Origin: Geobacter sp. SVR
Lineage (GTDB): Bacteria > Desulfobacterota > Desulfuromonadia > Geobacterales > Pseudopelobacteraceae
DNA length: 64,000 bases
Direction: 5' to 3'
NCBI RefSeq assembly: GCF_016865365.1
Contig: NZ_AP024469.1
Location: 1,851,001-1,915,000, forward strand
In this document: positions 1 through 64,000 of the stretch, piece by piece
Numbering within the stretch: position 1 is the stretch's first letter
How the letters are laid out: each line of letters begins with the position of its first letter
Translations under genes and position numbers: made by a program
Notes under the pieces: generated by a model
Seen by the model: only the letters and a program-made list of their open reading frames with translations
Database searches by the model: none
Told to the model about the DNA's origin: nothing

Positions 1-2
1 GG

Positions 3-509
3 CGGGGCTTTGATATGGGAACGGCCGGGGAAGAGAAACTGATCGTCGGCGGCGGGGTCGGCCTGGCGCCGCTCTATCTGCTGGCCAGGGAACTGGTGAA
101 AAACTCTCCGGTGCGCCTGTTCGCCGGCGGCCGCACCCGGGACGACATCCTCTGCATCACAGAGTTCGAGCGGCTGGGGGTGGAGTGCTACGTGGCCACC
201 GAGGACGGTTCGTTGGGCGAGCAGGGGCTGGTGACCGAGGCACTGGTCAGGCGCCTGGATCAGGTCAAGGGCGCTGCCTCGATCTTTGCCTGCGGCCCCC
301 ACGGCATGCTGAACGCCGTGGCTGGCATCGCTTCCGCCCGCTCGATCCCCTGCCAGGTGTCGCTGGAGGGCTACATGGCCTGCGGCGTGGGGGCCTGCCT
401 GGGGTGCGTCACGCCGGGGAACGGCCATACGCCAGAAACGCCGGATTTCCGCTGCGTCTGCGCCGAGGGCCCGGTCTTCGATGCCAATGAACTGGGATGG
501 GAGTGCTGA
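3..509 (+). CDS. pyrK: Dihydroorotate dehydrogenase electron-transfer subunit (5' truncated by window edge)
   Basis: Carries electrons from the PyrD FMN to NAD+ through FAD and a [2Fe-2S] cluster in pyrimidine biosynthesis. The frame is open from base 3, so the gene begins upstream of the window; the in-frame ATG at 15 lies inside the protein. Visible are a nucleotide-binding part (LIVGGGVGLAPLYLLARE) and, near the C-terminus, the cluster ligands: CGVGACLGC followed by a further Cys in FRCVCAEG. This spacing is typical of the PyrK family. The end overlaps the upstream part of the pyrD open frame, which fits a co-translated pyrK-pyrD pair forming a class 1B enzyme. Confidence 0.93.
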   Translation, partial: RGFDMGTAGEEKLIVGGGVGLAPLYLLARELVKNSPVRLFAGGRTRDDILCITEFERLGVECYVATEDGSLGEQGLVTEALVRRLDQVKGAASIFACGPHGMLNAVAGIASARSIPCQVSLEGYMACGVGACLGCVTPGNGHTPETPDFRCVCAEGPVFDANELGWEC

Positions 510-513
510 TACC

Positions 514-1428
514 ATGAAACCTGATATGTCCGTCACAATCGCCGGCATCGAACTGCGCAATCCGGTGATGACCGCCTCCGGCACCTTTGGCTATGGCCAG
601 GAATTTTCGGAATATGTGAACCTGGAGAAGATTGGCGCCTTTGTCACCAAGGGGCTGTCGCTCAAGCCGCGGGCCGGCAATCCCACCCCGCGCATTGTGG
701 AGACCCCCGGCGGCATGCTGAATGCCATCGGCCTGCAGAATGTGGGCATCGACGCCTTCATCGCCAAGAAGGCCCCCTTTCTGGCGCAGGTGAATACTCC
801 GGCCATCGCCAATTTCTTTGGCTACACTATCGACGAGTACGCCGAACTGGCGCGGCGGCTGGACGAGGTGCCCGAGGTGGCCGGCCTGGAGGTGAACATC
901 TCCTGCCCCAACGTCAAACAGGGGGGCATTGTCTTCGGCACCGATCCGAAATGCGCCGCCGACGTGGTCAGCGCCTGCCGCGCCGCCACATCCAAACCGC
1001 TGATCGTCAAGCTCTCCCCCAATGTCACGGATATCGTGGCCATGGCCCAGGCCTGCGCCGACGCCGGTGCCGACGCTCTGTCGCTGATCAATACCCTGAC
1101 CGGCATGGCAATTGACCTGCAGCGCCGCAAGCCGGTGCTGGCCAATGTCACCGGCGGTCTGTCCGGTCCGGCCATCAAGCCGATCGCCCTGCGTATGGTG
1201 TGGCAGGTGTTCCGGGCGGTCAAGCTGCCGATCATCGGTATCGGCGGCATCATGAACGCCACCGATGCGCTGGAGTTCATCCTGGCCGGTGCGACCGCGG
1301 TGCAGGTCGGTACCGCCAGTTTCATCAATCCCGGTGCGGCCGAGCAGATCGCTGACGAGATGCAAGCCTGGCTGGTCGAGAATAAGGTCGACAGCATCAC
1401 CAGTCTGATTGGCGCCCTGGAGGCATGA
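514..1428 (+). CDS. pyrD: Dihydroorotate dehydrogenase, class 1B catalytic subunit
   Basis: Oxidises dihydroorotate to orotate, the fourth step of UMP synthesis. It is an FMN-binding TIM barrel of 304 residues. The catalytic-loop Cys typical of class 1 enzymes lies near residue 131 in NISCPNVKQGG. The phosphate-binding end shows IIGIGGI and GATAVQVGTA. The start at 514 is preferred over the in-frame ATG at 481, because a GGGAG lies about 10 bases upstream and the family begins just before the SVTIAGIELRNPV segment. The stop overlaps the next start (ATGA), so all three first genes are probably one transcript. An adjacent pyrK supports the NAD-linked type. Confidence 0.95.
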   Translation: MKPDMSVTIAGIELRNPVMTASGTFGYGQEFSEYVNLEKIGAFVTKGLSLKPRAGNPTPRIVETPGGMLNAIGLQNVGIDAFIAKKAPFLAQVNTPAIANFFGYTIDEYAELARRLDEVPEVAGLEVNISCPNVKQGGIVFGTDPKCAADVVSACRAATSKPLIVKLSPNVTDIVAMAQACADAGADALSLINTLTGMAIDLQRRKPVLANVTGGLSGPAIKPIALRMVWQVFRAVKLPIIGIGGIMNATDALEFILAGATAVQVGTASFINPGAAEQIADEMQAWLVENKVDSITSLIGALEA

Positions 1429-2102
1429 CCGAGCTCTGGCTCTCTTTTCTGGCGGGACTGGCAGGCAGCGTCCACTGTCTGGGGATGTGCGGCGGGATCG
1501 TTACGGCCCTGGCACTGGCCGGTGCGCCACAGTCGCCGCAGCGGCGTTTCATGGGGCAATTGGCCTACCACGGCGGCCGCATTGCAACCTACACCCTGCT
1601 GGGGCTGGCAGTCGGCTTTCTTGCGCAGACCGCTCTGCTGACCGCGTTGAAGCCGTATTTCCTGTGGCTGTTTGCGGCGGCCAACGCTGTGGTGATGGTC
1701 GTCGGCCTGGCCACAGTCTGCGGAGTGTGGAATTTCGGCCTATCCTCCCTGGATGGCAGCGGCTGGGGGTTTTTAGGGGCAGCCCTGGGGCGTGCCGCCC
1801 GACGTGCCTCGCCAGGGGCACTGGCCGCGGCCGGGCTGATGATGGGACTGATCCCCTGCGGCATGGTCTACGGGGTGCTACTTCCCGCAGCTACCAGCGA
1901 CTCCTGGCTCAAAGGGGGAGCAATGATGCTGGCCTTCGGGCTGGGGACCCTACCGGCTCTGATGATCTACGGCCAGCTTGCCGCGACCCTGTCGGCCTCC
2001 TTCGGCATCATGCTGCAGCGCCTGACGGGGCTGGCAGTGGCTGGCCTGGGGGCTTTCGGGCTGTGGAGAATAGTGGCCGCCATGGGGCATTATCACCATT
2101 AG
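1425..2102 (+). CDS. TauE/SafE-like (UreH/DsbD_2-type) membrane protein
   Basis: An integral membrane protein of 225 residues with about six hydrophobic segments. The N-terminus carries GSVHCLGMCGG, a Cys-containing motif seen in the UreH_2/DsbD_2 family, in which proteins are annotated as sulfite exporters, heavy-metal transport accessory proteins or cytochrome biogenesis relatives. The motif repeats weakly in the second half (MGLIPCGMVYG). The start overlaps the pyrD stop by four bases. Substrate cannot be told from sequence. Coupling to pyrKD is positional and may carry no functional meaning. Confidence 0.8.
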   Translation: MTELWLSFLAGLAGSVHCLGMCGGIVTALALAGAPQSPQRRFMGQLAYHGGRIATYTLLGLAVGFLAQTALLTALKPYFLWLFAAANAVVMVVGLATVCGVWNFGLSSLDGSGWGFLGAALGRAARRASPGALAAAGLMMGLIPCGMVYGVLLPAATSDSWLKGGAMMLAFGLGTLPALMIYGQLAATLSASFGIMLQRLTGLAVAGLGAFGLWRIVAAMGHYHH

Positions 2103-2154
2103 CAGTTTTTCGGCAGTAATATGCCATACCTTGTGGTACAGTCTTTGACATTGA

Positions 2155-2252
2155 GGAAGCACGTCGGTCGCTGGTGGGCCGCCCAGTCTTCAAAACTGGT
2201 GGGGGGGATGAGAAATCTCCCCGGTGGGTTCGATTCCCATGTGCTTCCGCCA
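2155..2252 (+). tRNA. selC: tRNA-Sec, anticodon TCA
   Basis: Selenocysteine tRNA that reads UGA. It has an 8-bp acceptor stem (GGAAGCAC with GTGCTTCC), the long acceptor/T arrangement and the long variable arm typical of tRNA-Sec, the anticodon loop CTTCAAA with TCA, a TTCGATTC T-loop, discriminator G at 2249 and encoded CCA at 2250-2252. It implies that the organism makes selenoproteins, although no selA, selB, selD or obvious in-frame-UGA gene lies in this window. The 3' end is duplicated at 5555-5571. Confidence 0.96.
2229..2245 (+). repeat. attL-like direct repeat within selC 3' end
   Basis: These 17 bases of the T-loop and acceptor strand recur at 5555-5571 with one mismatch, giving a 14-base perfect core GATTCCCATGTGCT. 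Tyrosine integrases often use tRNA 3' ends as attachment sites, and an integrase remnant starts 97 bases downstream. I read this as the left attachment site. Confidence 0.7.
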
Positions 2253-2341
2253 TCAAGGTAACTAGTTGATTTTGTTGCAATAGTTTGAGCCTTGGTTCTC
2301 CTGTGTAACCTGTTTTGCTACACAGAAAAGGATCAGGGCTT

Positions 2342-2772
2342 ATGTCGTCTTACCTGCTTAACAGGAACGGACACTATCACGTTCGTATCCGCATCCCCTC
2401 TGATCTCACCGCAACCTTACCCGGCATGGAGCTTGTGAAGTCCCTCAAGACTCGGGACGCTAAAACTGCACGGCTCACGGCTCTCCCTTTCCGTCAAAAC
2501 ATCTTCAGAACGTTCACTCTATTGCGTTCCGGCTTTATCAGTGCTGAGCAGGCGCGAGAATCCATTGACAGGGCCATGAATCGGTCACGAAGGGTTCGCC
2601 TGCCGCTTCCCCTATGAACGCTCCTGCGCCCAATTTGGAGCCGTCAGCGTGTGAGCCTCCACAACTCCTTCCGAGGGCTGAGCAACCGGGACAGTCACGG
2701 AGGCAGTCACCGCTACTCTCGGAGATAGTTGAGCAATACCTGAATGTACGAGCCCCCAGGATGCTCCAATAA
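2342..2772 (+). pseudogene. Degraded tyrosine-type integrase, N-terminal part only
   Basis: The first part (2342-2617, about 91 residues) begins MSSYLLNRNGHYHVRIRIPS and continues LVKSLKTRDAKTARLTAL. This is the N-terminal module (DUF6538 type) of phage/island tyrosine recombinases. It stops at 2617, and a second frame opens at 2614 (ATGA overlap) running to 2772. That piece contains LLSEIVEQYLNVRAPRM, which resembles the start of the SAM-like core-binding domain. The catalytic domain with its R-H-R-Y residues is absent. This is therefore a truncated, frameshifted relic rather than an active integrase. Its position just after selC is the classic place for an island integrase. Confidence 0.75.
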
Positions 2773-2875
2773 CACCACCTGCATGGAATCCCAACACCAA
2801 ACTCATACGGTAGCACCGCGCTGTCAGGCAGATCTGAAGTATAATATTTTGTAGAACTGCTGCCGAGGTAAACAG

Positions 2876-5500
2876 ATGGAAAAATCGCCGGTAGAAATAC
2901 TCATTTTTGAGGACTCTCCTGCGCAATCCATGGTGACAATGCTAGCGGAATCCCGGAAACCTGTCTTCTCGGTGCAGCAGGTCAGAACTCTCGCGGACGG
3001 ACTTAGCCTGCTGCGGAGCCGGAACTTCGATGCCATCATAGTGGATCTCGATCTTCCGGACAGTCAGGGGCTTGAAACCGCGTTGGCTGTACGGGACCAG
3101 ACGAGACAGACGCCGATCATCGTAATTACCGGTTCCGACGATGAGGAAGCCGCTCTGGAAGCATTGCAGACGGACATCCACGACTATCTGAACAAGGTAG
3201 AAGTAACCGGCGCTCTGTTGAAACACTCGATACGGTCCGCCATTCAAAGACAGCGCGATTTACAGGCACAAAGGATGTCTGAGCAGCGGTTTTATTCTTT
3301 TATGAATAACCTTGCAGCCCCGGCTTGGATCAAGGATTTGGATGGCCGATACGTGTTCTGGAGCGCGGGAAACGCCCCCCCTCTCAGCAGTTTCTTCCCC
3401 GACCGTACAGGCAAAACCGACGAAGATGGATTCCCGCAGGAGACCGCGCGACAGCTCCGTGAGAATGATGCACGGGTACTTGCCACAATGACGAGCCAGC
3501 AAATGGTAGAGGTCATGTGCGTCGACGGTGTTGAGCATCATTTCATCGTCAACAAGTTTCCGATTCTTGGTGCCGAAGGGAAAGCGACAGGTGTTGGCGG
3601 CATTGCCCTAAACATCACCGAGGGCGTGAGGGCGACTGAGGCGCTGCGCCTGAGTGAAGCACGGTTTCGGGCTTTACATGACGAAAGCCCTGTCATGATC
3701 TTTACTCTTGATGCGGATGGTACCATTATCTCGACCAACTCAGCCTGCACCGATCAGCTGGGCTATCGGGACTATGAACTGACAGGCCAGTCGGTTCTGA
3801 AGATATTTCATGAAGAGAACCGCTCCGCCATTGTCCAGCAGTTGGAAAGGTGCAGGCAGAACCCGGACCAGGTGTACCGATGGCAGTCCCGCAAGATTCG
3901 CAAGGACGGGGAGCTGCTGTGGGTGGAGGAAACGGCCCGAGTTGTGTACAACCTGAACGGCGCCCTGAATGTGCTGGTGGTCTGTCAGGATATCACTGAG
4001 AGGAAGCGGGCAGAAGAGGCGATCCTGAAATCGGAGAAAAAGTTTGTAACGGTTTTTCAGAAGGCCCCGGCATTGCTTGCCATCACTACTCTGAAGCATG
4101 GGATATTCATTGATGTTAACGAAACAATGCTGCAAACACTAGGATACCGGCGAGACCAAATGATCGGCCGGTCGGCATTGGAGCTCAACCTCTGGGAAGA
4201 TTTGTCTGACCGTAACGCAATTCTGGAAGCCCTTGAAGAAACGGGATCGGCCAACAACATCGAAGTCCGGATCAGGGGGAAGGACGGCCAAACCCATACC
4301 TGCCTCTTTTCCGCTGAGTACATCGGTTTTAACGGGGATCAGTACATACTAAGCCTCGTGGAAGACATCACCGCTCGCAAGGTTATGGAGGAAGCACTGA
4401 GACAGAGGGAAGAGACACTCCGGCTTTTTGTCGAACATTCCCCCGTACCCATCGTCATGGTTGACAAGGATATGAAGTACGTCTATGCAAGTCGCCGCTG
4501 GTTTAAAGCCTTTGGCCTGAAAGACATGGACGTTCGTGATCGCAGCCATTACGATATCTTCCCCGATATACCGGAAAGATGGAAAGAGGTTCACAGACGT
4601 TGCCTTGCAGGAGCAACGGAACGGAATGAGGCTGACCATTGGGAAAGGGACGACGGCACATCCGTCTGGACTCATTGGGAAATCACGCCGTGGTACAAGA
4701 ACTCAAAAGAGATCGGGGGACTGGTCATTCTTGCTGAGGATATCACCGCCCGCAAGCAGGCGGAGCAAGAAATCGTGCGGCTAAATGCCGAGGTTGCTGC
4801 TCGGGCCGTCGAACTGGAGAAAGCCAACCTTGAGTTGGAGGCGTTCAACTACACTGTGGCCCATGACCTGCGCAGTCCATTGAACCTCATCAGCGGCCAC
4901 TGCCAGATAATGATGGAGGCATGCGGTGTCACGCTGGATGAAGAGTGCAGAGCTTACCTGCAGCAGACATACGACGGTGCTTTGCGGATGAATAAGCTGA
5001 TCTCGGCCCTGCTCGATTTTTCCCGCATGGCCCACGCCGAACCGCACCGGGAAAATCTCGATCTGTCAGCCATGGCACTGGCTGTGGCTGCAGAATTGAG
5101 GCGGAGCGCACCGGAACGCAATGTCGACTTCAGAATCAGCGAAGGGGTTGTGCTTGACGGGGACCGGGAACTGTTGCGGGTGGTCCTGGACAACCTTCTC
5201 GGTAACGCTTATAAATACACGTCGAAGCGTGATGACGCAGCAATAGATTTCGGCGCGACCGAGATAGATGGCGAACCCGCATGTTTCGTACGCGATAATG
5301 GCCCCGGATTCGACATGAGTGATGCCGGCAACCTCTTCATCCCATTTCGGCGGCTCACAGGAACCTCGGAGCAGAGAGGCTTCGGCATAGGACTGGCCAC
5401 GGTAGACCGCATCATTCGGCGCCACGGCGGGCGGATATGGGCCGAGGGGGAACCGGGAAAGGGGGCGACGTTTTACTTCACGGTTGGTGCAAGGGGATGA
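2876..5500 (+). CDS. Receiver-PAS-PAS-PAS-PAS histidine kinase
   Basis: A soluble sensor kinase of 874 residues with no membrane segment visible. An N-terminal receiver domain (about 5-125) has phospho-acceptor Asp57 (DAIIVD), Thr85 and Lys107. Four PAS domains follow (about 140-250, 255-380, 390-505, 515-635), three ending in the DIT.RK hinge typical of PAS/PAC. A coiled linker leads to the HisKA dimerisation helix with His663 (VAHDLRSPLN). The ATPase domain has an N box (DNLLGNAYKY), G1 (DNGPGF) and G2 (GFGIGLATV). The input is probably another kinase plus small ligands or redox via PAS. It lies between the selC-derived repeats, so it is likely cargo of the decayed element. No partner regulator is adjacent. 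Confidence 0.9.
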   Translation: MEKSPVEILIFEDSPAQSMVTMLAESRKPVFSVQQVRTLADGLSLLRSRNFDAIIVDLDLPDSQGLETALAVRDQTRQTPIIVITGSDDEEAALEALQTDIHDYLNKVEVTGALLKHSIRSAIQRQRDLQAQRMSEQRFYSFMNNLAAPAWIKDLDGRYVFWSAGNAPPLSSFFPDRTGKTDEDGFPQETARQLRENDARVLATMTSQQMVEVMCVDGVEHHFIVNKFPILGAEGKATGVGGIALNITEGVRATEALRLSEARFRALHDESPVMIFTLDADGTIISTNSACTDQLGYRDYELTGQSVLKIFHEENRSAIVQQLERCRQNPDQVYRWQSRKIRKDGELLWVEETARVVYNLNGALNVLVVCQDITERKRAEEAILKSEKKFVTVFQKAPALLAITTLKHGIFIDVNETMLQTLGYRRDQMIGRSALELNLWEDLSDRNAILEALEETGSANNIEVRIRGKDGQTHTCLFSAEYIGFNGDQYILSLVEDITARKVMEEALRQREETLRLFVEHSPVPIVMVDKDMKYVYASRRWFKAFGLKDMDVRDRSHYDIFPDIPERWKEVHRRCLAGATERNEADHWERDDGTSVWTHWEITPWYKNSKEIGGLVILAEDITARKQAEQEIVRLNAEVAARAVELEKANLELEAFNYTVAHDLRSPLNLISGHCQIMMEACGVTLDEECRAYLQQTYDGALRMNKLISALLDFSRMAHAEPHRENLDLSAMALAVAAELRRSAPERNVDFRISEGVVLDGDRELLRVVLDNLLGNAYKYTSKRDDAAIDFGATEIDGEPACFVRDNGPGFDMSDAGNLFIPFRRLTGTSEQRGFGIGLATVDRIIRRHGGRIWAEGEPGKGATFYFTVGARG

Positions 5501-5554
5501 AGAAATCGCTATCGCTATATAAACAAATGTATAAACGTCATGTTATGTGATTAA

Positions 5555-5571
5555 TTTGATTCCCATGTGCT
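5555..5571 (+). repeat. attR-like direct repeat of selC 3' end
   Basis: TTTGATTCCCATGTGCT matches tRNA-Sec positions 2229-2245 at 16 of 17 bases. There is no tRNA structure around it, so it is an isolated copy of the tRNA end, as expected at the far boundary of an integrated element about 3.3 kb long. Confidence 0.7.
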
Positions 5572-5613
5572 AAAAAAAGGACTTAGGTGCACTTGCCACC
5601 TAAGTCCCTTTTT
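5571..5613. terminator. Bidirectional intrinsic terminator
   Basis: An 11-bp perfect stem (GGACTTAGGTG at 5579-5589 with CACCTAAGTCC at 5597-5607) is flanked by a run of A on the left and T on the right. It can end transcripts from the kinase on the plus strand and from the carbonic anhydrase on the minus strand. Confidence 0.85.
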
Positions 5614-5631
5614 GCTTGTACGCATATACAG

Positions 5632-6186
5632 TCAACAATCTGGAACTTTTGTAAGCTTCCCTGTCTCTGAACACATAAGGAAACCATGGATATTTATATC
5701 CTTTGGTACCAATGGATGATTTCTTATAAGCGAAACGGATTTGGCTACAGATTCCTCGGCATTTTCAAAACCTTTCAACCAACTGCAGAAATCTATACCG
5801 CAATAGTTGATCATCTCTATTTGGGTCTTCGGGATATTCCTATCCAGCATTTTCTGAATTAGCTTTGAAGTATCAAGTCCTTGCATTCCACAGTCACTAT
5901 GACCAATAACTAAAATCTCTTCTATATTCAGATCGTATATCGCAAGCAACAAACTTCTCATCACACTGCCAAACGGATGTGAGACAACTGCACCAGCAGT
6001 CTTTATTACGTGTATGTCTCCATTCTTAAAATTGAGTGCTGCTGGTAAGAGTTCCATAAGCCGTGTATCCATGCAGGAAAGTACGGCAGTTTTCTTGTTA
6101 GGATATTTTGTCGATTCATATTGCTTATACTTTTCTTCTTCGACAAATTTAAGGTTATATTCAAGCATGTTATCTATCGTGCTCAT
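5632..6186 (-). CDS. Beta-class carbonic anhydrase
   Basis: Interconverts CO2 and bicarbonate with a zinc ion. The zinc ligands and dyad are visible: SCMDTR (Cys, Asp, Arg) near residue 38 and GHSDCG (His, Cys) near residue 97, the standard beta-class arrangement. The length is 184 residues. The start at 6186 is chosen because AAAGGGGG lies 8-9 bases upstream; an upstream in-frame ATG at 6210 has no such site. A TTGACA-like box is present near 6234-6239 on this strand. The gene is clearly richer in A+T than its neighbours, which suggests a different origin. It lies just outside the right boundary of the selC element. Confidence 0.92.
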   Translation of the reverse strand: MSTIDNMLEYNLKFVEEEKYKQYESTKYPNKKTAVLSCMDTRLMELLPAALNFKNGDIHVIKTAGAVVSHPFGSVMRSLLLAIYDLNIEEILVIGHSDCGMQGLDTSKLIQKMLDRNIPKTQIEMINYCGIDFCSWLKGFENAEESVAKSVSLIRNHPLVPKDINIHGFLMCSETGKLTKVPDC

Positions 6187-6637
6187 TTTACGTATCCCCC
6201 TTTCTCGCATTAATTACTATCAAGGGCCAAGGATGTCAATGTAAGGAAGACACATAGACCAAAGAAATACTCATATCGGCAAACGGCTGGTGCAGGTCCG
6301 GGCTACCTGGCCTAGCACCAGAGATTATCAGAGGTGCATTCATATCCCCACACACATAACCCCAGATCCATGTCATGCCTGAGTTACAAGGTGTCTCAAT
6401 TGTGGGTGACTTTGCTGCACGAGGTATGATATTTTTCTTCCGGCAGGATAGAGACAAAGTAGCTTCAGGGGTGGCTGATTAAGGTCGAATTTAAAAAAGA
6501 CTTCATAATCAGGTGATTACCAGAAAATTTTGCACTTGCCATGTTTCGCCATCCATTGTAACCCCCTTTGCAGCCAACCGATTCCTCGGTTTATTCGCGA
6601 TGCAATTTCAAACTCGGAAAAAAGTCGGAGAAAGGCC
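6187..6637. other. Intergenic region without a supported gene
   Basis: About 450 bases between the divergent carbonic anhydrase and FKBP genes. Short open frames here have no ribosome-binding site or recognisable product. An imperfect hairpin (CTGGTGC ... GCACCAG, 6283-6321) is the only clear structure. Promoters for both flanking genes are presumably here. Confidence 0.5.
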
Positions 6638-7099
6638 ATGAGCACAATAGCCAAAAATACTGTCGTAATCCTCAGTTATAAGGTTTCAGACCTGGATGGA
6701 GAGGTTATCGATGAAGGAGCCGAACCTCTCGTTTACCTGCATGCCGGTTATGAGGATATTTTTCCTCGCATCGAAGCGGCGCTGGAGGGCAAATCCGTTG
6801 GCGACAAGATAACAGTGACCCTGCAGCCGGGCGAGGCCTTTGGCGAATATGATGCCGAACTCGTACGAGTGGAGCCCGCATCCATCTTCAGCGAGCCGGT
6901 GGAGATAGGCATGCAGCTGGAGAGCGACGAAAACGAGGATGGACCGATCTTCAGGGTCACCGATATTGCCGGGGATAAGGTCGTGCTGGATGGCAATCAT
7001 CCGCTGGCGGGGATGGTTCTTGTTTTCGAGTGCACCGTGGAGACGGTGCGGCCGGCAACTGCCGAGGAAATAGAATCAAGCGGAAACAGGGGCGATTGA
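6638..7099 (+). CDS. SlyD-like FKBP-type peptidyl-prolyl isomerase
   Basis: A cytoplasmic prolyl isomerase/chaperone of 153 residues. It shows the short FKBP fold of the SlyD group: VVILSYKVSDLDGEVIDEG, the L-P-region LVYLHAGYEDIFPRIEAALEG and the VTLQPGEAFGEYD strand, with an inserted flap region after about residue 70 and return to the FKBP core at GNHPLAGMVLVFECTV. It lacks the His/Cys-rich nickel-binding tail of E. coli SlyD. The start at 6638 has GGAGAAAGG just upstream. A strong terminator follows, so it is probably a single-gene unit. Confidence 0.88.
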   Translation: MSTIAKNTVVILSYKVSDLDGEVIDEGAEPLVYLHAGYEDIFPRIEAALEGKSVGDKITVTLQPGEAFGEYDAELVRVEPASIFSEPVEIGMQLESDENEDGPIFRVTDIAGDKVVLDGNHPLAGMVLVFECTVETVRPATAEEIESSGNRGD

Positions 7100-7131
7100 G
7101 GTCCAGGCCTTTTACTACAACAGATGGAAAG

Positions 7132-7161
7132 AAAAAACCGCCGAAAAGAGGCGGTTTTTTT
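7132..7161 (+). terminator. Intrinsic terminator of the FKBP gene
   Basis: The stem AAAAAACCGCC / GGCGGTTTTTT has a 7-base loop and a T run. Confidence 0.88.
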
Positions 7162-7219
7162 GTGTGATTCAACGTTCCTGCAGATGCGGGGCCCCGGCCT
7201 CATCAAATCCCCATGGATT

Positions 7220-7480
7220 TCACGACTGGCGCCCCAGCACCTTCAGTTTCAGATTCAATATCGCGTGATCCAGCGAAACCTCGAACCTGTCGCAGAGCTC
7301 GCCCATCTCCAGTTTTTCGAGATCGGTTTTATATACCAGGGCAGCTGAAGTCTGCCCCTCCAGCTTCAGCTTCAGCAGGTACACACCCAGTGCCCCCACG
7401 GTGTTCCCATCCACCATCGATATTTCCGGCAACGAAATTCCGCGCCGTTCCACAATCCGTTTTATAACCTGCTCGATCAT
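7220..7480 (-). CDS. Small conserved-looking hypothetical protein
   Basis: 86 residues with no signal peptide or membrane segment. The alternation of hydrophobic and charged residues (MIEQVIKRIVERRG, then LEMGELCDRFEVSLDHAILN) suggests a compact alpha/beta domain. The ATG at 7480 is preferred; an in-frame GTG at 7489 is possible. The ribosome-binding site is weak. It is transcribed toward the terminator of the FKBP gene. I do not recognise the family. Confidence 0.55.
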   Translation of the reverse strand: MIEQVIKRIVERRGISLPEISMVDGNTVGALGVYLLKLKLEGQTSAALVYKTDLEKLEMGELCDRFEVSLDHAILNLKLKVLGRQS

Positions 7481-7797
7481 GACCCGCACCTGAATGTAGT
7501 GTAGCTACTGCCATACCAGATAACTTTTTAATGAACAACAGTTGTTTGTCTCCTGCTCCGTGAAATGTCAATACAGGCCGATTGGAGGCGAGAATGTGGC
7601 TATCTCGTGTGAGAGAGAAGGGAGGCCCGAAGTCTGCCGAATAGTCCACAGGGTGCAGAATATTCTGCATGCTGAGTGGCGATATGCATGCGGTCGATAT
7701 GATTTTTTTCAATATTTCAAGGGCTTGAATTTTTTTGAATTGTGGCACATTCCTTGAAAACCCATTAATCCAGCAATACACGTTCAAGGAGTAATCC
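7481..7797. promoter_or_regulatory. Upstream region of the metal cluster with a sigma-54-like promoter
   Basis: About 310 bases without a supported gene. At 7743-7758 lies TGGCAC-N5-TTGAA. It matches the -24 element exactly and the -12 element TTGC(A/T) except for the C. It lies about 40 bases before the start of the HMA-domain gene. RpoN is encoded at 51.4 kb. Moderate evidence only. Confidence 0.35.
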
Positions 7798-8223
7798 ATG
7801 AAAAACAGACTATTCACTGCGGTCATTATCGTGGCAGCCATGACACTGCTTGCAGTGCTTGCCTTTCATGTCAGGATTGGGGCAACTGCCGACTCGGTGG
7901 CGGTTTTGAGCACCAAGGGCATGACCTGCGGCAGTTGCTCGAGCACGATCAGCAAGGCCCTGGAAGCGATGAAAGGGGTGGCGGCCACCGAGATTGATGT
8001 CGAAGGGGGCTGGGTCGTGGTGGGCTATGACACGAAGAGCGTCAAGCCGGAGTCGCTGGCAGAGAAGGTCAGCAGCGTCGGCTTCGGCAGTAACGTTCAT
8101 CTGGTGCTGACGCCGGAGCAGTTCCGGCAGATTACCGGAAGAGATATCGGCGCAAAAGCGGCCCGGGAGTCGGGATGTTGCGGCGGCAAGGGTGGCGGAT
8201 GCGGAACCGGCAAAAAAAGCTGA
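7798..8223 (+). CDS. Membrane-anchored or exported heavy-metal-associated (HMA) domain protein
   Basis: 141 residues. An N-terminal hydrophobic helix (about 6-24) works as a signal anchor or signal peptide, so the domain should face the periplasm. The HMA domain (about 34-105) has the copper-chaperone motif GMTCGSCSSTI with Cys44 and Cys47. A short C-terminal tail is rich in Cys and Gly (GCCGGKGGGCG) and may bind further metal. As the first gene of the cluster it probably collects or senses Cu(I)/Ag(I) or a similar soft metal; the metal itself is inferred from the cluster. Confidence 0.85.
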   Translation: MKNRLFTAVIIVAAMTLLAVLAFHVRIGATADSVAVLSTKGMTCGSCSSTISKALEAMKGVAATEIDVEGGWVVVGYDTKSVKPESLAEKVSSVGFGSNVHLVLTPEQFRQITGRDIGAKAARESGCCGGKGGGCGTGKKS

Positions 8224-8237
8224 AAAAGGGAGAACAC

Positions 8238-8702
8238 ATGGCGACACAGCGTATGAAACGGGGAGTATGGGCAGGTATCGTTGCAGGCGTGCTGCTGATT
8301 GGCGCAGCCGGAGTATTCGCTTTTTCACTGGGTAAATACGAGAAAGTGAAAGCGAGCAACGGAATTGTCACCGTGCCGGTGGCGAAACTGGCTGACGGCA
8401 AAGTGCACTTCTACAAAATCGAGGATGGCGGCAAGGAAATCAGCTTCTTTGCCGTCAAAACCGCCGACGGCAGTTACAAGACCGCCTTCGACGCCTGCGA
8501 CGCCTGTTTCAAGGCCAAAAAGGGCTATGAACAGCAGGGAGACAAGATGAACTGCAAGAACTGCAACCAGAAGTTCGCCATCGACCGCCTCGGCCCCAAT
8601 GCCACCGGCGGCTGCAACCCCGGTTATCTGCCCCACCTGGTGAATGGCAGCACCATCTCGATCAAGGCCGATGATCTCAAGGCAGGAGCGAGATACTTCT
8701 GA
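8238..8702 (+). CDS. DUF2318 membrane-anchored metal/Fe-S-binding-type protein
   Basis: 154 residues with one N-terminal membrane helix (about 10-31) and a periplasmic DUF2318 domain. Conserved Cys pairs are visible: CDAC at 87-90 and CKNC at 106-109, plus the GGCNPGYLP segment at 124-132. This is the hallmark of a family found beside P19/FTR1-type and ABC metal systems. The start at 8238 follows GGGAGAACAC; upstream in-frame starts lie inside the HMA gene. Its stop overlaps the permease start (TGATG), so translation is coupled. Confidence 0.87.
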   Translation: MATQRMKRGVWAGIVAGVLLIGAAGVFAFSLGKYEKVKASNGIVTVPVAKLADGKVHFYKIEDGGKEISFFAVKTADGSYKTAFDACDACFKAKKGYEQQGDKMNCKNCNQKFAIDRLGPNATGGCNPGYLPHLVNGSTISIKADDLKAGARYF

Positions 8703-9862
8703 TGAAGCTGCATTCCATCTCCATCAACAATCTCAAACGCCGCAAGGCCAAGATGGCATTCCTGACGATCGGGCTGATGGTCGGGATCGCCACCATCGTC
8801 ACCCTGGTGACCCTGACCCGCTCCATGTCGAGCGATATCGAACGCAAGATGGACGAGTTCGGCGCCAATATCCTGGTGACACCCCGGAGCAACGGTCTGG
8901 CCATGAACTACGGCGGTATCAGCCTGGGAGGGGTGACCTTCGACCAGCGCGAGATCCGCGAGGATGACCTGGCTGCCATCAGGACCATCGCCAACAGCAG
9001 GAACATCTCGGCCGTGTCTCCCAAGGTCCTGGGAGGGGTCAAGATCGACAGCCACGATGTGTTGCTGGTGGGGGTCGATTTTGCGAGCGAGCTGAAGATG
9101 AAGCAGTGGTGGAAGGTCTTCGGCCATGAGCCGAAATCCGAACGGGATCTGTTGCTCGGCTCCGATGCGTCCAGGGTGCTCAATGTCTCTTCCGGCGACA
9201 GCCTGACCATCCAGGGGGAGCAATTTACCGTGGCCGGCGTGCTGGATCAGACCGGCTCCCAGGATGACGCGCTGGTGTTCGCCTCGCTGAAAAAGGCCCA
9301 GAAGCTCCTCAACAAAGAGGGCAAAATTACCCTGGCCGAAGTGGCGGCCCTCTGTTCCGGCTGCCCCATCGGCGACATGGTGACCCAGATCGCCGAAAAG
9401 CTGCCCGATGCGAAGGTTTCGGCCATTCAGCAGGTGGTGGAAGGTCGCCTCAAGGCCCTGGACCAGTTCAAGCGCTTCTCCTATGCCATGGCCGGAGTGG
9501 TGATATTCATCGGTTCGTTGATCGTGTTCGTGACCATGATGGGCAGCGTCAACGAACGCACCACCGAAATCGGCGTCTTCCGGGCGATCGGCTTCAGGAA
9601 GAGCCACATCATGCGCATCATACTGCTGGAGGCCGCCCTGGTCAGCCTGCTGGCCGGTCTGCTCGGCTATGCCGCCGGTATGGGAGGTGCCACGCTGGCC
9701 CTGCCGTTCATGGCGGAGAGCAAGAATGCCAAGCTGCTGTGGGATGGCTGGGTGGCGGGGGGCTCGATTGCGCTGGCTCTAGTGCTGGGGCTGCTGGCGA
9801 GCCTGTATCCGGCGTTGCATGCCAGCAGGATGGACCCAACCGAAGCCCTGCGGGCGCTGTGA
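8702..9862 (+). CDS. FtsX/MacB-type ABC transporter permease
   Basis: 386 residues. The membrane topology fits four segments: one near 18-40, then three in the last third (about 258-285, 308-335, 350-372), with a large periplasmic MacB-type core domain between the first and second. The C-terminal FtsX domain includes the typical VNERTTEIGVFRAIGFR stretch. Such permeases usually do not move small solutes themselves but power extraction or mechanical work in the periplasm. It is coupled to the DUF2318 gene upstream and paired with the ATPase at 10057, separated from it by a palindromic repeat. Confidence 0.9.
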   Translation: MKLHSISINNLKRRKAKMAFLTIGLMVGIATIVTLVTLTRSMSSDIERKMDEFGANILVTPRSNGLAMNYGGISLGGVTFDQREIREDDLAAIRTIANSRNISAVSPKVLGGVKIDSHDVLLVGVDFASELKMKQWWKVFGHEPKSERDLLLGSDASRVLNVSSGDSLTIQGEQFTVAGVLDQTGSQDDALVFASLKKAQKLLNKEGKITLAEVAALCSGCPIGDMVTQIAEKLPDAKVSAIQQVVEGRLKALDQFKRFSYAMAGVVIFIGSLIVFVTMMGSVNERTTEIGVFRAIGFRKSHIMRIILLEAALVSLLAGLLGYAAGMGGATLALPFMAESKNAKLLWDGWVAGGSIALALVLGLLASLYPALHASRMDPTEALRAL

Positions 9863-9998
9863 GGCGGCCACTTTTCCGCAATCTCGGCGTCAGGCTTCGG
9901 GCCTCCTTGTGCGGCGTAGCGTTGTTTATGCCCTTCAGGGTACTACGCCTCCGCGTCGGCTCTTGCCTTCCTTGACCTTGCGAAAAATTGACCGCCTC
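9861..9998. repeat. Dispersed palindromic repeat, copy A
   Basis: The ends are inverted repeats (GAGGCGGCCACTTTTCCGCA against GAGGCGGTCAATTTTTCGCA on the other strand). The centre has TGTGCGGCGTAGCG and TACGCCTCCGCG, shared with the copies at 16.8 and 46.8 kb. It overlaps the permease stop codon and fills the gap to the ATPase gene. Confidence 0.75.
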
Positions 9999-10056
9999 TT
10001 AACAGGCTTGATTCAGGCTCCCTTGGTCGGAATAAAAAAGTAGTGGGTGGAGTTAT

Positions 10057-10722
10057 ATGGCACTGATCGAAATGAAAAACGTACGAAAAGAGTACACCAG
10101 CGGCGGCGAGGTGGTCGAGGCGCTGCGCGGCGTGGACATCACCATCGAAGCTGGCGAATTCATCACCATCATGGGGCAGTCCGGCTCCGGCAAGAGCACC
10201 CTGCTGTCGGTGCTGGGGGGCATGAACCATCCCACCGCCGGCGAGGTGGAAATGGCCGGCGTTGAGCTGTACCGGCTGCCCGGCGAAAAACTGGCTGATT
10301 TCCGGGCGAATAACCTGGGCTTTGTGTTCCAGTCGTTTCACCTGATCCCCTACCTGACCGCCGCGGAAAACGTCATGCTGCCGCTGGCCATCGTAAAGAC
10401 GAGCACTGCGGCCAAAAGGACGGCGGCGCGGCAGGCCCTGGAAAGGGTGGGGCTGGGGAACAAGCTGGACCGCCTGCCGAACCAGCTCTCGGGTGGCGAG
10501 CAGGAGCGGGTGGCCATCGCACGGGCGATCGTCAACAACCCCCACATCCTGCTGGCCGACGAGCCCACCGGCAACCTGGATTCCAAGAACAGCCAGGAGG
10601 TCATGGCGCTGTTCCGGGAGCTGAACGATGCCGGTCAGACCGTGGTGATGGTTACCCACAATCCCGAGAATGGGGACTATGCGGACCGTACCATCACCCT
10701 CAAGGACGGTATGGTGGTATGA
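10057..10722 (+). CDS. ABC transporter ATP-binding protein, LolD/MacB type
   Basis: Cytoplasmic ATPase of 221 residues that should drive the permease encoded at 8702. Walker A GQSGSGKS is at 40-47, the signature LSGGE at 144-148, and Walker B with [13 protein letters not shown] at about 164-176. The order and the NLDS extension are typical of the MacB/LolD/FtsE group. It is separated from the permease gene by repeat copy A but reads in the same direction, so the two may still share a transcript. Confidence 0.93.
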
Positions 10723-10745
10723 AAAGAGGAGCGATTGGAGATGCC

Positions 10746-12050
10746 ATGAAAAAACAGGTTCTCACTGGCCTGCTGATGCTGCTCGTGGCGGCCCACTCCG
10801 CAGCGGCATGGGCGGAGGCGCCGAACGTGCCGGCGGAGAACCCGGCCGGCCTGGTTGCTGCGGCGATCGACAACAACCCGGAACTGCGCTCTTCCCAGTC
10901 CCGCTGGAGGATGTTCGCCAGCAAGGCCCAACAGGCCGGGGCGCTGGACGACCCGATGTTCATGTTCAAGTTGCAGAACATGCTGGCCCGCGAGCCGTTC
11001 GTGTTCAACAAGGACCCCCAGTCCGGCAAGGTGATCGGCATCTCGCAGCAGCTTCCCTTTTGGGGCAAACGGGCTCTGCGGCAGGAGGTGGCCCGGCATG
11101 AGGCCGATTCCTACCGCTGGAACATCGAGGAACGCAAGCTGGAACTGGCCCGCATGGTCAAGGAGACCTGCTACCAGATCTGGGCCATCGATAAGGGTTT
11201 GGAGATCGTCGAGAAAAACCTGAAGATTTTGACGGATTTCGTGAGCATTGCCGAATCCAAGTATTCCGTAGGGCAGGGGGTGCAGCAGGATATCTACAAG
11301 GCGGGGCTGGAAAAATCCAAGATGCTCGACATGCAGATCACCCTGCGGCAACAGCGCAAGAGCCTGGAAGCCAATCTCAACTACCTGGCGTTCCGCCCGG
11401 CAGACACCCCTGTGGGGCGCATCCCGGATTTTACCCTGCCGCAGGTCCCGCTGACGGCCGACCAGTTGAACCGCCTGGCCCTCGATAACCGTCCCCAGAT
11501 CAAGAGTCTGGCCAGCCTGGCCGACAAGGGACAGGCCGCACACCGCCTGGCGCAGAAAGAATTCTATCCCGATTTCAACCTCTCCTTCGAATACATGTTC
11601 CGTGAGGCTGTTTCCACGGACATGACGAAAGACCCGGGTTACAACATGTTCAGCCTCGGCCTGACCTTCAACCTGCCCTTTCAGCGTGAGCGCCGACAGG
11701 CCATGCTGGCTGAATCCACGTCGGAAACCGCCATGGCGACCGATGAACTGAATGCCCTGAAGAATTCCATCGGATTTGCCATCAACGATTCCCTGGCCCA
11801 AATGGAGCGCCGCCGCAAGCTGGTGGAACTGTACGAAGGGGGCATCATTCCCCAGGCCGAACAGGCCCTGGAGTCGGCGGTCATCAACTACCGGGTCAAC
11901 AAGGTCGACTTCCTGACCCTGCTGGACGGGCGGGTGAACCTGTTCAACTACGAGCGGGAGCTGTACGAGTCCCGGGCAGAATACATGATACGCCTGGCGC
12001 AGCTGGAGGCCGCGGTGGGGGCTGATTTGTCGGGGAGTCAAAAGCAATAG
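10746..12050 (+). CDS. TolC/CusC-like outer-membrane efflux channel
   Basis: 434 residues with an N-terminal signal peptide (MKKQVLTGLLMLLVAAHSA...). Two repeated outer-membrane-efflux-protein domains of long alpha helices follow, as in TolC trimers that span the periplasm and outer membrane. The start at 10746 is preceded by GGAG; the ATG at 10719 overlaps the ATPase gene and would put residues before the signal peptide. It is placed right before the adaptor and RND pump genes and completes a tripartite CusCBA-like exporter. Confidence 0.88.
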   Translation: MKKQVLTGLLMLLVAAHSAAAWAEAPNVPAENPAGLVAAAIDNNPELRSSQSRWRMFASKAQQAGALDDPMFMFKLQNMLAREPFVFNKDPQSGKVIGISQQLPFWGKRALRQEVARHEADSYRWNIEERKLELARMVKETCYQIWAIDKGLEIVEKNLKILTDFVSIAESKYSVGQGVQQDIYKAGLEKSKMLDMQITLRQQRKSLEANLNYLAFRPADTPVGRIPDFTLPQVPLTADQLNRLALDNRPQIKSLASLADKGQAAHRLAQKEFYPDFNLSFEYMFREAVSTDMTKDPGYNMFSLGLTFNLPFQRERRQAMLAESTSETAMATDELNALKNSIGFAINDSLAQMERRRKLVELYEGGIIPQAEQALESAVINYRVNKVDFLTLLDGRVNLFNYERELYESRAEYMIRLAQLEAAVGADLSGSQKQ

Positions 12051-12059
12051 AACGCAGTA

Positions 12060-12130
12060 CAGGCGGTAAAAGCAGATAACTTCAGATTTTAGGCATGTCT
12101 GCCTGGCTCCGCATCTGACTTTATCCGCTG
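12060..12130. repeat. Imperfect palindrome between tolC-like and cusB-like genes
   Basis: The left arm CAGGCGGTAAAAGCAGAT faces the right arm whose complement reads CAGCGGATAAAGTCAGAT, with an inner AGGC/GCCT hairpin. There is no T run, so it is not a standard terminator. It may stabilise or separate mRNA segments. Confidence 0.4.
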
Positions 12131-12173
12131 GTACAGCTTTTTCCGGGTTCCATTACATTAAGAGGTTCCAGAC

Positions 12174-13577
12174 ATGGCACTGAACAAGAAAATCACCATT
12201 CCCCTGACCATCCTTACTCTGGCCGTGGTGGCAGCCAGTTGGCTGTACAGGTCCGGCAAGCTTTCGAAGGCGCCCGGCCTGCACAAGGGCGACGGTCATG
12301 CCACGCAGGAGCAATCGGCCACTCCGCTCTACACCTGTCCCATGCATCCCTTCATCATCAAGGACAAGCCGGGCACCTGTCCGATCTGCGGTATGGAGCT
12401 GATCAAGAAGCTCAATGACGCCCAGAACGCCGCGACCATGACGCCGGAACAGAAACAGCAGGCGGACATGCTCGGCCGCGTGGCCCTTTCGCCCACCCAG
12501 CGGATCATGGCCAATGTGGCTACGGTGGAGGCGAAGCCGGGCATCCTCAACAAGGAGATCAATGCCGTCGGCATCGTGCAGTACGATCAGTCGCGCCAGG
12601 CCAAGGTCACTGCCTGGATAGCCGGCAGGATCGACAAGCTCAATGTCAGTACCGTGGGGGCCTTTGTCAGCAAGGACAAGCCGGTTGCCGAAGTCTATTC
12701 CCCCGATCTGCTGGCCACCCAGCAGGAATACCTGCTGGCGGTCAAAAGCCGCGATCAGCTGAAGAACTCGCCGATACCCTCCATCGCCCAGAATGGGGAC
12801 GGCCTGGTCGCTTCGGCCAAGCAGCGCCTGATGCTGTTCGGTGTCAAGGAGAGCCAGATCGCCGAGCTTGAACGGGCCGGCAAACCCACCATCCGGCTTC
12901 CGATCTACACGCCGCTTTCCGGGGTAGTGATCGAAAAAATGGTGCAGCAGGGGCAGTACGTCAATACCGGAGAGGTGCTGTTCAATATCGCCGACCTTTC
13001 CCGGGTCTGGGTGGAGATCGACATCTTCGAAAACGAGGTGCCGTTCGTGCGGGTGGGGCAGCAGGTGGAAATCCGCTCCTCGGCCGACCCCAGGATGGCC
13101 TCCAGAGGCAGGATCAGCTTCGTGTATCCCTTTCACGACCCCAAGACCCATACGGTCAAGGCCCGGGTCGAAATGGCCAATCCCGGCTCCATGCTGAAAC
13201 CGGACATGTTCGTCAACGCCATCATCCGGGTACCGGTAGCAAAAGGCATTGTCCTGCCGATCAGCGCGGTGATCGATACCGGCAAGCGCCAGGTGGTATG
13301 GGTGGAATCTTCTCCCGGCACCTTCGAACCGCGCGACGTACAGGCAGGAGAGCGGGTGGACGACAAGATCCAGATCCTGTCGGGGCTCAAGCCGGGGGAC
13401 AAGGTGGCGGTCTCCGGCGGATATCTGATCGATTCCGAGTCTCAGCTCAAGGGGGCAGGGGGCCAGGACCACAGCCAGCACGGCGGGGCTGCACCCGGAC
13501 AGAAAGCCCCGGCCGCATCTCCGGCACAACAGGCGCCCGCAAAGGGGAGTCTGAAGATGGATGATATGAAAATGTGA
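12174..13577 (+). CDS. CusB-like RND periplasmic adaptor with heavy-metal-binding domain
   Basis: Membrane-fusion protein of 467 residues linking the inner-membrane pump to the outer-membrane channel. An N-terminal anchor (about 5-21) is followed at 55-79 by the heavy-metal-binding domain CPMHP...GTCPICGMELIKK. Then come the barrel-sandwich/lipoyl halves, a helical hairpin and beta-barrel domains. The C-terminal tail is rich in His and Met (DHSQHGG, KMDDMKM), as expected for Cu(I)/Ag(I) transfer. The start at 12174 has AGAGG upstream. A GGGACC-type repeat separates it from the pump gene. Confidence 0.9.
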   Translation: MALNKKITIPLTILTLAVVAASWLYRSGKLSKAPGLHKGDGHATQEQSATPLYTCPMHPFIIKDKPGTCPICGMELIKKLNDAQNAATMTPEQKQQADMLGRVALSPTQRIMANVATVEAKPGILNKEINAVGIVQYDQSRQAKVTAWIAGRIDKLNVSTVGAFVSKDKPVAEVYSPDLLATQQEYLLAVKSRDQLKNSPIPSIAQNGDGLVASAKQRLMLFGVKESQIAELERAGKPTIRLPIYTPLSGVVIEKMVQQGQYVNTGEVLFNIADLSRVWVEIDIFENEVPFVRVGQQVEIRSSADPRMASRGRISFVYPFHDPKTHTVKARVEMANPGSMLKPDMFVNAIIRVPVAKGIVLPISAVIDTGKRQVVWVESSPGTFEPRDVQAGERVDDKIQILSGLKPGDKVAVSGGYLIDSESQLKGAGGQDHSQHGGAAPGQKAPAASPAQQAPAKGSLKMDDMKM

Positions 13578-13584
13578 TGAAATG

Positions 13585-13670
13585 CAGGGACCAGGAACCA
13601 GGGACCGGGGACCGGTAAAGGCTTTTTGTCTGTCACCGGTCCCTGATCCCCGGTCCCTGATCCCCGAGGT
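13585..13670. repeat. GGGACC-rich inverted repeat, copy 1, ending in the cusA-like SD
   Basis: CAGGGACCAGGAACC... on the left pairs with ...GGTCCCTGATCCCCGAGG on the right around a T-rich loop. A close relative lies at 33645-33722. In both copies the final GAGGT is the ribosome-binding site of the next gene, here 6 bases before the ATG at 13676. Confidence 0.75.
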
Positions 13671-13675
13671 TTACA

Positions 13676-16600
13676 ATGATCGAAAAAATCATCGAATACT
13701 CCGCCAGAAACCGCATCGTCGTGCTGATGGTCTTCGGACTGATCATCGCCTGGGGGGCCTGGGCGGTGCACAAGACCCCCGTAGATGCCATCCCGGACCT
13801 GTCCGACAACCAGGTGATCGTGTTCACCGAGTATCCCGGCCGCTCGCCCCAGGTGGTGGAAGACCAGGTGACCTATCCGCTGGCGGTCAATCTGCAGGGG
13901 TTGCCCCAGGTGCGCGCGGTGCGGGCCTCCTCCGCCTTCGGTTTCTCGATGATCTACGTCATCTTCGAGGACAAGGCCGATATCTACTGGGCCCGGACCA
14001 GGGTGCTGGAGAGGCTCAATTACGCTGCCGCCCAGTTGCCCCCCGGCGTGGTCCCGACCCTGGGGCCCGACGGTACCGGCGTGGGGCACGTCTTCTGGTA
14101 CACCATCCAGGGTCAGGGGTATGACCTGGAGCAGTTGCGCACCCTGCAGGACTGGTTCGTGCGCTACCAGCTCAACACGGTCCAGGGGGTGGCCGAGGTG
14201 GCCTCCATCGGCGGCTACGTGCGGGAATACCAGATCGACCTGGACCCCAACAAGCTGTTCGCCTACAAGATGAAGCTCAGCACGGTGCTGGAAGCGGTCA
14301 AGGCCTCCAACAAGGATGTGGGGGGCAGGCTGGTCGAACAGGCGGATGCGGAATACCTGATCCGCGGCCGCGGTTACGTGAAATCCAAGGCCGACCTGGA
14401 GAACGTCGTGGTCGGGGCCGACATGCGCGGCACGCCGATCTACCTCAAGAATCTGGGTACGGTCCAGATGGGGGGCGCCATCCGGCGCGGCCTGCTGGAG
14501 ATCAATGGCGAGGGTGAGGCCGTGGGGGGCATCGTGGTGATGCGCTACGGCGAGAATGCCAACGACGTGATCCAGCGGGTCAAGGACAAGATCAGGGAGT
14601 TGGAAAAGGGGCTGCCCCCGGGCGTGAAGATCGCGGTATCCTACGACCGCTCCGACCTGATCTCCCGGGCCATCGATACTCTCAAGCATTCGCTGCTGGA
14701 GGAGTCTGTGGTGGTCTCACTGGTAATCCTGGCCTTTCTGCTGCATTTCCAGAGCGCCCTGGTAATCGTGCTGACCCTGCCGATCTCGGTCTTGATCGCC
14801 TTCATCACCATGAAGCTGATGGGGGTGACCTCCAACATCATGTCCCTGGGGGGCATAGCCATTGCCATCGGCGTGCTGGTGGACGCCGGGGTGATCATGG
14901 TGGAAAACTGCTACCGCCACCTCTCCGAGATGCCACCCGACCAGCGCGCTGGGAGGCGGCTGGAGGTGATCATTGCCAGTTCCAAACAGGTGGGGCGCGC
15001 CATCTTCTTTTCCCTGGCGATCATCGTGCTCTCCTTTGTGCCGGTCTTCATGCTGGAAGGGCAGGAGGGCAAGCTGTTCCACCCGCTGGCTTTTACCAAG
15101 ACCTTCTCCATGATGGGTTCGGCCCTGATTGCCATCACCCTGGTGCCGGTACTGATGTACTTCTTCATGCGGGGCAAGATGCCGCCGGAGAGCGCCAACC
15201 CGGTCTCGACTTTCTTCATCCGGCTCTACTCGCCGGTAATACGCTGGGTGCTGAAGTGGAAAAAGACCACCATTGCCCTGAACGTGATAGCCCTGCTGGT
15301 GGCAGTGCCGCTGTTTGCCCGCCTGGGCAGCGAGTTCATGCCCCCCTTGGACGAGGGCTCGCTGCTCTACATGCCGGTAACGCTCCCCAATGTCTCCATC
15401 ACCGAGGCCAAGCGGCTGATCCAGGTGCAGGACACCATCATCAAGAGTGTGCCCGAAGTTGAGCACGTGCTCGGCAAGGTCGGCCGGGCCGAAACCTCCA
15501 CCGACCCGGCCCCGGTCTCCATGTTCGAGAGCATCATCATCCTCAAGCCCAAGGATAAATGGCGTCCGGGTCTCACCAAGGCCGACATCGTGGCCGAACT
15601 GGACAGCAGACTGCAGCAGATCGGGGTGCGTAACGGCTGGACCCAGCCGATCATCAACCGCATCAACATGCTCTCCACCGGGGTACGCACCGACCTGGGG
15701 GTCAAGATCTTCGGCAATGACCTGAACGTGCTCAAGGACCTGGCGATTCAGGCCGAGGCGATCCTGAAGCCGATCAAGGGGGCGGCCGACGTAGTGGCCG
15801 AGCGGGTGACCGGCGGCAACTACATCGACATCGACATCGACCGCGAGGCCGCGGCCCGCTACGGTGTCAACGTGGGAGACATCCAGGAGGTGATCGAAAC
15901 CGCCCTGGGTGGGGAGATGCTTTCCACCACCGTTGAGGGGCGCAACCGCTTCCCGATCCGCATCCGCTACCTGCGCGACTACCGTGACAGTATCCCGGCT
16001 ATCCGCCGCATCCTGGTGACCGGCATGGAAGGAACCCAGGTGCCGCTCTCGCTGGTCACCAGGCTGAAAATCTCCGGCGGCGCTCCCGAGATCAACAGCG
16101 AAGGGGGCATGCTGCGCTCGCTGGTGTTCCTGAATGTGCGGGGACGCGATATGGGGGGCTTCGTGACCGAGGCCAAGCAGGTGCTGGAAAAGAATCTCAA
16201 GCTGCCCCCCGGCTACTACGTGACCTGGTCGGGGCAGTGGGAGAACCAGATCCGGGCCAAGGCCCGCCTGCAGGTGCTGATACCGCTGGGCATGATAATC
16301 ATCTTCGTACTGCTCTACTTCACCTTCCATTCGGCCCTGGAGGCCAGCATGGTCATGCTGTCGGTGCCGTTCGCCCTGGTGGGAGGGGTCTATCTTGTCT
16401 CGGCCCTGGGCTACAACCTCTCGGTGGCGGTCTGGGTCGGTTTCATCGCCCTGTATGGCATTGCCGTGGAGACCGGGGTGGTAATGGTGATCTATCTGCA
16501 TGAGGCGCTCGACCGACGGCTGATCAACGGCCCCTGCACGGAGCAGGATATCTACGACGCCACCTTCGAAGGGGCGGTGCTGCGCCTGCGTCCCAAGCTG

Positions 16601-16813
16601 ATGACCGTGGCAGTGGCGTTGTTGGGCCTGGTCCCGATCATGTGGTCCAGCGGCACGGGGGCGGACGTGATGAAACCGATCGCAGCCCCCATGATCGGCG
16701 GAATGATTTCGTCGGCGGTGCATGTGTTGATCATGACCCCGGTGATTTTCGTCCTGATGAAGAAGCGGGAGTTGAAGAAGGGGACGCTGAAATATTCGGG
16801 GATGAAGCATTAG
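13676..16813 (+). CDS. CusA/CzcA-family heavy-metal RND efflux pump
   Basis: Proton-driven inner-membrane exporter of 1045 residues, normal for the family. The topology is one N-terminal helix, a large periplasmic loop, six helices, a second loop and five further helices. The N-terminal signature DAIPDLSDNQVIVFTE is typical of heavy-metal pumps. TM4 carries GVLVDAGVIMVEN with Asp403 and Glu410, the charged residues of the proton relay in CusA/CzcA. Met and His content and the neighbours (HMA protein, CusB-like adaptor with Cys/Met domain, Met/His-rich protein) favour Cu(I)/Ag(I), but Co/Zn/Cd cannot be excluded. Confidence 0.93.
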   Translation: MIEKIIEYSARNRIVVLMVFGLIIAWGAWAVHKTPVDAIPDLSDNQVIVFTEYPGRSPQVVEDQVTYPLAVNLQGLPQVRAVRASSAFGFSMIYVIFEDKADIYWARTRVLERLNYAAAQLPPGVVPTLGPDGTGVGHVFWYTIQGQGYDLEQLRTLQDWFVRYQLNTVQGVAEVASIGGYVREYQIDLDPNKLFAYKMKLSTVLEAVKASNKDVGGRLVEQADAEYLIRGRGYVKSKADLENVVVGADMRGTPIYLKNLGTVQMGGAIRRGLLEINGEGEAVGGIVVMRYGENANDVIQRVKDKIRELEKGLPPGVKIAVSYDRSDLISRAIDTLKHSLLEESVVVSLVILAFLLHFQSALVIVLTLPISVLIAFITMKLMGVTSNIMSLGGIAIAIGVLVDAGVIMVENCYRHLSEMPPDQRAGRRLEVIIASSKQVGRAIFFSLAIIVLSFVPVFMLEGQEGKLFHPLAFTKTFSMMGSALIAITLVPVLMYFFMRGKMPPESANPVSTFFIRLYSPVIRWVLKWKKTTIALNVIALLVAVPLFARLGSEFMPPLDEGSLLYMPVTLPNVSITEAKRLIQVQDTIIKSVPEVEHVLGKVGRAETSTDPAPVSMFESIIILKPKDKWRPGLTKADIVAELDSRLQQIGVRNGWTQPIINRINMLSTGVRTDLGVKIFGNDLNVLKDLAIQAEAILKPIKGAADVVAERVTGGNYIDIDIDREAAARYGVNVGDIQEVIETALGGEMLSTTVEGRNRFPIRIRYLRDYRDSIPAIRRILVTGMEGTQVPLSLVTRLKISGGAPEINSEGGMLRSLVFLNVRGRDMGGFVTEAKQVLEKNLKLPPGYYVTWSGQWENQIRAKARLQVLIPLGMIIIFVLLYFTFHSALEASMVMLSVPFALVGGVYLVSALGYNLSVAVWVGFIALYGIAVETGVVMVIYLHEALDRRLINGPCTEQDIYDATFEGAVLRLRPKLMTVAVALLGLVPIMWSSGTGADVMKPIAAPMIGGMISSAVHVLIMTPVIFVLMKKRELKKGTLKYSGMKH

Positions 16814-16817
16814 TTTT

Positions 16818-16944
16818 GGACGGCTCCGCCCTTTCCGCCAGCTTGGTACCGTCCTCGCCGGTCCTTTTGTGCGGCGTAGCGCTGCTACGCCTCCGCGGGA
16901 CCGGCTGCGGGTGCACCAATCTGACGAAAAAGTCGAAGCCGATT
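16818..16944. repeat. Dispersed palindromic repeat, copy B
   Basis: The end arms GGCTCCGCCCTTTCCGCCA and, on the other strand, GGCTTCGACTTTTTCGTCA are related. The centre is the perfect palindrome GGCGTAGCGCTGCTACGCC (one mismatch). It shares TTTTGTGCGGCGTAGCG, GCTACGCCTCCGCGGG and CTGCGGGTGC with the other copies. It lies between the pump gene and the Met/His-rich protein gene. Confidence 0.75.
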
Positions 16945-16972
16945 AGTAAAATCAAAAAAAGGAGAAATGAAG

Positions 16973-17434
16973 ATGAAAAAACTGGTACTCGCACTGGCAG
17001 CAGCATTGGCACTGTCCGCACCGGCCGCTTTCGCGGCAATGGATATGGGGCATGGGGGCGGACATGAGATGGGGCATGGCAGCGCGGCCCATGAAGAGGT
17101 GGTGGATGGGGTCAAGGCCACCTTCCGGTTCATGAGCATGAAGGATCACATGAAGGCCATGAACATGGAGCTGCCGAAAGGGGTCAAGGAGACCCATCAT
17201 CTGGCCGTTGAGTTCAAGGATGTCAAAACCGGCAAGCCTTTGACCGAAGGGGAGGTCAAGGTCAAGATTCAGGGGCCGGACAAATCGGAGCAGACCAAGG
17301 ATCTGATGGGCATGCAGGGACATTTCGGAGCTGACTTCGAGATGTCGGCCAAGGGCAAATACGGCGTAATGTGCAAGTTCCAGCTGAAGGACGGCAAGGT
17401 GCGCAGTTCAAAATTCTGGTACACGGTAAAGTAG
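16973..17434 (+). CDS. Exported Met/His-rich metal-binding-type protein
   Basis: 153 residues. A clear signal peptide (MKKLVLALAAALALSAPAAFA) is followed by a Met/His-rich segment (MDMGHGGGHEMGHG, later MSMKDHMKAMNM) that should bind Cu(I)/Ag(I). The rest looks like a small immunoglobulin-like beta domain of the YtkA/FixH kind (HHLAVEFKDVKTGKPLTEGEV...). The start at 16973 gives 8 bases from GGAG; the ATG at 16967 is too close to it. It is probably the last gene of the metal cluster and acts as a periplasmic chaperone or buffer. Confidence 0.75.
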   Translation: MKKLVLALAAALALSAPAAFAAMDMGHGGGHEMGHGSAAHEEVVDGVKATFRFMSMKDHMKAMNMELPKGVKETHHLAVEFKDVKTGKPLTEGEVKVKIQGPDKSEQTKDLMGMQGHFGADFEMSAKGKYGVMCKFQLKDGKVRSSKFWYTVK

Positions 17435-17455
17435 CTGTTGCCGATATGACGTCAA

Positions 17456-17491
17456 ATGGGCTGGTCCCCTAGGGGACCAGCCCATCGTTTT
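17456..17491 (+). terminator. Intrinsic terminator with a 30-bp perfect palindrome
   Basis: ATGGGCTGGTCCCC is followed directly by TA and its complement GGGGACCAGCCCAT, then CGTTTTT. It ends the metal cluster. Confidence 0.88.
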
Positions 17492-17538
17492 TCAGCCTTC
17501 AGATGGCGGGACGATGTTTTCCGTCCCGTGAAGGCGTC

Positions 17539-17766
17539 TCAGGCGAGAACTGAAAAAGACAAAAGCGCCTTTTTTTCGAGAGGTGTAACCGCCTGGGACG
17601 GTGATGCCAGGGGATTTTTCTCCGGCTGGGCCGGCGTCAGCTCCACCACATCGTCCGGCAGGACCGGAGAGGTGGATCCTCTTTTTTGAGCAGGTTTTTC
17701 GAATCCCGTCGGGGATTCCTGCCGTTGGCTGCGGTATTCCGCTGCAGGGATTTGTTCCAGCTTCAT
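17539..17766 (-). CDS. Small hypothetical, Pro-rich, probably disordered
   Basis: 75 residues. The ribosome-binding site AAGGAGACGCGG directly before the ATG is one of the best in the window, which is the main reason to call it. The middle is rich in Pro, Gln and Ser (PVLPDDVVELTPAQPEKNPLA). The end TPLEKKALLSFSVLA looks helical. There is no signal peptide. On this strand TGCTATAGT near 17793-17801 could be a -10 box. Family not recognised. Confidence 0.6.
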   Translation of the reverse strand: MKLEQIPAAEYRSQRQESPTGFEKPAQKRGSTSPVLPDDVVELTPAQPEKNPLASPSQAVTPLEKKALLSFSVLA

Positions 17767-18074
17767 CCGCGTCTCCTTCCTTTGTAAATCACACTATAGC
17801 ATTTTTCGTCTCTCCGCCACAATCCAGGTTTTGCCGTGTGTTACCGTGTGCAGATTCAGGCCGTCCGCAAAAAAATTGCGGCATGCTGAAATCCGCAGAA
17901 ATCCAGTCAGTCAGCGGATTTCAAATACTCGCCCATCCTCCGGGCGAGTGTTGATCGAAAAGCCCGGGAGCATACCTGATACCTTGAATACCTGATTTCC
18001 AGTACTTACGATTGGCATGTTTTATGTTTGTTCGCTATAGGGAGCAATAATAATAAGAACTTCAAGGAGGGTAT
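17767..18074. promoter_or_regulatory. Divergent intergenic region with candidate promoter for the lipoprotein gene
   Basis: About 310 bases between divergent genes. TTGGCA (18012-18017), an 18-base spacer and TATAGG (18036-18041) form a plausible sigma-70 promoter ahead of the lipoprotein gene. No gene is supported in the stretch. Confidence 0.4.
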
Positions 18075-19571
18075 ATGAGGATCGCGTACCTGCTTGTGGT
18101 GGTCGCTTTAATGACGGCTTTCGGATGTAGCGGCGGCAGCTCCGGTACCGGTAAGACTGCCACCGAAAAAGCGCTGGTTTCAATCCAGATCCAGCCGACC
18201 AACAATCGTCTGGCCATCGGCACCAGCCTCCAGTTTTCCGCTGTCGGCACCTATGCCGACAACAGCACCCAGGATGTGACCGCCTCGGCCGTATGGAGCT
18301 CTTCCGATACCGCGGTGGCCACTATCGCCGCAAACGGAAAGGCCACTGCCGTTGCCGCAGGTACCACCACTATCACGGCAAAGGTCGCTTCGACCTCCGG
18401 CTCTACTGTTTTGACCGTGCCGGTCACAAAGCTCGATTCCATCAAAATCGAACCCGCTCAGGTGACAATAGCGGCCGGGACGACGACACAGCTTACCGCC
18501 AAAGGGCAATACACCGACAATACCAACCAAAAGCTGACCAATGCCACCTGGAGTTCCTCCGCAACGTCCGTTGCCACGGTAGCGACCGATGGAACCGTTA
18601 CCGGCCTCGCCCCCGGCCAGGCCACCATCACTGCCAGCATGGACGGAGTGCCGGTTCCGGGAACGGCCACGGTAACCGTGACCTCCGCTACCCTGCGATC
18701 ACTGAGCATAACGCCCCTCAATGCCACCCTTGCCTCCGGCATATCACAGCAGTTCGTAGCGAACGGGACCTTCTCGGACGACAGCCGGCAGGACATGAGT
18801 GCATCCGTGGCCTGGAGTTCCTCGAACCCGTCCGTTGCGGCAATTACATCGACCGGGATAGTCACCGCTGCCGCTGCCGGCACGACCACCATTACGGCAG
18901 TATCTCCTCGGGACGCTTCCATAACCGCCTCCACACCGCTGACTGTAACTACGGCGGTACTGCAGTCCATTGCCATCGCACCCGCCAACCCGAGCGCCTC
19001 TGCCGGGACGACCAGGCAATTCGTCGTCACCGGTCTGTTTTCCGACGGCAGCAACCATGTCCTGAGCGATTCGGTGGCATGGACCTCGTCCGACAGCTCG
19101 GTTGCGACCATCGCTCCGGATGGGAATGCCACCGCTGTTGCACCCGGCACGGCAACCATCAGTGCAACGTATGGCGACAAATCGTCTTCAACTGCTTTCA
19201 CCGTGACCCCTGCGGATTTTTCAGGAACATGGGTCGGTACCTACACGATTTATGAGGATGCCAATAATTCGGTGGAAGTGGGCAAAACATACACCATGCA
19301 ATGGGTCCTGAGTCAGAGTGGAACCTCCCTGTCCGGCGTCACCACCTTGCGCGACGGGTCACCCGAGCGGTCGGTCGGCACATTGACCGGCACCGTGACC
19401 GGGCAAACCGTGCGATTCAACTTCAAATATTATTCGCCTTATTACATGACCGATGAGGAGGACATCGGAAGTGGGACCGTCACGGGTGGCACCATGACCG
19501 GAACCGCCATCGAAAATCACACCAACGGCTGGAGTCTGAACTACCGGTTCGAGCTGACAAAGCAACCGTGA
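18075..19571 (+). CDS. Lipoprotein with four Big2 (bacterial Ig-like) repeats
   Basis: 498 residues. The signal peptide ends in the lipobox MTAFGC, so Cys18 should be lipidated. Four Big2 domains of about 80 residues follow (about 35-115, 120-200, 205-290, 293-372). Each starts like LxSIxIxPxxxxxAxGTxxQFxAxGxxxDxS, with a WSSS(D/N)xxVAxI core and an AxGTATI end. The last 115 residues (FSGTWVGTYTIYEDANNS...) form a separate beta-rich domain. It is probably anchored in the outer membrane with an adhesive or structural role. SD AAGGAGG lies 5 bases upstream. Confidence 0.88.
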   Translation: MRIAYLLVVVALMTAFGCSGGSSGTGKTATEKALVSIQIQPTNNRLAIGTSLQFSAVGTYADNSTQDVTASAVWSSSDTAVATIAANGKATAVAAGTTTITAKVASTSGSTVLTVPVTKLDSIKIEPAQVTIAAGTTTQLTAKGQYTDNTNQKLTNATWSSSATSVATVATDGTVTGLAPGQATITASMDGVPVPGTATVTVTSATLRSLSITPLNATLASGISQQFVANGTFSDDSRQDMSASVAWSSSNPSVAAITSTGIVTAAAAGTTTITAVSPRDASITASTPLTVTTAVLQSIAIAPANPSASAGTTRQFVVTGLFSDGSNHVLSDSVAWTSSDSSVATIAPDGNATAVAPGTATISATYGDKSSSTAFTVTPADFSGTWVGTYTIYEDANNSVEVGKTYTMQWVLSQSGTSLSGVTTLRDGSPERSVGTLTGTVTGQTVRFNFKYYSPYYMTDEEDIGSGTVTGGTMTGTAIENHTNGWSLNYRFELTKQP

Positions 19572-19611
19572 CAGTGCACGTTTCAGGCATGATCCGATAA
19601 TATCGAGTCGA

Positions 19612-19663
19612 GCCCCGGTCTTCTCTGCCGATTTCACGGCCGTTGAGAGGGCCGGGGTTTTCC
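19612..19663 (+). terminator. Intrinsic terminator after the Big2 lipoprotein gene
   Basis: GCCCCGGTCTTCTC pairs with GAGAGGGCCGGGG across a loop of about 22 bases, then TTTTCC. Confidence 0.7.
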
Positions 19664-19733
19664 TCGTTGGTCCGTCAGACGAATGCTCTCCGGTACTATC
19701 GGGGAGAGCCGATCATTCACAAAGGGCGCCTGC

Positions 19734-20879
19734 ATGCTGCATCTCCTTATTGAGAGCCTCAGGGGGTGGGAAGCGACTCTGTTTTCGTTCGGGCTGCTGT
19801 TTATTGCCTTCATGGCAGGTTTGTTCCTGTATGGTTTCATCTTTCACTTTCTTGACCGCATGGCCAATCTGGGGTTCATATTCAGCGATCCCCGCATGGT
19901 GCAGCGCTGGTCATGGCCCGCCCGCGTGATACTGCCGCTTCTGCTGATGGCTGCTCTCTCCCCTTTTCTGCGGTTTCACGAAGATATCCGGGTAACGCTG
20001 CAGCATGTCTTTGCTCCCTGTCTCATCGCAGCGGGAACCTGGCTCCTGATCAATACGATTCTGGGGCTGGAGGACGTGGTTCTCAGCAGGTATGACGTGA
20101 GGGTCAAGGACAATCTCCGGGCCCGCATGGTGCATACCAGGATCAATGTCCTGGTCAAGATTTGCCTGGTGGTGCTCTTGGTGATCGCCTTTGCCCTGGT
20201 GCTCATGACTTTTGACCGCATCCGGCAGGTCGGTGTCAGTATCCTGGCCTCGGCCGGTATTATCGGCGTTATTGCCGGCATTGCCGCCCAGCGCTCCATC
20301 GCCAATTTTTTCGCTGGCATCCAGATTGCGCTGTCCCAACCGATTCGCATCGATGATGTGGTGATCGTCGAGGGGGAATGGGGGGTTATCGAAGAGATAA
20401 CGCTGACGTATGTGGTGGTAAAGATCTGGGACCTGCGGCGCCTGGTCGTTCCCATCATCTATTTTCTTGAGAAACCGTTCCAAAACTGGACCCGCATTAC
20501 CTCGCCCCTGATAGGATCGGTCATGCTGCACACCGACTACACCATCCCGATCCATGAGCTGCGCGAGGAGTTACGGCGGATACTGGACAAAGCCCCGTAC
20601 TGGAACCAGGTGGCCTGGGCACTGCAGGTTACGGATGCCCGGGAGCATTCGCTGGAACTGAGAGCCCTGGTCAGCGCGGACAGCGCCCCGAACCTGTGGG
20701 AGCTCCGCTGCCACGTGCGCGAGAAGCTGATCGAGTTCATGCAGGCCCGCTATCCCCAGTGCCTGCCGCGCTTTCGGGCGGAGATGGTTGATTCGGGGGA
20801 TGCGGGAGACGGCGCTCCCCGTGGGAGTGCCGCCGGGCTGCCGAGCGGCCGACAGTCCGACGGGCCCCGGCCATCCTGA
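19734..20879 (+). CDS. MscS-family mechanosensitive ion channel
   Basis: 381 residues. Several N-terminal membrane helices lead to the pore-lining helix (VGVSILASAGIIGVIAGIAAQ), followed by SIANFFAGIQIALSQPIRIDD, the start of the beta domain. The EGEWGVIEEITLTYVVVKIWD strand region is typical of MscS-like proteins with longer transmembrane parts. It releases solutes on hypo-osmotic shock. The start at 19734 follows AAAGGG at a good distance; an in-frame ATG at 19683 would add 17 residues without a ribosome site. The C-terminal 30 residues are Pro/Gly/Ser-rich. Confidence 0.9.
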   Translation: MLHLLIESLRGWEATLFSFGLLFIAFMAGLFLYGFIFHFLDRMANLGFIFSDPRMVQRWSWPARVILPLLLMAALSPFLRFHEDIRVTLQHVFAPCLIAAGTWLLINTILGLEDVVLSRYDVRVKDNLRARMVHTRINVLVKICLVVLLVIAFALVLMTFDRIRQVGVSILASAGIIGVIAGIAAQRSIANFFAGIQIALSQPIRIDDVVIVEGEWGVIEEITLTYVVVKIWDLRRLVVPIIYFLEKPFQNWTRITSPLIGSVMLHTDYTIPIHELREELRRILDKAPYWNQVAWALQVTDAREHSLELRALVSADSAPNLWELRCHVREKLIEFMQARYPQCLPRFRAEMVDSGDAGDGAPRGSAAGLPSGRQSDGPRPS

Positions 20880-20888
20880 GAAGCCGCT

Positions 20889-21260
20889 CTAGGAAGGGTG
20901 CTTTTCCGCGGTGGGAGCCATGTTGAACTTCATTGGCTGTGCCGGTGCAAATTTCATGGACTGCACCGGCTCGAAGCTCATGCTCGGCACCGGCTTGAAC
21001 TCCATCATCTGGAGCGGGGTGCTCTGAGGCAGGGACAGCTGGGGTTGAGAGGAGGGCGCCTGTTTTGATGCCGGAGATGCCATGCTTGTCACCGCTGACA
21101 TTGCGGACGGCATTCCGGGCAGCCCAGAGATTTCGCGACTGGCAAGCGCCATGGGCGGCGCGGCGAAGAGAACCGCCAGGAAGCAGTGCAGCATTACGCG
21201 GCGGCAGTTTGGCAAACGGCGCGACAATTCTGTTTTTCCGGCTTCAGTCGTAGTCATCAT
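20889..21260 (-). CDS. Putative exported Met/Pro-rich octapeptide-repeat protein
   Basis: Up to 123 residues, convergent with the MscS gene (9-base gap). A hydrophobic segment VMLHCFLAVLFAAPPMALA (about 22-40) looks like a signal peptide. The mature part is rich in Met, Pro, Ser and Gln and ends in an eight-residue repeat of pattern M-x-F-x-P-x-x-x (MEFKPVPS, MSFEPVQS, MKFAPAQP, MKFNMAPT). No clear ribosome-binding site; the start could be 21260, 21257 or the Met before the hydrophobic segment. Not recognised as a known family; metal binding by Met residues is possible but unproven. Confidence 0.45.
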   Translation of the reverse strand: MMTTTEAGKTELSRRLPNCRRVMLHCFLAVLFAAPPMALASREISGLPGMPSAMSAVTSMASPASKQAPSSQPQLSLPQSTPLQMMEFKPVPSMSFEPVQSMKFAPAQPMKFNMAPTAEKHPS

Positions 21261-22141
21261 GGTTGTGATGATACGTTGCCCCGGCCTAAAAAGCTGTGCC
21301 TCACATCACAGTCGTTCCGATCGTGCCATTGTTGACAATTGACGGGACTGCGTAACAATTTTCATATCCAGCTCCTGTGGAAGGGTGTTTTTTATGAACA
21401 CTGTCGAGCCCGATATTCAAAAGTGCCGGACTCTGCTGATATCGTCCCTCACCTATGAATGCCTGAATCATGTGCCCCAGTGCAAATACTCGTTGTGCGT
21501 CGGACTGGTCTGCTTCTGCATGCATCCTTACAAAAGCGAGTTCAGCACGCGTTCTGCAGCATCTTTTTCCATAATCGAGCATTGAGGCGTGCCACCGGCA
21601 GCGGAGACCATCCGTTTGGACGTTGCCGTTGATGTGCCAATCCAGCTTCGTGAGGTACCTATGCGTAAACCGCGTCTCTCGGGAATTGTCGTGCACGAGC
21701 CGATGCTGACGGAGTGTCGGACTGACCCCCTGCCGGAGCAATTTCCCTGCTGCCTGCTCCGGGCCCGCACCTGCAAATATGCGGTCGATTCGATTTCCTT
21801 CTACACCTGTCTGCATCCGGCGCATATCTCCAGCCACCGGTCTTCCTGACCATACCCGCTTTTGCTCTTCGATCTGCGGCTTCTGCGCCCTTCGATCGGT
21901 CAGCGGATCGAATTTCATCCGCCGCAAAGGGGTAGGGTGCGGATTGGTACAGCCGCCGCTACCGCTGCCAGGCGGCTCTGCAGGTCCGCAGCTGTCCCAA
22001 ATACCAATCATCGAATCCAGATTGTTGCCTCGTCTCTTTAACAACAATTTTTTGATAATCGTTATCAATTTCATTTACACCCCTTCATAAAAAGTTTACT
22101 CTGGGCACAAGGATGTAGACAAAATCAATGGGAGGTCGGTC
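21261..22141. other. 880-base stretch with no confidently supported gene
   Basis: A 257-codon open frame runs on the minus strand (22074-21301) and shorter ones on the plus strand. None has a recognisable domain or ribosome site. The minus frame contains phrases such as RFTHRYLTKLDWHINGNVQT that look protein-like, so a decayed gene is possible. Its first codons coincide with a Fur-box-like palindrome, which makes that start unlikely. Confidence 0.35.
22052..22068. promoter_or_regulatory. Fur-box-like palindrome
   Basis: TTGATAATCGTTATCAA has two perfect 7-base arms around a 3-base centre. It matches the 7-1-7 Fur consensus TGATAAT-N-ATTATCA at 14 of 15 positions. It lies about 75 bases before the small exported protein at 22142 and could place that gene, or a gene on the minus strand, under iron control. 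Confidence 0.55.
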
Positions 22142-22444
22142 ATGAAAAGGATAACCCAGATAACTCCGGTTCTGGCGGCAGCCTTGATGATTGCCGCCAT
22201 GCCGGCCCATGCAGATGAAGCAGCGATGGCCCCGCACATGCAGGATCAGAAAAACGAATGCCTGCTGGTGGCCATGAATTGCGGCAGCCAGGTAGATTCC
22301 ATTCAGCAGCGGATCGAGAGGCTGAATATGGAGATAGGTCGAGGGAGCGCCGTGTATACCCGTGACGAGTTGAGGCAGCTGAATGACCAGCTGGATGAGG
22401 CGCACAGGATGCTGGAGCTGATTGAAACCGGCAGCGGCGCATGA
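22142..22444 (+). CDS. Small exported hypothetical protein with coiled-coil tail
   Basis: 100 residues. Signal peptide MKRITQITPVLAAALMIAAM...AHA; the mature part is about 75 residues with two Cys (NECLLVAMNCGS) that could form a disulfide. Then follows a helical, charged stretch (VDSIQQRIERLNMEIGRG and LRQLNDQLDEAHRMLELI) with heptad character. SD GGGAGG is well placed. A strong terminator follows, so it is a single-gene unit, perhaps controlled by the Fur-box-like site upstream. Function unknown. Confidence 0.7.
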   Translation: MKRITQITPVLAAALMIAAMPAHADEAAMAPHMQDQKNECLLVAMNCGSQVDSIQQRIERLNMEIGRGSAVYTRDELRQLNDQLDEAHRMLELIETGSGA

Positions 22445-22500
22445 CAGACTGCGCTTCCCGTGAATAAGCGGAGAAGCGGGAGCATGAGCGCAGAAGAGAG

Positions 22501-22532
22501 AAAAGGGACCGTGTGAGGCGGTCCCTTTTTTT
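22501..22532 (+). terminator. Intrinsic terminator
   Basis: AAAAGGGACCG, a 7-base loop, and CGGTCCCTTTTTTT. Confidence 0.88.
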
Positions 22533-22630
22533 CGTGGTGTGTCTGATGCTGGGGAAGCGAAAGTAATCTTGACGTAAAAGTAAGAAGCTGCTACAGGAAA
22601 GATCTTCGAATTCGAGCACAAGGATGGAGT

Positions 22631-22834
22631 ATGCCGCACATAGTCATCGACGAAACGCGTTGCAAGGGGTGCGGACTGTGCACCATCGCCTGCCCCAAAA
22701 CCCTTGTCCGGATGAGCGAAACCCCCAACAGTATCGGATTTACCGTGGCCGTCTTCTCCGGGGCAGACAAATGCACCGGGTGCGCATTGTGCGCCGAGAT
22801 GTGTCCCGACGTGGCTATTACAGTCTTTAAATGA
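22631..22834 (+). CDS. korD: 2-oxoglutarate:ferredoxin oxidoreductase, ferredoxin-like delta subunit
   Basis: 67 residues with two [4Fe-4S] motifs: CKGCGLCTIACPK and CTGCALCAEMCPD. It passes electrons from the catalytic subunits to ferredoxin. The start at 22631 follows AAGGATGGAG. The order delta-alpha-beta-gamma with the next three genes is that of the korDABC operon of Geobacter-type anaerobes, where it serves the TCA cycle. Confidence 0.92.
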   Translation: MPHIVIDETRCKGCGLCTIACPKTLVRMSETPNSIGFTVAVFSGADKCTGCALCAEMCPDVAITVFK

Positions 22835-22956
22835 CCGGAGGCAGCAACCTCCCCATTTCCTGAATCTGCCGGAAGCCCCGGACGTGGGGCTGCTGTTTCA
22901 GGCACTCCGGTGTTGCGGATTCGGGAATAGGTCTCATGTTCAGGATGGAGTTGGCA

Positions 22957-24015
22957 ATGTCATCAAAATTGTTCGTCAAGGGTAACGAGGCGGTGGCCAT
23001 GGCCGCTGTGGAGGCCGGCTGCCGTTACTATTTCGGCTATCCGATTACCCCGCAGAGTGATATTCCGGAGTACCTCTCCCGTGAGCTGCCACGGCTGGGG
23101 GGGGAGTTCATCCAGGCCGAGAGCGAGGTGGCTGCCATAAACATGCTGCTGGGGGCCTCCGCTGCCGGCGTGCGCTGCATGACCTCATCCTCCGGCCCCG
23201 GTATCTCGCTCAAGCAGGAGGGTATCTCCTACATGGCCGGTTCCGAGCTGCCCGGGGTGATTGTGGACATCATGCGTCAGGGCCCCGGTCTGGGGGGCAT
23301 CGATGCGTCCCAGGCCGACTATTGGCAGGCCACCCGCGGTGGCGGTCACGGCGGGTATCGCATCATCGTGCTTGCGCCGAATTCGGTCCAGGAGATGTAT
23401 GACCTGACCATGCTGGCCTTCGATCTCTCCGATCTGTATCGCATTCCGGCGATGGTTCTGGCGGACTCGGTCATCGGCCAGATGAAGGAGTCGATTGTGG
23501 CCAATCCCCGTCCTGTTGTGGATTTGCCGGTAAAAGATTGGGCAGTGCGCGGCAGGCAGGAGGGGGAGGCGCAGCGCGTGGTGAAGTCGCTCAAGCTGGG
23601 GGATGGCGAGATGGAGGCCTTCCACTGGAAGATGCACGCCCGCTACCAGGAACTGGCGGAACAGGAATGCCGCTGGGAAGAGGTCGGGACCGCGGATGCG
23701 GAGCTGGTGGTGACCGCTTTCGGTTCCGTGGCCCGCATCGCCCGGACCGCCGTTGCCATGGCCCGTGAGGCCGGCCTGAGGGTAGGGCTGCTGCGTCCGG
23801 TCACGCTGTTCCCCTTTCCCCGGCAGGCCTTTCTCGATCTGTCCCGGACCTGCAAGCGCTTTCTCGATATCGAGCTCAGCACTGGCCAGATGATCGAGGA
23901 TGTGCGTCTTTCGGTGGCCAGGGATGTAGAAGTCGATTTCTACGGGCGCCCACCGGGGGCCGGATCGCTGCCCACTCCGGAAGAGCTGTTCGAGCAGATC
24001 CGTAAACGATACTGA
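22957..24015 (+). CDS. korA: 2-oxoglutarate:ferredoxin oxidoreductase alpha subunit
   Basis: 352 residues. The N-terminal pyrimidine-binding-type domain begins with the family hallmark VKGNEAVAMAAVEAGCRYYF and GYPITPQSDI. SSSGPGISLKQEGISYMAGSELP and the RQGPGLGG segment follow. The C-terminal transketolase-like domain contains LLRPVTLFPFP. GGAG six bases before the ATG at 22957 decides the start over the ATG at 22936. With the beta subunit it oxidatively decarboxylates 2-oxoglutarate to succinyl-CoA; specificity among 2-oxoacids is inferred from operon order. Confidence 0.92.
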   Translation: MSSKLFVKGNEAVAMAAVEAGCRYYFGYPITPQSDIPEYLSRELPRLGGEFIQAESEVAAINMLLGASAAGVRCMTSSSGPGISLKQEGISYMAGSELPGVIVDIMRQGPGLGGIDASQADYWQATRGGGHGGYRIIVLAPNSVQEMYDLTMLAFDLSDLYRIPAMVLADSVIGQMKESIVANPRPVVDLPVKDWAVRGRQEGEAQRVVKSLKLGDGEMEAFHWKMHARYQELAEQECRWEEVGTADAELVVTAFGSVARIARTAVAMAREAGLRVGLLRPVTLFPFPRQAFLDLSRTCKRFLDIELSTGQMIEDVRLSVARDVEVDFYGRPPGAGSLPTPEELFEQIRKRY

Positions 24016-24073
24016 TACCAGGGCAGGTTGACGCGTCCCGATGCGGGCCGCAAAGCACCTTTGCGAGGAATAG

Positions 24074-24817
24074 ATGAAACAGGTATTTGCACGGCCCGAG
24101 AGTCTCAAGGATGTCCAGACCCATTTCTGTCCGGGCTGCCATCATGGCGCAGCCCACCGCCTGGTGGCCGAGGCCATGGACGAGTTCGGCATCCGCGGAG
24201 AGACGATCGGCGTGGCTTCGGTCGGCTGCTCGGTCTTTCTTTACGGCTATTTCGACATCGATGTGATCGAGGCGCCCCACGGCCGTGCCCCGGCGGTTGC
24301 CACCGGTGCCAAGCGGGCGCGTCCCGACCGGATCATCTTTACCTACCAGGGTGACGGCGACCTGGCGGCCATCGGCACTTCGGAGATCATCCATGCCGCC
24401 AATCGCGGTGAGGATATCACCGTGATTTTCGTCAACAACACCACCTATGGCATGACCGGGGGCCAGATGGCACCCACCACCATGGTGGGGCAGAAAACCT
24501 CCACCTCCCCCTACGGCCGCGACCACTCCAAGGACGGCTATCCGATCCGCATGGCCGAACTGCTGGCACAACTGGAGGGGGTCGGCTTCTCCGCCCGCGT
24601 GGCGGTCAACAATCCGAAGAACATCATGCAGGCCAAGAAGGTGATCAAGACAGCCTTCCGGTACCAGACGGAAAAGAAGGGTTTTTCTTTTGTCGAGGTG
24701 CTGGCGGCCTGCCCGACCAACTGGGGCATGACCTCCCTGGCGGCCAACCAGCGCGTGGGGGATGAGATGATCCCCTATTTCCCTCTGGGCGTGCAGCGCA
24801 ACACAGCGAATCTGTAA
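24074..24817 (+). CDS. korB: 2-oxoglutarate:ferredoxin oxidoreductase beta subunit (TPP-binding)
   Basis: 247 residues. It binds thiamine diphosphate and Mg2+ through [20 protein letters not shown] followed by [22 protein letters not shown] near residue 18 and GCSVF near 52 give Cys ligands for the internal [4Fe-4S] cluster of this family. The start follows GAGGAATAG. It forms the active centre with KorA. Confidence 0.93.
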
Positions 24818-24830
24818 AGGCGGAGTTTCC

Positions 24831-25373
24831 ATGCGTCACGATCTGTTCATTTCCGGGTATGGAGGGCAGGGGGTGCTGCTGGCCGGCAACCTGCTTTCCT
24901 ATGCCGCCATACACGAGGGCAAAAACGTTTCCTTTTTCCCGGCCTACGGCGTTGAAAAACGCGGCGGAGCAGCCATGTGCACGATCGTGTTCGCCGATGG
25001 CGATACCGGCTCACCGGTAGTGGGGCAGCCGTCGGTCGCAGTGCTGCTCAACCCGCTGTCTTTCGAGAAATATGCCGCCCGCGTCAGGCCGGGTGGGATC
25101 TGCATCGCCAATTCGTCACTGGTACCGTGCGATGGTGTCGAACTGCCGGGTGTGCGCCTTGTGCCGGTGCCGATGAATCAGATCGCCATCGACCTGGGGG
25201 ATGTGCGGATGGTCAACATGGTAGCCTGTGGGGCCTATGCGGCCGCTACCGGTGCGCTCGCCCCGCAGTCGCTGGAGGCGGCGCTTGCGAAGGCGCTGCC
25301 GGAGCGCAACCACCGGCTGATCCCGGCCAATGTCCGGGCTATCGAGGCTGGCGCTGCGGCGGCACGCGGTTAA
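24831..25373 (+). CDS. korC: 2-oxoglutarate:ferredoxin oxidoreductase gamma subunit
   Basis: 180 residues with the gamma-domain signature SGYGGQGVLLAGNLL and the EKRGGAAMCTIVF segment. It probably completes CoA binding and electron transfer within the complex. It starts 13 bases after korB with SD GGCGGAG. End of the korDABC operon. Confidence 0.92.
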   Translation: MRHDLFISGYGGQGVLLAGNLLSYAAIHEGKNVSFFPAYGVEKRGGAAMCTIVFADGDTGSPVVGQPSVAVLLNPLSFEKYAARVRPGGICIANSSLVPCDGVELPGVRLVPVPMNQIAIDLGDVRMVNMVACGAYAAATGALAPQSLEAALAKALPERNHRLIPANVRAIEAGAAAARG

Positions 25374-25422
25374 AAAGGCTTGACTGTTATGCTGGGCGTT
25401 GGTATAAGAAATATTCTTCTGA

Positions 25423-25496
25423 TGGGGTATCGCCAAATGGTAAGGCAACGGACTCTGACTCCGTCACTCTTGGTTCGAATCCAGGTACCCCAGCCA
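25423..25496 (+). tRNA. tRNA-Gln, anticodon CTG
   Basis: A normal 74-base cloverleaf including encoded CCA. Acceptor TGGGGTA pairs with TACCCCA, the anticodon loop is CTCTGAC with CTG, and the T-loop is TTCGAAT. The sequence is close to bacterial tRNA-Gln. No insertion or duplicated end is seen nearby. Confidence 0.96.
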
Positions 25497-25504
25497 TAAA
25501 AAAC

Positions 25505-25540
25505 AAAAGGGTCGCGCTATTGAGCGTGGCCCTTTTTTTG
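25505..25540 (+). terminator. Intrinsic terminator after tRNA-Gln
   Basis: AAAGGGTCGCGCT, short loop, AGCGTGGCCCTTTTTTT. Confidence 0.85.
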
Positions 25541-25692
25541 TTGAAAGACAGGCCGATACTCTCGATGGGAACATCGAGGCGGCTGCCGGAGCCGGCGGTG
25601 AATGTGCGGGACTTTTTTTCACGTGGCTCCTCTATTTATGATAACCTAACGAAAGAATCCCCGATCATTCTAGGAATGGCAGGAACTGATCT

Positions 25693-28389
25693 ATGGCTGA
25701 TGACAGAGACAATGGTTTCCTCTCCAATTTTTCACCCGAATGGATCGAATCGCTCTGCCAGGCTTGGCAGCGCGATGCCGGCTCGGTGTCGCGGGAATGG
25801 CAGGTCTTTTTCAGTGGTTTCAAGCTGGGGGCAGCGACCCCCGTGGGGGGCGTCCCGTGCGACGAAAGGCTGGCGCAGAAATATGCCAACGTCGAGTCCC
25901 TGATCTACCGCTATCGCTACCTCGGCCACCTGCTGGCCTGCACCGATCCCCTTTCCCCCTGCCAACTCGATCATCCCCTGCTGACATTGTCCGCCTTTGA
26001 CCTGAACGACGCCGACCTGGACACGGTGTTCGACGTTCCCGGTTTCTCTCTGCAGCGGGCCACCCTGAGGGAGATCATCGCCACTCTGCGTGAAACCTAC
26101 TGCCGCGAGCTGGGGGTGGAGTTCATGCATATCCAGGATCCCGGCGAGCGCCAGTGGCTGATCGACCGGATGGAACCGATCCGGAATCATCCCTCGATTG
26201 CTCCCGATGAGAAGCTGCATATCCTGGAGCAGTTGCAGCAGGCCGCTCTGTTCGAGTCCTTTTTGCACCGGCGGTTCGTAGGACAGAAACGGTTCTCCCT
26301 GGAAGGGGGAGAGGTGCTGATTCCGGTCCTGGATGCCATAGTGCGCGCCTGTCCGGCAGCAGGAATTTCCGAGATCGTGATGGGCATGTCCCATCGGGGA
26401 CGTCTGAACGTGCTGGCTCATATTCTCGGCAAGCCGTACGAACGGATTTTTGCCGAATTCCGCGACATCACCTCGTTTGGATTTGTCGGGGAAGGGGATG
26501 TCAAGTATCACCAAGGGTATACGAATGACATCGCGGTGGCGGGCAGTCCGCTGCATCTGACTCTCGCATCCAATCCGAGCCACCTGGAAGCGGTCGGGCC
26601 GGTGGTGGAGGGCAAGTGCCGCGGCCGCCAGGATCGCTCTGGCGCGGATGGGGCACAGCGCATCATGCCGCTTCTGATCCATGGCGACGCTGCCTTCGCC
26701 GGACAGGGAAGCGTGATGGAAACGCTGAACATGTCCCAACTGGAAGGATACGGTACCGGCGGAACCATCCACATCGTGCTGAACAACCAGATCGGCTTCA
26801 CCACACCCCCCAAGGATGCCCGTTCGACCCTGTATGCCACTGATGTGGCAAAGATGCTGGATTGCCCGATCTTCCACGTGCAGGGGGAAGCGCCTGAGAC
26901 GGCGGTGCAGGCCGTCCGGCTGGCGCTGGCCTACCGGCAGGCCTTTGGCCGGGATGTGGTGATCGAGCTAATCTGTTATCGCCGGCATGGCCATAACGAG
27001 GGAGATGAACCTGCCTTCACCCAGCCGCTGATGTACCGCAAGATTACCGACCGCCTACCGGTCCATCGCCTGTACGCCATGGCCCTGGCCGAAGAAGGTG
27101 TGGCCCCGGCCGTACTGGCAGAGACCGAGCAGCGCATTGCTGACCGGCTGGAGTCGGCGTTCCACCGGGAGCCGCAGGGGGGCGAGCCGAGCTTCCGGGC
27201 CGACTGGAATCAGATCTCCCGCGAGTACGGCACCGTGCCGGTCGAAACCGGAGTGCCCGCCGAAATCCTGCTCGCACTGGCAGAGCGTATGGCTGAACTC
27301 CCCCCCGGTTTTACCCCCCACGACAAGATCGGTGCCCTGGTCCGGAAACGCCTCGAAGCGGTCCGGAAGGGGAACGGCATCGACTGGGGCAATGCGGAAA
27401 CGCTGGCGTACGCCACGCTGGTGAATGAGGGGGCGCCGGTGCGCCTGTCCGGACAGGATACCCCCCGCGGCACCTTCAATCATCGCCATTGCGTCCTGCA
27501 CGACGTGAACAGCGGTGCCACCCATACGCCGTTGGCGGGCATCGCCCGGGACGGCGCCTTTTTCCAGGCCTTTAACAGTCATCTGTCCGAATTCGGCGTG
27601 CTGGGATTCGAATACGGTTTCTCGCTGGAATACCCGCAGGGGCTGGTTGCCTGGGAGGCGCAGTTCGGCGATTTTGCCAACGGCGCCCAGGTGATCATCG
27701 ATCAGTTCATTTCCAGCGGTGAAACCAAGTGGAACCGGGCCAGCGGGCTGGTGCTGCTGCTGCCGCACGGATACGAAGGGCAGGGGGCGGAGCATTCCAG
27801 CGCCCGGATAGAGCGCTATATGCAGCTCTGCGCCGGAGAGAACATGGTGGTGGCCAATCCCTCCACTCCGGCCCAGATGTTTCACCTTCTGCGCCGCCAG
27901 GTCAGGCAGGCCTTTCGCAAGCCGCTGGTCGTCTTCACCCCCAAAAGCCTGTTGCGTCACCCGCGCTGCGTCTCCCGTCTGGATGAGCTGACCACCGGTT
28001 CGTTTCGCGAGGTGCTGGCAGATGGCGTCGAGCCGGCCTCGATACGGCGCGCGCTGCTTTGCAGCGGCAAGATCTACTATGAGCTGGCGGAGGAGCGTGA
28101 GCGCAGGGGAGACAGCGACCTGGCCCTGATCAGGATCGAGCAGTTGTACCCCTTCCGCGCCGACCTGGTGGCGGAGGCGCTGTCCCGGTTGCCGGAGGAT
28201 GCTGTCGTGACATGGGTCCAGGAAGAGCCGGAAAACATGGGGGCCTGGCCCTGGCTGCGTACCCGGCTGGCCTCCCTGCGAAGCGGTATCCGCTATATCG
28301 GCCGGCCGGAGGACTGCTGTCCGGCGGTTGGTTCACATCGTCTGCACGCGGAACAGCAGGCAGAGATTATCAGGGCAGCCTTCGAATGA
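25693..28389 (+). CDS. sucA: 2-oxoglutarate dehydrogenase E1 component
   Basis: 898 residues, close to the usual 930. The N-terminal FLSNFSPEWIESLCQAWQRD segment typical of E1o is present. The TPP site is visible (GDAAFAGQGSVMETLNMSQL, then LNNQIGFTT), as are MGMSHRGRLNVLAHI and the YRRHGHNEGDEPAFTQP catalytic region. It decarboxylates 2-oxoglutarate and passes the succinyl group to a lipoyl E2. No sucB or lpd follows; the next gene is rimP. The complex partner must be elsewhere, or the protein works as a decarboxylase. Its closeness to korDABC places two alternative 2-oxoglutarate-oxidising routes side by side. Confidence 0.93.
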   Translation: MADDRDNGFLSNFSPEWIESLCQAWQRDAGSVSREWQVFFSGFKLGAATPVGGVPCDERLAQKYANVESLIYRYRYLGHLLACTDPLSPCQLDHPLLTLSAFDLNDADLDTVFDVPGFSLQRATLREIIATLRETYCRELGVEFMHIQDPGERQWLIDRMEPIRNHPSIAPDEKLHILEQLQQAALFESFLHRRFVGQKRFSLEGGEVLIPVLDAIVRACPAAGISEIVMGMSHRGRLNVLAHILGKPYERIFAEFRDITSFGFVGEGDVKYHQGYTNDIAVAGSPLHLTLASNPSHLEAVGPVVEGKCRGRQDRSGADGAQRIMPLLIHGDAAFAGQGSVMETLNMSQLEGYGTGGTIHIVLNNQIGFTTPPKDARSTLYATDVAKMLDCPIFHVQGEAPETAVQAVRLALAYRQAFGRDVVIELICYRRHGHNEGDEPAFTQPLMYRKITDRLPVHRLYAMALAEEGVAPAVLAETEQRIADRLESAFHREPQGGEPSFRADWNQISREYGTVPVETGVPAEILLALAERMAELPPGFTPHDKIGALVRKRLEAVRKGNGIDWGNAETLAYATLVNEGAPVRLSGQDTPRGTFNHRHCVLHDVNSGATHTPLAGIARDGAFFQAFNSHLSEFGVLGFEYGFSLEYPQGLVAWEAQFGDFANGAQVIIDQFISSGETKWNRASGLVLLLPHGYEGQGAEHSSARIERYMQLCAGENMVVANPSTPAQMFHLLRRQVRQAFRKPLVVFTPKSLLRHPRCVSRLDELTTGSFREVLADGVEPASIRRALLCSGKIYYELAEERERRGDSDLALIRIEQLYPFRADLVAEALSRLPEDAVVTWVQEEPENMGAWPWLRTRLASLRSGIRYIGRPEDCCPAVGSHRLHAEQQAEIIRAAFE

Positions 28390-28590
28390 GGATTTCTGGT
28401 CTGAATCCGTGATGGCTCCCTGTCAGTGCTGGCCTGAAAGGCCACTGTCCCAAGATTTTGGCGGGGTGGTGGCTGCGAACCGGCGACGGTAGGGTTCTGC
28501 TCTTTCAGGCACTCACGGCTGCCGCCGCAAAATATTTTTCGAAACCGTGACAAATCGGTTACACGAACGCGAAAACAGGTGAAAAAAGGC

Positions 28591-28619
28591 TTGCATTCGC
28601 TAGTTTGTCGTGCTAGCAT
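28591..28619 (+). promoter_or_regulatory. Sigma-70 promoter of the rimP-nusA-infB operon
   Basis: TTGCAT (28591-28596), a 17-base spacer, TAGCAT (28614-28619). Transcription should start near 28626, before the hairpin at 28636-28672. The rest of the gap (28390-28590) holds no supported gene. Confidence 0.6.
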
Positions 28620-28635
28620 TTGTAAAATTTATGTT

Positions 28636-28672
28636 CACTAAAAAGTGAGCTCGCAAGGCTCACTTTTTTATT
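28636..28672 (+). terminator. Terminator-like hairpin in the leader of the rimP-nusA operon
   Basis: AAAAAGTGAGC, an 8-base loop and GCTCACTTTTTTATTTG lie after the candidate promoter and 16 bases before rimP. It has all the marks of an intrinsic terminator yet precedes essential genes, so it is probably an attenuator. In Bacillus subtilis NusA represses its own operon through such a leader terminator; that the same holds here is inference. Confidence 0.7.
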
Positions 28673-28687
28673 TGGGGAAAACAGGGT

Positions 28688-29173
28688 ATGGCTCAGCACA
28701 AAGATGACATAATCGAGCGCGTTACCGCCCTGTCGCTGCCGATCCTTGACTCGTTGCAGCTCGAGCTGGTGGATGTCGAGTTCAAACGCAGCGGTCGTGA
28801 AGCGGTGCTGCGGCTGTTCATCGACAAAGAAGGGGGAGTGACCCTGGACGACTGCGCCGATTTCAGCCGGGAGCTGTCGACCGCCCTGGATGTCGAGGAT
28901 TTCATTCCCTGCGAGTATAACCTGGAGGTTTCCTCCCCCGGCCTCGACCGGCCGCTCAAGACTACGGCCGATTACGAACGTTTTGCCGGCCGGCTGATCA
29001 AGGTGCGCACCTATGAGCCGTACCCTGACGATGCCGGCAACCGGCGCAAGACGTTTCTCGGACTTCTGGACGGGCTCAGGGATGGGCAGGTCGTAATGAA
29101 GCTGACCGAGGGGCAGACCGCCTCGATACCTCTGGATCGGGTGGCCAAGGCAAACCTGGAATTTGAATTTTGA
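28688..29173 (+). CDS. rimP: Ribosome maturation factor RimP
   Basis: 161 residues acting in 30S subunit assembly. Family features: LELVDVEFKRSGREAVLRLFIDK, the central DDCADFSRELSTALDVED and YNLEVSSPGLDRPLKT, then an SH3-like C-terminal domain ending in the PLDRVAKANLEFEF strand. First gene of the conserved rimP-nusA-ylxR-infB-rbfA operon. The ATG is preceded by AACAGGG. Confidence 0.95.
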   Translation: MAQHKDDIIERVTALSLPILDSLQLELVDVEFKRSGREAVLRLFIDKEGGVTLDDCADFSRELSTALDVEDFIPCEYNLEVSSPGLDRPLKTTADYERFAGRLIKVRTYEPYPDDAGNRRKTFLGLLDGLRDGQVVMKLTEGQTASIPLDRVAKANLEFEF

Positions 29174-29208
29174 TCTGATTTCATACACGTCAGCAAGGAG
29201 ACGCAATC

Positions 29209-30381
29209 GTGGAAACGAACATCAGCCTCAAACACGCCATTGAGCAGATTATCAAGGAGAAAGGGATCGACCGGCAGGTTGTCCTGGAGGCCATGGAGCA
29301 GGCGGTGTTGACCGCTGCCAACAAGAAATACCGCAACACCCGTGACCTGGAAGCCCACTATAATCCTGAGACCGGTGAAGTGGAACTGTTCGAGTTCGTG
29401 ACTGTTGTTGACGAGGTTGAAGATTCCTACAAGGAAATCAGCCTGGATGAGGCGCGTGAAATCGACCCGGATGTCGAAGTGGGAGACTCCCTCGGCGAAA
29501 AACTGGATTCCAGCGGTTTTACCCGCATTGCCGCCCAGACAGCCAAACAGGTCATCATCCAGAAGGTGCGGGAGGCCGAGCGCGAAACCATCTTCAACGA
29601 GTACAACGACCGTCAGTGGGAGATCATCACCGGTATGGTGCGGCGCTTTGAAAAAGGAGACCTGCTGGTCGATCTGGGGCGCGCCGAGGCGATCCTGCCC
29701 TCCAAGGAGCAGATGCCGCGTGAAGTTTACCGTCCCGGCGATCGCATCAGGGCCATTATCACCGACATCCGCATGACCACCAAAGGGCCGCAGATCATTC
29801 TTTCGCGTGCCCATCCCAGCATGCTGGCCAAGCTGTTCGAGGCGGAAGTGCCCGAGGTGGCCGAGGGGATCGTCGAAATCAACGCCGTTGTGCGCGATCC
29901 GGGCAGCCGTGCCAAGGTGGCGGTTTCCTCCAACGACTCCGATGTCGATCCGGTCGGTGCCTGCGTCGGTATGCGCGGCGCCCGCGTCCAGAACGTCGTG
30001 TCGGAGCTGCGCGGCGAGAAGATCGATATCATTCCCTGGTCGGAAGATATCGCCCGTTTCGCCTGCAACGCCCTGGCCCCTGCCCAGGTATCCAAGGTTT
30101 TCGTGGACGAAGAGAACCGTGTGCTGGAGGTTGTCGTGGCCGACGACCAGCTCTCTCTGGCGATCGGCAAGCGGGGGCAGAATGTTAGCCTGGCTGCCCG
30201 CCTGACCGGCTGCCGCATCGACATCAAGAGCGAAGCCAAGGCCGCGGAGGCCGAATTGCAGGAATTCGCCTCATTTGACGGCACTCAGTCGGCCGAGCCG
30301 GAACTGTATGAAACCACTGGCGATTCGTCGGTTGAAGAGGAAGGCAGCGAGTCTTCGGCAACGGACGAAAAGACGGAGTAA
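29209..30381 (+). CDS. nusA: Transcription termination/antitermination factor NusA
   Basis: 390 residues starting at GTG with AAGGAG 7 bases upstream. The domain order is an N-terminal RNAP-binding domain (1-~125), S1 (~135-200, KGDLLVDLGRAEAILP), KH1 (~200-280) and KH2 (~285-350, LSLAIGKRGQNVSLAARLTG). The E. coli acidic repeats are missing; instead there is a Glu/Ser-rich tail of about 40 residues (VEEEGSESSATDEKTE). This is the usual short form outside gammaproteobacteria. It modulates pausing, termination and rRNA antitermination and may control its own leader. Confidence 0.96.
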   Translation: METNISLKHAIEQIIKEKGIDRQVVLEAMEQAVLTAANKKYRNTRDLEAHYNPETGEVELFEFVTVVDEVEDSYKEISLDEAREIDPDVEVGDSLGEKLDSSGFTRIAAQTAKQVIIQKVREAERETIFNEYNDRQWEIITGMVRRFEKGDLLVDLGRAEAILPSKEQMPREVYRPGDRIRAIITDIRMTTKGPQIILSRAHPSMLAKLFEAEVPEVAEGIVEINAVVRDPGSRAKVAVSSNDSDVDPVGACVGMRGARVQNVVSELRGEKIDIIPWSEDIARFACNALAPAQVSKVFVDEENRVLEVVVADDQLSLAIGKRGQNVSLAARLTGCRIDIKSEAKAAEAELQEFASFDGTQSAEPELYETTGDSSVEEEGSESSATDEKTE

Positions 30382-30390
30382 TCAGCGGGT

Positions 30391-30993
30391 ATGGCCCGGC
30401 ACGATCAGAAGGAAAAACCGCAGCGTAGTTGCCTGGGATGCCGTGAGTCCCGCGACAAGAACAGCCTGATACGCTTTGTCCTGTCGCCGCAGTCCGAGGT
30501 TGTTCCCGATTTGACCGCCCGGCTTCCCGGTCGCGGTGCCTATGCCTGCATCAGTGCCGAGTGTGTGGCCGCAGCCGTAAAGCAGCGCCAGTTCAACCGC
30601 GCTTTCAAAAAGGAAGTCAACGTGCTTCCCGCGGAAGAATTGAACGAGCTGATAGCGCGCCAGATGCGCGAGCACATCCTGGGGTACCTGGGACTGGCCA
30701 ACCGTGCCGGTAAGATCGTCTCCGGCGGGTCGCTGGTCAGCGACGCCATCCGGAGCAGGACCAAGCCGGGTCTGGTGTTGGTGGCCCGGGACGTGTCCGA
30801 GGCCATAGGCGAAAAAATAGAGCAATTGGCCGGCGTGCACGGCATACCCTGCGCCCGCGTCCTGACAAAGGACGATCTCGGTGCGATACTCGGCAAGGCG
30901 CCACGCAGCGCGGTTGCCGTTAAAGATGGCGGATTCGTTGCGCGGATCGCCGATGAAATCAATCGATACAGAAACTTCCTGGGGGAGGTGTAA
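30391..30993 (+). CDS. YlxR-L7Ae fusion RNA-binding protein
   Basis: 200 residues. The first part (about 10-90) is YlxR/DUF448: [19 protein letters not shown], with [13 protein letters not shown] and the RAFKK end. The second part (about 95-200) is a ribosomal L7Ae/YlxQ-like domain: [23 protein letters not shown] and [10 protein letters not shown]. In Bacillus these are separate genes ylxR and ylxQ at the same operon position; here they form one chain. Both domains bind RNA. It sits between nusA and infB with a 9-base gap. Confidence 0.88.
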
Positions 30994-30998
30994 GACCT

Positions 30999-33641
<2,643 letters not shown>

Positions 33642-33644
33642 CAT

Positions 33645-33722
33645 CAGGGACCGGTAACCGGGGACCGGGGATCAGTGAAAACTTGTCCCGGTCCCCGATC
33701 CCAGGTCCCTGATCCTTGAGGT
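33645..33722. repeat. GGGACC-rich inverted repeat, copy 2, ending in the rbfA SD
   Basis: CAGGGACCGGTAACCGGGG... pairs with ...CCCCGATCCCAGGTCCCTG around AAAACTTG. It is a relative of 13585-13670 and ends CTTGAGGT, where GAGGT is the ribosome-binding site 3 bases before the rbfA ATG. Confidence 0.75.
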
Positions 33723-33725
33723 TCC

Positions 33726-34079
33726 ATGAGCAAGCGTTCCGAAAAAGTTGCCGAAACCATCCACACGACGATCTCCTCGATACTGTCCCGCGGCCTCAAC
33801 GATCCGCGCATCGGTTTCGTCACCCTTACCGCCGTAGAAGTGATTGACGACCTGAGCCTGGCCCGGATCTACTATACCGTGATCGGGGACGAAGCAGCCA
33901 AAAAGAGCAGCGAAGCCGGGCTCAACAGCGCCAAAGGCCATCTTCGCAAGGAGCTGGGGCGCGTGCTGACCATACGCCATATCCCTGAGCTGATCTTCAA
34001 GTATGATCACTCCCAGGAGTACGGCAATCGCATCGATTCTATCCTCAAAGAGATCGGAACGCATGACGGAAACGATTGA
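33726..34079 (+). CDS. rbfA: Ribosome-binding factor A
   Basis: 117 residues forming a single KH-like domain that helps 16S rRNA 5' maturation and cold adaptation. Markers: RSEKVAETIHTTISSIL at the start, DPRIGFVTLTAVEVIDDLSLARIYYTV, LGRVLTIRHIPELIFKYD at the end. It overlaps the next gene by 17 bases, so translation of nrnA is probably coupled. Confidence 0.95.
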   Translation: MSKRSEKVAETIHTTISSILSRGLNDPRIGFVTLTAVEVIDDLSLARIYYTVIGDEAAKKSSEAGLNSAKGHLRKELGRVLTIRHIPELIFKYDHSQEYGNRIDSILKEIGTHDGND

Positions 34080-35025
34080 AAAGATTGTCGCTGAGATTCG
34101 CAGCAATTCCTCCTTCCTGCTGACCTCCCACGAGGGGCCTGACGGCGATGCCGTCGGTTCTGTCCTGGCCCTGGCCTCTTTTCTCCGCTTGATCGGCAAA
34201 GATGTCGTGGTCCATCTGCGCGACCCGGTTCCCGAGATGTATGCCTTCCTGCCGGGAGCGGATACGGTCCAGCCCCATATTCCCGATCGCGCCTTTGACG
34301 TCGCCTGTGTGCTGGATGTGGGCGAGCGGCGTCGCGCCGGAGAAGAGTTCTGCCGCTTCACACGCGTCGCAACGCTGATCAACATCGATCATCACCTGGG
34401 ATGCGAGTCCTTCGGCCATCACAACCTGATCGATCCGGCTGCAGCAGCCACCGGTGTGCTGATATACCGCATCATCCAGTCCTTCGGTTACCGCCTGGAT
34501 CGCGAAACTGCGCTTTGCCTGTACGTGGCGGTCATCACCGATACCGGCTCCTTCCGTTATTCCAACGCCAACCGCGAGGCTTTTTCCATTGCCGGCGAAA
34601 TGATCGAGTGCGGTGTCAATGCCTGGGACGTGGCCGAGCAGGTCTACGAAAACCAGCCCCTCAAACGTTTGGAGATGCTGAGCCTGGCCCTGCCGACGCT
34701 GGAGGTGTTTTGTAGCGGGCAGGCAGCATCGCTGACCGTGACTCTGGACATGTACACGGCCACCGGTGCCAATGCCGAGCTTACCGATGGCTTCATCAAC
34801 TATCCCCGTTCGATCAAGGGGGTCGAAGTGGCGGTATTCTTCCGCCAGACCGCTGCTGAAGTCTTCAAGATCGGCTTCCGGTCCAAGGGCAAGGTCAATG
34901 TGGCCGGGTTCGCCGCAGCCCTGGGTGGCGGCGGCCATCACAACGCCGCCGGCTGCACGGTGAGCGGCTCGCTGGAAGCGGTCAAGTCCCAGGTGTATGC
35001 CATTGTGGAATCTGCCCTTTGCTAG
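34063..35025 (+). CDS. NrnA-like DHH phosphoesterase (nanoRNase / pAp phosphatase)
   Basis: 320 residues. The DHH domain has motifs LTSHEGPDGDAVGS (I), VLDVGER (II), NIDHHLG (III, the DHH) and ITDTGSFRYSN (IV). A DHHA1 C-terminal domain carries the GGGGHHNAAGC substrate motif. Relatives degrade 2-5-mer RNA and dephosphorylate 3'-phosphoadenosine 5'-phosphate. The ATG at 34063 lies in the rbfA end and is favoured over earlier in-frame starts because homologues begin at this point. Position between rbfA and truB is a conserved arrangement. Confidence 0.93.
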   Translation: MTETIEKIVAEIRSNSSFLLTSHEGPDGDAVGSVLALASFLRLIGKDVVVHLRDPVPEMYAFLPGADTVQPHIPDRAFDVACVLDVGERRRAGEEFCRFTRVATLINIDHHLGCESFGHHNLIDPAAAATGVLIYRIIQSFGYRLDRETALCLYVAVITDTGSFRYSNANREAFSIAGEMIECGVNAWDVAEQVYENQPLKRLEMLSLALPTLEVFCSGQAASLTVTLDMYTATGANAELTDGFINYPRSIKGVEVAVFFRQTAAEVFKIGFRSKGKVNVAGFAAALGGGGHHNAAGCTVSGSLEAVKSQVYAIVESALC

Positions 35026-35933
35026 ACGGTTTTTTCGTTATTGACAAACCTGCCGGCATCACCTCCCATGACGTGGTCAGTCGCGTGCGCCGGATTCTCG
35101 GCACCCGCAAGGTGGGCCATACCGGAACTCTCGATCCCTTTGCCACCGGTGTCCTGCCGGTTGCCGTCAACGACGGCACCAAGGCGATCCCCTTTCTCGA
35201 TGAAGGTCTCAAGCAGTACGAGGCGGTGATGCGACTGGGAGTGTCCACCGACACCCTCGATATGACCGGCCGAATCACGGCCGAGGCGGACGCTTCCGGG
35301 GTGGCCCGGCAGCAGTTGGACGAGGTGTTGGCCCGTTTCACCGGTTCGATCGACCAGGTGCCGCCCATGTACTCGGCCATCAAGCGTGACGGGCAGCCGC
35401 TCTACAAACTAGCCCGCCAGGGGGTGGAGGTAGAACGCCAGTCCCGCCGGGTCGAGATTCACCGCCTGGAGCTGACGGCCCTGGAACTCCCCTTCGTTTC
35501 GCTGCGGGTTACCTGTTCGCGCGGCACCTACGTCCGCTCGTTGGCGGACGACATCGGCACCGCCCTCGGCTGCGGCGCCGCACTGGAGACCCTGCGCCGC
35601 ACCCTCAGCGGGCCTTTTGCTCTGGCTGCCGCCTGCAGTCTGGATGCGTTGGAACAAGCCGCGGCAAGCAGTTCACTGGACACGTTGCGGATGTCTCCGA
35701 CGGCAGCGCTGTGTCATCTGGCCGAGATTCCGCTTTCCGAGGCGGGGCTGACCAGGGTCCGGCACGGCCGTTCTCCGGAATTGCAGGAGACCCAGCTGGA
35801 GGCCTGGCCTGCCTGCGAAGAGCCTGTGCTGGTGCGACTCTGCCGTCAGGGGGCCCTGGTGGCGGTGGCCCAGTTGGAGCCCTTCGCCGACCGCAGCCCG
35901 CGCATCGTGCTGAAGCGGGTCTTTGCGTGCTGA
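35019..35933 (+). CDS. truB: tRNA pseudouridine-55 synthase TruB
   Basis: 304 residues. It isomerises U55 in the T-loop of tRNAs. GFFVIDKPAGITSHDVV at the start and the catalytic-loop Asp in GHTGTLDPFATGVLPV identify it. A PUA-like domain follows near the C-terminus. The start is TTG at 35019, overlapping the nrnA stop; no ATG is available at the conserved N-terminus, so translation is probably coupled. Last gene of the long translation operon before the rpsO promoter. Confidence 0.94.
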   Translation: MLDGFFVIDKPAGITSHDVVSRVRRILGTRKVGHTGTLDPFATGVLPVAVNDGTKAIPFLDEGLKQYEAVMRLGVSTDTLDMTGRITAEADASGVARQQLDEVLARFTGSIDQVPPMYSAIKRDGQPLYKLARQGVEVERQSRRVEIHRLELTALELPFVSLRVTCSRGTYVRSLADDIGTALGCGAALETLRRTLSGPFALAAACSLDALEQAAASSSLDTLRMSPTAALCHLAEIPLSEAGLTRVRHGRSPELQETQLEAWPACEEPVLVRLCRQGALVAVAQLEPFADRSPRIVLKRVFAC

Positions 35934-35941
35934 TTTAACGC

Positions 35942-35970
35942 TTTACATGGCCTTGCCGCTATGGTATTAG
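35942..35970 (+). promoter_or_regulatory. Sigma-70 promoter of rpsO
   Basis: TTTACA (35942-35947), a 17-base spacer, TATTAG (35965-35970), about 70 bases before the rpsO start. Confidence 0.55.
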
Positions 35971-36039
35971 TCTTAGCTTGTGATAAAGTAGTAGTCGAAA
36001 TAGCATCCGTTAATCGTATCGTGAAAGGGGGTGTTGGCA

Positions 36040-36306
36040 GTGCTGGCAACCGAAAAAAAACAGGAAATCATCAACGAGTTCAAAAAACATGACAGCGACA
36101 CAGGTTCTCCGGAGGTGCAGATTGCAATCCTCACCGAGCGGATCACCTATCTGACCGAGCATTTCAAGATTCACAAAAAGGACCACCATAGCCGGAGAGG
36201 GCTTCTGAAGCTCGTCGGCCAGAGGCGGCGCCTTCTGGACTATCTGAAAGGCAAAGAGCTGGACAGGTACAAGAAGGTTATCGAACGACTCGGCATACGC
36301 AGGTAA
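36040..36306 (+). CDS. rpsO: 30S ribosomal protein S15
   Basis: 88 residues, the normal size. Key segments: [36 protein letters not shown] and [13 protein letters not shown], which bind the 16S rRNA central domain. The GTG at 36040 gives [10 protein letters not shown], matching family N-termini, with AAAGGGGG 8 bases upstream; a GTG at 36031 is also in frame but too close to it. Order truB-rpsO-pnp is widely conserved. Confidence 0.95.
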
Positions 36307-36311
36307 TCGAA

Positions 36312-36352
36312 GGCAGTATACCCGCACAGCCCGCGGGTATATTGCCTTTTTG
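36312..36352 (+). terminator. Intrinsic terminator after rpsO
   Basis: GGCAGTATACCCGC pairs with GCGGGTATATTGCC, then TTTTT. Confidence 0.85.
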
Positions 36353-36372
36353 CTATCGTATGTCCGTTTGGC

Positions 36373-36398
36373 AAAAGGGCTTTTCGGCCCTTTTAATT
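36373..36398 (+). terminator. Second hairpin in the pnp leader
   Basis: AAAAGGGC, loop TTTTCG, GCCCTTTT. It lies between rpsO and pnp. It may be a backup terminator, or a leader stem of the kind cut by RNase III in pnp autoregulation; the latter is inference. Confidence 0.5.
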
Positions 36399-36535
36399 TT
36401 TCTGGTTGGGGACGTGGGTAGAGCTTCTTTTTGAGTCGCAGAGTCAGAGTTCGTAGATACTCCGCAGACTGAAAAAAGAAGTTGTAACGACGGCCCCAAC
36501 ACAACCTACAACAGCAGCAACAACAGGAGAACATT

Positions 36536-38650
36536 ATGGAACAGGTTGTAAGTGTTGAGTTTGGCGGCAAGACCGTCACGATTTCCACCGGCAAGATGGC
36601 CAAGCAGGCCAATGGTGCCGTAATGGTCAGAAGCGGTGACACCATGGTGCTGGTGACCGCCGTGGCGCAGAAAGAGGCCAAAGAGGGGCAGGATTTCTTC
36701 CCCCTGACCGTCAACTACACCGAGAAGGCCTATGCCGGCGGCAAGATCCCAGGCAGCTTCTTTAAGCGCGAGGCACGTCCCTCTGATCCGGAGACCCTGA
36801 TCTGCCGTCTGATCGACCGCCCGATCCGCCCGCTCTTCCCGGAGAATTTCCTCAACGACACCCAGATCATGGCTACGGTGGTATCGGCCGACAAGGACCA
36901 CGATCCCGCCATCCTCTCAATGCTGGGCGCCTCGGCGGCCCTGATGGTGTCGGACATCCCCTTCCAGGGACCGATTGCCGGCGCCAAGGTCGGCCGTGTA
37001 GACGGCAAGCTGATCATCAATCCGACTGCCGAGGAACTGGAAAAGAGCGAGCTGGAAATCGTCGTGGCAGCCAGCCGCGATGCGATCATCATGGTCGAGG
37101 GTGAGGCCAAGTTCGTGTCCGAGGCTGACATGCTGGATGCGATCTTCTTTGCCAAGGAAGCCATGCTGCCGGTGATCGAGGCCCAGGAAGAGCTGCAGAA
37201 AAAGGTCGGTGTTGCCAAGCGCGTGGTCGAGCCGCCGGTCGTGAACGAGGCCCTGCTGGCCCGTGTGCGCGAACTGGCCTACAACCGCATCGGCGAGGCA
37301 GTCAAGATCAAGTCCAAGCAGGAACGTCACAACCAGATCGACCTGATCAAGACCGAAACCATCGAAGCCCTCAAGGAAGAGTTCGAAGGCAGCGCCAAGC
37401 AGATCAAGGCCTTTCTGGGCGATTTCGAATACGACCGCGTCCGCGCCGATGTTCTCGACACCGGCATCCGCATCGACGGCCGCGACACCACCACCATCCG
37501 TCCCATCGCCACCGAAGCGGGCATTCTGCCCCGCACCCACGGCTCGGCTCTGTTCACGCGCGGCGAGACCCAGGCCCTGGTCACCACCACCCTCGGTACC
37601 TCCAGCGATGAGCAGCGCATGGACTCGCTCTACGGCGAATACCGCAAGCGTTTCCTCCTGCACTACAACTTTCCCCCGTTCTCCGTGGGCGAGACCAGCT
37701 TCCGGCTGGGACCCGGCCGTCGCGAGATCGGCCACGGCATGCTGGCCGAGCGCGCCCTGTCGGCCGTGCTGCCCAAGCATGACGATTTCCCCTACACGAT
37801 CCGTGTAGTATCCGAAACACTGGAGAGCAACGGGTCTTCCTCGATGGCCTCGGTTTGTGGCGGCAGCATGTCGCTGATGGATGCCGGCGTGCCGGTGACC
37901 GCACCGGTGGCGGGTATCGCCATGGGTTTGATCAAAGAGGGTGATAAGGTCGCGATCCTGTCCGACATCCTGGGCGACGAAGACCACCTGGGCGACATGG
38001 ACTTCAAAGTGGCCGGTACAGCCGACGGCGTGACCGCGCTGCAGATGGACATCAAGATCGGCGGCGTAACCAAGGAGATCATGCAGCAGGCCCTCAAGCA
38101 GGCTCGCGAGGGACGTCTGCACATCCTGGGCAAGATGGCTGAAACACTGGCCTCCCACCGTCCGGAAATGTCCTCCTTTGCCCCGCGCATCACCACCATC
38201 TGGGTCAAGACCGACAAGATCCGCGATGTCATCGGCACCGGCGGCAAGAACATCCGCAACATCACCGAGACCACCGGCGTTACCATCGATATCGAGGATA
38301 CCGGCCGTATCAACATCGCCTCCACCAGCAAAGAGGCCTGCGACATGGCCATCCAGATGATCCGCGGTCTGACCGATGATGCCGAAGAGGGCAAGCTCTA
38401 TATGGGCACCGTCAAGAAGATCATGGACTTTGGCGCTTTCGTCGAGATCCTACCCGGCACCGATGGACTGGTGCACATCTCCGAACTTGACACCAAGCGG
38501 GTCAAGACCGTCACCGAAGTGCTGAACGAAGGCGACAAGGTACTGGTCAAGTGCATCGGCGTCGACAAGAACGGCAAGGTCAAGCTCTCCCGTAAGGAAG
38601 CCCTTGGTTACAACTTGGACGGTACCAAGGTTGAGGGTGGGGAAGAGTAA
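36536..38650 (+). CDS. pnp: Polyribonucleotide nucleotidyltransferase (PNPase)
   Basis: 704 residues, the usual size. It is a phosphorolytic 3'-5' exoribonuclease of mRNA decay. Two RNase PH domains surround an alpha-helical linker (the catalytic half has [23 protein letters not shown] and the [18 protein letters not shown] metal site). A KH domain ([17 protein letters not shown]) and an S1 domain ([20 protein letters not shown]) end the chain. SD AGGAG is followed by the ATG. A strong terminator follows. Confidence 0.97.
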
Positions 38651-38672
38651 GACAGACGTTTCATACGAAGTG

Positions 38673-38707
38673 AAAAAGGGTGGGGCCAATGGCTCCACCC
38701 TTTTTTT
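38673..38707 (+). terminator. Intrinsic terminator of pnp
   Basis: AAAAAGGGTGGGGCC, loop AAT, GGCTCCACCCTTTTTTT. Confidence 0.9.
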
Positions 38708-38826
38708 GTGCCGGAATATACCTCCTCTGGGCCGGCTTGACAGTCCCGATAGGCAACGATAAAAGGATAGAATGTTCTAATTCTTTGTGCGGAGCCAACG
38801 ACATCTGTCCGGCGAAAGGAGATGGT

Positions 38827-40278
38827 ATGGCACTGAAAGCATTGGTAGCGCTGGTCGTAATGGCAAGCATGGCACATGCCGCCGCGGAACATCCGGTCTT
38901 CCCTGTGGACCGGGACTTTTACCCGTACTATCCCTCGCTGATGAGATGGGAAAAGACCGCTGCCCCCTTTACCCCTCCTGAAGTCTGCGGCGGGTGCCAC
39001 CAGACCCAGCACCGGGAGTGGAACGGTTCGGTGCATCAACTGGCGTTTCAGGACCCGGTTTATCAGGGGGAGTTGAACAAGGCGGTCAAGGCGGTCGGAC
39101 ATGAGGTTTCCCGTCAGTGCGAGGGGTGTCATTCGCCGATCGGCGTCCTGACCGGAGAGGTCAAGCAGCCGGGGTTGGCCGGGCTGTCGAGCCTGGGAAT
39201 GAACGGCGTCTCCTGCGACATATGCCATTCCATCAGCAGCGTGACCCACACCCGGACGCCGGCCGGGGTGCCGGAGAACGGCTCCTTTGTCCTCAGACCG
39301 GGAGAGGATGGCAAGGACGGACCGGTGCTGGTCAAGCGGGGGCCGAACAAGCCCTCCGAGGGCTGCGGCGGCGGATTCCACAGCTGCGAACAGTCCCCGC
39401 TGATCACCAAGGCCGATCTCTGCGCCTCATGTCATCAGGTGTATCACTACGAGGCGCACTTTCCGCTGGAGGCCACCTACAACGAGTGGAAACAGGGCCC
39501 CTATGCCCAGAAGAACATACACTGCCAGGATTGCCATATGGTGGCCACCGCCACCTTCAAGCGCTCGGCAGACGAGTTCAAGAAGCCGGCCAAGGGGGAG
39601 TACCGACATTACTTCAACGGCGCCAACTATCTGCTGTATTACCTGGCGTCGGCTGCGGCCAAAAAAGCGGGTGACGAAGCCCTGGCTGCAAATCTGGCCG
39701 AGAAGTACTTGATGGCGATCGACCGGCTCAAGGCAGCGGCAGGGATGGAGATCATGCCGGTCTACCGCGACGGCACCCTGGCAGAGATCAAGATCCGGGT
39801 CAAGAATATCCGGGCCGGGCACAATCTGCCGACATCGCTGACCAATGTACGCCAGATGTGGCTGGAAGTGACTGCCAGGGACGAGGGGGGCAAGGTACTC
39901 TTCACCAGCGGATCAGTCAAACCGGACGGCTCGCTGCCCGACAACGTGCGTATATTCAACTCGGAGGGCATGGGCAACGACTTTCACTTCTCCGTCGACC
40001 CGTGGGTCATCACTGCCTTTTCCCGCCATGAAACCATCCCTCCCCGGGGCTACAAGGATGTTTACTACGGCATCTCACCCAGCGGGAAGTCGGGCAAGGT
40101 CAGCGTAGAGGCCAAGCTGCGTTACCGCCAGGCGGATCAGGCTGTGGCCGAGGGGGTACTGGGGGCCGTGCCCAGGGATATCGACCTGAAGAACGTCTAC
40201 GGGTTGGACACGGTGCCGCCGCTGCCGGTGGTTGATATGGTAGTGCAGAAGGGGGTGTTTGCTGTGAACGCTAAGTAA
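38827..40278 (+). CDS. Exported five-heme c-type cytochrome
   Basis: 483 residues with a short signal peptide (MALKALVALVVMASMAHA). Five CXXCH heme-attachment motifs are present: CGGCH (54-58), CEGCH (98-102), CDICH (130-134), CASCH (199-203) and CQDCH (233-237). After about residue 250 the chain lacks hemes and forms a beta-rich C-terminal domain (GHNLPTSLTNVRQMWLEV...). This layout resembles cytochrome c554-like proteins of dissimilatory metal reducers. Probably a periplasmic electron carrier or oxidoreductase; substrate unknown. The start at 38827 has GGAG 5 bases upstream. Confidence 0.9.
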   Translation: MALKALVALVVMASMAHAAAEHPVFPVDRDFYPYYPSLMRWEKTAAPFTPPEVCGGCHQTQHREWNGSVHQLAFQDPVYQGELNKAVKAVGHEVSRQCEGCHSPIGVLTGEVKQPGLAGLSSLGMNGVSCDICHSISSVTHTRTPAGVPENGSFVLRPGEDGKDGPVLVKRGPNKPSEGCGGGFHSCEQSPLITKADLCASCHQVYHYEAHFPLEATYNEWKQGPYAQKNIHCQDCHMVATATFKRSADEFKKPAKGEYRHYFNGANYLLYYLASAAAKKAGDEALAANLAEKYLMAIDRLKAAAGMEIMPVYRDGTLAEIKIRVKNIRAGHNLPTSLTNVRQMWLEVTARDEGGKVLFTSGSVKPDGSLPDNVRIFNSEGMGNDFHFSVDPWVITAFSRHETIPPRGYKDVYYGISPSGKSGKVSVEAKLRYRQADQAVAEGVLGAVPRDIDLKNVYGLDTVPPLPVVDMVVQKGVFAVNAK

Positions 40279-40306
40279 CGGCAACGATTTTACCTCTGCA
40301 GAAATC

Positions 40307-40341
40307 CGAAGGCCCACCGTGCATCTCACGGCGGGCCTTCG
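40307..40341. terminator. Long hairpin after the cytochrome gene
   Basis: CGAAGGCCCACCGTG pairs with CACGGCGGGCCTTCG over a 5-base loop. There is no T run on the plus strand, so it may be a weak terminator or mRNA end-stabiliser. Confidence 0.5.
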
Positions 40342-40369
40342 TAGTGATGAAAGGGCGTGAACTTCGACC

Positions 40370-40406
40370 TTTGTTTTGTCTAATGTGAGTCGATTGTGAT
40401 ATGTAC
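40370..40406 (+). repeat. Direct repeat flanking the toxin-antitoxin module, left copy
   Basis: TTTGTTTTGTCTAATGTGAG and the following 17 bases match 41311-41347 at about 30 of 37 positions. The pair brackets the toxin-antitoxin module exactly. Confidence 0.6.
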
Positions 40407-40472
40407 AGTGTCCCTGGCTGAGGTGTAATTAAGTAGGGCGTTCGCGGATTTGCCCGCATGAATTTAATATAT

Positions 40473-40488
40473 ACATCAAATTTGATGT
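40473..40488. promoter_or_regulatory. Palindromic operator candidate of the toxin-antitoxin operon
   Basis: ACATCAAATTTGATGT is a perfect 16-base palindrome 10 bases before the toxin start. Antitoxins of the HigA/XRE type bind such sites to repress their own operon. Confidence 0.6.
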
Positions 40489-40497
40489 TGAGTGGAT

Positions 40498-40853
40498 ATG
40501 GATTTCATAGTAGAGTTTTATGAGACAGAAAACGGAAGCTGTCCTGTCCGGGAATTTCTTGATGAACTCAAGAAGAGCGATCCGGATGATTTTGCAGCGG
40601 TGGTTGCCGGTCTGGCAAAGCTGCGCAATCGCCAATATCATCGTGAACCACTTTCCAAGGCGCTTGGTGACGGCTTGCTGGAGCTTCGCCATGTGTGGGC
40701 AAGCTCAATACCCATGTGATCTGGTTTTTCATGAAGGGCAAACGTATCATCGCTGTACACGGTATTCGTAACAAAGGACAGTCCATTGCGTTGCACGAAC
40801 TGAAAACGGCAGGAGAGCGGATGCGCGACTGGCAGCGAAGGAAGGTAACGTGA
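40498..40853 (+). pseudogene. Frameshifted HigB/RelE-type toxin (phage-derived Gp49-like)
   Basis: The frame from 40498 reads MDFIVEFYETENGSCPVREF...LLELRHV and then ends at 40719 after WASSIPM. The neighbouring frame continues the family pattern at once: VGKLNTHVIWFFMKGKRIIA...HGIRNKGQ, ending at 40853. Removing two bases (one TG of the GTGTG at about 40691-40695) restores one 118-residue chain. The toxin is therefore probably inactive unless the frameshift is a reading error or is suppressed. The intact antitoxin gene overlaps its end (GTGA). Confidence 0.75.
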
Positions 40854-41218
40854 AGAAAACAAACTTTGACAGCTACCTTGAGCAGCAGATGCAAGATCCC
40901 GAATTTGCCGCTCGTTTTGAGCGGGCGGGCGAGGCCTGGGATGTTGCCTTGCAGATAGCCGATCTGCGCCGTCAGGCAGGGCTGTCGCAAAGAGATCTGG
41001 CAAAGTTGCTCAAGACCTCCCAGCAGCAGATCAGCCGCCTTGAGTCACCTGGCTACGAAGGCCATTCTCTAAGCATGTTGCGTCGTGTCGCCGAGGCACT
41101 GCATGCGCGGGTTCGGGTGGTGTTTGAGGCAGTTGATGAGCGGACGGGATTGCACGCGGCAGAGGAAAGCTCTTCCTACGGTGTGCAGAAACCTTCGAAG
41201 GTGAGCCGGAAGCGGTGA
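40850..41218 (+). CDS. HigA-like antitoxin, XRE-family helix-turn-helix
   Basis: 122 residues starting at GTG that overlaps the toxin stop. The helix-turn-helix lies at about 40-70: RRQAGLSQRDLAKLLKTSQQ followed by ISRLESPGYEG. It should bind the palindrome at 40473-40488 and, in a working module, neutralise the toxin. The tail is Ser/Lys-rich. With the toxin frameshifted, it may survive only as a regulator or as protection against related toxins. Confidence 0.87.
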   Translation: MKKTNFDSYLEQQMQDPEFAARFERAGEAWDVALQIADLRRQAGLSQRDLAKLLKTSQQQISRLESPGYEGHSLSMLRRVAEALHARVRVVFEAVDERTGLHAAEESSSYGVQKPSKVSRKR

Positions 41219-41310
41219 TGCGGACGTTGTGGGGTAGGTGGTGGCTTGGGGGGAGTAAGAGTCCGGATGAGGATTGAGTGAGGAAAGGGCGAGGCATTAG
41301 CTTTGCCTTT

Positions 41311-41347
41311 TTTGTTTTGTTTAATTTGAGCTGGTTGTGGTATGTAC
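41311..41347 (+). repeat. Direct repeat flanking the toxin-antitoxin module, right copy
   Basis: TTTGTTTTGTTTAATTTGAG and the next 17 bases correspond to 40370-40406. See the left copy. Confidence 0.6.
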
Positions 41348-41405
41348 GTGTGGTCTTGTGGTGGGCTGAAATTGTTGGCGCCCCGAATTTACAAATGTCA
41401 GAAAG

Positions 41406-41606
41406 TCAAACATGATCCCCGGCGGTCACCCGCTCGTACCATTGCGGATAGACGCCAGAGATGTGACAACCCGGAATAACGCGAAGGCTGCGGGCGGACG
41501 GTGGAATCCGGAAAAACTGCTCGGGTTTGTCAGGTACGGCAATGTACTGCCCTGGAACAGTATATAGATGTAGATGGATTTGATAAGTGATGAAACCGTT
41601 TTCCAT
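41406..41606 (-). CDS. Doubtful small ORF or gene fragment
   Basis: 66 codons from the ATG at 41606: MENGFITYQIHLHLYTVPGQ at the start, then a more GC-rich second half with PEQFFRIPPSARSLRVIPG and CHISGVYPQWYERVTAGDHV. The second half looks like folded-protein sequence and differs in composition from the first, as in a truncated gene joined to other DNA. No ribosome-binding site. Not recognised. Confidence 0.25.
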   Translation of the reverse strand: MENGFITYQIHLHLYTVPGQYIAVPDKPEQFFRIPPSARSLRVIPGCHISGVYPQWYERVTAGDHV

Positions 41607-41642
41607 ATAGATGTATATGAAACTGTCACCTATAGGTGGCTC

Positions 41643-41678
41643 CAGATACATTTAGATAGAACCATATAAATGTATCTG
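41643..41678. repeat. Perfect 12-base inverted repeat upstream of the 264-residue unknown gene
   Basis: CAGATACATTTA, a 12-base spacer, TAAATGTATCTG. It ends 57 bases before the gene start. A one-and-a-half-turn spaced palindrome suits a dimeric repressor; it could also form an mRNA stem. Confidence 0.6.
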
Positions 41679-41735
41679 AAGCACTCTAACCGATGATTTA
41701 CGAGTTGAATCACAAATAACTGAAAGGAGTTTTGT

Positions 41736-42530
41736 ATGAATCTTGAAGCACTAAAACTAGAGCTTACCAACCTAACACAAGAGCAACAATGCTGGCTTGC
41801 TACTCGAAATGCTTTGCGCGTTCTACCGATGATTGCAGTAGATGGCGAACGTTTCCCTTTCTGGAAGCAATATGCCCAAGGGCACCTTTTTTCGATTTTT
41901 CGCGCGATGAATATGGCATTGTATTTATCCACACAATGGACGGAGTTTGAGAAACGAGGAATTGCATCTCTCACCACCGACATTACAGCCGACTCTGCCT
42001 ATGCAGCAGCAAGAAACTGTGAACTCACCTCAACCTCACTTCTGGCCACTCATGCCGCGAGTTGTGCCGCCGCGGCTGCCCATGCCTCTAGTTTATCGAG
42101 TCATGCCTACGCTGCTGCCGCTAATTCTATCAACTACACTGGCTTCAATAATTTAGCCGAACGAGCCACCGCTTATAAAGTATTTTCTGCCGACATTACC
42201 TCAATGAAGTTAAACCATGGTTTACCATCATGGGTTGATCTCTGGTATGGACAGCAACCTGACCGTATTCTAAATTTTGAAAAGTGGTTGCTACATGGGT
42301 TACGCTCGCTAGGGTTAAGCTATTGGGCAGATGAATACTCGAACTGGATTGTCGGCAACTTCAACCACGAAAAAATGGAACGAAGCATTTTTATTCCCGA
42401 AGAGACGATCAAGGCTGGACCTCAGATGATGCTGGAATTCTTACAAGAGAGGGAGCGAGATACGGGGCTGAACAGTAAGATTCTTCCGCAGAATTCATGG
42501 GTAGATCCAACTGTTCAAAACTTGAATTAA
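41736..42530 (+). CDS. Unknown protein with Ala-rich helical centre (accessory cassette)
   Basis: 264 residues, AT-rich gene with strong SD AAAGGAG. No signal peptide or membrane helix. The N-terminal part is helical (LTQEQQCWLATRNALRVLPM). The centre (about 85-130) is very rich in Ala, Ser and Cys with repeated A-A-x-x-A spacing (AYAAARNCELTSTSLLATHA, then ASCAAAAAHASSLSSHAY). The C-terminal half has many Trp and Tyr (WVDLWYGQQPDRI). The Ala-rich helix repeats recall helical immunity proteins of polymorphic toxins such as Imm5, but this is a weak impression. Composition unlike the core genome, so probably acquired. Confidence 0.65.
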   Translation: MNLEALKLELTNLTQEQQCWLATRNALRVLPMIAVDGERFPFWKQYAQGHLFSIFRAMNMALYLSTQWTEFEKRGIASLTTDITADSAYAAARNCELTSTSLLATHAASCAAAAAHASSLSSHAYAAAANSINYTGFNNLAERATAYKVFSADITSMKLNHGLPSWVDLWYGQQPDRILNFEKWLLHGLRSLGLSYWADEYSNWIVGNFNHEKMERSIFIPEETIKAGPQMMLEFLQERERDTGLNSKILPQNSWVDPTVQNLN

Positions 42531-42633
42531 TTTCTGTAGGTACCCTCCCCGCCTCTGGTGAGGGGGCTTACTCTTAGAGCACACCAACAATCATATCATT
42601 CACCTCAGTAATTACGGGGCAGGAGGAGTTTAA

Positions 42634-43296
42634 ATGTTGATTCTTTGGAGCGTAATTAAAGAGGTATTCCTTCCAGGTGCGGCGGGTGCTGTTGCTGCAA
42701 TTGCAGCATTAAAATATTTAAGCTCAAAGTTTGTCGAACAACAGTTGTCAAAGGATTTAGAAAAACACAAGACAGAATTATCACAGCGAACAGAATCTCT
42801 TAAAACTCAATTATCTATTTATGCGCATGAGCAAAATGTAGCTACCTCACGTGTAGATGGACAAAAAGCAGAGGCAATCAAGAATGTATACTCTGCAATT
42901 CGTGGCTGGATTAATCCAACGACTATAATTATATCTGGATGCCCATTAGTAAATGCTTCAGAGGAAAACGAATTCCAATTTTACTCGAAGACAGCTGAGG
43001 AAGCACATGCTGCTGCAAAAAAACTGGCAGATGTATTAGCTGACCACGCAATATATTTCGATGAAGAGACTTATCGAGAGCTGTATGAAATGTCTATAAT
43101 TTGTCTTGAAGCAACAGCATATTTCCTACGTCCGATACGTAGAGATATTGCAGAGGGAAGACAAGTTTCAGGCTCTTTAAATGCAATACAAATTGAAAAA
43201 AATAAACTATCTGGCACATGGGAAAACAAATTGCTTCCCATTAACTCAAGAATGACCATTAAATTTAGAGCTATACTAAACATATCGAAAGCTTAA
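42634..43296 (+). CDS. Unknown single-pass membrane protein with coiled coil (accessory cassette)
   Basis: 220 residues. One N-terminal hydrophobic helix (about 5-28, EVFLPGAAGAVAAIAALKYL) is followed by a coiled coil (about 30-70, QLSKDLEKHKTELSQRTESL). A helical cytoplasmic domain follows, starting with VDGQKAEAIKNVYSAIRGW. Proteins of this shape are frequent and uncharacterised in accessory and defence-type islands. SD AGGAGG is well placed. AT-rich like its neighbours. Function unknown. Confidence 0.7.
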   Translation: MLILWSVIKEVFLPGAAGAVAAIAALKYLSSKFVEQQLSKDLEKHKTELSQRTESLKTQLSIYAHEQNVATSRVDGQKAEAIKNVYSAIRGWINPTTIIISGCPLVNASEENEFQFYSKTAEEAHAAAKKLADVLADHAIYFDEETYRELYEMSIICLEATAYFLRPIRRDIAEGRQVSGSLNAIQIEKNKLSGTWENKLLPINSRMTIKFRAILNISKA

Positions 43297-43382
43297 AGGG
43301 GGCCAGTGCCCACTTGAGCAAGCAGAAATCAAATTTAGGCAAGCATCTCATAAGCAAGTTAAACAGAAATAGGAGGTTCGAT

Positions 43383-43766
43383 ATGAGTTTTGTTGCTGGA
43401 GCCAGTGCCTCTATTATGAAAACAATCAAAGAAATTGAAGCTATTCTTGAAGGTGAAGACCTGGATTATAGCGGTCCCAAAAGACATGCACTCCATGAAA
43501 AGCTTCAAGATGCCCTCATCAAGTCTTCAAGAACTTGGTATAAAAAGGGGTTTAAGCGAGGTCACATGGAGGCGTATCGTGCGAGTGTTGCAAAAGGAGA
43601 AGTGCCTTTAACTTTATCCGCTAACGTTGAGCGGGAATTCCTCCCAAATTATACTAGCGCAGTTCCTTTAAAATCAAACCTCTCTGAGTCTTTCGTACAA
43701 AAAGTAAGTGAGAACGTCGCGACAAGGGGTAACACAAGCCGAAAATCCTCAAAAAGACAACGATGA
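43383..43766 (+). CDS. Unknown small basic protein (accessory cassette)
   Basis: 127 residues. The ATG at 43383 has AGGAGG 5 bases upstream and is favoured over a TTG at 43314. The N-terminal half is helical and charged (TIKEIEAILEGEDLDYSGPK, LHEKLQDALIKSSRTWYKKG). The tail is Ser/Lys/Arg-rich (SRKSSKRQR), suggesting nucleic-acid contact. It lies 86 bases after the membrane protein and shares its AT-rich composition. Family not recognised. Confidence 0.62.
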   Translation: MSFVAGASASIMKTIKEIEAILEGEDLDYSGPKRHALHEKLQDALIKSSRTWYKKGFKRGHMEAYRASVAKGEVPLTLSANVEREFLPNYTSAVPLKSNLSESFVQKVSENVATRGNTSRKSSKRQR

Positions 43767-43841
43767 AGTTCAACAGGAAGAAGCACCGGTCTAAAACCGC
43801 CGGTTTTCTCTCAAACCGTTGGCCGACGAGAGAATGGCTCC

Positions 43842-43983
43842 ATGAAGAAATCTGAAAAAAATCGAAATCGTTGGGTGTGCACTGGCAATAATCACAATCT
43901 TCACTCTAATTCAATCGCTACTTCTAAATGCAATCGGAGTTGTCATGGTGGTGAGGATGCTTTTCCGTCTAAAAAACATATAA
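43842..43983 (+). pseudogene. Small membrane protein ORF interrupted at an A7 tract
   Basis: From the ATG at 43842 the frame reads MKKSEK and runs into seven A residues (43855-43861). The frame after the tract, one base off, reads IEIVGCALAIITIFTLIQSL and ends at 43983 after MLFRLKNI. Removing one A gives a 46-residue protein with a single membrane helix. The change could be a real inactivating slip, a phase-variable tract, programmed slippage, or a reading error. No strong ribosome site. Confidence 0.45.
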
Positions 43984-44044
43984 TAAAAGGCTTAAGCCGC
44001 CATCGATGAATCCGGAGATCCTTTTTCAGGCATTTCAAAATGTT

Positions 44045-44133
44045 GACTTCGCCCTGCACCCCCCGGTGTTCCCACCTCACCCCATCCACACTCACCTTAC
44101 CTTTGACACTCCCACCCACGCGTCCTACAATTT
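44045..44133 (+). promoter_or_regulatory. C-rich, G-poor leader of the acyl-CoA dehydrogenase gene
   Basis: About 85 bases with a strong excess of C over G on the coding strand (runs such as CACCCCCCGGTGTTCCCACC and TCACCCCATCCACACTCACC) just before the gene. Such C-over-G stretches are typical of Rho loading sites, so it may insulate the gene from the cassette or act as a regulated leader. The remaining part of 43984-44151 holds no gene. Confidence 0.4.
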
Positions 44134-44151
44134 TCAAAAGAGGACGTGCAG

Positions 44152-45297
44152 ATGGACTTCGACCTTACACCAGATCAAGCGGCCTTTCAGCAGGCCGTCA
44201 GGGAGTTCGCCACAGAGAAGCTGAAACCGGGGGCGGGGAAGCGGGACCAGTCGGGCGAGTTCCCGGCTGACCTGCTGGCGGAGGTGGCCAGGTTCGGCCT
44301 GATGGGGCTGTTCTTCCCTGAAGTATACGGCGGCGGGGGTAAGGATTTCCTGAGCTACACCATCGTCGTGGAAGAACTGGCCCGCGCCGACGCCTCCGTA
44401 GCCATCACCCTCCTGGGCCACACCCTGTGCGCTGCCCACATCTTTGCCTTCGGCTCTGACGAGCAGAAACGACGCTTCCTTCCTCCCCTGGTCACTGGCG
44501 AAATCCTCGGCGCCTGGGCGCTGACCGAGCCGACCGGCGGCAGCGATGCCGCTGCTATCCGTACCGAGGCTGTGGCGGACCAAGACGGCTGGCGCCTGTC
44601 CGGCACCAAGTATTTCATCACCAACGGCTCCCATGCCGGCACCATCGTCGTCATGGCCGTCAGCGACCCAGCCCTCGGCTCCAAAGGCATCTCTGCCTTT
44701 ATTCTCAGCGGTACTCCCACCGGCCTCGAACGGGGCAAAAACATCGACAAACTCGGCTTCAGGGCCAGCGATACCGCCGCGCTGATTCTTCGCCAGGTGC
44801 CGGTTCCGCCCGACCAGCTCCTTGGAGAGCCCAACACCGGCTTTGCCCAGGCCATGCAGGTGCTCGACAGCGGCCGCATCGGTCTGGCCGCCATGGCAGT
44901 CGGCATCGCCCGCGCCTGCCTGGAGGAGAGCATCGCCTATGCCGGGAAACGCCATGCCTTCGGCCAACCGATTGCGGAATTTCAGGCCATCCAGGGCATG
45001 ATTGCCGACATGGGGACCGAGATCGACGCCGCGCGGCTATTGCTCCGCCGGGCCGTGCGGCTCAAGGATAAAGGAGAGCGCTTCAAACGGGAGGCGGCCA
45101 TGGCCAAGCTGTTCGCTTCGGAGACCGCCGTGCGGGCAGCAACGAAAGCGCTGCAGATTCATGGCGGCCATGGCTATACCACGGCCTTTCCGGTGGAACG
45201 CTATTACCGGGAGGCAAAGCTGTGCGAGATCGGCGAGGGAACCTCGGAGATCCAGAGAATGGTGATCGCGAGGGAACTACTGAAAGAGACAGGTTGA
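44152..45297 (+). CDS. Acyl-CoA dehydrogenase
   Basis: FAD enzyme of 381 residues that introduces a double bond into acyl-CoA and feeds electrons to ETF. Signature segments: [18 protein letters not shown] (FAD/substrate loop), [23 protein letters not shown], and [12 protein letters not shown] near the C-terminus. Glu362 in CEIGEGTSE occupies the usual catalytic-base position of short/medium-chain enzymes. SD AGAGGA lies 7 bases before the ATG at 44152. GC-rich again, so core genome resumes here. Chain-length specificity not evident. Confidence 0.93.
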
Positions 45298-45324
45298 CGT
45301 TTTTCAATCGCTGCACTCAAAGAT

Positions 45325-45372
45325 GAGATTGAGGGTTTTTCTTGATCTCAACCTCAACCTTAGCCTTAGCCT
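45325..45372. repeat. Hairpin and short tandem hexamers between convergent genes
   Basis: TTGAGG / CCTCAA around a T-rich loop, then CTCAACCTCAACC and TTAGCCTTAGCC hexamer repeats running into the 3' end of the next gene. Probably a bidirectional transcription end. Confidence 0.35.
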
Positions 45373-45665
45373 GCCTTTCGCCTTGCCCGTCTGATCCGCA
45401 GGAAGAGCAGCCAGCCGGACGTTGCCAGCCAGATAATGCCCAGCCCGAGGAGGAGATGATAGGCATCGCCGAACAGCCCGGCCCCATAGTGGATCTTCAC
45501 CAACAGCAAGTCCCAGGCACCCTGAGCCCCCTCTTTCCCCATCTGCCGCCCGTTCCTGAAAAGCCCGAAATCGAGCAACAGGCCGCTTATCGTCTGCAGG
45601 ACGAGAAACAGGCTGACGATCAGCCCGCTGTAGCGGTGCAGCTTGTTAAGGTTGATTCTATTCAT
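45366..45665 (-). CDS. PepSY-type small membrane protein
   Basis: 99 residues with two membrane helices (LHRYSGLIVSLFLVLQTISG and YHLLLGLGIIWLATSGWLLF). LNKLHRYSGL at the start and W-x-SGWLLFLRIRR at the end match the helices of PepSY-associated membrane proteins, often linked to iron or reductase functions. Only one helical hairpin is present, so it is a minimal version. An AGGGG sequence precedes the ATG. Convergent with the acyl-CoA dehydrogenase gene. Confidence 0.75.
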   Translation of the reverse strand: MNRINLNKLHRYSGLIVSLFLVLQTISGLLLDFGLFRNGRQMGKEGAQGAWDLLLVKIHYGAGLFGDAYHLLLGLGIIWLATSGWLLFLRIRRARRKAG

Positions 45666-45804
45666 GGTCCGAACCCCTGATCACCTTATTGTGCCGGGTC
45701 AAGCTTCAATAAATACATAAACACGAATATAATTATACCTAAGGAGCCGAGCAGCCTGCTTGACAACATCCCTCTGCTCCTTCATATCTGGACAGCCGAG
45801 AAAT

Positions 45805-45833
45805 TTGCTGTGTATTTTTATCAAGCGTATTAT
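45805..45833 (+). promoter_or_regulatory. Sigma-70 promoter of the DUF454 gene
   Basis: TTGCTG (45805-45810), a 17-base spacer, TATTAT (45828-45833), 67 bases before the gene. The rest of the 235-base gap shows no gene. Confidence 0.6.
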
Positions 45834-45900
45834 GCTGGAAGTGATTTCCTGGTCCCGGGGTAGAGCCAGGTGTATTTGCAAGCAAGGATTGTGAATCGTG

Positions 45901-46338
45901 ATGCACGATAAGCCGATGCCAAACTGCAACCATGTAAAGAGCGATTTTTTGCGCTGGGTTCTTATCTGCTGCGGCTGGATCTGCGTAGCTGCCGGTGTTG
46001 TGGGGATCTTTCTTCCGCTGGTGCCGACCGTGCCGTTCCTGCTGCTGGCTGCCACCTGTTTTGCCCGCAGCTCTGAACGCTTCCACGGTTGGCTGGTGAA
46101 GCACAGCCACCTGGGCCCGCTAGTCCGCGATTACCTCAGCGGTGCCGGTATCCCGCTCAGGGCCAAAAGGATCTCCATCGGCACCGTGTGGGTATCGTTT
46201 CCCTTTTCCATCTTCCTGTTTGCTGAGGCTCTCTGGCTGAAGTTCCTGCTGCTGGCCATTGCAATCGCGGTCACCCTGTACCTGCTGTCGCTGCCGACAT
46301 GTCCCCTTACGAAGCCTCAGGACCCTCCCGCTGCATGA
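45901..46338 (+). CDS. YbaN-family (DUF454) inner-membrane protein
   Basis: 145 residues. An N-terminal helix pair has WVLICCGWICVAAGVVGIFL and PLVPTVPFLLLAATCFARSS, the family hallmark, followed by ERFHGWLVKHSHLGPLVRDY and two further helices. Function of the family is not established. The ATG at 45901 is preferred; a GTG at 45898 is directly before it. Followed after 7 bases by the HIT gene, so probably co-transcribed. Confidence 0.88.
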   Translation: MHDKPMPNCNHVKSDFLRWVLICCGWICVAAGVVGIFLPLVPTVPFLLLAATCFARSSERFHGWLVKHSHLGPLVRDYLSGAGIPLRAKRISIGTVWVSFPFSIFLFAEALWLKFLLLAIAIAVTLYLLSLPTCPLTKPQDPPAA

Positions 46339-46345
46339 GGCCGTC

Positions 46346-46744
46346 ATGAGTGAGGGCACCTCTACCCCCTGCCGTTTCTGTCACCTCGATCCCTCCTGGT
46401 TTGTCATGGACAACAACCTGGCCCTGGCGATCTACGATAATTTCCCGGTCACCCCCGGCCACGCCCTGATCATCCCCAAGCGGCATATGGTCTCACTGTT
46501 CGAGGCGACCCGGGAAGAACAGGCGGCACTGTTGGACCTGACGGCTGCCATGCGCCTGCTGTTGCTGCAGGAGCGCAGTCCGGACGGTTTCAATGTCGGT
46601 ATCAACGATGGTGCTGCTGCCGGGCAGACCGTGATGCACCTGCATATTCACCTGATTCCGCGCTACGCCGGCGACTCCAGCGACCCGCGCGGCGGAGTGC
46701 GCTGGATCATGCCCGAAAAGGCGCGCTACTGGAAGAAGGGGTGA
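46346..46744 (+). CDS. HIT-family nucleotide-binding protein
   Basis: 132 residues. The histidine triad HLHIHLIPR is near residue 105, after the VGINDGAAAGQTVMHL strand. The N-terminal CRFC pair (about 9-12) resembles the partial zinc site of many HIT proteins. HIT hydrolases act on dinucleoside polyphosphates or AMP conjugates; the exact substrate is not clear. It also carries TPGHALIIPKRH, the conserved region before the helices. Confidence 0.92.
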   Translation: MSEGTSTPCRFCHLDPSWFVMDNNLALAIYDNFPVTPGHALIIPKRHMVSLFEATREEQAALLDLTAAMRLLLLQERSPDGFNVGINDGAAAGQTVMHLHIHLIPRYAGDSSDPRGGVRWIMPEKARYWKKG

Positions 46745-46774
46745 GAGCAGGGGATTGAAAAGCTGTTGAAATTC

Positions 46775-46960
46775 TCAGGTTGTTCAAAAATGGGCAGATC
46801 GTCGCACCCGCAGGAGGCCCCGCGGAGGCGATAAATATCCGCCGCACAATTTCACCGGTGAAATTGGACCGCGGAGGCGCCCGAAGGGTGAGGCCGCAGG
46901 CCGAAGTCACAAGAGGGCTGACGAGGACGGCGGCGAGATGCCCATTTTTCAACAACCTAG
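46775..46960. repeat. Dispersed palindromic repeat, copy C (longest)
   Basis: About 186 bases with inverted ends (AGGTTGTTCAAAAATGGGCA and on the other strand AGGTTGTTGAAAAATGGGCA) and an inner perfect palindrome AATTTCACCGGTGAAATT. The reverse strand has CCGTCCTCGTCAGCCCTCTT and CGCCTCCGCGGGG with CTGCGGGTGC, shared with copy B. It fills the gap between convergent HIT and marC genes. Confidence 0.8.
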
Positions 46961-47590
46961 TTAAGGGAAAAACTGGTCGCGGATGCCGTCAATGACGTAC
47001 TGAATGCCGATGAAGGCCAGGAGAAAACCCATGATCCTGGTGATGACCCGCATGCCGAGTACACCGATCATACGGGCCAGGTTGTCGGCCCAGTGCAGGC
47101 AGGCATAGACGGCAACGAACACGAGCCCTGCACCGGCCACCAGGGTCAGGTAGGCCAGCACGGTATTGGCCCGTCCGGCAAATACCATGGACGTGGCAAT
47201 TGCACCGGGGCCGGCCAGGAGAGGAATCGCCAGCGGCGTCACCGACACGTCTTCCTTTTCGCCTGCCAGCCGTTCTTCGAGATGCGTTGTTTCGGTCTTG
47301 GTGGGATGGCCGTGGAGGAATTCCAGCGCGATCAGGAACAGCAGCACTCCGCCGCAAATCTGGATGGCTGGCATGCCGATACCGAAGTAGCCGATGATGG
47401 CTGCACCTGCCAGGAGAAAAAAGGTCAGCACCACAAAGGCTATCAGGCAGCTCCTGCGTGCCAGCCTCCGCCGTTCGCTCCTGCTGCTGCCGGGGGTGAT
47501 GGCCAGGAAGATCGGGATGCAGGCCAATGGATCGACGATGATGAAGAGCTGGATCGCGAACACCGTCAGCAGCTCCAGGTAGGCTTTCAT
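46961..47590 (-). CDS. MarC-family (UPF0056) membrane protein
   Basis: 209 residues with six membrane helices. The family start FIIVDPLACIPIFLAITP and the second repeat TPLAIPLLAGPGAIAT are both present, as is the final GFLLAFIGIQYVIDGIRD. Once linked to multiple antibiotic resistance, but the role is unknown. SD GAGGGG upstream. Convergent with the HIT gene across repeat copy C. Confidence 0.9.
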   Translation of the reverse strand: MKAYLELLTVFAIQLFIIVDPLACIPIFLAITPGSSRSERRRLARRSCLIAFVVLTFFLLAGAAIIGYFGIGMPAIQICGGVLLFLIALEFLHGHPTKTETTHLEERLAGEKEDVSVTPLAIPLLAGPGAIATSMVFAGRANTVLAYLTLVAGAGLVFVAVYACLHWADNLARMIGVLGMRVITRIMGFLLAFIGIQYVIDGIRDQFFP

Positions 47591-47822
47591 ATCATTGCCC
47601 CTCTTGTCCCTCGCAGAGGTTCATCTCTCAAAACTATAACAAATATTCCGCATTTGTTTTTGAAGGGGAGCGCCTCGCGCCGGGCCATCGGCGGCGTCTC
47701 GTCCCGCCGGCAGGACTGCGCTCCGCAGGCTCCTGCGCTTCCCGGTTCAGGGTTGCTATTTTCGGCATTTTGGTATTTACTACCGCTCTGGTCCGGCCAT
47801 TGGGAGCTCAGGCGCTGACGGC

Positions 47823-48818
47823 ATGAAAATCACGAAAGACAGGGATTTGGTCATGATCATAGACGAGGCACGACGGGTAATCAGGGTCGAGGCAGAAGCG
47901 CTGGCAGCCATGGCGGACCGCATCGACGCCTCTTTTCAACGGGCGGTGGAGCTGATCCTGAACGCTACCGGACGGGTGGTTGTCAGCGGTATGGGCAAGT
48001 CGGGCCTGATCGGCCAGAAAATCGCCTCGACCATGGCTTCTACCGGCACGCCGGCGTTGTTTCTGCACCCGGCTGAGGGTATCCACGGCGATCTGGGCAT
48101 GATCATGAAAGGGGATGTGGTCATTGCCATTTCCAACAGCGGCGAAACCGATGAACTGTTGCGGATCCTGCCGGTCATCAAGCGGCTGGGGGCGCACCTG
48201 ATCGGTATGAGCGGCAAGCCCGGCTCGACCCTGGCGCGTACCAGCGACGTGTTTCTGGATGTGTCGGTCAAGGAGGAAGCCTGCCCGCTAGGGCTGGCGC
48301 CGACCGCTTCGACTACCGCTACGCTGGCCATGGGTGATGCCCTGGCCGTGGCGCTTCTGGTGCAGCGGGGCTTCAAGGCCGAGGATTTTGCCATGTTCCA
48401 CCCCGGTGGCGCCTTGGGGCGCAAGCTGTTCCTGCGGGTTGAGGATCTGATGCATGGAGGCAAGGACATCCCGCTGGTGACCGAGGAGACGCTGATGAAG
48501 GATGCGCTGTTCGTGATCAGCGCCAAGCGCCTGGGGGTGACCGGCGTGACCGGCGCTTCCGGCGAGCTGCGCGGCGTGATCACCGACGGCGACCTGCGCC
48601 GGGCTCTGGAGAAGGGCACCGATATCTTCGGGCAGAAGGCCGGAACCATGATGAAGCTCAATCCCCGCCGCATAAAGCGCCATGAACTGGCGGCCGCTGC
48701 GCTGCAGGTGATGGAGCAGTATTCCATCACCTCGCTGTTCGTGTTCGACGACGACCAGAGTCTGATTCCCTGCGGCATCGTCCATTTGCATGACATCCTG
48801 CGGGCGGGCATCGCCTGA
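47823..48818 (+). CDS. kdsD: D-arabinose 5-phosphate isomerase
   Basis: 331 residues. It converts ribulose 5-phosphate to arabinose 5-phosphate, the first committed step to KDO. A SIS domain (about 35-175; VVVSGMGKSGLIGQKIASTM, then HPAEGIHGDLGM and AISNSGETDEL) is followed by two CBS domains (about 205-330; GVITDGDLRR). Possible starts are 47823 and 47853, the latter with AGGGA at a better distance. It heads the LPS/RpoN cluster and is followed by kdsC. Confidence 0.94.
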   Translation: MKITKDRDLVMIIDEARRVIRVEAEALAAMADRIDASFQRAVELILNATGRVVVSGMGKSGLIGQKIASTMASTGTPALFLHPAEGIHGDLGMIMKGDVVIAISNSGETDELLRILPVIKRLGAHLIGMSGKPGSTLARTSDVFLDVSVKEEACPLGLAPTASTTATLAMGDALAVALLVQRGFKAEDFAMFHPGGALGRKLFLRVEDLMHGGKDIPLVTEETLMKDALFVISAKRLGVTGVTGASGELRGVITDGDLRRALEKGTDIFGQKAGTMMKLNPRRIKRHELAAAALQVMEQYSITSLFVFDDDQSLIPCGIVHLHDILRAGIA

Positions 48819-48858
48819 TGGCCGGCATTCGAGATCGCACTTCCCCAGAGAGAATGAT

Positions 48859-49374
48859 ATGAACGACAAGCTTAAACATATACAACTGCTGCTGCTGGAC
48901 GTGGATGGCGTCATGACCGACGGCAGCATCGTCTATGATGGCAATGGCCTGGAAACCAAGTTCTTCAACGTCAAGGACGGCCACGGTATCAAGATGCTGC
49001 AGCGCTCCGGAATCGAGATCGGCATCATTACCGGTCGTACTTCGCCGGTGGTCGACTTTCGCGCCCGTGAGCTCGGCATTGCCCGGGTGTACCAGGGGGT
49101 GCTGCGCAAGCTGGAGAGCTATGATGATATCAAGCGGCAGACCGGACTGGAGGATTACCAGATTGCCTACATGGGGGACGATGTCATCGATGTGCCGGTC
49201 CTGCGGCGGGTAGGTTTTTCTGTGGCCCCGGCCGACGCACTCCCGGATGTCAGGAGCCTGGTCGATTACGTGACGGTCCTGCAGGGGGGCAGGGGGGCGG
49301 TGCGCGAACTGTGCGACATGATCCTCAAGGCCCGCGGCGCCTGGGGTGACGTGGTCGAACGGTACGAACTCTGA
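48859..49374 (+). CDS. kdsC: 3-deoxy-D-manno-octulosonate 8-phosphate phosphatase
   Basis: 171 residues, HAD superfamily type C0 without a cap domain, which works as a tetramer. Motif I LLLDVDGVMTDG, motif II IITGRTS, Lys in LRKLESYDD and motif III YMGDDVIDVPVL are all present. It releases phosphate from KDO-8-P. It lies 40 bases after kdsD, one step apart in the pathway. Confidence 0.95.
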   Translation: MNDKLKHIQLLLLDVDGVMTDGSIVYDGNGLETKFFNVKDGHGIKMLQRSGIEIGIITGRTSPVVDFRARELGIARVYQGVLRKLESYDDIKRQTGLEDYQIAYMGDDVIDVPVLRRVGFSVAPADALPDVRSLVDYVTVLQGGRGAVRELCDMILKARGAWGDVVERYEL

Positions 49375-49474
49375 AGCGGTGCTTGCGCTGCATACAATCT
49401 CTATGCCAAGTGGAAATTAATAAGCTACGTTTTGCTGGACAGCCCGCCATGGCGATGGTATAGTACGTACCCAT

Positions 49475-50053
49475 ATGGTATCGCCTAGAAACATCAGGCT
49501 CGTACTGGCCACACTTGTCATAGCGACGATCATCGGCCTGATGGCCGCCATCTTTCTGAAGAGTTCGCGATCGGCTCCCCCCCCGGAGCCGATGTCCCGG
49601 CAGCTTTCCCAGAACATTGACATCGCTCTTAACAATGCACGTTTTACCGAGATGCGCGATGGCACCGTAGCCTGGGAGCTCATCGCGGAGCGGGCCGCTT
49701 ATGACAAGACGGGCGAGCTGGCGCGCCTGACCGGCATCCGGTTGACTTTTGCAAAACCCCAGGCCGCTGATACGATTGTAGTAACAGCCGAGAAGGGCGA
49801 GTACTCGGACAAGAGCAAGAACATCCGGCTGATGGGCAAAGTCCACATGGAAACCGGCGAGGGCGCCACATTCGATACCACCTCGATCGAGTATCTGGCC
49901 AAGAGCTCCCTGCTGAGAACGAACGATCCGGTAAAGGTCCGTCACCAGCGGCTGGAACTGACAGCCCGGGGGATGGAACTGAAGGTGAAGGACCAGAAGG
50001 CACGTTTTGGCCGGCCTGTAGATGCGACAGTCGGCGGAGTTGAATTACGGTAG
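49475..50053 (+). CDS. lptC: LPS export protein LptC
   Basis: 192 residues with one N-terminal anchor (about 8-28) and a periplasmic beta-jellyroll of the OstA-like superfamily (TAEKGEYSDKSKNIRLMGKV, then HMETGEGATFDTTSIEYLAK). It receives LPS from LptBFG and hands it to LptA. Identity rests on fold features plus the kdsC-lptC-lptA-lptB order. lptF and lptG are not in the window. Confidence 0.9.
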   Translation: MVSPRNIRLVLATLVIATIIGLMAAIFLKSSRSAPPPEPMSRQLSQNIDIALNNARFTEMRDGTVAWELIAERAAYDKTGELARLTGIRLTFAKPQAADTIVVTAEKGEYSDKSKNIRLMGKVHMETGEGATFDTTSIEYLAKSSLLRTNDPVKVRHQRLELTARGMELKVKDQKARFGRPVDATVGGVELR

Positions 50054-50068
50054 TATTGTAGGTTATCG

Positions 50069-50584
50069 ATGAAGATCCTGTTTATCCTGTGTTTATCCCT
50101 GCTTTTCGTCAATCCGGCCCTGGCCGTGGCTCCAGCCGGCAGCGGCCACAAGGACCGTTCCAACCTGCAGATCACGATCAAGTCCGATGAGCTGGTTACG
50201 GACAACAAGGGCAGAACCGCCGTCTTCACGGGCAAGGTGATTGCAAAACAAGGCGATATCGTTATTTACGCCGATAAGGTCACGATCAATTACGGCACCA
50301 AGAAGGAAGAGGTGGAGCGGATCGAGACCGAGGGAAACGTCCGCATCATCCAGGAGAACCGCACCGGCATGGCGGATCGCGCCAATTACTACAGCAAGGA
50401 AGGGCGCATTACCCTGACCGGCAATCCCAAGCTCATGCAGGGTGGTGACACGCTCACCGGCGAAAACATCACCTATTTCCTTGACGAAGACCGCAGCATA
50501 GTTACCAGCGGTACCAACAAACGAGTTGAGGCGGTCATTCAGCCGCCGGCCAGGAAGGGCAATGCAGCACCAGCATCCCGCTGA
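50069..50584 (+). CDS. lptA: LPS transport periplasmic bridge protein LptA
   Basis: 171 residues with a signal peptide ([19 protein letters not shown]). The OstA-like domain (about 30-150) has [20 protein letters not shown] and [20 protein letters not shown]. It polymerises to bridge the inner and outer membrane. The end overlaps lptB by 23 bases, so the two are coupled. Confidence 0.92.
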
Positions 50585-51308
50585 TCCGTTGAAACTCCGG
50601 ACCCAGGGGCTGCAGAAAAGCTACGGCGGCCGCCATGTGGTGCGAGGGGTTGATCTCTCCATCGAAGCGGGGCAGGTGGTCGGACTGCTGGGCCCCAACG
50701 GTGCCGGCAAGACCACGACGTTCTACATGGTGGTGGGGCTGGCCCGTCCCGACGAAGGCCATGTCTTCATCGGCGACGAGGAGATCACCTCCCTGCCGAT
50801 GTACCAGAGGGCGCGGAGGGGCATCAGTTACCTGCCCCAGGAGGCCTCGGTCTTCCGCAAGCTGACCGTTGCCCAGAACCTGCTGGCGATCCTGGAAACG
50901 GTCGAGCCTGACCGCAGTACCCGCGAGAGCCGGATGGAAGAGCTGCTGAACGAGTTCAGCATCACGCACATCGCCGGCAGCATGGGATACGCCCTGTCAG
51001 GGGGGGAACGGCGCCGGGTCGAAATCGCCCGGGCTCTGATCATCAACCCGGCTTTCATCCTGCTGGACGAACCGTTTGCCGGCATAGACCCGATCGCCGT
51101 GGCCGACATCCAGAACCTGATCGTTTCGCTCAAACGGCGCGATATCGGTATCCTGATCTCCGATCACAACGTGCGCGAGACCCTCGGGGTCTGCGACGTG
51201 GCCTACATCATGAGCAGCGGTGAGGTGCTGGAGTTTGGCACACCCGACGAGATCGCCTCCAGCAGCAGGGCCCGGGCGGTGTATCTGGGAGATGATTTCC
51301 GGCTGTGA
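50562..51308 (+). CDS. lptB: LPS export ABC transporter ATPase LptB
   Basis: 248 residues. Walker [10 protein letters not shown], signature [15 protein letters not shown], Walker [14 protein letters not shown], and the [13 protein letters not shown] switch region typical of LptB. It powers LPS extraction by LptFG. The start at 50562 has AGGAAGGG upstream and gives the usual N-terminus; an upstream in-frame start at 50526 is inside lptA. Confidence 0.96.
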
Positions 51309-51365
51309 TCCTCAATCCTTTTTTGTTAAAATTCAGACAGATGATCCTCCAGAGGTAAGACAGGC

Positions 51366-52805
51366 ATGGCCATGGAGATGCGCCAACAACTGAAGATGAC
51401 CCAGCAACTGGTGATGACCCCCCAGTTGCAGCAGGCCATCAAACTGCTCCAACTGACCCGCCTGGAGCTTCAGGATGTGGTGCGGCAGGAACTGGAAGAA
51501 AACCCGCTGCTGGAAGAGACGCTCGAGGCGGAAGAGGTCCGCGAGCCCGAGCCTTTGGAGTCGGCCGAAAAAGAGGTCGAACCCGGCAACACGGTGGAAG
51601 AGTTCCGCGAAGTGGAGACCGGCGACGACACCCTGCGCGATTGGGACAGCTACCTGGACGGGTACAATTACAGTTCCGGCGAACAGTTCGGGGGGGAGGA
51701 CGACCGCCCTTCCTTCGAAAACCTGCTGACCCGCAAAGGCACCCTGGTCGATCATCTCTTGTGGCAGCTTCACATGGGGCACTTCAGTGTTGAAGAAGTG
51801 CGTATCGGCGAGGAGATCATCGGCAATATCGATGAGGGGGGCTACCTGCGGTCATCCCTGGAGGAGATCTGTCAGGCATGCTCCCTGGATGAAGAGTCGG
51901 TGCTGCCGGTGCTGGAGCGTATTCAGGAATTCGATCCGACCGGTGTCGGGGCGCGCGATCTGCGGGAATGCCTGCTGATTCAGGCCCGTTTCCTGGGGAT
52001 GCAGGGGAGCGTGGTCGAGCGGATTCTGCTCCATCACCTGAAAGACCTGGAGACCCGCAAATACAAGGAAATCGGGCGTGCCCTGGGGGTCGACCTGAAC
52101 CAGGTGCTGGTGGCGGCCAAGATCATCGGCGGGCTCGATCCGCGGCCGGGCAGGATCTACGGCTCCGAGGACGTGCACTATATCTCTCCGGATATCTTCG
52201 TTTCGAAGCTGGGCGATGAGTACGTGGTCATGCTGAACGAAGAAGGGTTGCCCAACCTGAAGGTAAGCCCGTTTTATGCGGAAGCGCGCAGCAATGGTTC
52301 GGTCGATTCCCGTGCCGAGGAATACATCGGCGAAAAGATGCGGTCCGCCATGTGGCTGATCAAGAGCATCCAGCAGCGGCAACGCACGATCTATCGAGTC
52401 GCCAAGAGCATCATCCGGTTTCAGCGCGAGTTTCTCGACCGTGGTATCGATTATCTGCGGCCGCTGGTGCTGCGCGATGTGGCCGAGGACATCGGCATGC
52501 ACGAATCGACCATCAGCCGCGTAACCACCAACAAATACATGCAGACTCCCCAGGGGCTGTTCGAACTGAAGTATTTCTTCAACAGTGGGCTCTCCACCAG
52601 CGGTGGGGATTTTGTCGCCTCCGAGAGCGTCAAGAACCGCATCAAGGAGATTATTGAAAAGGAAGATTGCCGGAAACCGCTTTCAGACCAGAAAATCGCC
52701 GAGATGCTGTCGGGCGAAACGGTCAACATCGCCCGGCGCACGGTCACCAAGTACCGCGAAGTGTTGAAGATCGGCTCTTCATCGGAGCGTAAACGACATT
52801 TTTGA
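51366..52805 (+). CDS. rpoN: RNA polymerase sigma-54 factor
   Basis: 479 residues. Region I is Gln/Leu-rich (MEMRQQLKMTQQLVMTPQLQ...LQLTRLELQDVVRQEL), which binds activators. Region II is acidic. Region III has the core-binding part and the HTH (DIGMHESTISRVTTNKYM). The RpoN box ARRTVTKYREVL near residue 462 recognises the -24 element. It directs promoters such as the candidates at 7743 and 52873 and is used by the NtrC-type activator at 61427. Order lptB-rpoN-hpf is broadly conserved. Confidence 0.97.
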   Translation: MAMEMRQQLKMTQQLVMTPQLQQAIKLLQLTRLELQDVVRQELEENPLLEETLEAEEVREPEPLESAEKEVEPGNTVEEFREVETGDDTLRDWDSYLDGYNYSSGEQFGGEDDRPSFENLLTRKGTLVDHLLWQLHMGHFSVEEVRIGEEIIGNIDEGGYLRSSLEEICQACSLDEESVLPVLERIQEFDPTGVGARDLRECLLIQARFLGMQGSVVERILLHHLKDLETRKYKEIGRALGVDLNQVLVAAKIIGGLDPRPGRIYGSEDVHYISPDIFVSKLGDEYVVMLNEEGLPNLKVSPFYAEARSNGSVDSRAEEYIGEKMRSAMWLIKSIQQRQRTIYRVAKSIIRFQREFLDRGIDYLRPLVLRDVAEDIGMHESTISRVTTNKYMQTPQGLFELKYFFNSGLSTSGGDFVASESVKNRIKEIIEKEDCRKPLSDQKIAEMLSGETVNIARRTVTKYREVLKIGSSSERKRHF

Positions 52806-52872
52806 CCGGATATATCACTGGATGGCAGAATCTGTCTCCAGCCGCGCGGACAGGCGCCGCGCGCTTCCTGGG

Positions 52873-52889
52873 TGGTACTTTTTTTGGCT
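52873..52889 (+). promoter_or_regulatory. Sigma-54-like promoter of hpf
   Basis: TGGTAC-N5-TTGGC resembles the -24/-12 consensus TGGCAC-N5-TTGC with two changes. It lies about 50 bases before hpf and directly after rpoN. Weak but in a fitting place. Confidence 0.3.
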
Positions 52890-52939
52890 GAAGTATTTTT
52901 GAAGTGTGTTTCTGACACGACACCACACGAGGAGGAAGT

Positions 52940-53491
52940 ATGCAAGTAACAACGACTTTCAGGCACATGGAACAGAGTGAGGCTCTCAAATCGTACGCCG
53001 AGGAGAAGCTCGAGAGAGTAGCGAAGTACATCGACGAGCCGATCAGCGCCCAGGTCTTTCTTGTTGTGGAAAAGAAGATCCGTCATATCGTCGAGATCGT
53101 CATCAACGCCAAGGGCATCAGCACCAAGGCTTCCGAAGCCACCAACGACATGTATGCCTCCGTGGATGCGGTAATCGACAAGATCGAGCGCCAGCTCAAG
53201 CGCTACAAGGAAAAGATCAAGGCCCACAAGCCCAATGGTGAAGAACACGGGCGTCAGATCTCCAAGAAGATCTTCTCGGCGGAGAGCATTGATGAAGCCA
53301 GTGCCGAACCGGTCGTCATCAGGACCAAAACCGAAACCGCCAAGCCGATGTCGGTGGAGGAGGCGGTCATGCAGATGGACCTGCTGCACAAGGATTTCAT
53401 TGTCTTCACCGACGCCGTCAGCAGCGAAATCAACGTGCTTTACCGTCGCAAGGACAGCAACTACGGCTTGATTGAGCCGCAGCGGAGTTAG
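52940..53491 (+). CDS. hpf: Ribosome hibernation promoting factor, long form
   Basis: 183 residues. The N-terminal S30AE domain (about 1-100) has TTTFRHMEQSEALKSYAEEK and YASVDAVIDKIERQLKRYKE. The C-terminal dimerisation domain (about 125-183) has PMSVEEAVMQMDLLHKDFIV and YRRKDSNYGLIEP. The long form makes 100S ribosome dimers by itself. SD GAGGAGG precedes the ATG. Confidence 0.95.
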   Translation: MQVTTTFRHMEQSEALKSYAEEKLERVAKYIDEPISAQVFLVVEKKIRHIVEIVINAKGISTKASEATNDMYASVDAVIDKIERQLKRYKEKIKAHKPNGEEHGRQISKKIFSAESIDEASAEPVVIRTKTETAKPMSVEEAVMQMDLLHKDFIVFTDAVSSEINVLYRRKDSNYGLIEPQRS

Positions 53492-53537
53492 GTTTGCGAG
53501 CAGGGGCGTCCTTGTGGGCGCCCCTGCGGAGATATCC

Positions 53538-54497
53538 TTGGACGGAATCAGTCTATCAATACAGGAAATCCTGAGTGACACGGAATACGGACTCGGACTG
53601 GCACTGCTGGCCGGGCAACGCGGCCTTGTAAACCGGATTTCCAGCTCGCGCATCCAAAAGCCGGGGCTGGCTCTGGCCGGGTACACCGAACATCTGCACC
53701 CGGACCGGATCCAGGTGCTGGGCAACACCGAAATCTCCTACCTGAACAAGATGGACGACCGTCTGGCGCTCGAGTGCCTTGAAACGCTCTGTTCCTTTCC
53801 GATCTCCTGTTTCATAATCACCAAAGGGCTGGTCCCTCCCGCTTTCTTTCTCGACACGGTCGAAAAGGGGGGCATTCCGGCTCTCAACACACCGCTTCAA
53901 TCCTCCACCTTCATCTCCCTGATCACAAAGTTCCTGGAGGAGCGCCTGCTCCCCACCACTCACCTGCACGGCGTGCTGGTCGATGTCCTGGGAGTCGGCA
54001 TTCTGCTGACCGGCAAAAGCGGCATAGGCAAGAGCGAGTGCGCATTGGACCTGGTGATTCGAGGGCATCGCTTGGTGGCCGATGACATGGTCTTCATCAA
54101 GAAAAAAATGCCGGCAGCACTGGTGGGACAGTCGGAGCAGGCCATCCAGCACCTGATGGAGATTCGCGGCCTTGGGATCATCAATATCAAGGACCTCTAT
54201 GGGGTTTCCTCGATCAGGGATAAGAAGATCATCGACATGATGCTGGAACTGATGGAGTGGGATCCGGCCCAGGAGTACGACCGGCTCGGCGTGGATGACC
54301 GCTACACGACCATCCTGGGGGTGGACATCCCCCACCTGATCATCCCGGTTCGTCCCGGGCGCAACCTGGGGTCGATCATTGAGGTTGCTGCACGCAATTT
54401 TCTGCTCAAGGGAATGGGCTATCATTCGGCACGCGATTTTCAGGAACGGCTGCTGTCCCGTCTGGAAGTGCGGCCACTGGGCGACGAGGTGGAATAG
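53538..54497 (+). CDS. hprK: HPr kinase/phosphorylase
   Basis: 319 residues. An N-terminal DRTGG-like/MurF-type domain (about 1-130) is followed by the kinase domain with Walker A GKSGIGKS at 159-166, RLVADDMV, and the signature EIRGLGIINIKDLYG. It phosphorylates Ser46 of HPr and can reverse this. The TTG at 53538 with GGAG 9 bases upstream is the likely start; upstream codons lie in the hpf gene. HPr encoded at 56738 has the matching Ser46. Confidence 0.94.
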   Translation: MDGISLSIQEILSDTEYGLGLALLAGQRGLVNRISSSRIQKPGLALAGYTEHLHPDRIQVLGNTEISYLNKMDDRLALECLETLCSFPISCFIITKGLVPPAFFLDTVEKGGIPALNTPLQSSTFISLITKFLEERLLPTTHLHGVLVDVLGVGILLTGKSGIGKSECALDLVIRGHRLVADDMVFIKKKMPAALVGQSEQAIQHLMEIRGLGIINIKDLYGVSSIRDKKIIDMMLELMEWDPAQEYDRLGVDDRYTTILGVDIPHLIIPVRPGRNLGSIIEVAARNFLLKGMGYHSARDFQERLLSRLEVRPLGDEVE

Positions 54498-54499
54498 GA

Positions 54500-55363
54500 A
54501 TGCGGGTTCTGGTCATCACCGGTATGTCCGGTTCGGGCAAGTCCACTGCGGTCAGGGCGCTGGAGGACAACGGGTTTTACTGCATCGACAACCTTCCGGT
54601 GGGGCTTTTCAAGCGGTTCGTCGATCTGCTCGAAAAATCGGGAGAGGCCTTCAAAGGAGTGGCGCTGGTGGCCGACATTCGCGGCGGCGAACTTATCAAG
54701 GGCTACGAACATGTCTTCAAACAGTTGACGAAATCGGGGCACGTTGTCGAGATATTCTATTTCGATGCCACTGATGAAGCGCTGATCCGCCGTTTCTCCG
54801 AGACGCGTCGCCGGCATCCGGCAGCTGAAAACTGTACGGTCATCGAGGGAATCCGCATCGAGCGGGAGCGCCTGTCGGGCCTCCGCCAGATTGCGACACG
54901 TTCGATCGACACTTCGGAGCTGAACGTGCATCAGCTCCGGGAGCTGATTCTCAACATCGTCCACGGAAAGGCGCAGGACCATCTCTTCGTGATCGAGGTG
55001 CAGTCATTCGGGTACCGTTACGGGGTACCGCTGGAATCGAGCATCGTCATGGACGTGCGCTTCCTTCCCAACCCCTATTTCGTACCCGAGCTGAAGGCCG
55101 GCTCCGGACGCGACGATGCCGTGCGCGAGTATGTAATCGACGATCCCCGGACCGCCGCCTTCATGGACAACTTCTTTCCATTGCTCGACATGCTCGTTCC
55201 GGCCCACCGGCAGGAAGGCAAATCCTATCTGACCATTTCAATCGGCTGTACCGGCGGGCGGCACCGCTCGGTAGCCATTGCCGAGGCCACCGGCATGCAT
55301 CTGCAGACGCTGTGGCCGACGGTACGCATTACGCACAGGGACATAGAAAAGGGGCAGCAATGA
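54500..55363 (+). CDS. rapZ: RNase adapter/P-loop protein RapZ (YvcJ family)
   Basis: 287 residues. Walker A GMSGSGKS at 8-15, then FYCIDNLPVGL, and the C-terminal region with GCTGGRHRSVAIAE. In E. coli RapZ guides RNase E to the sRNA GlmZ and senses glucosamine 6-phosphate; in other groups its role is less clear. It is 2 bases from hprK and overlaps the EIIA gene by four bases (ATGA), so all three are translated together. Confidence 0.95.
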   Translation: MRVLVITGMSGSGKSTAVRALEDNGFYCIDNLPVGLFKRFVDLLEKSGEAFKGVALVADIRGGELIKGYEHVFKQLTKSGHVVEIFYFDATDEALIRRFSETRRRHPAAENCTVIEGIRIERERLSGLRQIATRSIDTSELNVHQLRELILNIVHGKAQDHLFVIEVQSFGYRYGVPLESSIVMDVRFLPNPYFVPELKAGSGRDDAVREYVIDDPRTAAFMDNFFPLLDMLVPAHRQEGKSYLTISIGCTGGRHRSVAIAEATGMHLQTLWPTVRITHRDIEKGQQ

Positions 55364-55752
55364 CAGGTTTGGTGCTGGTTACGCATGAAGGGCTTGCCGG
55401 AGCATTGCTCAAATCGGCTGAAATGATCGTCGGACCGATCGAGTGTTGTGAACAGGTGGAGGTGGCTCCGCAGGAGCGTGCCGAGGGAATCATGGGGCGT
55501 GTGGTTGCCGCCGTGGAAAAAGCCAGCGCCGACGGGGCGATCATCATGACTGACCTGTTCGGTGGTACCCCCTCCAATATGGCGATGTCCTTTCTGAAAG
55601 ATGGGCAGGTCGAAGTGTTGACCGGCGTCAACCTGCCGATGGTGATCGATTTCTGTTCGAAACGGGAACGGATGGGCGTTGGGGAACTGGCGACCGAACT
55701 GCAGAAGTGCGGCCGTGAAGGGATTATCAACGCCGGCGAATTTCTCCGGTAA
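55360..55752 (+). CDS. PTS EIIA component, mannose family
   Basis: 130 residues. Phospho-acceptor His9 is in LVLVTHEGLAG, and the family segments MTDLFGGTPSN and VLTGVNLPMV are present. It takes phosphate from HPr. No EIIB, EIIC or EIID gene is nearby, so it probably has a regulatory rather than a transport task. The start overlaps the rapZ stop. Confidence 0.92.
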   Translation: MTGLVLVTHEGLAGALLKSAEMIVGPIECCEQVEVAPQERAEGIMGRVVAAVEKASADGAIIMTDLFGGTPSNMAMSFLKDGQVEVLTGVNLPMVIDFCSKRERMGVGELATELQKCGREGIINAGEFLR

Positions 55753-55847
55753 TCCTCATTCCGGCGTGGCGGCGTTAAGGCGAGGCTGTTTTTCATGCCT
55801 CGCTTTTGTTGTGCCCGGCGGAGGGAATACGTTAATTATTGAGTGAT

Positions 55848-56654
55848 ATGCAACGAATGATGATAATTGAAATGGGATGGTTCCTGCTGTTGATGGTCTG
55901 CGCCAGTCTGGCCTCGGCGGCGGAACCGGAGGGAACGTTGCCCCCGGGCCTGCGGGAGCGCATCGTCGCCCAGTTTGCGGGACGTACTCCCCACGCCTGG
56001 TCCGAGAGGGTCAAAGGGGTGCGCACCAGGCTGAAGAGCAGCGATAACGTGATGGCGTTGACCCTGGATGCCTGCGGCGGTGGCCATGGTTCCGGCTTCG
56101 ATGCGGCACTGATCCATTTTCTCGAGAAAGAGGCCATTCCGGCGACCCTGTTCGTCAACTCCCGCTGGATCGATGCCAATCCGGAACTGTTCAGGAGATT
56201 GTCGGACAATCCGCTCTTCGAAATAGCCAATCATGGCCTGATGCACCGTCCCGCCACGATTTCCGGACGCAGTATCTACGGTATCGCAGGCACACGGAAT
56301 GCCGCCGAACTGGTGGATGAAATCGAGGGCAATGCCGACAAGATCTCCCGCCTGACCGGGAAGCGCCCCCGCTATTACCGCTCAGGTACCGCCTATTACG
56401 ATGAAGTGGCGGTGGAGATTTCCTGCAGTCTAGGGCAAGAGGTGGTCGGTTTCTCCATTCTGGGGGATGCGGGAGCCACCTACCGCCGCGATCAGGTCAA
56501 AAAAGCACTGCTGGCTGCCAGGCCCGGCGACATAGCCCTGCTGCACATGAACCATCCCGAAGGAGAAACCGCAGCCGGTGTGATGGCAGCGGTGCCGGAA
56601 CTGAGACGGCGCGGGATGCGCTTTGTCAAGCTGTCCGAATATGAATTGGAGTGA
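55848..56654 (+). CDS. Exported polysaccharide deacetylase-like protein
   Basis: 268 residues with a signal peptide (GWFLLLMVCASLASA). The NodB-type fold shows VMALTLDACGGG (metal-binding Asp in a modified first motif), FEIANHGLMHRP (H-x3-H type second motif) and the RYYRSGTAYYD third motif. It probably removes acetyl groups from a surface polysaccharide or peptidoglycan. The start is unsure: 55848, 55857, 55860 or a TTG at 55839 fit. It sits between EIIA and HPr genes, an unusual neighbour for a PTS cluster. Confidence 0.82.
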   Translation: MQRMMIIEMGWFLLLMVCASLASAAEPEGTLPPGLRERIVAQFAGRTPHAWSERVKGVRTRLKSSDNVMALTLDACGGGHGSGFDAALIHFLEKEAIPATLFVNSRWIDANPELFRRLSDNPLFEIANHGLMHRPATISGRSIYGIAGTRNAAELVDEIEGNADKISRLTGKRPRYYRSGTAYYDEVAVEISCSLGQEVVGFSILGDAGATYRRDQVKKALLAARPGDIALLHMNHPEGETAAGVMAAVPELRRRGMRFVKLSEYELE

Positions 56655-56737
56655 CCGGCCAAGGAGGCTTTCCCGGCACTTCCACATCAGGCATCACGGC
56701 GTACGAAACCAGGCATAACAAAGGAAACGACAGAGAC

Positions 56738-57004
56738 ATGCTTCAGAAAGAATTCACCATCGTAAACAAACTGGGACTGCATGCCCGTGCTTCGGCGCTG
56801 TTCGTAAAAACCGCCAGCCGCTTTGCCTCCGACGTCAAGCTGGCCAAGGAAGAGGTGGAGGTCAACGGCAAGAGCATCATGGGTATCATGATGCTGGCCG
56901 CCTCGAAAGGGACAAAAGTCCGTCTGACGATCGGCGGTACCGACGAAGCCGAGGCGATGCAGTCCATGGGAGAGCTGATTGAAAATGGATTCGGCGAAGA
57001 ATAG
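56738..57004 (+). CDS. ptsH: Phosphocarrier protein HPr
   Basis: 88 residues. His15 (LGLHARAS) accepts phosphate from EI, and Ser46 (GKSIMGIMML) is the HprK target. Both are intact. AAGGAAACG lies upstream of the ATG at 56738. It is followed after one base by ptsI. Confidence 0.96.
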   Translation: MLQKEFTIVNKLGLHARASALFVKTASRFASDVKLAKEEVEVNGKSIMGIMMLAASKGTKVRLTIGGTDEAEAMQSMGELIENGFGEE

Positions 57005-57005
57005 C

Positions 57006-58748
57006 ATGCAGCTGTTCCACGGTATTGCCGTCTCACCCGGCATTGCCGTGGGAAGACTGCGTGTCGTTGACCGCCGGAGGGTGCGGGTTGAGGAGTACGA
57101 GATTGCCCCTGCTGCCGTTGATGCCGAAGTTGAGCGCCTGCAGAATGCGGTGGAACGCACGCGCTCCGAACTGACCGCTCTCAGGGACCAGCTCCGGCAG
57201 ACCACCGGGGAAGAGCACCTGTTCTTCATCGAAACCCACCTGATGATCCTTTCCGACGAGCGGCTGTCCGGCGAAACCGCTTCCACGATCAGGACCGGCC
57301 TGATCAATGCCGAGGGGGCCTTGCGCCGCACCCTGCATAAATACCGCGAAATTTTTGCCGGCATCGAGGACGCTTACCTGCGCGAGCGCATCAGCGATGT
57401 GGAAACGGTGATCGAGAAGATCCTGCGCAACATGGCGGGCAAAAAGCACGCTCCGATCGTCCCCGAGGTCGGACAGACCGTGATCGCGGCCCATGATATT
57501 TCCCCGGCCGATATCCTGCAGATGGATCGCGACCGGGTGATCGGCATGGTCACCGAGATCGGCGGCAAGACCTCGCACGCCTCGATCCTGGCCAGGGCCT
57601 TCGAGCTGCCGGCTGTGGCAGGCGTCGAAGGGGTCACCGACGTGCTGCTGGACGGGGCGCCGGTCATACTGGACGGCCTGCGGGGCGAGCTGATCGTCAA
57701 TCCCGACCAGACGGTCTTTCTCGAGTACCTGCAGCGTAAACGGCATTACGAATACATGGAGTTCGAACGCCTCAAGCTGGCGGCGCTGCCTGCCGAGACA
57801 CAGGATGGCCGCCGCATCACGCTGAGAGGCAATGTCGAGGTTCCCGAGGAGGGGGCCTCGGTGCTGCGCCACGGCGGTGAAGGGGCCGGTCTCTACCGGA
57901 CGGAGATGCTTTTCATGAACCGTCCCGGATTGCCGGACGAGGAGGAACAGTATCGTATCTATGTCGCCATGCAGCAGGCGGTTGCCCCCCATATGCTCAC
58001 CATCAGGACGCTCGATCTCGGCGGAGACAAGCTGTTGAACGAAGCATCGGGCACGGCCGAACAGAACCCGGCCCTGGGAGTGCGGGCAATACGCTTGGCC
58101 CTGAACATGCCGGATGAGTTCAGAAAACAGTTGCGCGCCATTTTGCGCACCAGCGCCGCCGGTCCGGTCCGGATCATGTTTCCGATGATTTCGGGGCTGG
58201 AGGAGCTGCGCCGGGCGCTGGCTCTGCTGGATGAGGCCAGGCGGGAGCTGGATTCCGCCGGTATGGCCCATGACCGTGCCATCAAGGTCGGCATCATGAT
58301 CGAAGTCCCGTCGGCGGTGGTGGTGGCCGATCTGCTGGCCCGCGAGGTGGATTTTTTCAGCGTCGGTACCAACGATCTGATCCAGTACACACTTGCCATC
58401 GATCGTTCCAATGAAAACCTGGAGAATATGTTCCATCCGCTTCATCCGGCCATCCTCCGTTCGTTGCGCCGTATTGTGGAGGTTGCCCACGAAGCGGGCA
58501 TCGAGGCCTGCATCTGCGGTGAAATGGCGGGGGATCCGCTGTACCTGCCGGTGCTGCTGGGATTGGGGTTCGATGAGCTTTCCATGGCGGCGGCCTCCAT
58601 TCCGCGGGTAAAGCAGGTTCTTAGGCGCTGCACGATGGATCGGGTGGCCGAAATTGCCGAGGGTTGTTTTTCGTTTGCCACTGCCGGAGAGGCGGAGCTG
58701 TTCCTCAAACGTGCCATCACCAGGCATTTTGCTGAGAGCTTCGATTGA
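57006..58748 (+). CDS. ptsI: Phosphoenolpyruvate-protein phosphotransferase (EI)
   Basis: 580 residues. It transfers phosphate from PEP to HPr. The N-terminal domain carries the active His in GGKTSHASILARAFELPAVAG. The C-terminal PEP-binding barrel has GAGLYRTEMLFMNR, IRTLDLGGDK, GTNDLIQYTLAIDR and CGEMAGDPLYLPVLLGLG with its catalytic Cys. The start at 57006 gives the family N-terminus FHGIAVSPGIAVG. No GAF domain, so it is the sugar-type EI rather than PtsP. Confidence 0.96.
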   Translation: MQLFHGIAVSPGIAVGRLRVVDRRRVRVEEYEIAPAAVDAEVERLQNAVERTRSELTALRDQLRQTTGEEHLFFIETHLMILSDERLSGETASTIRTGLINAEGALRRTLHKYREIFAGIEDAYLRERISDVETVIEKILRNMAGKKHAPIVPEVGQTVIAAHDISPADILQMDRDRVIGMVTEIGGKTSHASILARAFELPAVAGVEGVTDVLLDGAPVILDGLRGELIVNPDQTVFLEYLQRKRHYEYMEFERLKLAALPAETQDGRRITLRGNVEVPEEGASVLRHGGEGAGLYRTEMLFMNRPGLPDEEEQYRIYVAMQQAVAPHMLTIRTLDLGGDKLLNEASGTAEQNPALGVRAIRLALNMPDEFRKQLRAILRTSAAGPVRIMFPMISGLEELRRALALLDEARRELDSAGMAHDRAIKVGIMIEVPSAVVVADLLAREVDFFSVGTNDLIQYTLAIDRSNENLENMFHPLHPAILRSLRRIVEVAHEAGIEACICGEMAGDPLYLPVLLGLGFDELSMAAASIPRVKQVLRRCTMDRVAEIAEGCFSFATAGEAELFLKRAITRHFAESFD

Positions 58749-59117
58749 ACAAGCCAAGGTATTTTGCCACCGAGAACATAGAGAACGTCCAACAATCTCG
58801 GAGAGTCTCAATTTTCTGATTAGCACCAGTCTCCCGCTTTAACCCTTCTCCCCGAGGACCCAAAATCGGGTCTAAAGGAGAAGGTGGCCGCAGGCCGGAT
58901 GAAGGGCAGCAGTGCAGCAATATTAACTGTTCCCTCCTCACTAGCCCTCTCCCTCAGGGAGAGGGAACCGTTTATCGCTTTAACGGGAGAACAGTTCTCA
59001 TCTGGTTCAATCTTTTAAGTGAGAATTATCGTATCTCGTTTTTGTAGTGTGGCTTGGCTCAGGTAGATTGGTTTTCTCTGTGAACGCTGTGGCGACCGCT
59101 TTTCAGGCTCCGATATC
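58749..59117. other. Gap of about 370 bases with REP-like hairpins
   Basis: No gene is supported. It contains CCTTCTCC ... GGAGAAGG (58841-58883) with an inner GGACCC/GGGTC stem, the phrase GGTGGCCGCAGGCCGGATGA, and CCCTCTCCCTCAGGGAGAGGG (58946-58966). These are typical of REP-like intergenic elements of proteobacteria and may also end ptsI transcription. Confidence 0.55.
58841..58966. repeat. REP-like composite hairpin element
   Basis: Two GC-rich hairpins joined by about 60 bases, as described for the surrounding gap. The second hairpin CCCTCTCCCTCAGGGAGAGGG is a 9-base perfect stem. Confidence 0.5.
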
Positions 59118-59906
59118 ATGACTATTCAGCTCTATTTTTCCATCCTCGCCTTTGTCTTCGGCGCCATTGTCGGCTCCTTCCTGAATGTCTGTATCTATCG
59201 CCTGCCCAGGGAGGAATCAGTCGTTTCGCCGCCGTCGCACTGCCCGCACTGCAACTACCGTATCCGCTGGTACGACAACATCCCGCTGGTGAGTTACCTG
59301 TGGCTCAGGGGGGCGTGCCGCGGCTGCCGGGCCGGCATCTCGCCGCAGTATCCGCTGGTGGAACTGCTCACCGGCGTGCTGACCCTGGCGCTCTTTCTGC
59401 GCTTCGGACCCACCCCAGCCTTTGCCGTCCTGTTCCTGTTCTGTTCGGCCTTGGTCGTGGTCACCTTTATCGATCTCGAGCACCAGATCATTCCCGACGA
59501 GATCTCTCTGCCCGGCATCGTGGTCGGTTTCGCCTGCTCATTTTTTCTGACCGGCCATACCTGGCTCAATTCGCTGCTGGGTATCCTGCTGGGGGGGGGC
59601 AGCCTGTTGCTGGTGGCCTACGGTTACCAGTTGCTGACCGGCAAGGAGGGTATGGGAGGGGGAGATATCAAGCTGCTGGCCATGATGGGGGCTTTCCTCG
59701 GCTGGAAGGCGGTTCCCTTCATCATTTTCACCGGGTCGCTGGCCGGATCCGTAGTGGGCATTACCCTGATGATCGTGCGCAAGAAGGATTCAAAACTGGC
59801 GATACCGTTCGGCCCCTATCTCGCATTCGGCGCGCTTCTTTTCATCTTTTACGGCCGACAGCTGATCCACTGGTACCTTACCGCAGGCATTCCAAGGGGG
59901 GGCTAG
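59118..59906 (+). CDS. pilD: Prepilin peptidase / N-methyltransferase (type IV leader peptidase)
   Basis: 262 residues, about eight membrane helices. The cytoplasmic N-terminal domain has the zinc cysteines CPHC and CRGC (the methyltransferase part). The two catalytic Asp are in VVTFIDLEHQIIPDE and EGMGGGDIKLLAMMG. It processes type IV pilins and type II secretion pseudopilins, including any conductive pilin this organism makes. Followed after 3 bases by a sensor kinase gene. Confidence 0.94.
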   Translation: MTIQLYFSILAFVFGAIVGSFLNVCIYRLPREESVVSPPSHCPHCNYRIRWYDNIPLVSYLWLRGACRGCRAGISPQYPLVELLTGVLTLALFLRFGPTPAFAVLFLFCSALVVVTFIDLEHQIIPDEISLPGIVVGFACSFFLTGHTWLNSLLGILLGGGSLLLVAYGYQLLTGKEGMGGGDIKLLAMMGAFLGWKAVPFIIFTGSLAGSVVGITLMIVRKKDSKLAIPFGPYLAFGALLFIFYGRQLIHWYLTAGIPRGG

Positions 59907-59909
59907 GCC

Positions 59910-61430
59910 GTGCGTCCCCTGCGCCCCAGCCTTACCCTCTCAATTCTCGCCTTCCTCAGCTGTCTGCTGTTTTCCGCCTGGCTCCTCTTCAGCCTGTTCG
60001 CGCTGAAAACCGCCGCCAATGATCTCTACGCCCAGAAAGCGCAGCACGCCCGCATGCTGCTTGCCACATTCGTCAATCAACTCCCGGAAACCATTCCGAC
60101 ATTTCCCGAAAGCGTGCTTCCGACCGATTCAGCGGCTGCTGCATATGTCCGTAAGCTTGCCGAAGATGCCGGTTTCGTCCGCCTGACACTGCTGGATGCC
60201 AACGGCAGGTGCATCTTTACCGCCGGTCGGGAGGAGGGGGATATCTATGCCCCCTTCTCGGGGTTGCCGGCAGGGGAGGGGGGCAGTTTCACCCTGCGCG
60301 ACAGGTCCGGAGTGGCCTGGGTCAGCCAGGTCCTCCGCAGCGATGCACCTGCCGGCAGGGCCGGCCTGATCCTTTCCCTGTCAGCCGAACAGGAACGGCT
60401 GCAGCGCTCCCGTCAGCTCTTTACGGCCTATTGCGCGATAGACTTCATCCTGCTGCTCGGTTTCGGTTCATTCATTCTGAGGCGTATCGTGGTGAGGCCG
60501 GTAAACCGGCTGCTGGCAGCCACGGAGAAAATCACCGACGGGCATTACGGTCAGAGGGTACAGGTGTCCGGCAGCTTTGAGCTGGTGCGGCTGGCCGAGT
60601 CCTTCAATGCCATGTCCGGAACGCTGCTGCTCAAGGAACGGCAGGTTACGGCTCACGTTGCTGCCTTGGAAAAGGCCAACGCCGACCTGCGCCAGGCGCG
60701 GGAGGAGACGCTGCGTTCGGAAAAGATGGCTTCCATCGGCCTGCTGGCAGCCGGAATGGCCCATGAAATCGGCACGCCGCTTGCCTCCATCATGGGCTAT
60801 GCCGAACTGCTCGGAGGGGAGGAGCCGAATGGGGCGACCGTACATGATTATGCCGACCGCATCTCCCGGGACTGCGCCCGTATCGACAGGATCGTACGCG
60901 GTCTGCTGGACTATTCCCGCTCCCGGGCCAGCTCTCTGGAGACGGTTGACCTTGGCCGGCTGGCAGCGGAGTCGATCGAACTGCTGTCCCGGCAGGGAGC
61001 CTTCAGGCACATCCACGTCAGCACCGCTTTCGAAGAAGGACTCGCCCCGGTGATGGCAGACCCCCACCAACTGCAGCAGGCCCTGATCAACCTGATGCTC
61101 AATAGTCGTGATGCCCTGGCGGAAGGGGGCAAGCTGGCTATCCGGGGCAAGGTTGACAACCAGGGTTTGTCCTCCGGCCGCAGCGGTGCGGTGCGTATCG
61201 AGGTGCTGGATAACGGTAGCGGCATACCGGCCGAGCACGTGAGCAGGATCTTCGATCCTTTTTTCACTACCAAGGCGCCCGGCAAAGGGACCGGACTGGG
61301 GCTGGCGATCGTTGCACGCATCATCGAAGGCATGGGCGGAAGAATCGCGGTAAAGAGCAGGATCGGCGCCGGCAGCTGTTTCGCCATCTGGCTGCCGATT
61401 GCCGCTGAACCGGCGGAGGAGCCACAATGA
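59910..61430 (+). CDS. Membrane sensor histidine kinase, NtrB/PilS-like
   Basis: 506 residues starting at GTG. Two membrane helices (about 8-32 and 168-190) frame a periplasmic domain, then HAMP (about 190-243), a coiled linker, HisKA with His285 (GMAHEIGTPLASIMGYAELL), and HATPase (LINLMLNSRDAL, EVLDNGSGIP, GTGLGLAIVARIIEGMGG). It overlaps the regulator gene by four bases. Signal unknown. The position next to pilD might suggest a link to pili, but no pil structural gene is in the window. Confidence 0.92.
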   Translation: MRPLRPSLTLSILAFLSCLLFSAWLLFSLFALKTAANDLYAQKAQHARMLLATFVNQLPETIPTFPESVLPTDSAAAAYVRKLAEDAGFVRLTLLDANGRCIFTAGREEGDIYAPFSGLPAGEGGSFTLRDRSGVAWVSQVLRSDAPAGRAGLILSLSAEQERLQRSRQLFTAYCAIDFILLLGFGSFILRRIVVRPVNRLLAATEKITDGHYGQRVQVSGSFELVRLAESFNAMSGTLLLKERQVTAHVAALEKANADLRQAREETLRSEKMASIGLLAAGMAHEIGTPLASIMGYAELLGGEEPNGATVHDYADRISRDCARIDRIVRGLLDYSRSRASSLETVDLGRLAAESIELLSRQGAFRHIHVSTAFEEGLAPVMADPHQLQQALINLMLNSRDALAEGGKLAIRGKVDNQGLSSGRSGAVRIEVLDNGSGIPAEHVSRIFDPFFTTKAPGKGTGLGLAIVARIIEGMGGRIAVKSRIGAGSCFAIWLPIAAEPAEEPQ

Positions 61431-62785
61431 CAGCCTCCGGGAAACACATTCTGATCATCGACGACGAGGAGAACCTGCGCCACATGCTGTCGGCAATGCT
61501 CTCCCGCCAGGGGTATCTGACCGACACGGCTGCCAATGGCGCCGAGGGTCTGCAGCGCCTGCGCGACAAAATCTACGATTTCGTCCTGTGCGACATCCGC
61601 ATGCCCGAAATGGGGGGCAAGGCTTTTCTGGCCGCGGCGCTCGAAAACCGCGTTGCCTCGCCGGTCATCATGATGTCGGCCTACGGGACCGTCGATACGG
61701 CAGTGGAATGCCTCACGCTGGGCGCCTACGATTTCATTTCCAAACCATTCAAAAAAGATGAAATCGAAATGGTGCTGAAGAAGGCCGAGGAACGGGAGCG
61801 GCTCAGGGAGGAGAACAGCCGCTTGCGGGCTGTAGTGGCCGGCACGAACGGTTTTTCCGGCATCATCAGCCGTAATTCTGCCATGACCGATCTCTTTTCC
61901 CAGATCCGCAAAGTGGCGGACCTGAAAACTCCGGTTCTGGTGCTGGGGGAATCCGGCACCGGCAAGGAATTGATTGCCCGGGCGATCCACGATGCCAGCC
62001 GCCGTTTCGCCGGGCCGTTCGTGGCGGTCAACTGTGGCGCTATTCCGGAAAACCTGCTGGAGAGCGAGCTGTTCGGACACCGGCGGGGAGCCTTTACCGA
62101 CGCATCCAGCGACAAGACCGGCCTGTTCGACCAGGCCGACGGAGGTACGCTTTTTCTGGATGAGGTCGGCGAAATGCCGCCGGCCCTGCAGGTCAAGCTT
62201 TTACGCGTGCTGCAGGAGGAGGAAATTCGTCCGCTGGGTGCCAGTGCCAGCCATACAGTGGATGTGCGGGTTGTTTCCGCCACCTCCCGCAATCTTGAGG
62301 CGGACAGCCGCATGGGGCGTTTTCGCGAGGATCTCTATTTCCGTCTGAATGTTTTTACCGTGCAGTTGCCCCCTCTCCGGGACCGCATCGACGACATTCC
62401 CCTGCTGGTCGATCACTTTGTCGCCCGTTGCGCAGAGACGATGGAACGGAGTCCGGTGCGCGTTTCACCGGAAGTCATGCGCCGGTTGATGGGCTACGGC
62501 TGGCCCGGCAACGTGCGGGAGCTGGAAAACGTGATCGAGCGCGGGATGATCCTGTGCGAGGGGATGATGACCGAGGCCTGTCTGCCGGATGCCCTGCGTT
62601 ATGCTGCCGGCGTTGCCGAGGCGGATGAAGACCTCTCCATCAAAAGGGCCGAGGATGCCATCGAACGCGACCTGATCCGCAAGGCGCTGCTGAAAACCGG
62701 GGGCAATCGGACCCAGGCGGCCAGGATCCTGGAGATCAGCCACCGTTCCCTGCTCTACAAGCTGAAGGAGTTCGGCATCGACTAG
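61427..62785 (+). CDS. NtrC-family sigma-54-dependent response regulator
   Basis: 452 residues. Receiver domain (1-~120) with Asp56 (DFVLCDIRMPEM). The AAA+ domain (about 140-375) has Walker A GESGTGKE, Walker B GGTLFLDEVGEM, and a GAFTDA loop at 221-226 in place of the common GAFTGA. The Fis-type HTH at the end is NRTQAARILEISHRSLLYKL. It activates RpoN-dependent promoters on phosphorylation by the preceding kinase. The loop change from Gly to Asp occurs in some activators; its effect here is unknown. Confidence 0.95.
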   Translation: MTASGKHILIIDDEENLRHMLSAMLSRQGYLTDTAANGAEGLQRLRDKIYDFVLCDIRMPEMGGKAFLAAALENRVASPVIMMSAYGTVDTAVECLTLGAYDFISKPFKKDEIEMVLKKAEERERLREENSRLRAVVAGTNGFSGIISRNSAMTDLFSQIRKVADLKTPVLVLGESGTGKELIARAIHDASRRFAGPFVAVNCGAIPENLLESELFGHRRGAFTDASSDKTGLFDQADGGTLFLDEVGEMPPALQVKLLRVLQEEEIRPLGASASHTVDVRVVSATSRNLEADSRMGRFREDLYFRLNVFTVQLPPLRDRIDDIPLLVDHFVARCAETMERSPVRVSPEVMRRLMGYGWPGNVRELENVIERGMILCEGMMTEACLPDALRYAAGVAEADEDLSIKRAEDAIERDLIRKALLKTGGNRTQAARILEISHRSLLYKLKEFGID

Positions 62786-62786
62786 A

Positions 62787-62850
62787 AGGTCGTTGAAAAA
62801 ACGGGCATCTCGCCGCCATCCTCGTCAGTCCTCTTGCTGCTTCGGCTGTA
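62787..62850 (+). repeat. Dispersed palindromic repeat, partial copy D
   Basis: AGGTCGTTGAAAAAACGGGC followed by ATCTCGCCGCCATCCTCGTC and AGTCCTCTTG matches one end of copy C (reverse strand) at most positions. The other half is lost or too diverged. It begins one base after the regulator stop codon. Confidence 0.7.
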
Positions 62851-62948
62851 CCTGCGCAATTGTGTCACTGCGGAGCAGGCCACTATGAAAAAAATGCATA
62901 GTTCGATTGCCCATGAAGATTTAAAGATTGAAAATCAAACGCTTGCGG

Positions 62949-62974
62949 TGCCTGCTTTTGCGGGCATTTTTTTT
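62949..62974 (+). terminator. Intrinsic terminator before the DsbC-like gene
   Basis: TGCCTGC, loop TTTT, GCGGGCA (one G-T pair), then eight T. It probably ends the kinase-regulator transcript. Confidence 0.75.
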
Positions 62975-63017
62975 GCTTACCATCTGCAACGTCACTAACC
63001 GTTCGAGAGGAGCTACA

Positions 63018-63803
63018 ATGCTGAAAGAATTTGTCATTGCCCTTGCTGCTTCATTCGTGATCGCTTCGCCTCTGTTCGCCATGGCCAAGGAGGGCTGCGG
63101 CGGCGAGTGCACCTCCTGTCACACGCTGACCCAGCAGGATGCAACCGATCTGCTCAAGAAGGTCGACGTAACGGTCAAGTCGGTCAAGCAGGCCCCTTCG
63201 CGGGGGTTGTTCGAACTGCTGGTCGAAAAGGAGGGCAGGCAAGGGGTGATCTTCATCGATTACGGGAAGAAACACCTGATTCAGGGGGCGATGGTCAACC
63301 TGGAATCCCTGCAGCCGGTGGCCGCTCATATGCAGGATATCCAGCAGCCGAAGCAGATTACCTCCCTGGACGTCAAAACCATTCCCGTAAGCAATGCCAT
63401 TACCATCGGAAATCCCCGAGCTAGCAAGCACCTCTATGTTTTCACCGATCCGGACTGCCCTTACTGCAGGAAGGCACACCTCGAGCTGAAGAAACTGGCA
63501 AAAATCGCTCCTGATGTGGCCATCGACATCATGCTCTTTCCCCTGCAGATGCATCCTGACGCATACGGCAAATCCCGCGCCATACTGGAAAGCAGGAGCC
63601 TCGATGTATTGGATAAGGCATTCGAGGGCAAGGAGGTGCCTTCCCCCTCCAAGGAGAGCAGTAAAAAAGCCATCGATGAGAACATCGCTTTCGCCGCCGC
63701 TCATGGCATTTCCGGAACACCGACACTGGTCATGCCCGACGGCAGGATCGAAGTGGGTGTCCGTGATGCGGAAACCTTGAAGAAGATGCTGGAAGCCAAG
63801 TAG
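63018..63803 (+). CDS. Exported DsbC-like thiol-disulfide protein with a c-heme motif
   Basis: 261 residues with a signal peptide (about 1-22). Directly after it lies GCGGECTSCHTLTQ, where CTSCH at 31-35 fits a heme-c attachment site. An N-terminal DsbC-like dimerisation part (KVDVTVKSVKQAPSRGLFEL) is followed by a thioredoxin fold with FTDPDCPYCRKAH (CPYC at 147-150) and the cis-Pro loop GISGTPTLV. It may be a heme-bearing disulfide isomerase or a reductase in cytochrome maturation. The start at 63018 has GAGAGGAG upstream. If CTSCH binds metal or forms a disulfide instead, the heme call fails. Confidence 0.85.
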   Translation: MLKEFVIALAASFVIASPLFAMAKEGCGGECTSCHTLTQQDATDLLKKVDVTVKSVKQAPSRGLFELLVEKEGRQGVIFIDYGKKHLIQGAMVNLESLQPVAAHMQDIQQPKQITSLDVKTIPVSNAITIGNPRASKHLYVFTDPDCPYCRKAHLELKKLAKIAPDVAIDIMLFPLQMHPDAYGKSRAILESRSLDVLDKAFEGKEVPSPSKESSKKAIDENIAFAAAHGISGTPTLVMPDGRIEVGVRDAETLKKMLEAK

Positions 63804-63885
63804 CGCTACACTGCGGCAGCGGGGCACAGCCGCAGGCTGTTCTCCCGCGTCGCGCGCGGTTGCCGTAAATTTCGGGGGTTGAAGA

Positions 63886-64000
63886 TGATGGAATATGGAC
63901 TGAGAATACTGGTGCTGATGGCAATCGGCATTGGCCTGGCGATTGCTCCCGCGTTTGCGACGGACGAGGTTTTTCGGGCCAAGCTTCTGGCCCATAAAGG
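63886..64000 (+). CDS. Start of an exported protein, cut by the window end
   Basis: The first 38 residues only. MMEYGLRILVLMAIGIGLAI and the following PAFA form a signal peptide, with mature start TDEVFRAKLLAHK. A GGGGG sequence lies upstream. The mature beginning would suit a small periplasmic cytochrome, but no CXXCH is reached. Identity open. Confidence 0.55.

Follow-up and report, generated by a model that had tools for sequence, protein, structure and literature searches.

Islands targeted to tRNA genes, as characterized in the part of PMC2704930 devoted to them, carry an integrase adjoining the tRNA gene, are bordered by direct repeats of 16-20 bp and usually measure 10-200 kb. One example given there, AGI-3 of Escherichia coli, sits in selC. 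For Geobacter, the same part refers to Butler et al. (2007) on islands that are suspected to be old and whose integrases have deteriorated; the relevant excerpt of PMC1924859, taken here as that work, names tRNA-Gly, tRNA-Ala, tRNA-Met and tRNA-Val, and deals with an aromatics island of 300 kb and those next to it.

The locus described here lies in a 64,000-nucleotide stretch of DNA (the window), and positions 2246-5571 of this stretch are probably the remnant of an integrative element inserted by a DUF6538 tyrosine recombinase into the 3' end of selC. To the extent that PMC2704930 outlines such islands, the locus resembles them in its tRNA 3'-end target, adjacent integrase, near-perfect direct repeats, deviating composition and cryptic integrase, but differs from their usual 10-200 kb in that only 3.3 kb separate the repeats, and in that the right repeat is truncated. 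It shares its target gene with the E. coli selC islands, whereas the bacterial lineage is different and the integrase is a DUF6538 stub. Like the old Geobacter islands of the PMC1924859 excerpt, it belongs with tRNA genes in what is seemingly the same bacterial group, although the gene concerned is that of tRNA-Sec and not of tRNA-Gly, Ala, Met or Val; selC would thereby extend the set of tRNA sites at which elements of this group insert. As a genomic island the selC element is of an ordinary kind; what is unusual is a hairpin preceding the integrase that is common to many related elements.

The tRNA-Sec gene, its end repeats and the genes around them

The intact tRNA-Sec gene (selC; 2155-2252, forward strand), the putative insertion target, was identified by ARAGORN and by Rfam model RF01852, whose match spans 2155-2248 with 77.8 bits against a gathering threshold of 47. 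Part of its 3' end, TTCGATTCCCATGTGCT (2229-2245, forward strand; the attL side), recurs on the same strand as TTTGATTCCCATGTGCT at 5555-5571 with 16 of 17 bases identical. At all other places in the window, on both strands, the 17-mer has at least four mismatches, and the pattern TTYGATTCCCATGTGCT has two sites in the 4,717,360-base genome, both at the selC locus, against none for a reversed control. The repeat pair claimed in the earlier note is therefore real, and is the only such pair in the genome. After the repeat core, tRNA-Sec reads on TCCGCCA whereas the distal copy reads on AAAAAAA, so that the final 7 tRNA bases are missing from the right repeat; the distal copies of three selC loci in other genomes (L120, L121 and L209) extend to the CCA end. 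Base composition changes immediately 3' of the tRNA-Sec gene. The locus thus combines insertion at a tRNA 3' end that leaves the tRNA intact, a direct repeat on the far side and an adjacent integrase, here a stub.

The start codon of this stub (2342-2617, forward strand) lies 90 bases 3' of the tRNA-Sec end. Its frame (2342-2614) matches PF20172 (DUF6538) with E 2e-14 over profile positions 1-59 of 60, the N-terminal domain occupying 2351-2527 before the stop; an NCBIfam search of the stub named no family. Reading in a second frame revealed a weak remnant with approximate limits (2581-2772, forward strand), for which a Pfam search up to about 2772 gave no match, and which is collinear with part of the intact integrase of G012 at E 0.05. 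Neither piece contains a catalytic Phage_integrase domain detectable with Pfam. Comparison of 2342-2772 with tyrosine recombinases hence agrees with the description of an integrase relic that has lost its frame and its catalytic domain, the PF20172 match covering the first part and the weak G012 match the remainder. Having lost the catalytic part, the element would be unable to excise by itself.

As previously stated, one large sensor kinase lies between the repeats. Its frame (2876-5500, forward strand; 874 aa) is open and intact, with the Pfam domains Response_reg (the receiver), PAS, HisKA and HATPase_c, and the joint presence of the latter two in an open frame predicts an active histidine kinase. 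Third-position GC content (GC3) is 0.60 in the stub and 0.63 in the kinase, against 0.82 in PyrD and 0.77 in DsbD2; the FKBP gene, outside the repeats, has a GC3 of 0.60 too, and composition alone therefore cannot mark the edge of the element. A run of kinase homologues, 39-51% identical by segment, occupies approximately 554-575 kb of the same genome, so that the kinase need not have arrived with the element. To see whether the kinase travels as cargo of known elements, we screened 21 of 54 loci of kinase relatives for tRNA genes; selC was not among them, and the only tRNA gene was a tRNA-Leu some 7.5 kb away from the match.

Beyond the right repeat, a hairpin search located a terminator-like hairpin of 11 pairs directly 3' of the copy (5579-5607, forward strand), but terminator-like sites are not enriched in the region (5 versus a shuffle mean of 5.3). 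A divergent, AT-rich carbonic anhydrase gene follows on the reverse strand (5632-6210; Pfam Pro_CA; GC 0.38) within a segment, 5576-6240, of 38.6% GC. Across 277 genomes, the top-scoring match to this protein has 42% identity, and the highest identity among the matches listed is 44%. Foreign DNA consequently extends past the right repeat, which does not bound it in the way that had been proposed.

Stub relatives and selC loci in other genomes

The integrase family of the stub occurs beside tRNA and tmRNA genes, one of which is present within 42 of the 60 DUF6538 loci fetched (39 of 56 distinct). The two closest relatives of the stub, 62-63% identical, are found at a tRNA-Sec 3' end in G067 (L208) and G094 (L211), the latter with only a 27-nt tRNA-Sec 3' fragment followed by a DUF6538 stub. 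Further selC-linked relatives are those of G066 (L209; 47-49%), where 27 nt of the tRNA end recur 15.6 kb further downstream, G045 (L210; 49%) and G012 (L097; 41%), where the integrase is intact (DUF6538 plus Phage_integrase, E 9.9e-16). Relatives ranking between these occupy other sites, namely G016 (58-60%, no tRNA seen), G054 (56%, tmRNA), G074 (56%, tRNA-Gln), G076 (50%, no tRNA seen) and G071 (48%, tmRNA), and sequence alone therefore does not fix selC as the target. One scan of viral contigs detected no stub relatives.

Among the matches listed, 150 DUF6538 open frames comprise 41 shorter than 160 aa, 21 of 160-349 aa and 88 of at least 350 aa, some of them being cut by contig ends. Since short DUF6538 frames are common, we rejected the idea that the stub is a special feature of the selC locus. 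The selC stub and its relatives point instead to repeated loss of the integrase catalytic part beside a retained stub, and the tRNA-proximal part may survive because deletions reaching into the tRNA are selected against.

Our search for an empty site, with selC joined to the right flank seen here, covered the selC flanks of 40 loci, FKBP, and the right flank in two same-genus genomes (G001 and G002); the selC flank of G002 and its flank of the collinear block were also traced back into this genome. No such site was present among the relatives examined, and in none is the flank collinear. Collinearity with the same-genus genomes resumes near window position 7868 (G002) or 8703 (G001), on contigs different from those that carry their selC, and gene order around selC and the right flank is scrambled among the genomes compared. 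The kinase is absent, at E <= 1e-30, from all 40 of the other selC loci, some of which are short, and is thus probably not ancestral there; a kinase shared by all relatives at selC, which would have spoken against an insertion, was not seen. The earlier note's expectation of strains lacking 2246-5571 with one uninterrupted repeat is accordingly not supported.

At least seven loci of relatives have a terminator sequence 3' of selC, which varies among them and was not found in this genome with up to three mismatches. Distal tRNA-end copies accompanied by other gene content occur at 2 of the 40 selC loci, L121 (24 nt) and L120. At L120, 14.2 kb separate selC from an 18-nt tRNA end, beyond which lies a presumed selB-like gene, while at L101 a presumed selB-like gene follows selC directly; the two loci seem to form an empty and filled pair for a different selC element.

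Origin of the region

The reading of the region as a decayed element in selC builds on the observed repeats, stub, selC-linked stub relatives (the two closest at tRNA-Sec ends) and deviating composition, and on the distal copies seen elsewhere; it is weakened by the failure to find an empty site and by the foreign DNA past the right repeat. We infer the following order of events. Insertion would have restored tRNA-Sec while duplicating the tRNA end at the opposite border, after which the element would have shed most of its body together with the catalytic part of its integrase and become immobile. What remains would be the tRNA-proximal leader, the stub and, as putative cargo, the intact sensor kinase of deviating composition, and we can only infer that the kinase is the reason for the retention of this remnant. 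The carbonic anhydrase block, a second foreign segment, would later have abutted or cut the right repeat.

Two or more stacked insertions might also account for the region. The stub would then form one element's left end, kinase and carbonic anhydrase would have arrived separately through host recombination or further elements, and the repeat at 5555 would be an internal scar instead of the right border of the element to which the stub belongs. The AT-rich carbonic anhydrase immediately outside the repeat, the truncation of the right copy, the return of same-genus collinearity only at about 7868, the kinase relatives in the same genome and the tRNA-Sec-end fragment preceding the stub of G094, which attests that such scars exist beside stubs, are all consistent with this history. 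We nevertheless consider it rather unlikely, because stub and kinase are alike in composition and are enclosed together by the sole pair of repeat copies in the genome. The two histories overlap, both including a decayed selC element.

The resident homologues likewise raise the prospect that the kinase is a host paralogue, copied from the resident run into an old selC scar and never cargo of the element, but this appears improbable. In the N-terminal tree, where no fork is fully supported, the kinase sits on a long branch apart from the residents, its sister in the C-terminal tree is a G006 protein (99/98, again on a long branch), and its GC3 is below the 0.72-0.77 of the residents. A chance match at the right repeat, leaving the stub alone as a mobile relic, would fit an unbroken exact match of only 14 bases and a copy ending 7 bases before the tRNA end. 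Nonetheless, a match with at most one mismatch has a probability of 3.0e-9 per position, or 4.8e-4 expected over eight 17-mers and 20 kb, the pair is the sole one in 4.7 Mb and other genomes show the same architecture, all of which makes coincidence very improbable.

A leader hairpin of DUF6538 integrases

According to the excerpt of PMC8450116, the transposase of ISPpu9 is controlled by secondary structure in its 5'-UTR. Between selC and the integrase start, the window contains an inverted repeat (2288-2340, forward strand; fold z -4.3, L178) with Shine-Dalgarno-like bases in its 3' arm. Strong leader hairpins (z < -2) characterize 42 of 56 distinct DUF6538 integrase leaders, compared with 16 of 200 controls, and the Shine-Dalgarno is mostly paired in them. 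Runs of at least six T at the hairpin foot occur in only 2 of the 42, and an ordinary terminator was rejected on these grounds.

It is possible, and we propose it tentatively, that a built-in RNA hairpin silences integrase genes across the tRNA-inserted DUF6538 family, the palindrome burying the Shine-Dalgarno and blocking translation of read-through transcripts that originate at the strong tRNA gene. The arms would vary between elements yet keep pairing around a conserved GGTACAC-type core, and the decayed element of the window would have retained this leader. Should the hairpin act as RNA, it would account for a recombinase gene staying unexpressed despite read-through from the adjacent tRNA gene, and would resemble the ISPpu9 case of PMC8450116, as excerpted, in being a structured leader of a mobile-element recombination gene; unlike that insertion-sequence transposase with its small RNAs, the leader here belongs to an integrase and is squeezed between tRNA and start codon.

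Arm mismatches over the 42 loci comprise 67 G-T and 15 A-C, a bias that would favour RNA. Outside the Shine-Dalgarno they number 24 and 11 (p 0.04), and 17 and 11 (p 0.34) in 30 dissimilar loci, counts inflated because the inverted repeat was chosen as the best per sequence. With the G-T excess smaller in these subsets, the hairpin may act either as RNA or as DNA. When 33 of the 42 strong-hairpin leaders (z < -2) were aligned with MAFFT, RNAalifold returned no structure, and by eye the alignment displaces the arms. Rfam matches of the leaders of five loci at a loose threshold were all below family cut-offs, and the titles and abstract openings retrieved in a literature search describe no such integrase leader. 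The leader core is common to loci with different tRNA or tmRNA targets, and the window leader is 67-71% identical to those of three tRNA-Sec-end loci (L208, L210 and L211), with z 9.1-9.8 against shuffles.

Repeats, integrase remnant and kinase at selC

The tRNA-Sec gene, selC, is intact at 2155-2252, and bases 2229-2245, within its 3' part, recur at 5555-5571 with one difference. These tRNA-end repeats, claimed in the earlier note as the bounds of an integrative element, are real: the two copies are the only ones in the whole 4.7-Mb genome (reversed control, 0), no further site in the window comes within fewer than four mismatches of the 17-mer on either strand, and the chance expectation of such matches is about 5e-4 in 20 kb. 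The right copy is incomplete, the tRNA continuing with TCCGCCA where the distal copy continues with AAAAAAA. Between the repeats, a frame opening at 2342 matches the N-terminal integrase domain DUF6538 almost in full (59 of 60 positions, E 2e-14) and ends at 2617, while a piece in a second frame, reaching to about 2772, weakly resembles the following part of the integrase (E 0.05 against an intact relative). No catalytic domain was found in this stub or in the second-frame piece, in keeping with the claimed integrase relic. DUF6538 can belong to tyrosine recombinases, since a selC-linked protein of 434 aa in the related genome G012 carries both DUF6538 and Phage_integrase (E 9.9e-16). Besides the integrase remnant and a sensor histidine kinase, no plausible gene was recognised in the list of open reading frames between the repeats.

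The kinase gene (2876-5500) has an uninterrupted frame of 874 codons and encodes receiver, PAS, HisKA and HATPase_c domains. The same genome harbors a run of homologous PAS histidine kinases at about 554000-575500 (G000:C1, loci L239 and L240), several of which share an N-terminal part of 249 residues with the window kinase at 52-58% identity, longer segments being 39-51% identical. In a tree of the N-terminal part, where no fork has full support, the window kinase falls outside the members of the run, and its GC3 is 0.63 versus 0.72-0.77 in the run kinases. By these sequence measures, therefore, the window kinase is not a recent copy of the genome's other kinases. It may have come with the element, and its role is uncertain.

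Beyond the right repeat, an AT-rich carbonic anhydrase gene (5632-6210, 38% GC) has a best identity of 44% among the 277 genomes of the class, 97 of which, the window's own included, give matches at E <= 1e-25. GC content is 29% over the 75 bases up to the end of the right repeat and 38.6% over 5576-6240. Given this low GC and the divergent carbonic anhydrase, the deviating DNA runs past 5571, and the clean two-ended element of the earlier note is too simple a description. Collinearity within the genus resumes near 7868 (G002) and 8703 (G001), on contigs that do not hold the selC of those genomes. The likely history is that the element decayed and that another block joined at or within the right repeat. 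The finding of a decayed element in selC is real and was for the most part rightly read, its right boundary being uncertain; such an element is of a known kind.

selC in related genomes

A search of 57 related genomes (own included) yielded selC matches in 52, and 40 other loci were fetched. As in the window, pyrD lies upstream of selC in nine of these. None of the 40, several of them short, contained the kinase at E <= 1e-30 (weaker matches not being displayed) or the carbonic anhydrase and FKBP at E <= 1e-5, and the selC locus of G001, from the same genus, stops 13 bases past selC. A relative of the stub is present at one of the 40 (L097). Distal tRNA-end copies on the same strand occur in two (L120 and L121), with gene content differing from that of the window. 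In L121, selC is followed by about 11.5 kb that include a gene integrase-like by eye and end in a perfect 24-nt tRNA-end repeat. Three genomes (L101, L124, L125) have a gene named by eye as selB-like directly after selC; in L120, selC and such a gene are separated by 14.2 kb and a tRNA-end copy, and L120 set against those three resembles a pair of filled and empty sites.

At least seven loci (L089, L091, L105, L115, L119, L121, L122) present a similar terminator directly after selC; a scan of the window's genome for this terminator, allowing up to three mismatches, gave no match. Two or three tRNA-Sec matches occur in four of six genomes of genus g6 (G014, G019, G024, G029; L098-L100, L105, L106, L110, L111, L115, L116), and G024 carries two full-length copies 2.5 kb apart on one contig.

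Relatives of the stub and their targets

Matches to the stub were found in 79 of the 277 genomes of the class (own included). Genes for tRNAs were sought in 60 fetched DUF6538 loci (two search returns of 30 each, 56 distinct), and 42 of the 60 (39 of the 56) carry one or more tRNA or tmRNA genes. Among the fetched loci, tRNA-Sec is present in those of the window, G067, G066, G012 and G045, and in G094 a 27-nt tRNA-Sec 3' fragment precedes the stub in place of the gene. The closest relatives, G094 and G067 (62%), thus lie at tRNA-Sec ends, and the next ones lie elsewhere: G016 (58%, no tRNA seen), G054 (56%, tmRNA), G074 (56%, tRNA-Gln), G076 (50%, no tRNA seen) and G071 (48%, tmRNA). The subfamily therefore has several targets, of which selC is one. 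Only one of the six tRNA-Sec-end cases, G012, has an intact integrase gene; in the other five it is short or interrupted, and tblastn with the G012 integrase detected no catalytic part, although a strongly diverged domain could escape such a search. In G066, a tRNA-end copy of 27 nt lies 15.6 kb downstream of selC.

An inverted repeat in the leaders

The part most worth following is an inverted repeat occupying the interval between the tRNA and the integrase start codon, at 2288-2340 in the window and likewise in most leaders of the DUF6538 loci (L148-L207). Folding of the 56 distinct leaders of the 60 loci (100 shuffles each) was compared with that of 200 gene starts from selC loci (60 shuffles each). 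Median fold z was -4.3 in leaders, the value of the window leader itself, versus 0.01 in controls, with z < -2 in 42/56 versus 16/200 and z < -4 in 33/56 versus 6/200; the 14 leaders failing the -2 threshold include those of the selC-linked G066 and G045. At least four of the five Shine-Dalgarno bases were paired in 43/56 leaders, as against 81/200 controls. When inverted repeats were scored with G-T pairs disallowed, 28/56 leaders and none of 56 shuffled sequences reached 10 or more. In 33 of the 42 leaders scoring at least 8, the foot of the hairpin is no more than 4 nt from the start codon, the start codons having been picked by script from Shine-Dalgarno and position (TTG in 15 of 42, some possibly wrong).

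Across 30 dissimilar leaders, all four Watson-Crick pairs occur at 21 of 23 stem positions, and standard pairs fill 515 of 575 cells versus a shuffled mean of 252, with the caveat that the top-scoring repeat was selected from each leader. These features are consistent with an RNA hairpin, which would hide the ribosome site and carry a conserved putative protein site in its loop. The strand test for an RNA hairpin becomes weak when the Shine-Dalgarno bases are removed, so the inverted repeat may instead be a DNA palindrome. The leaders share a conserved core made up of a GGTACAC-like stretch, a few bases, ATTTG and GTACAC. The window leader is 67-71% identical to those of G067, G045 and G094, 57% to that of G012 (z 3.7) and 47% to that of G066 (z 1.4).
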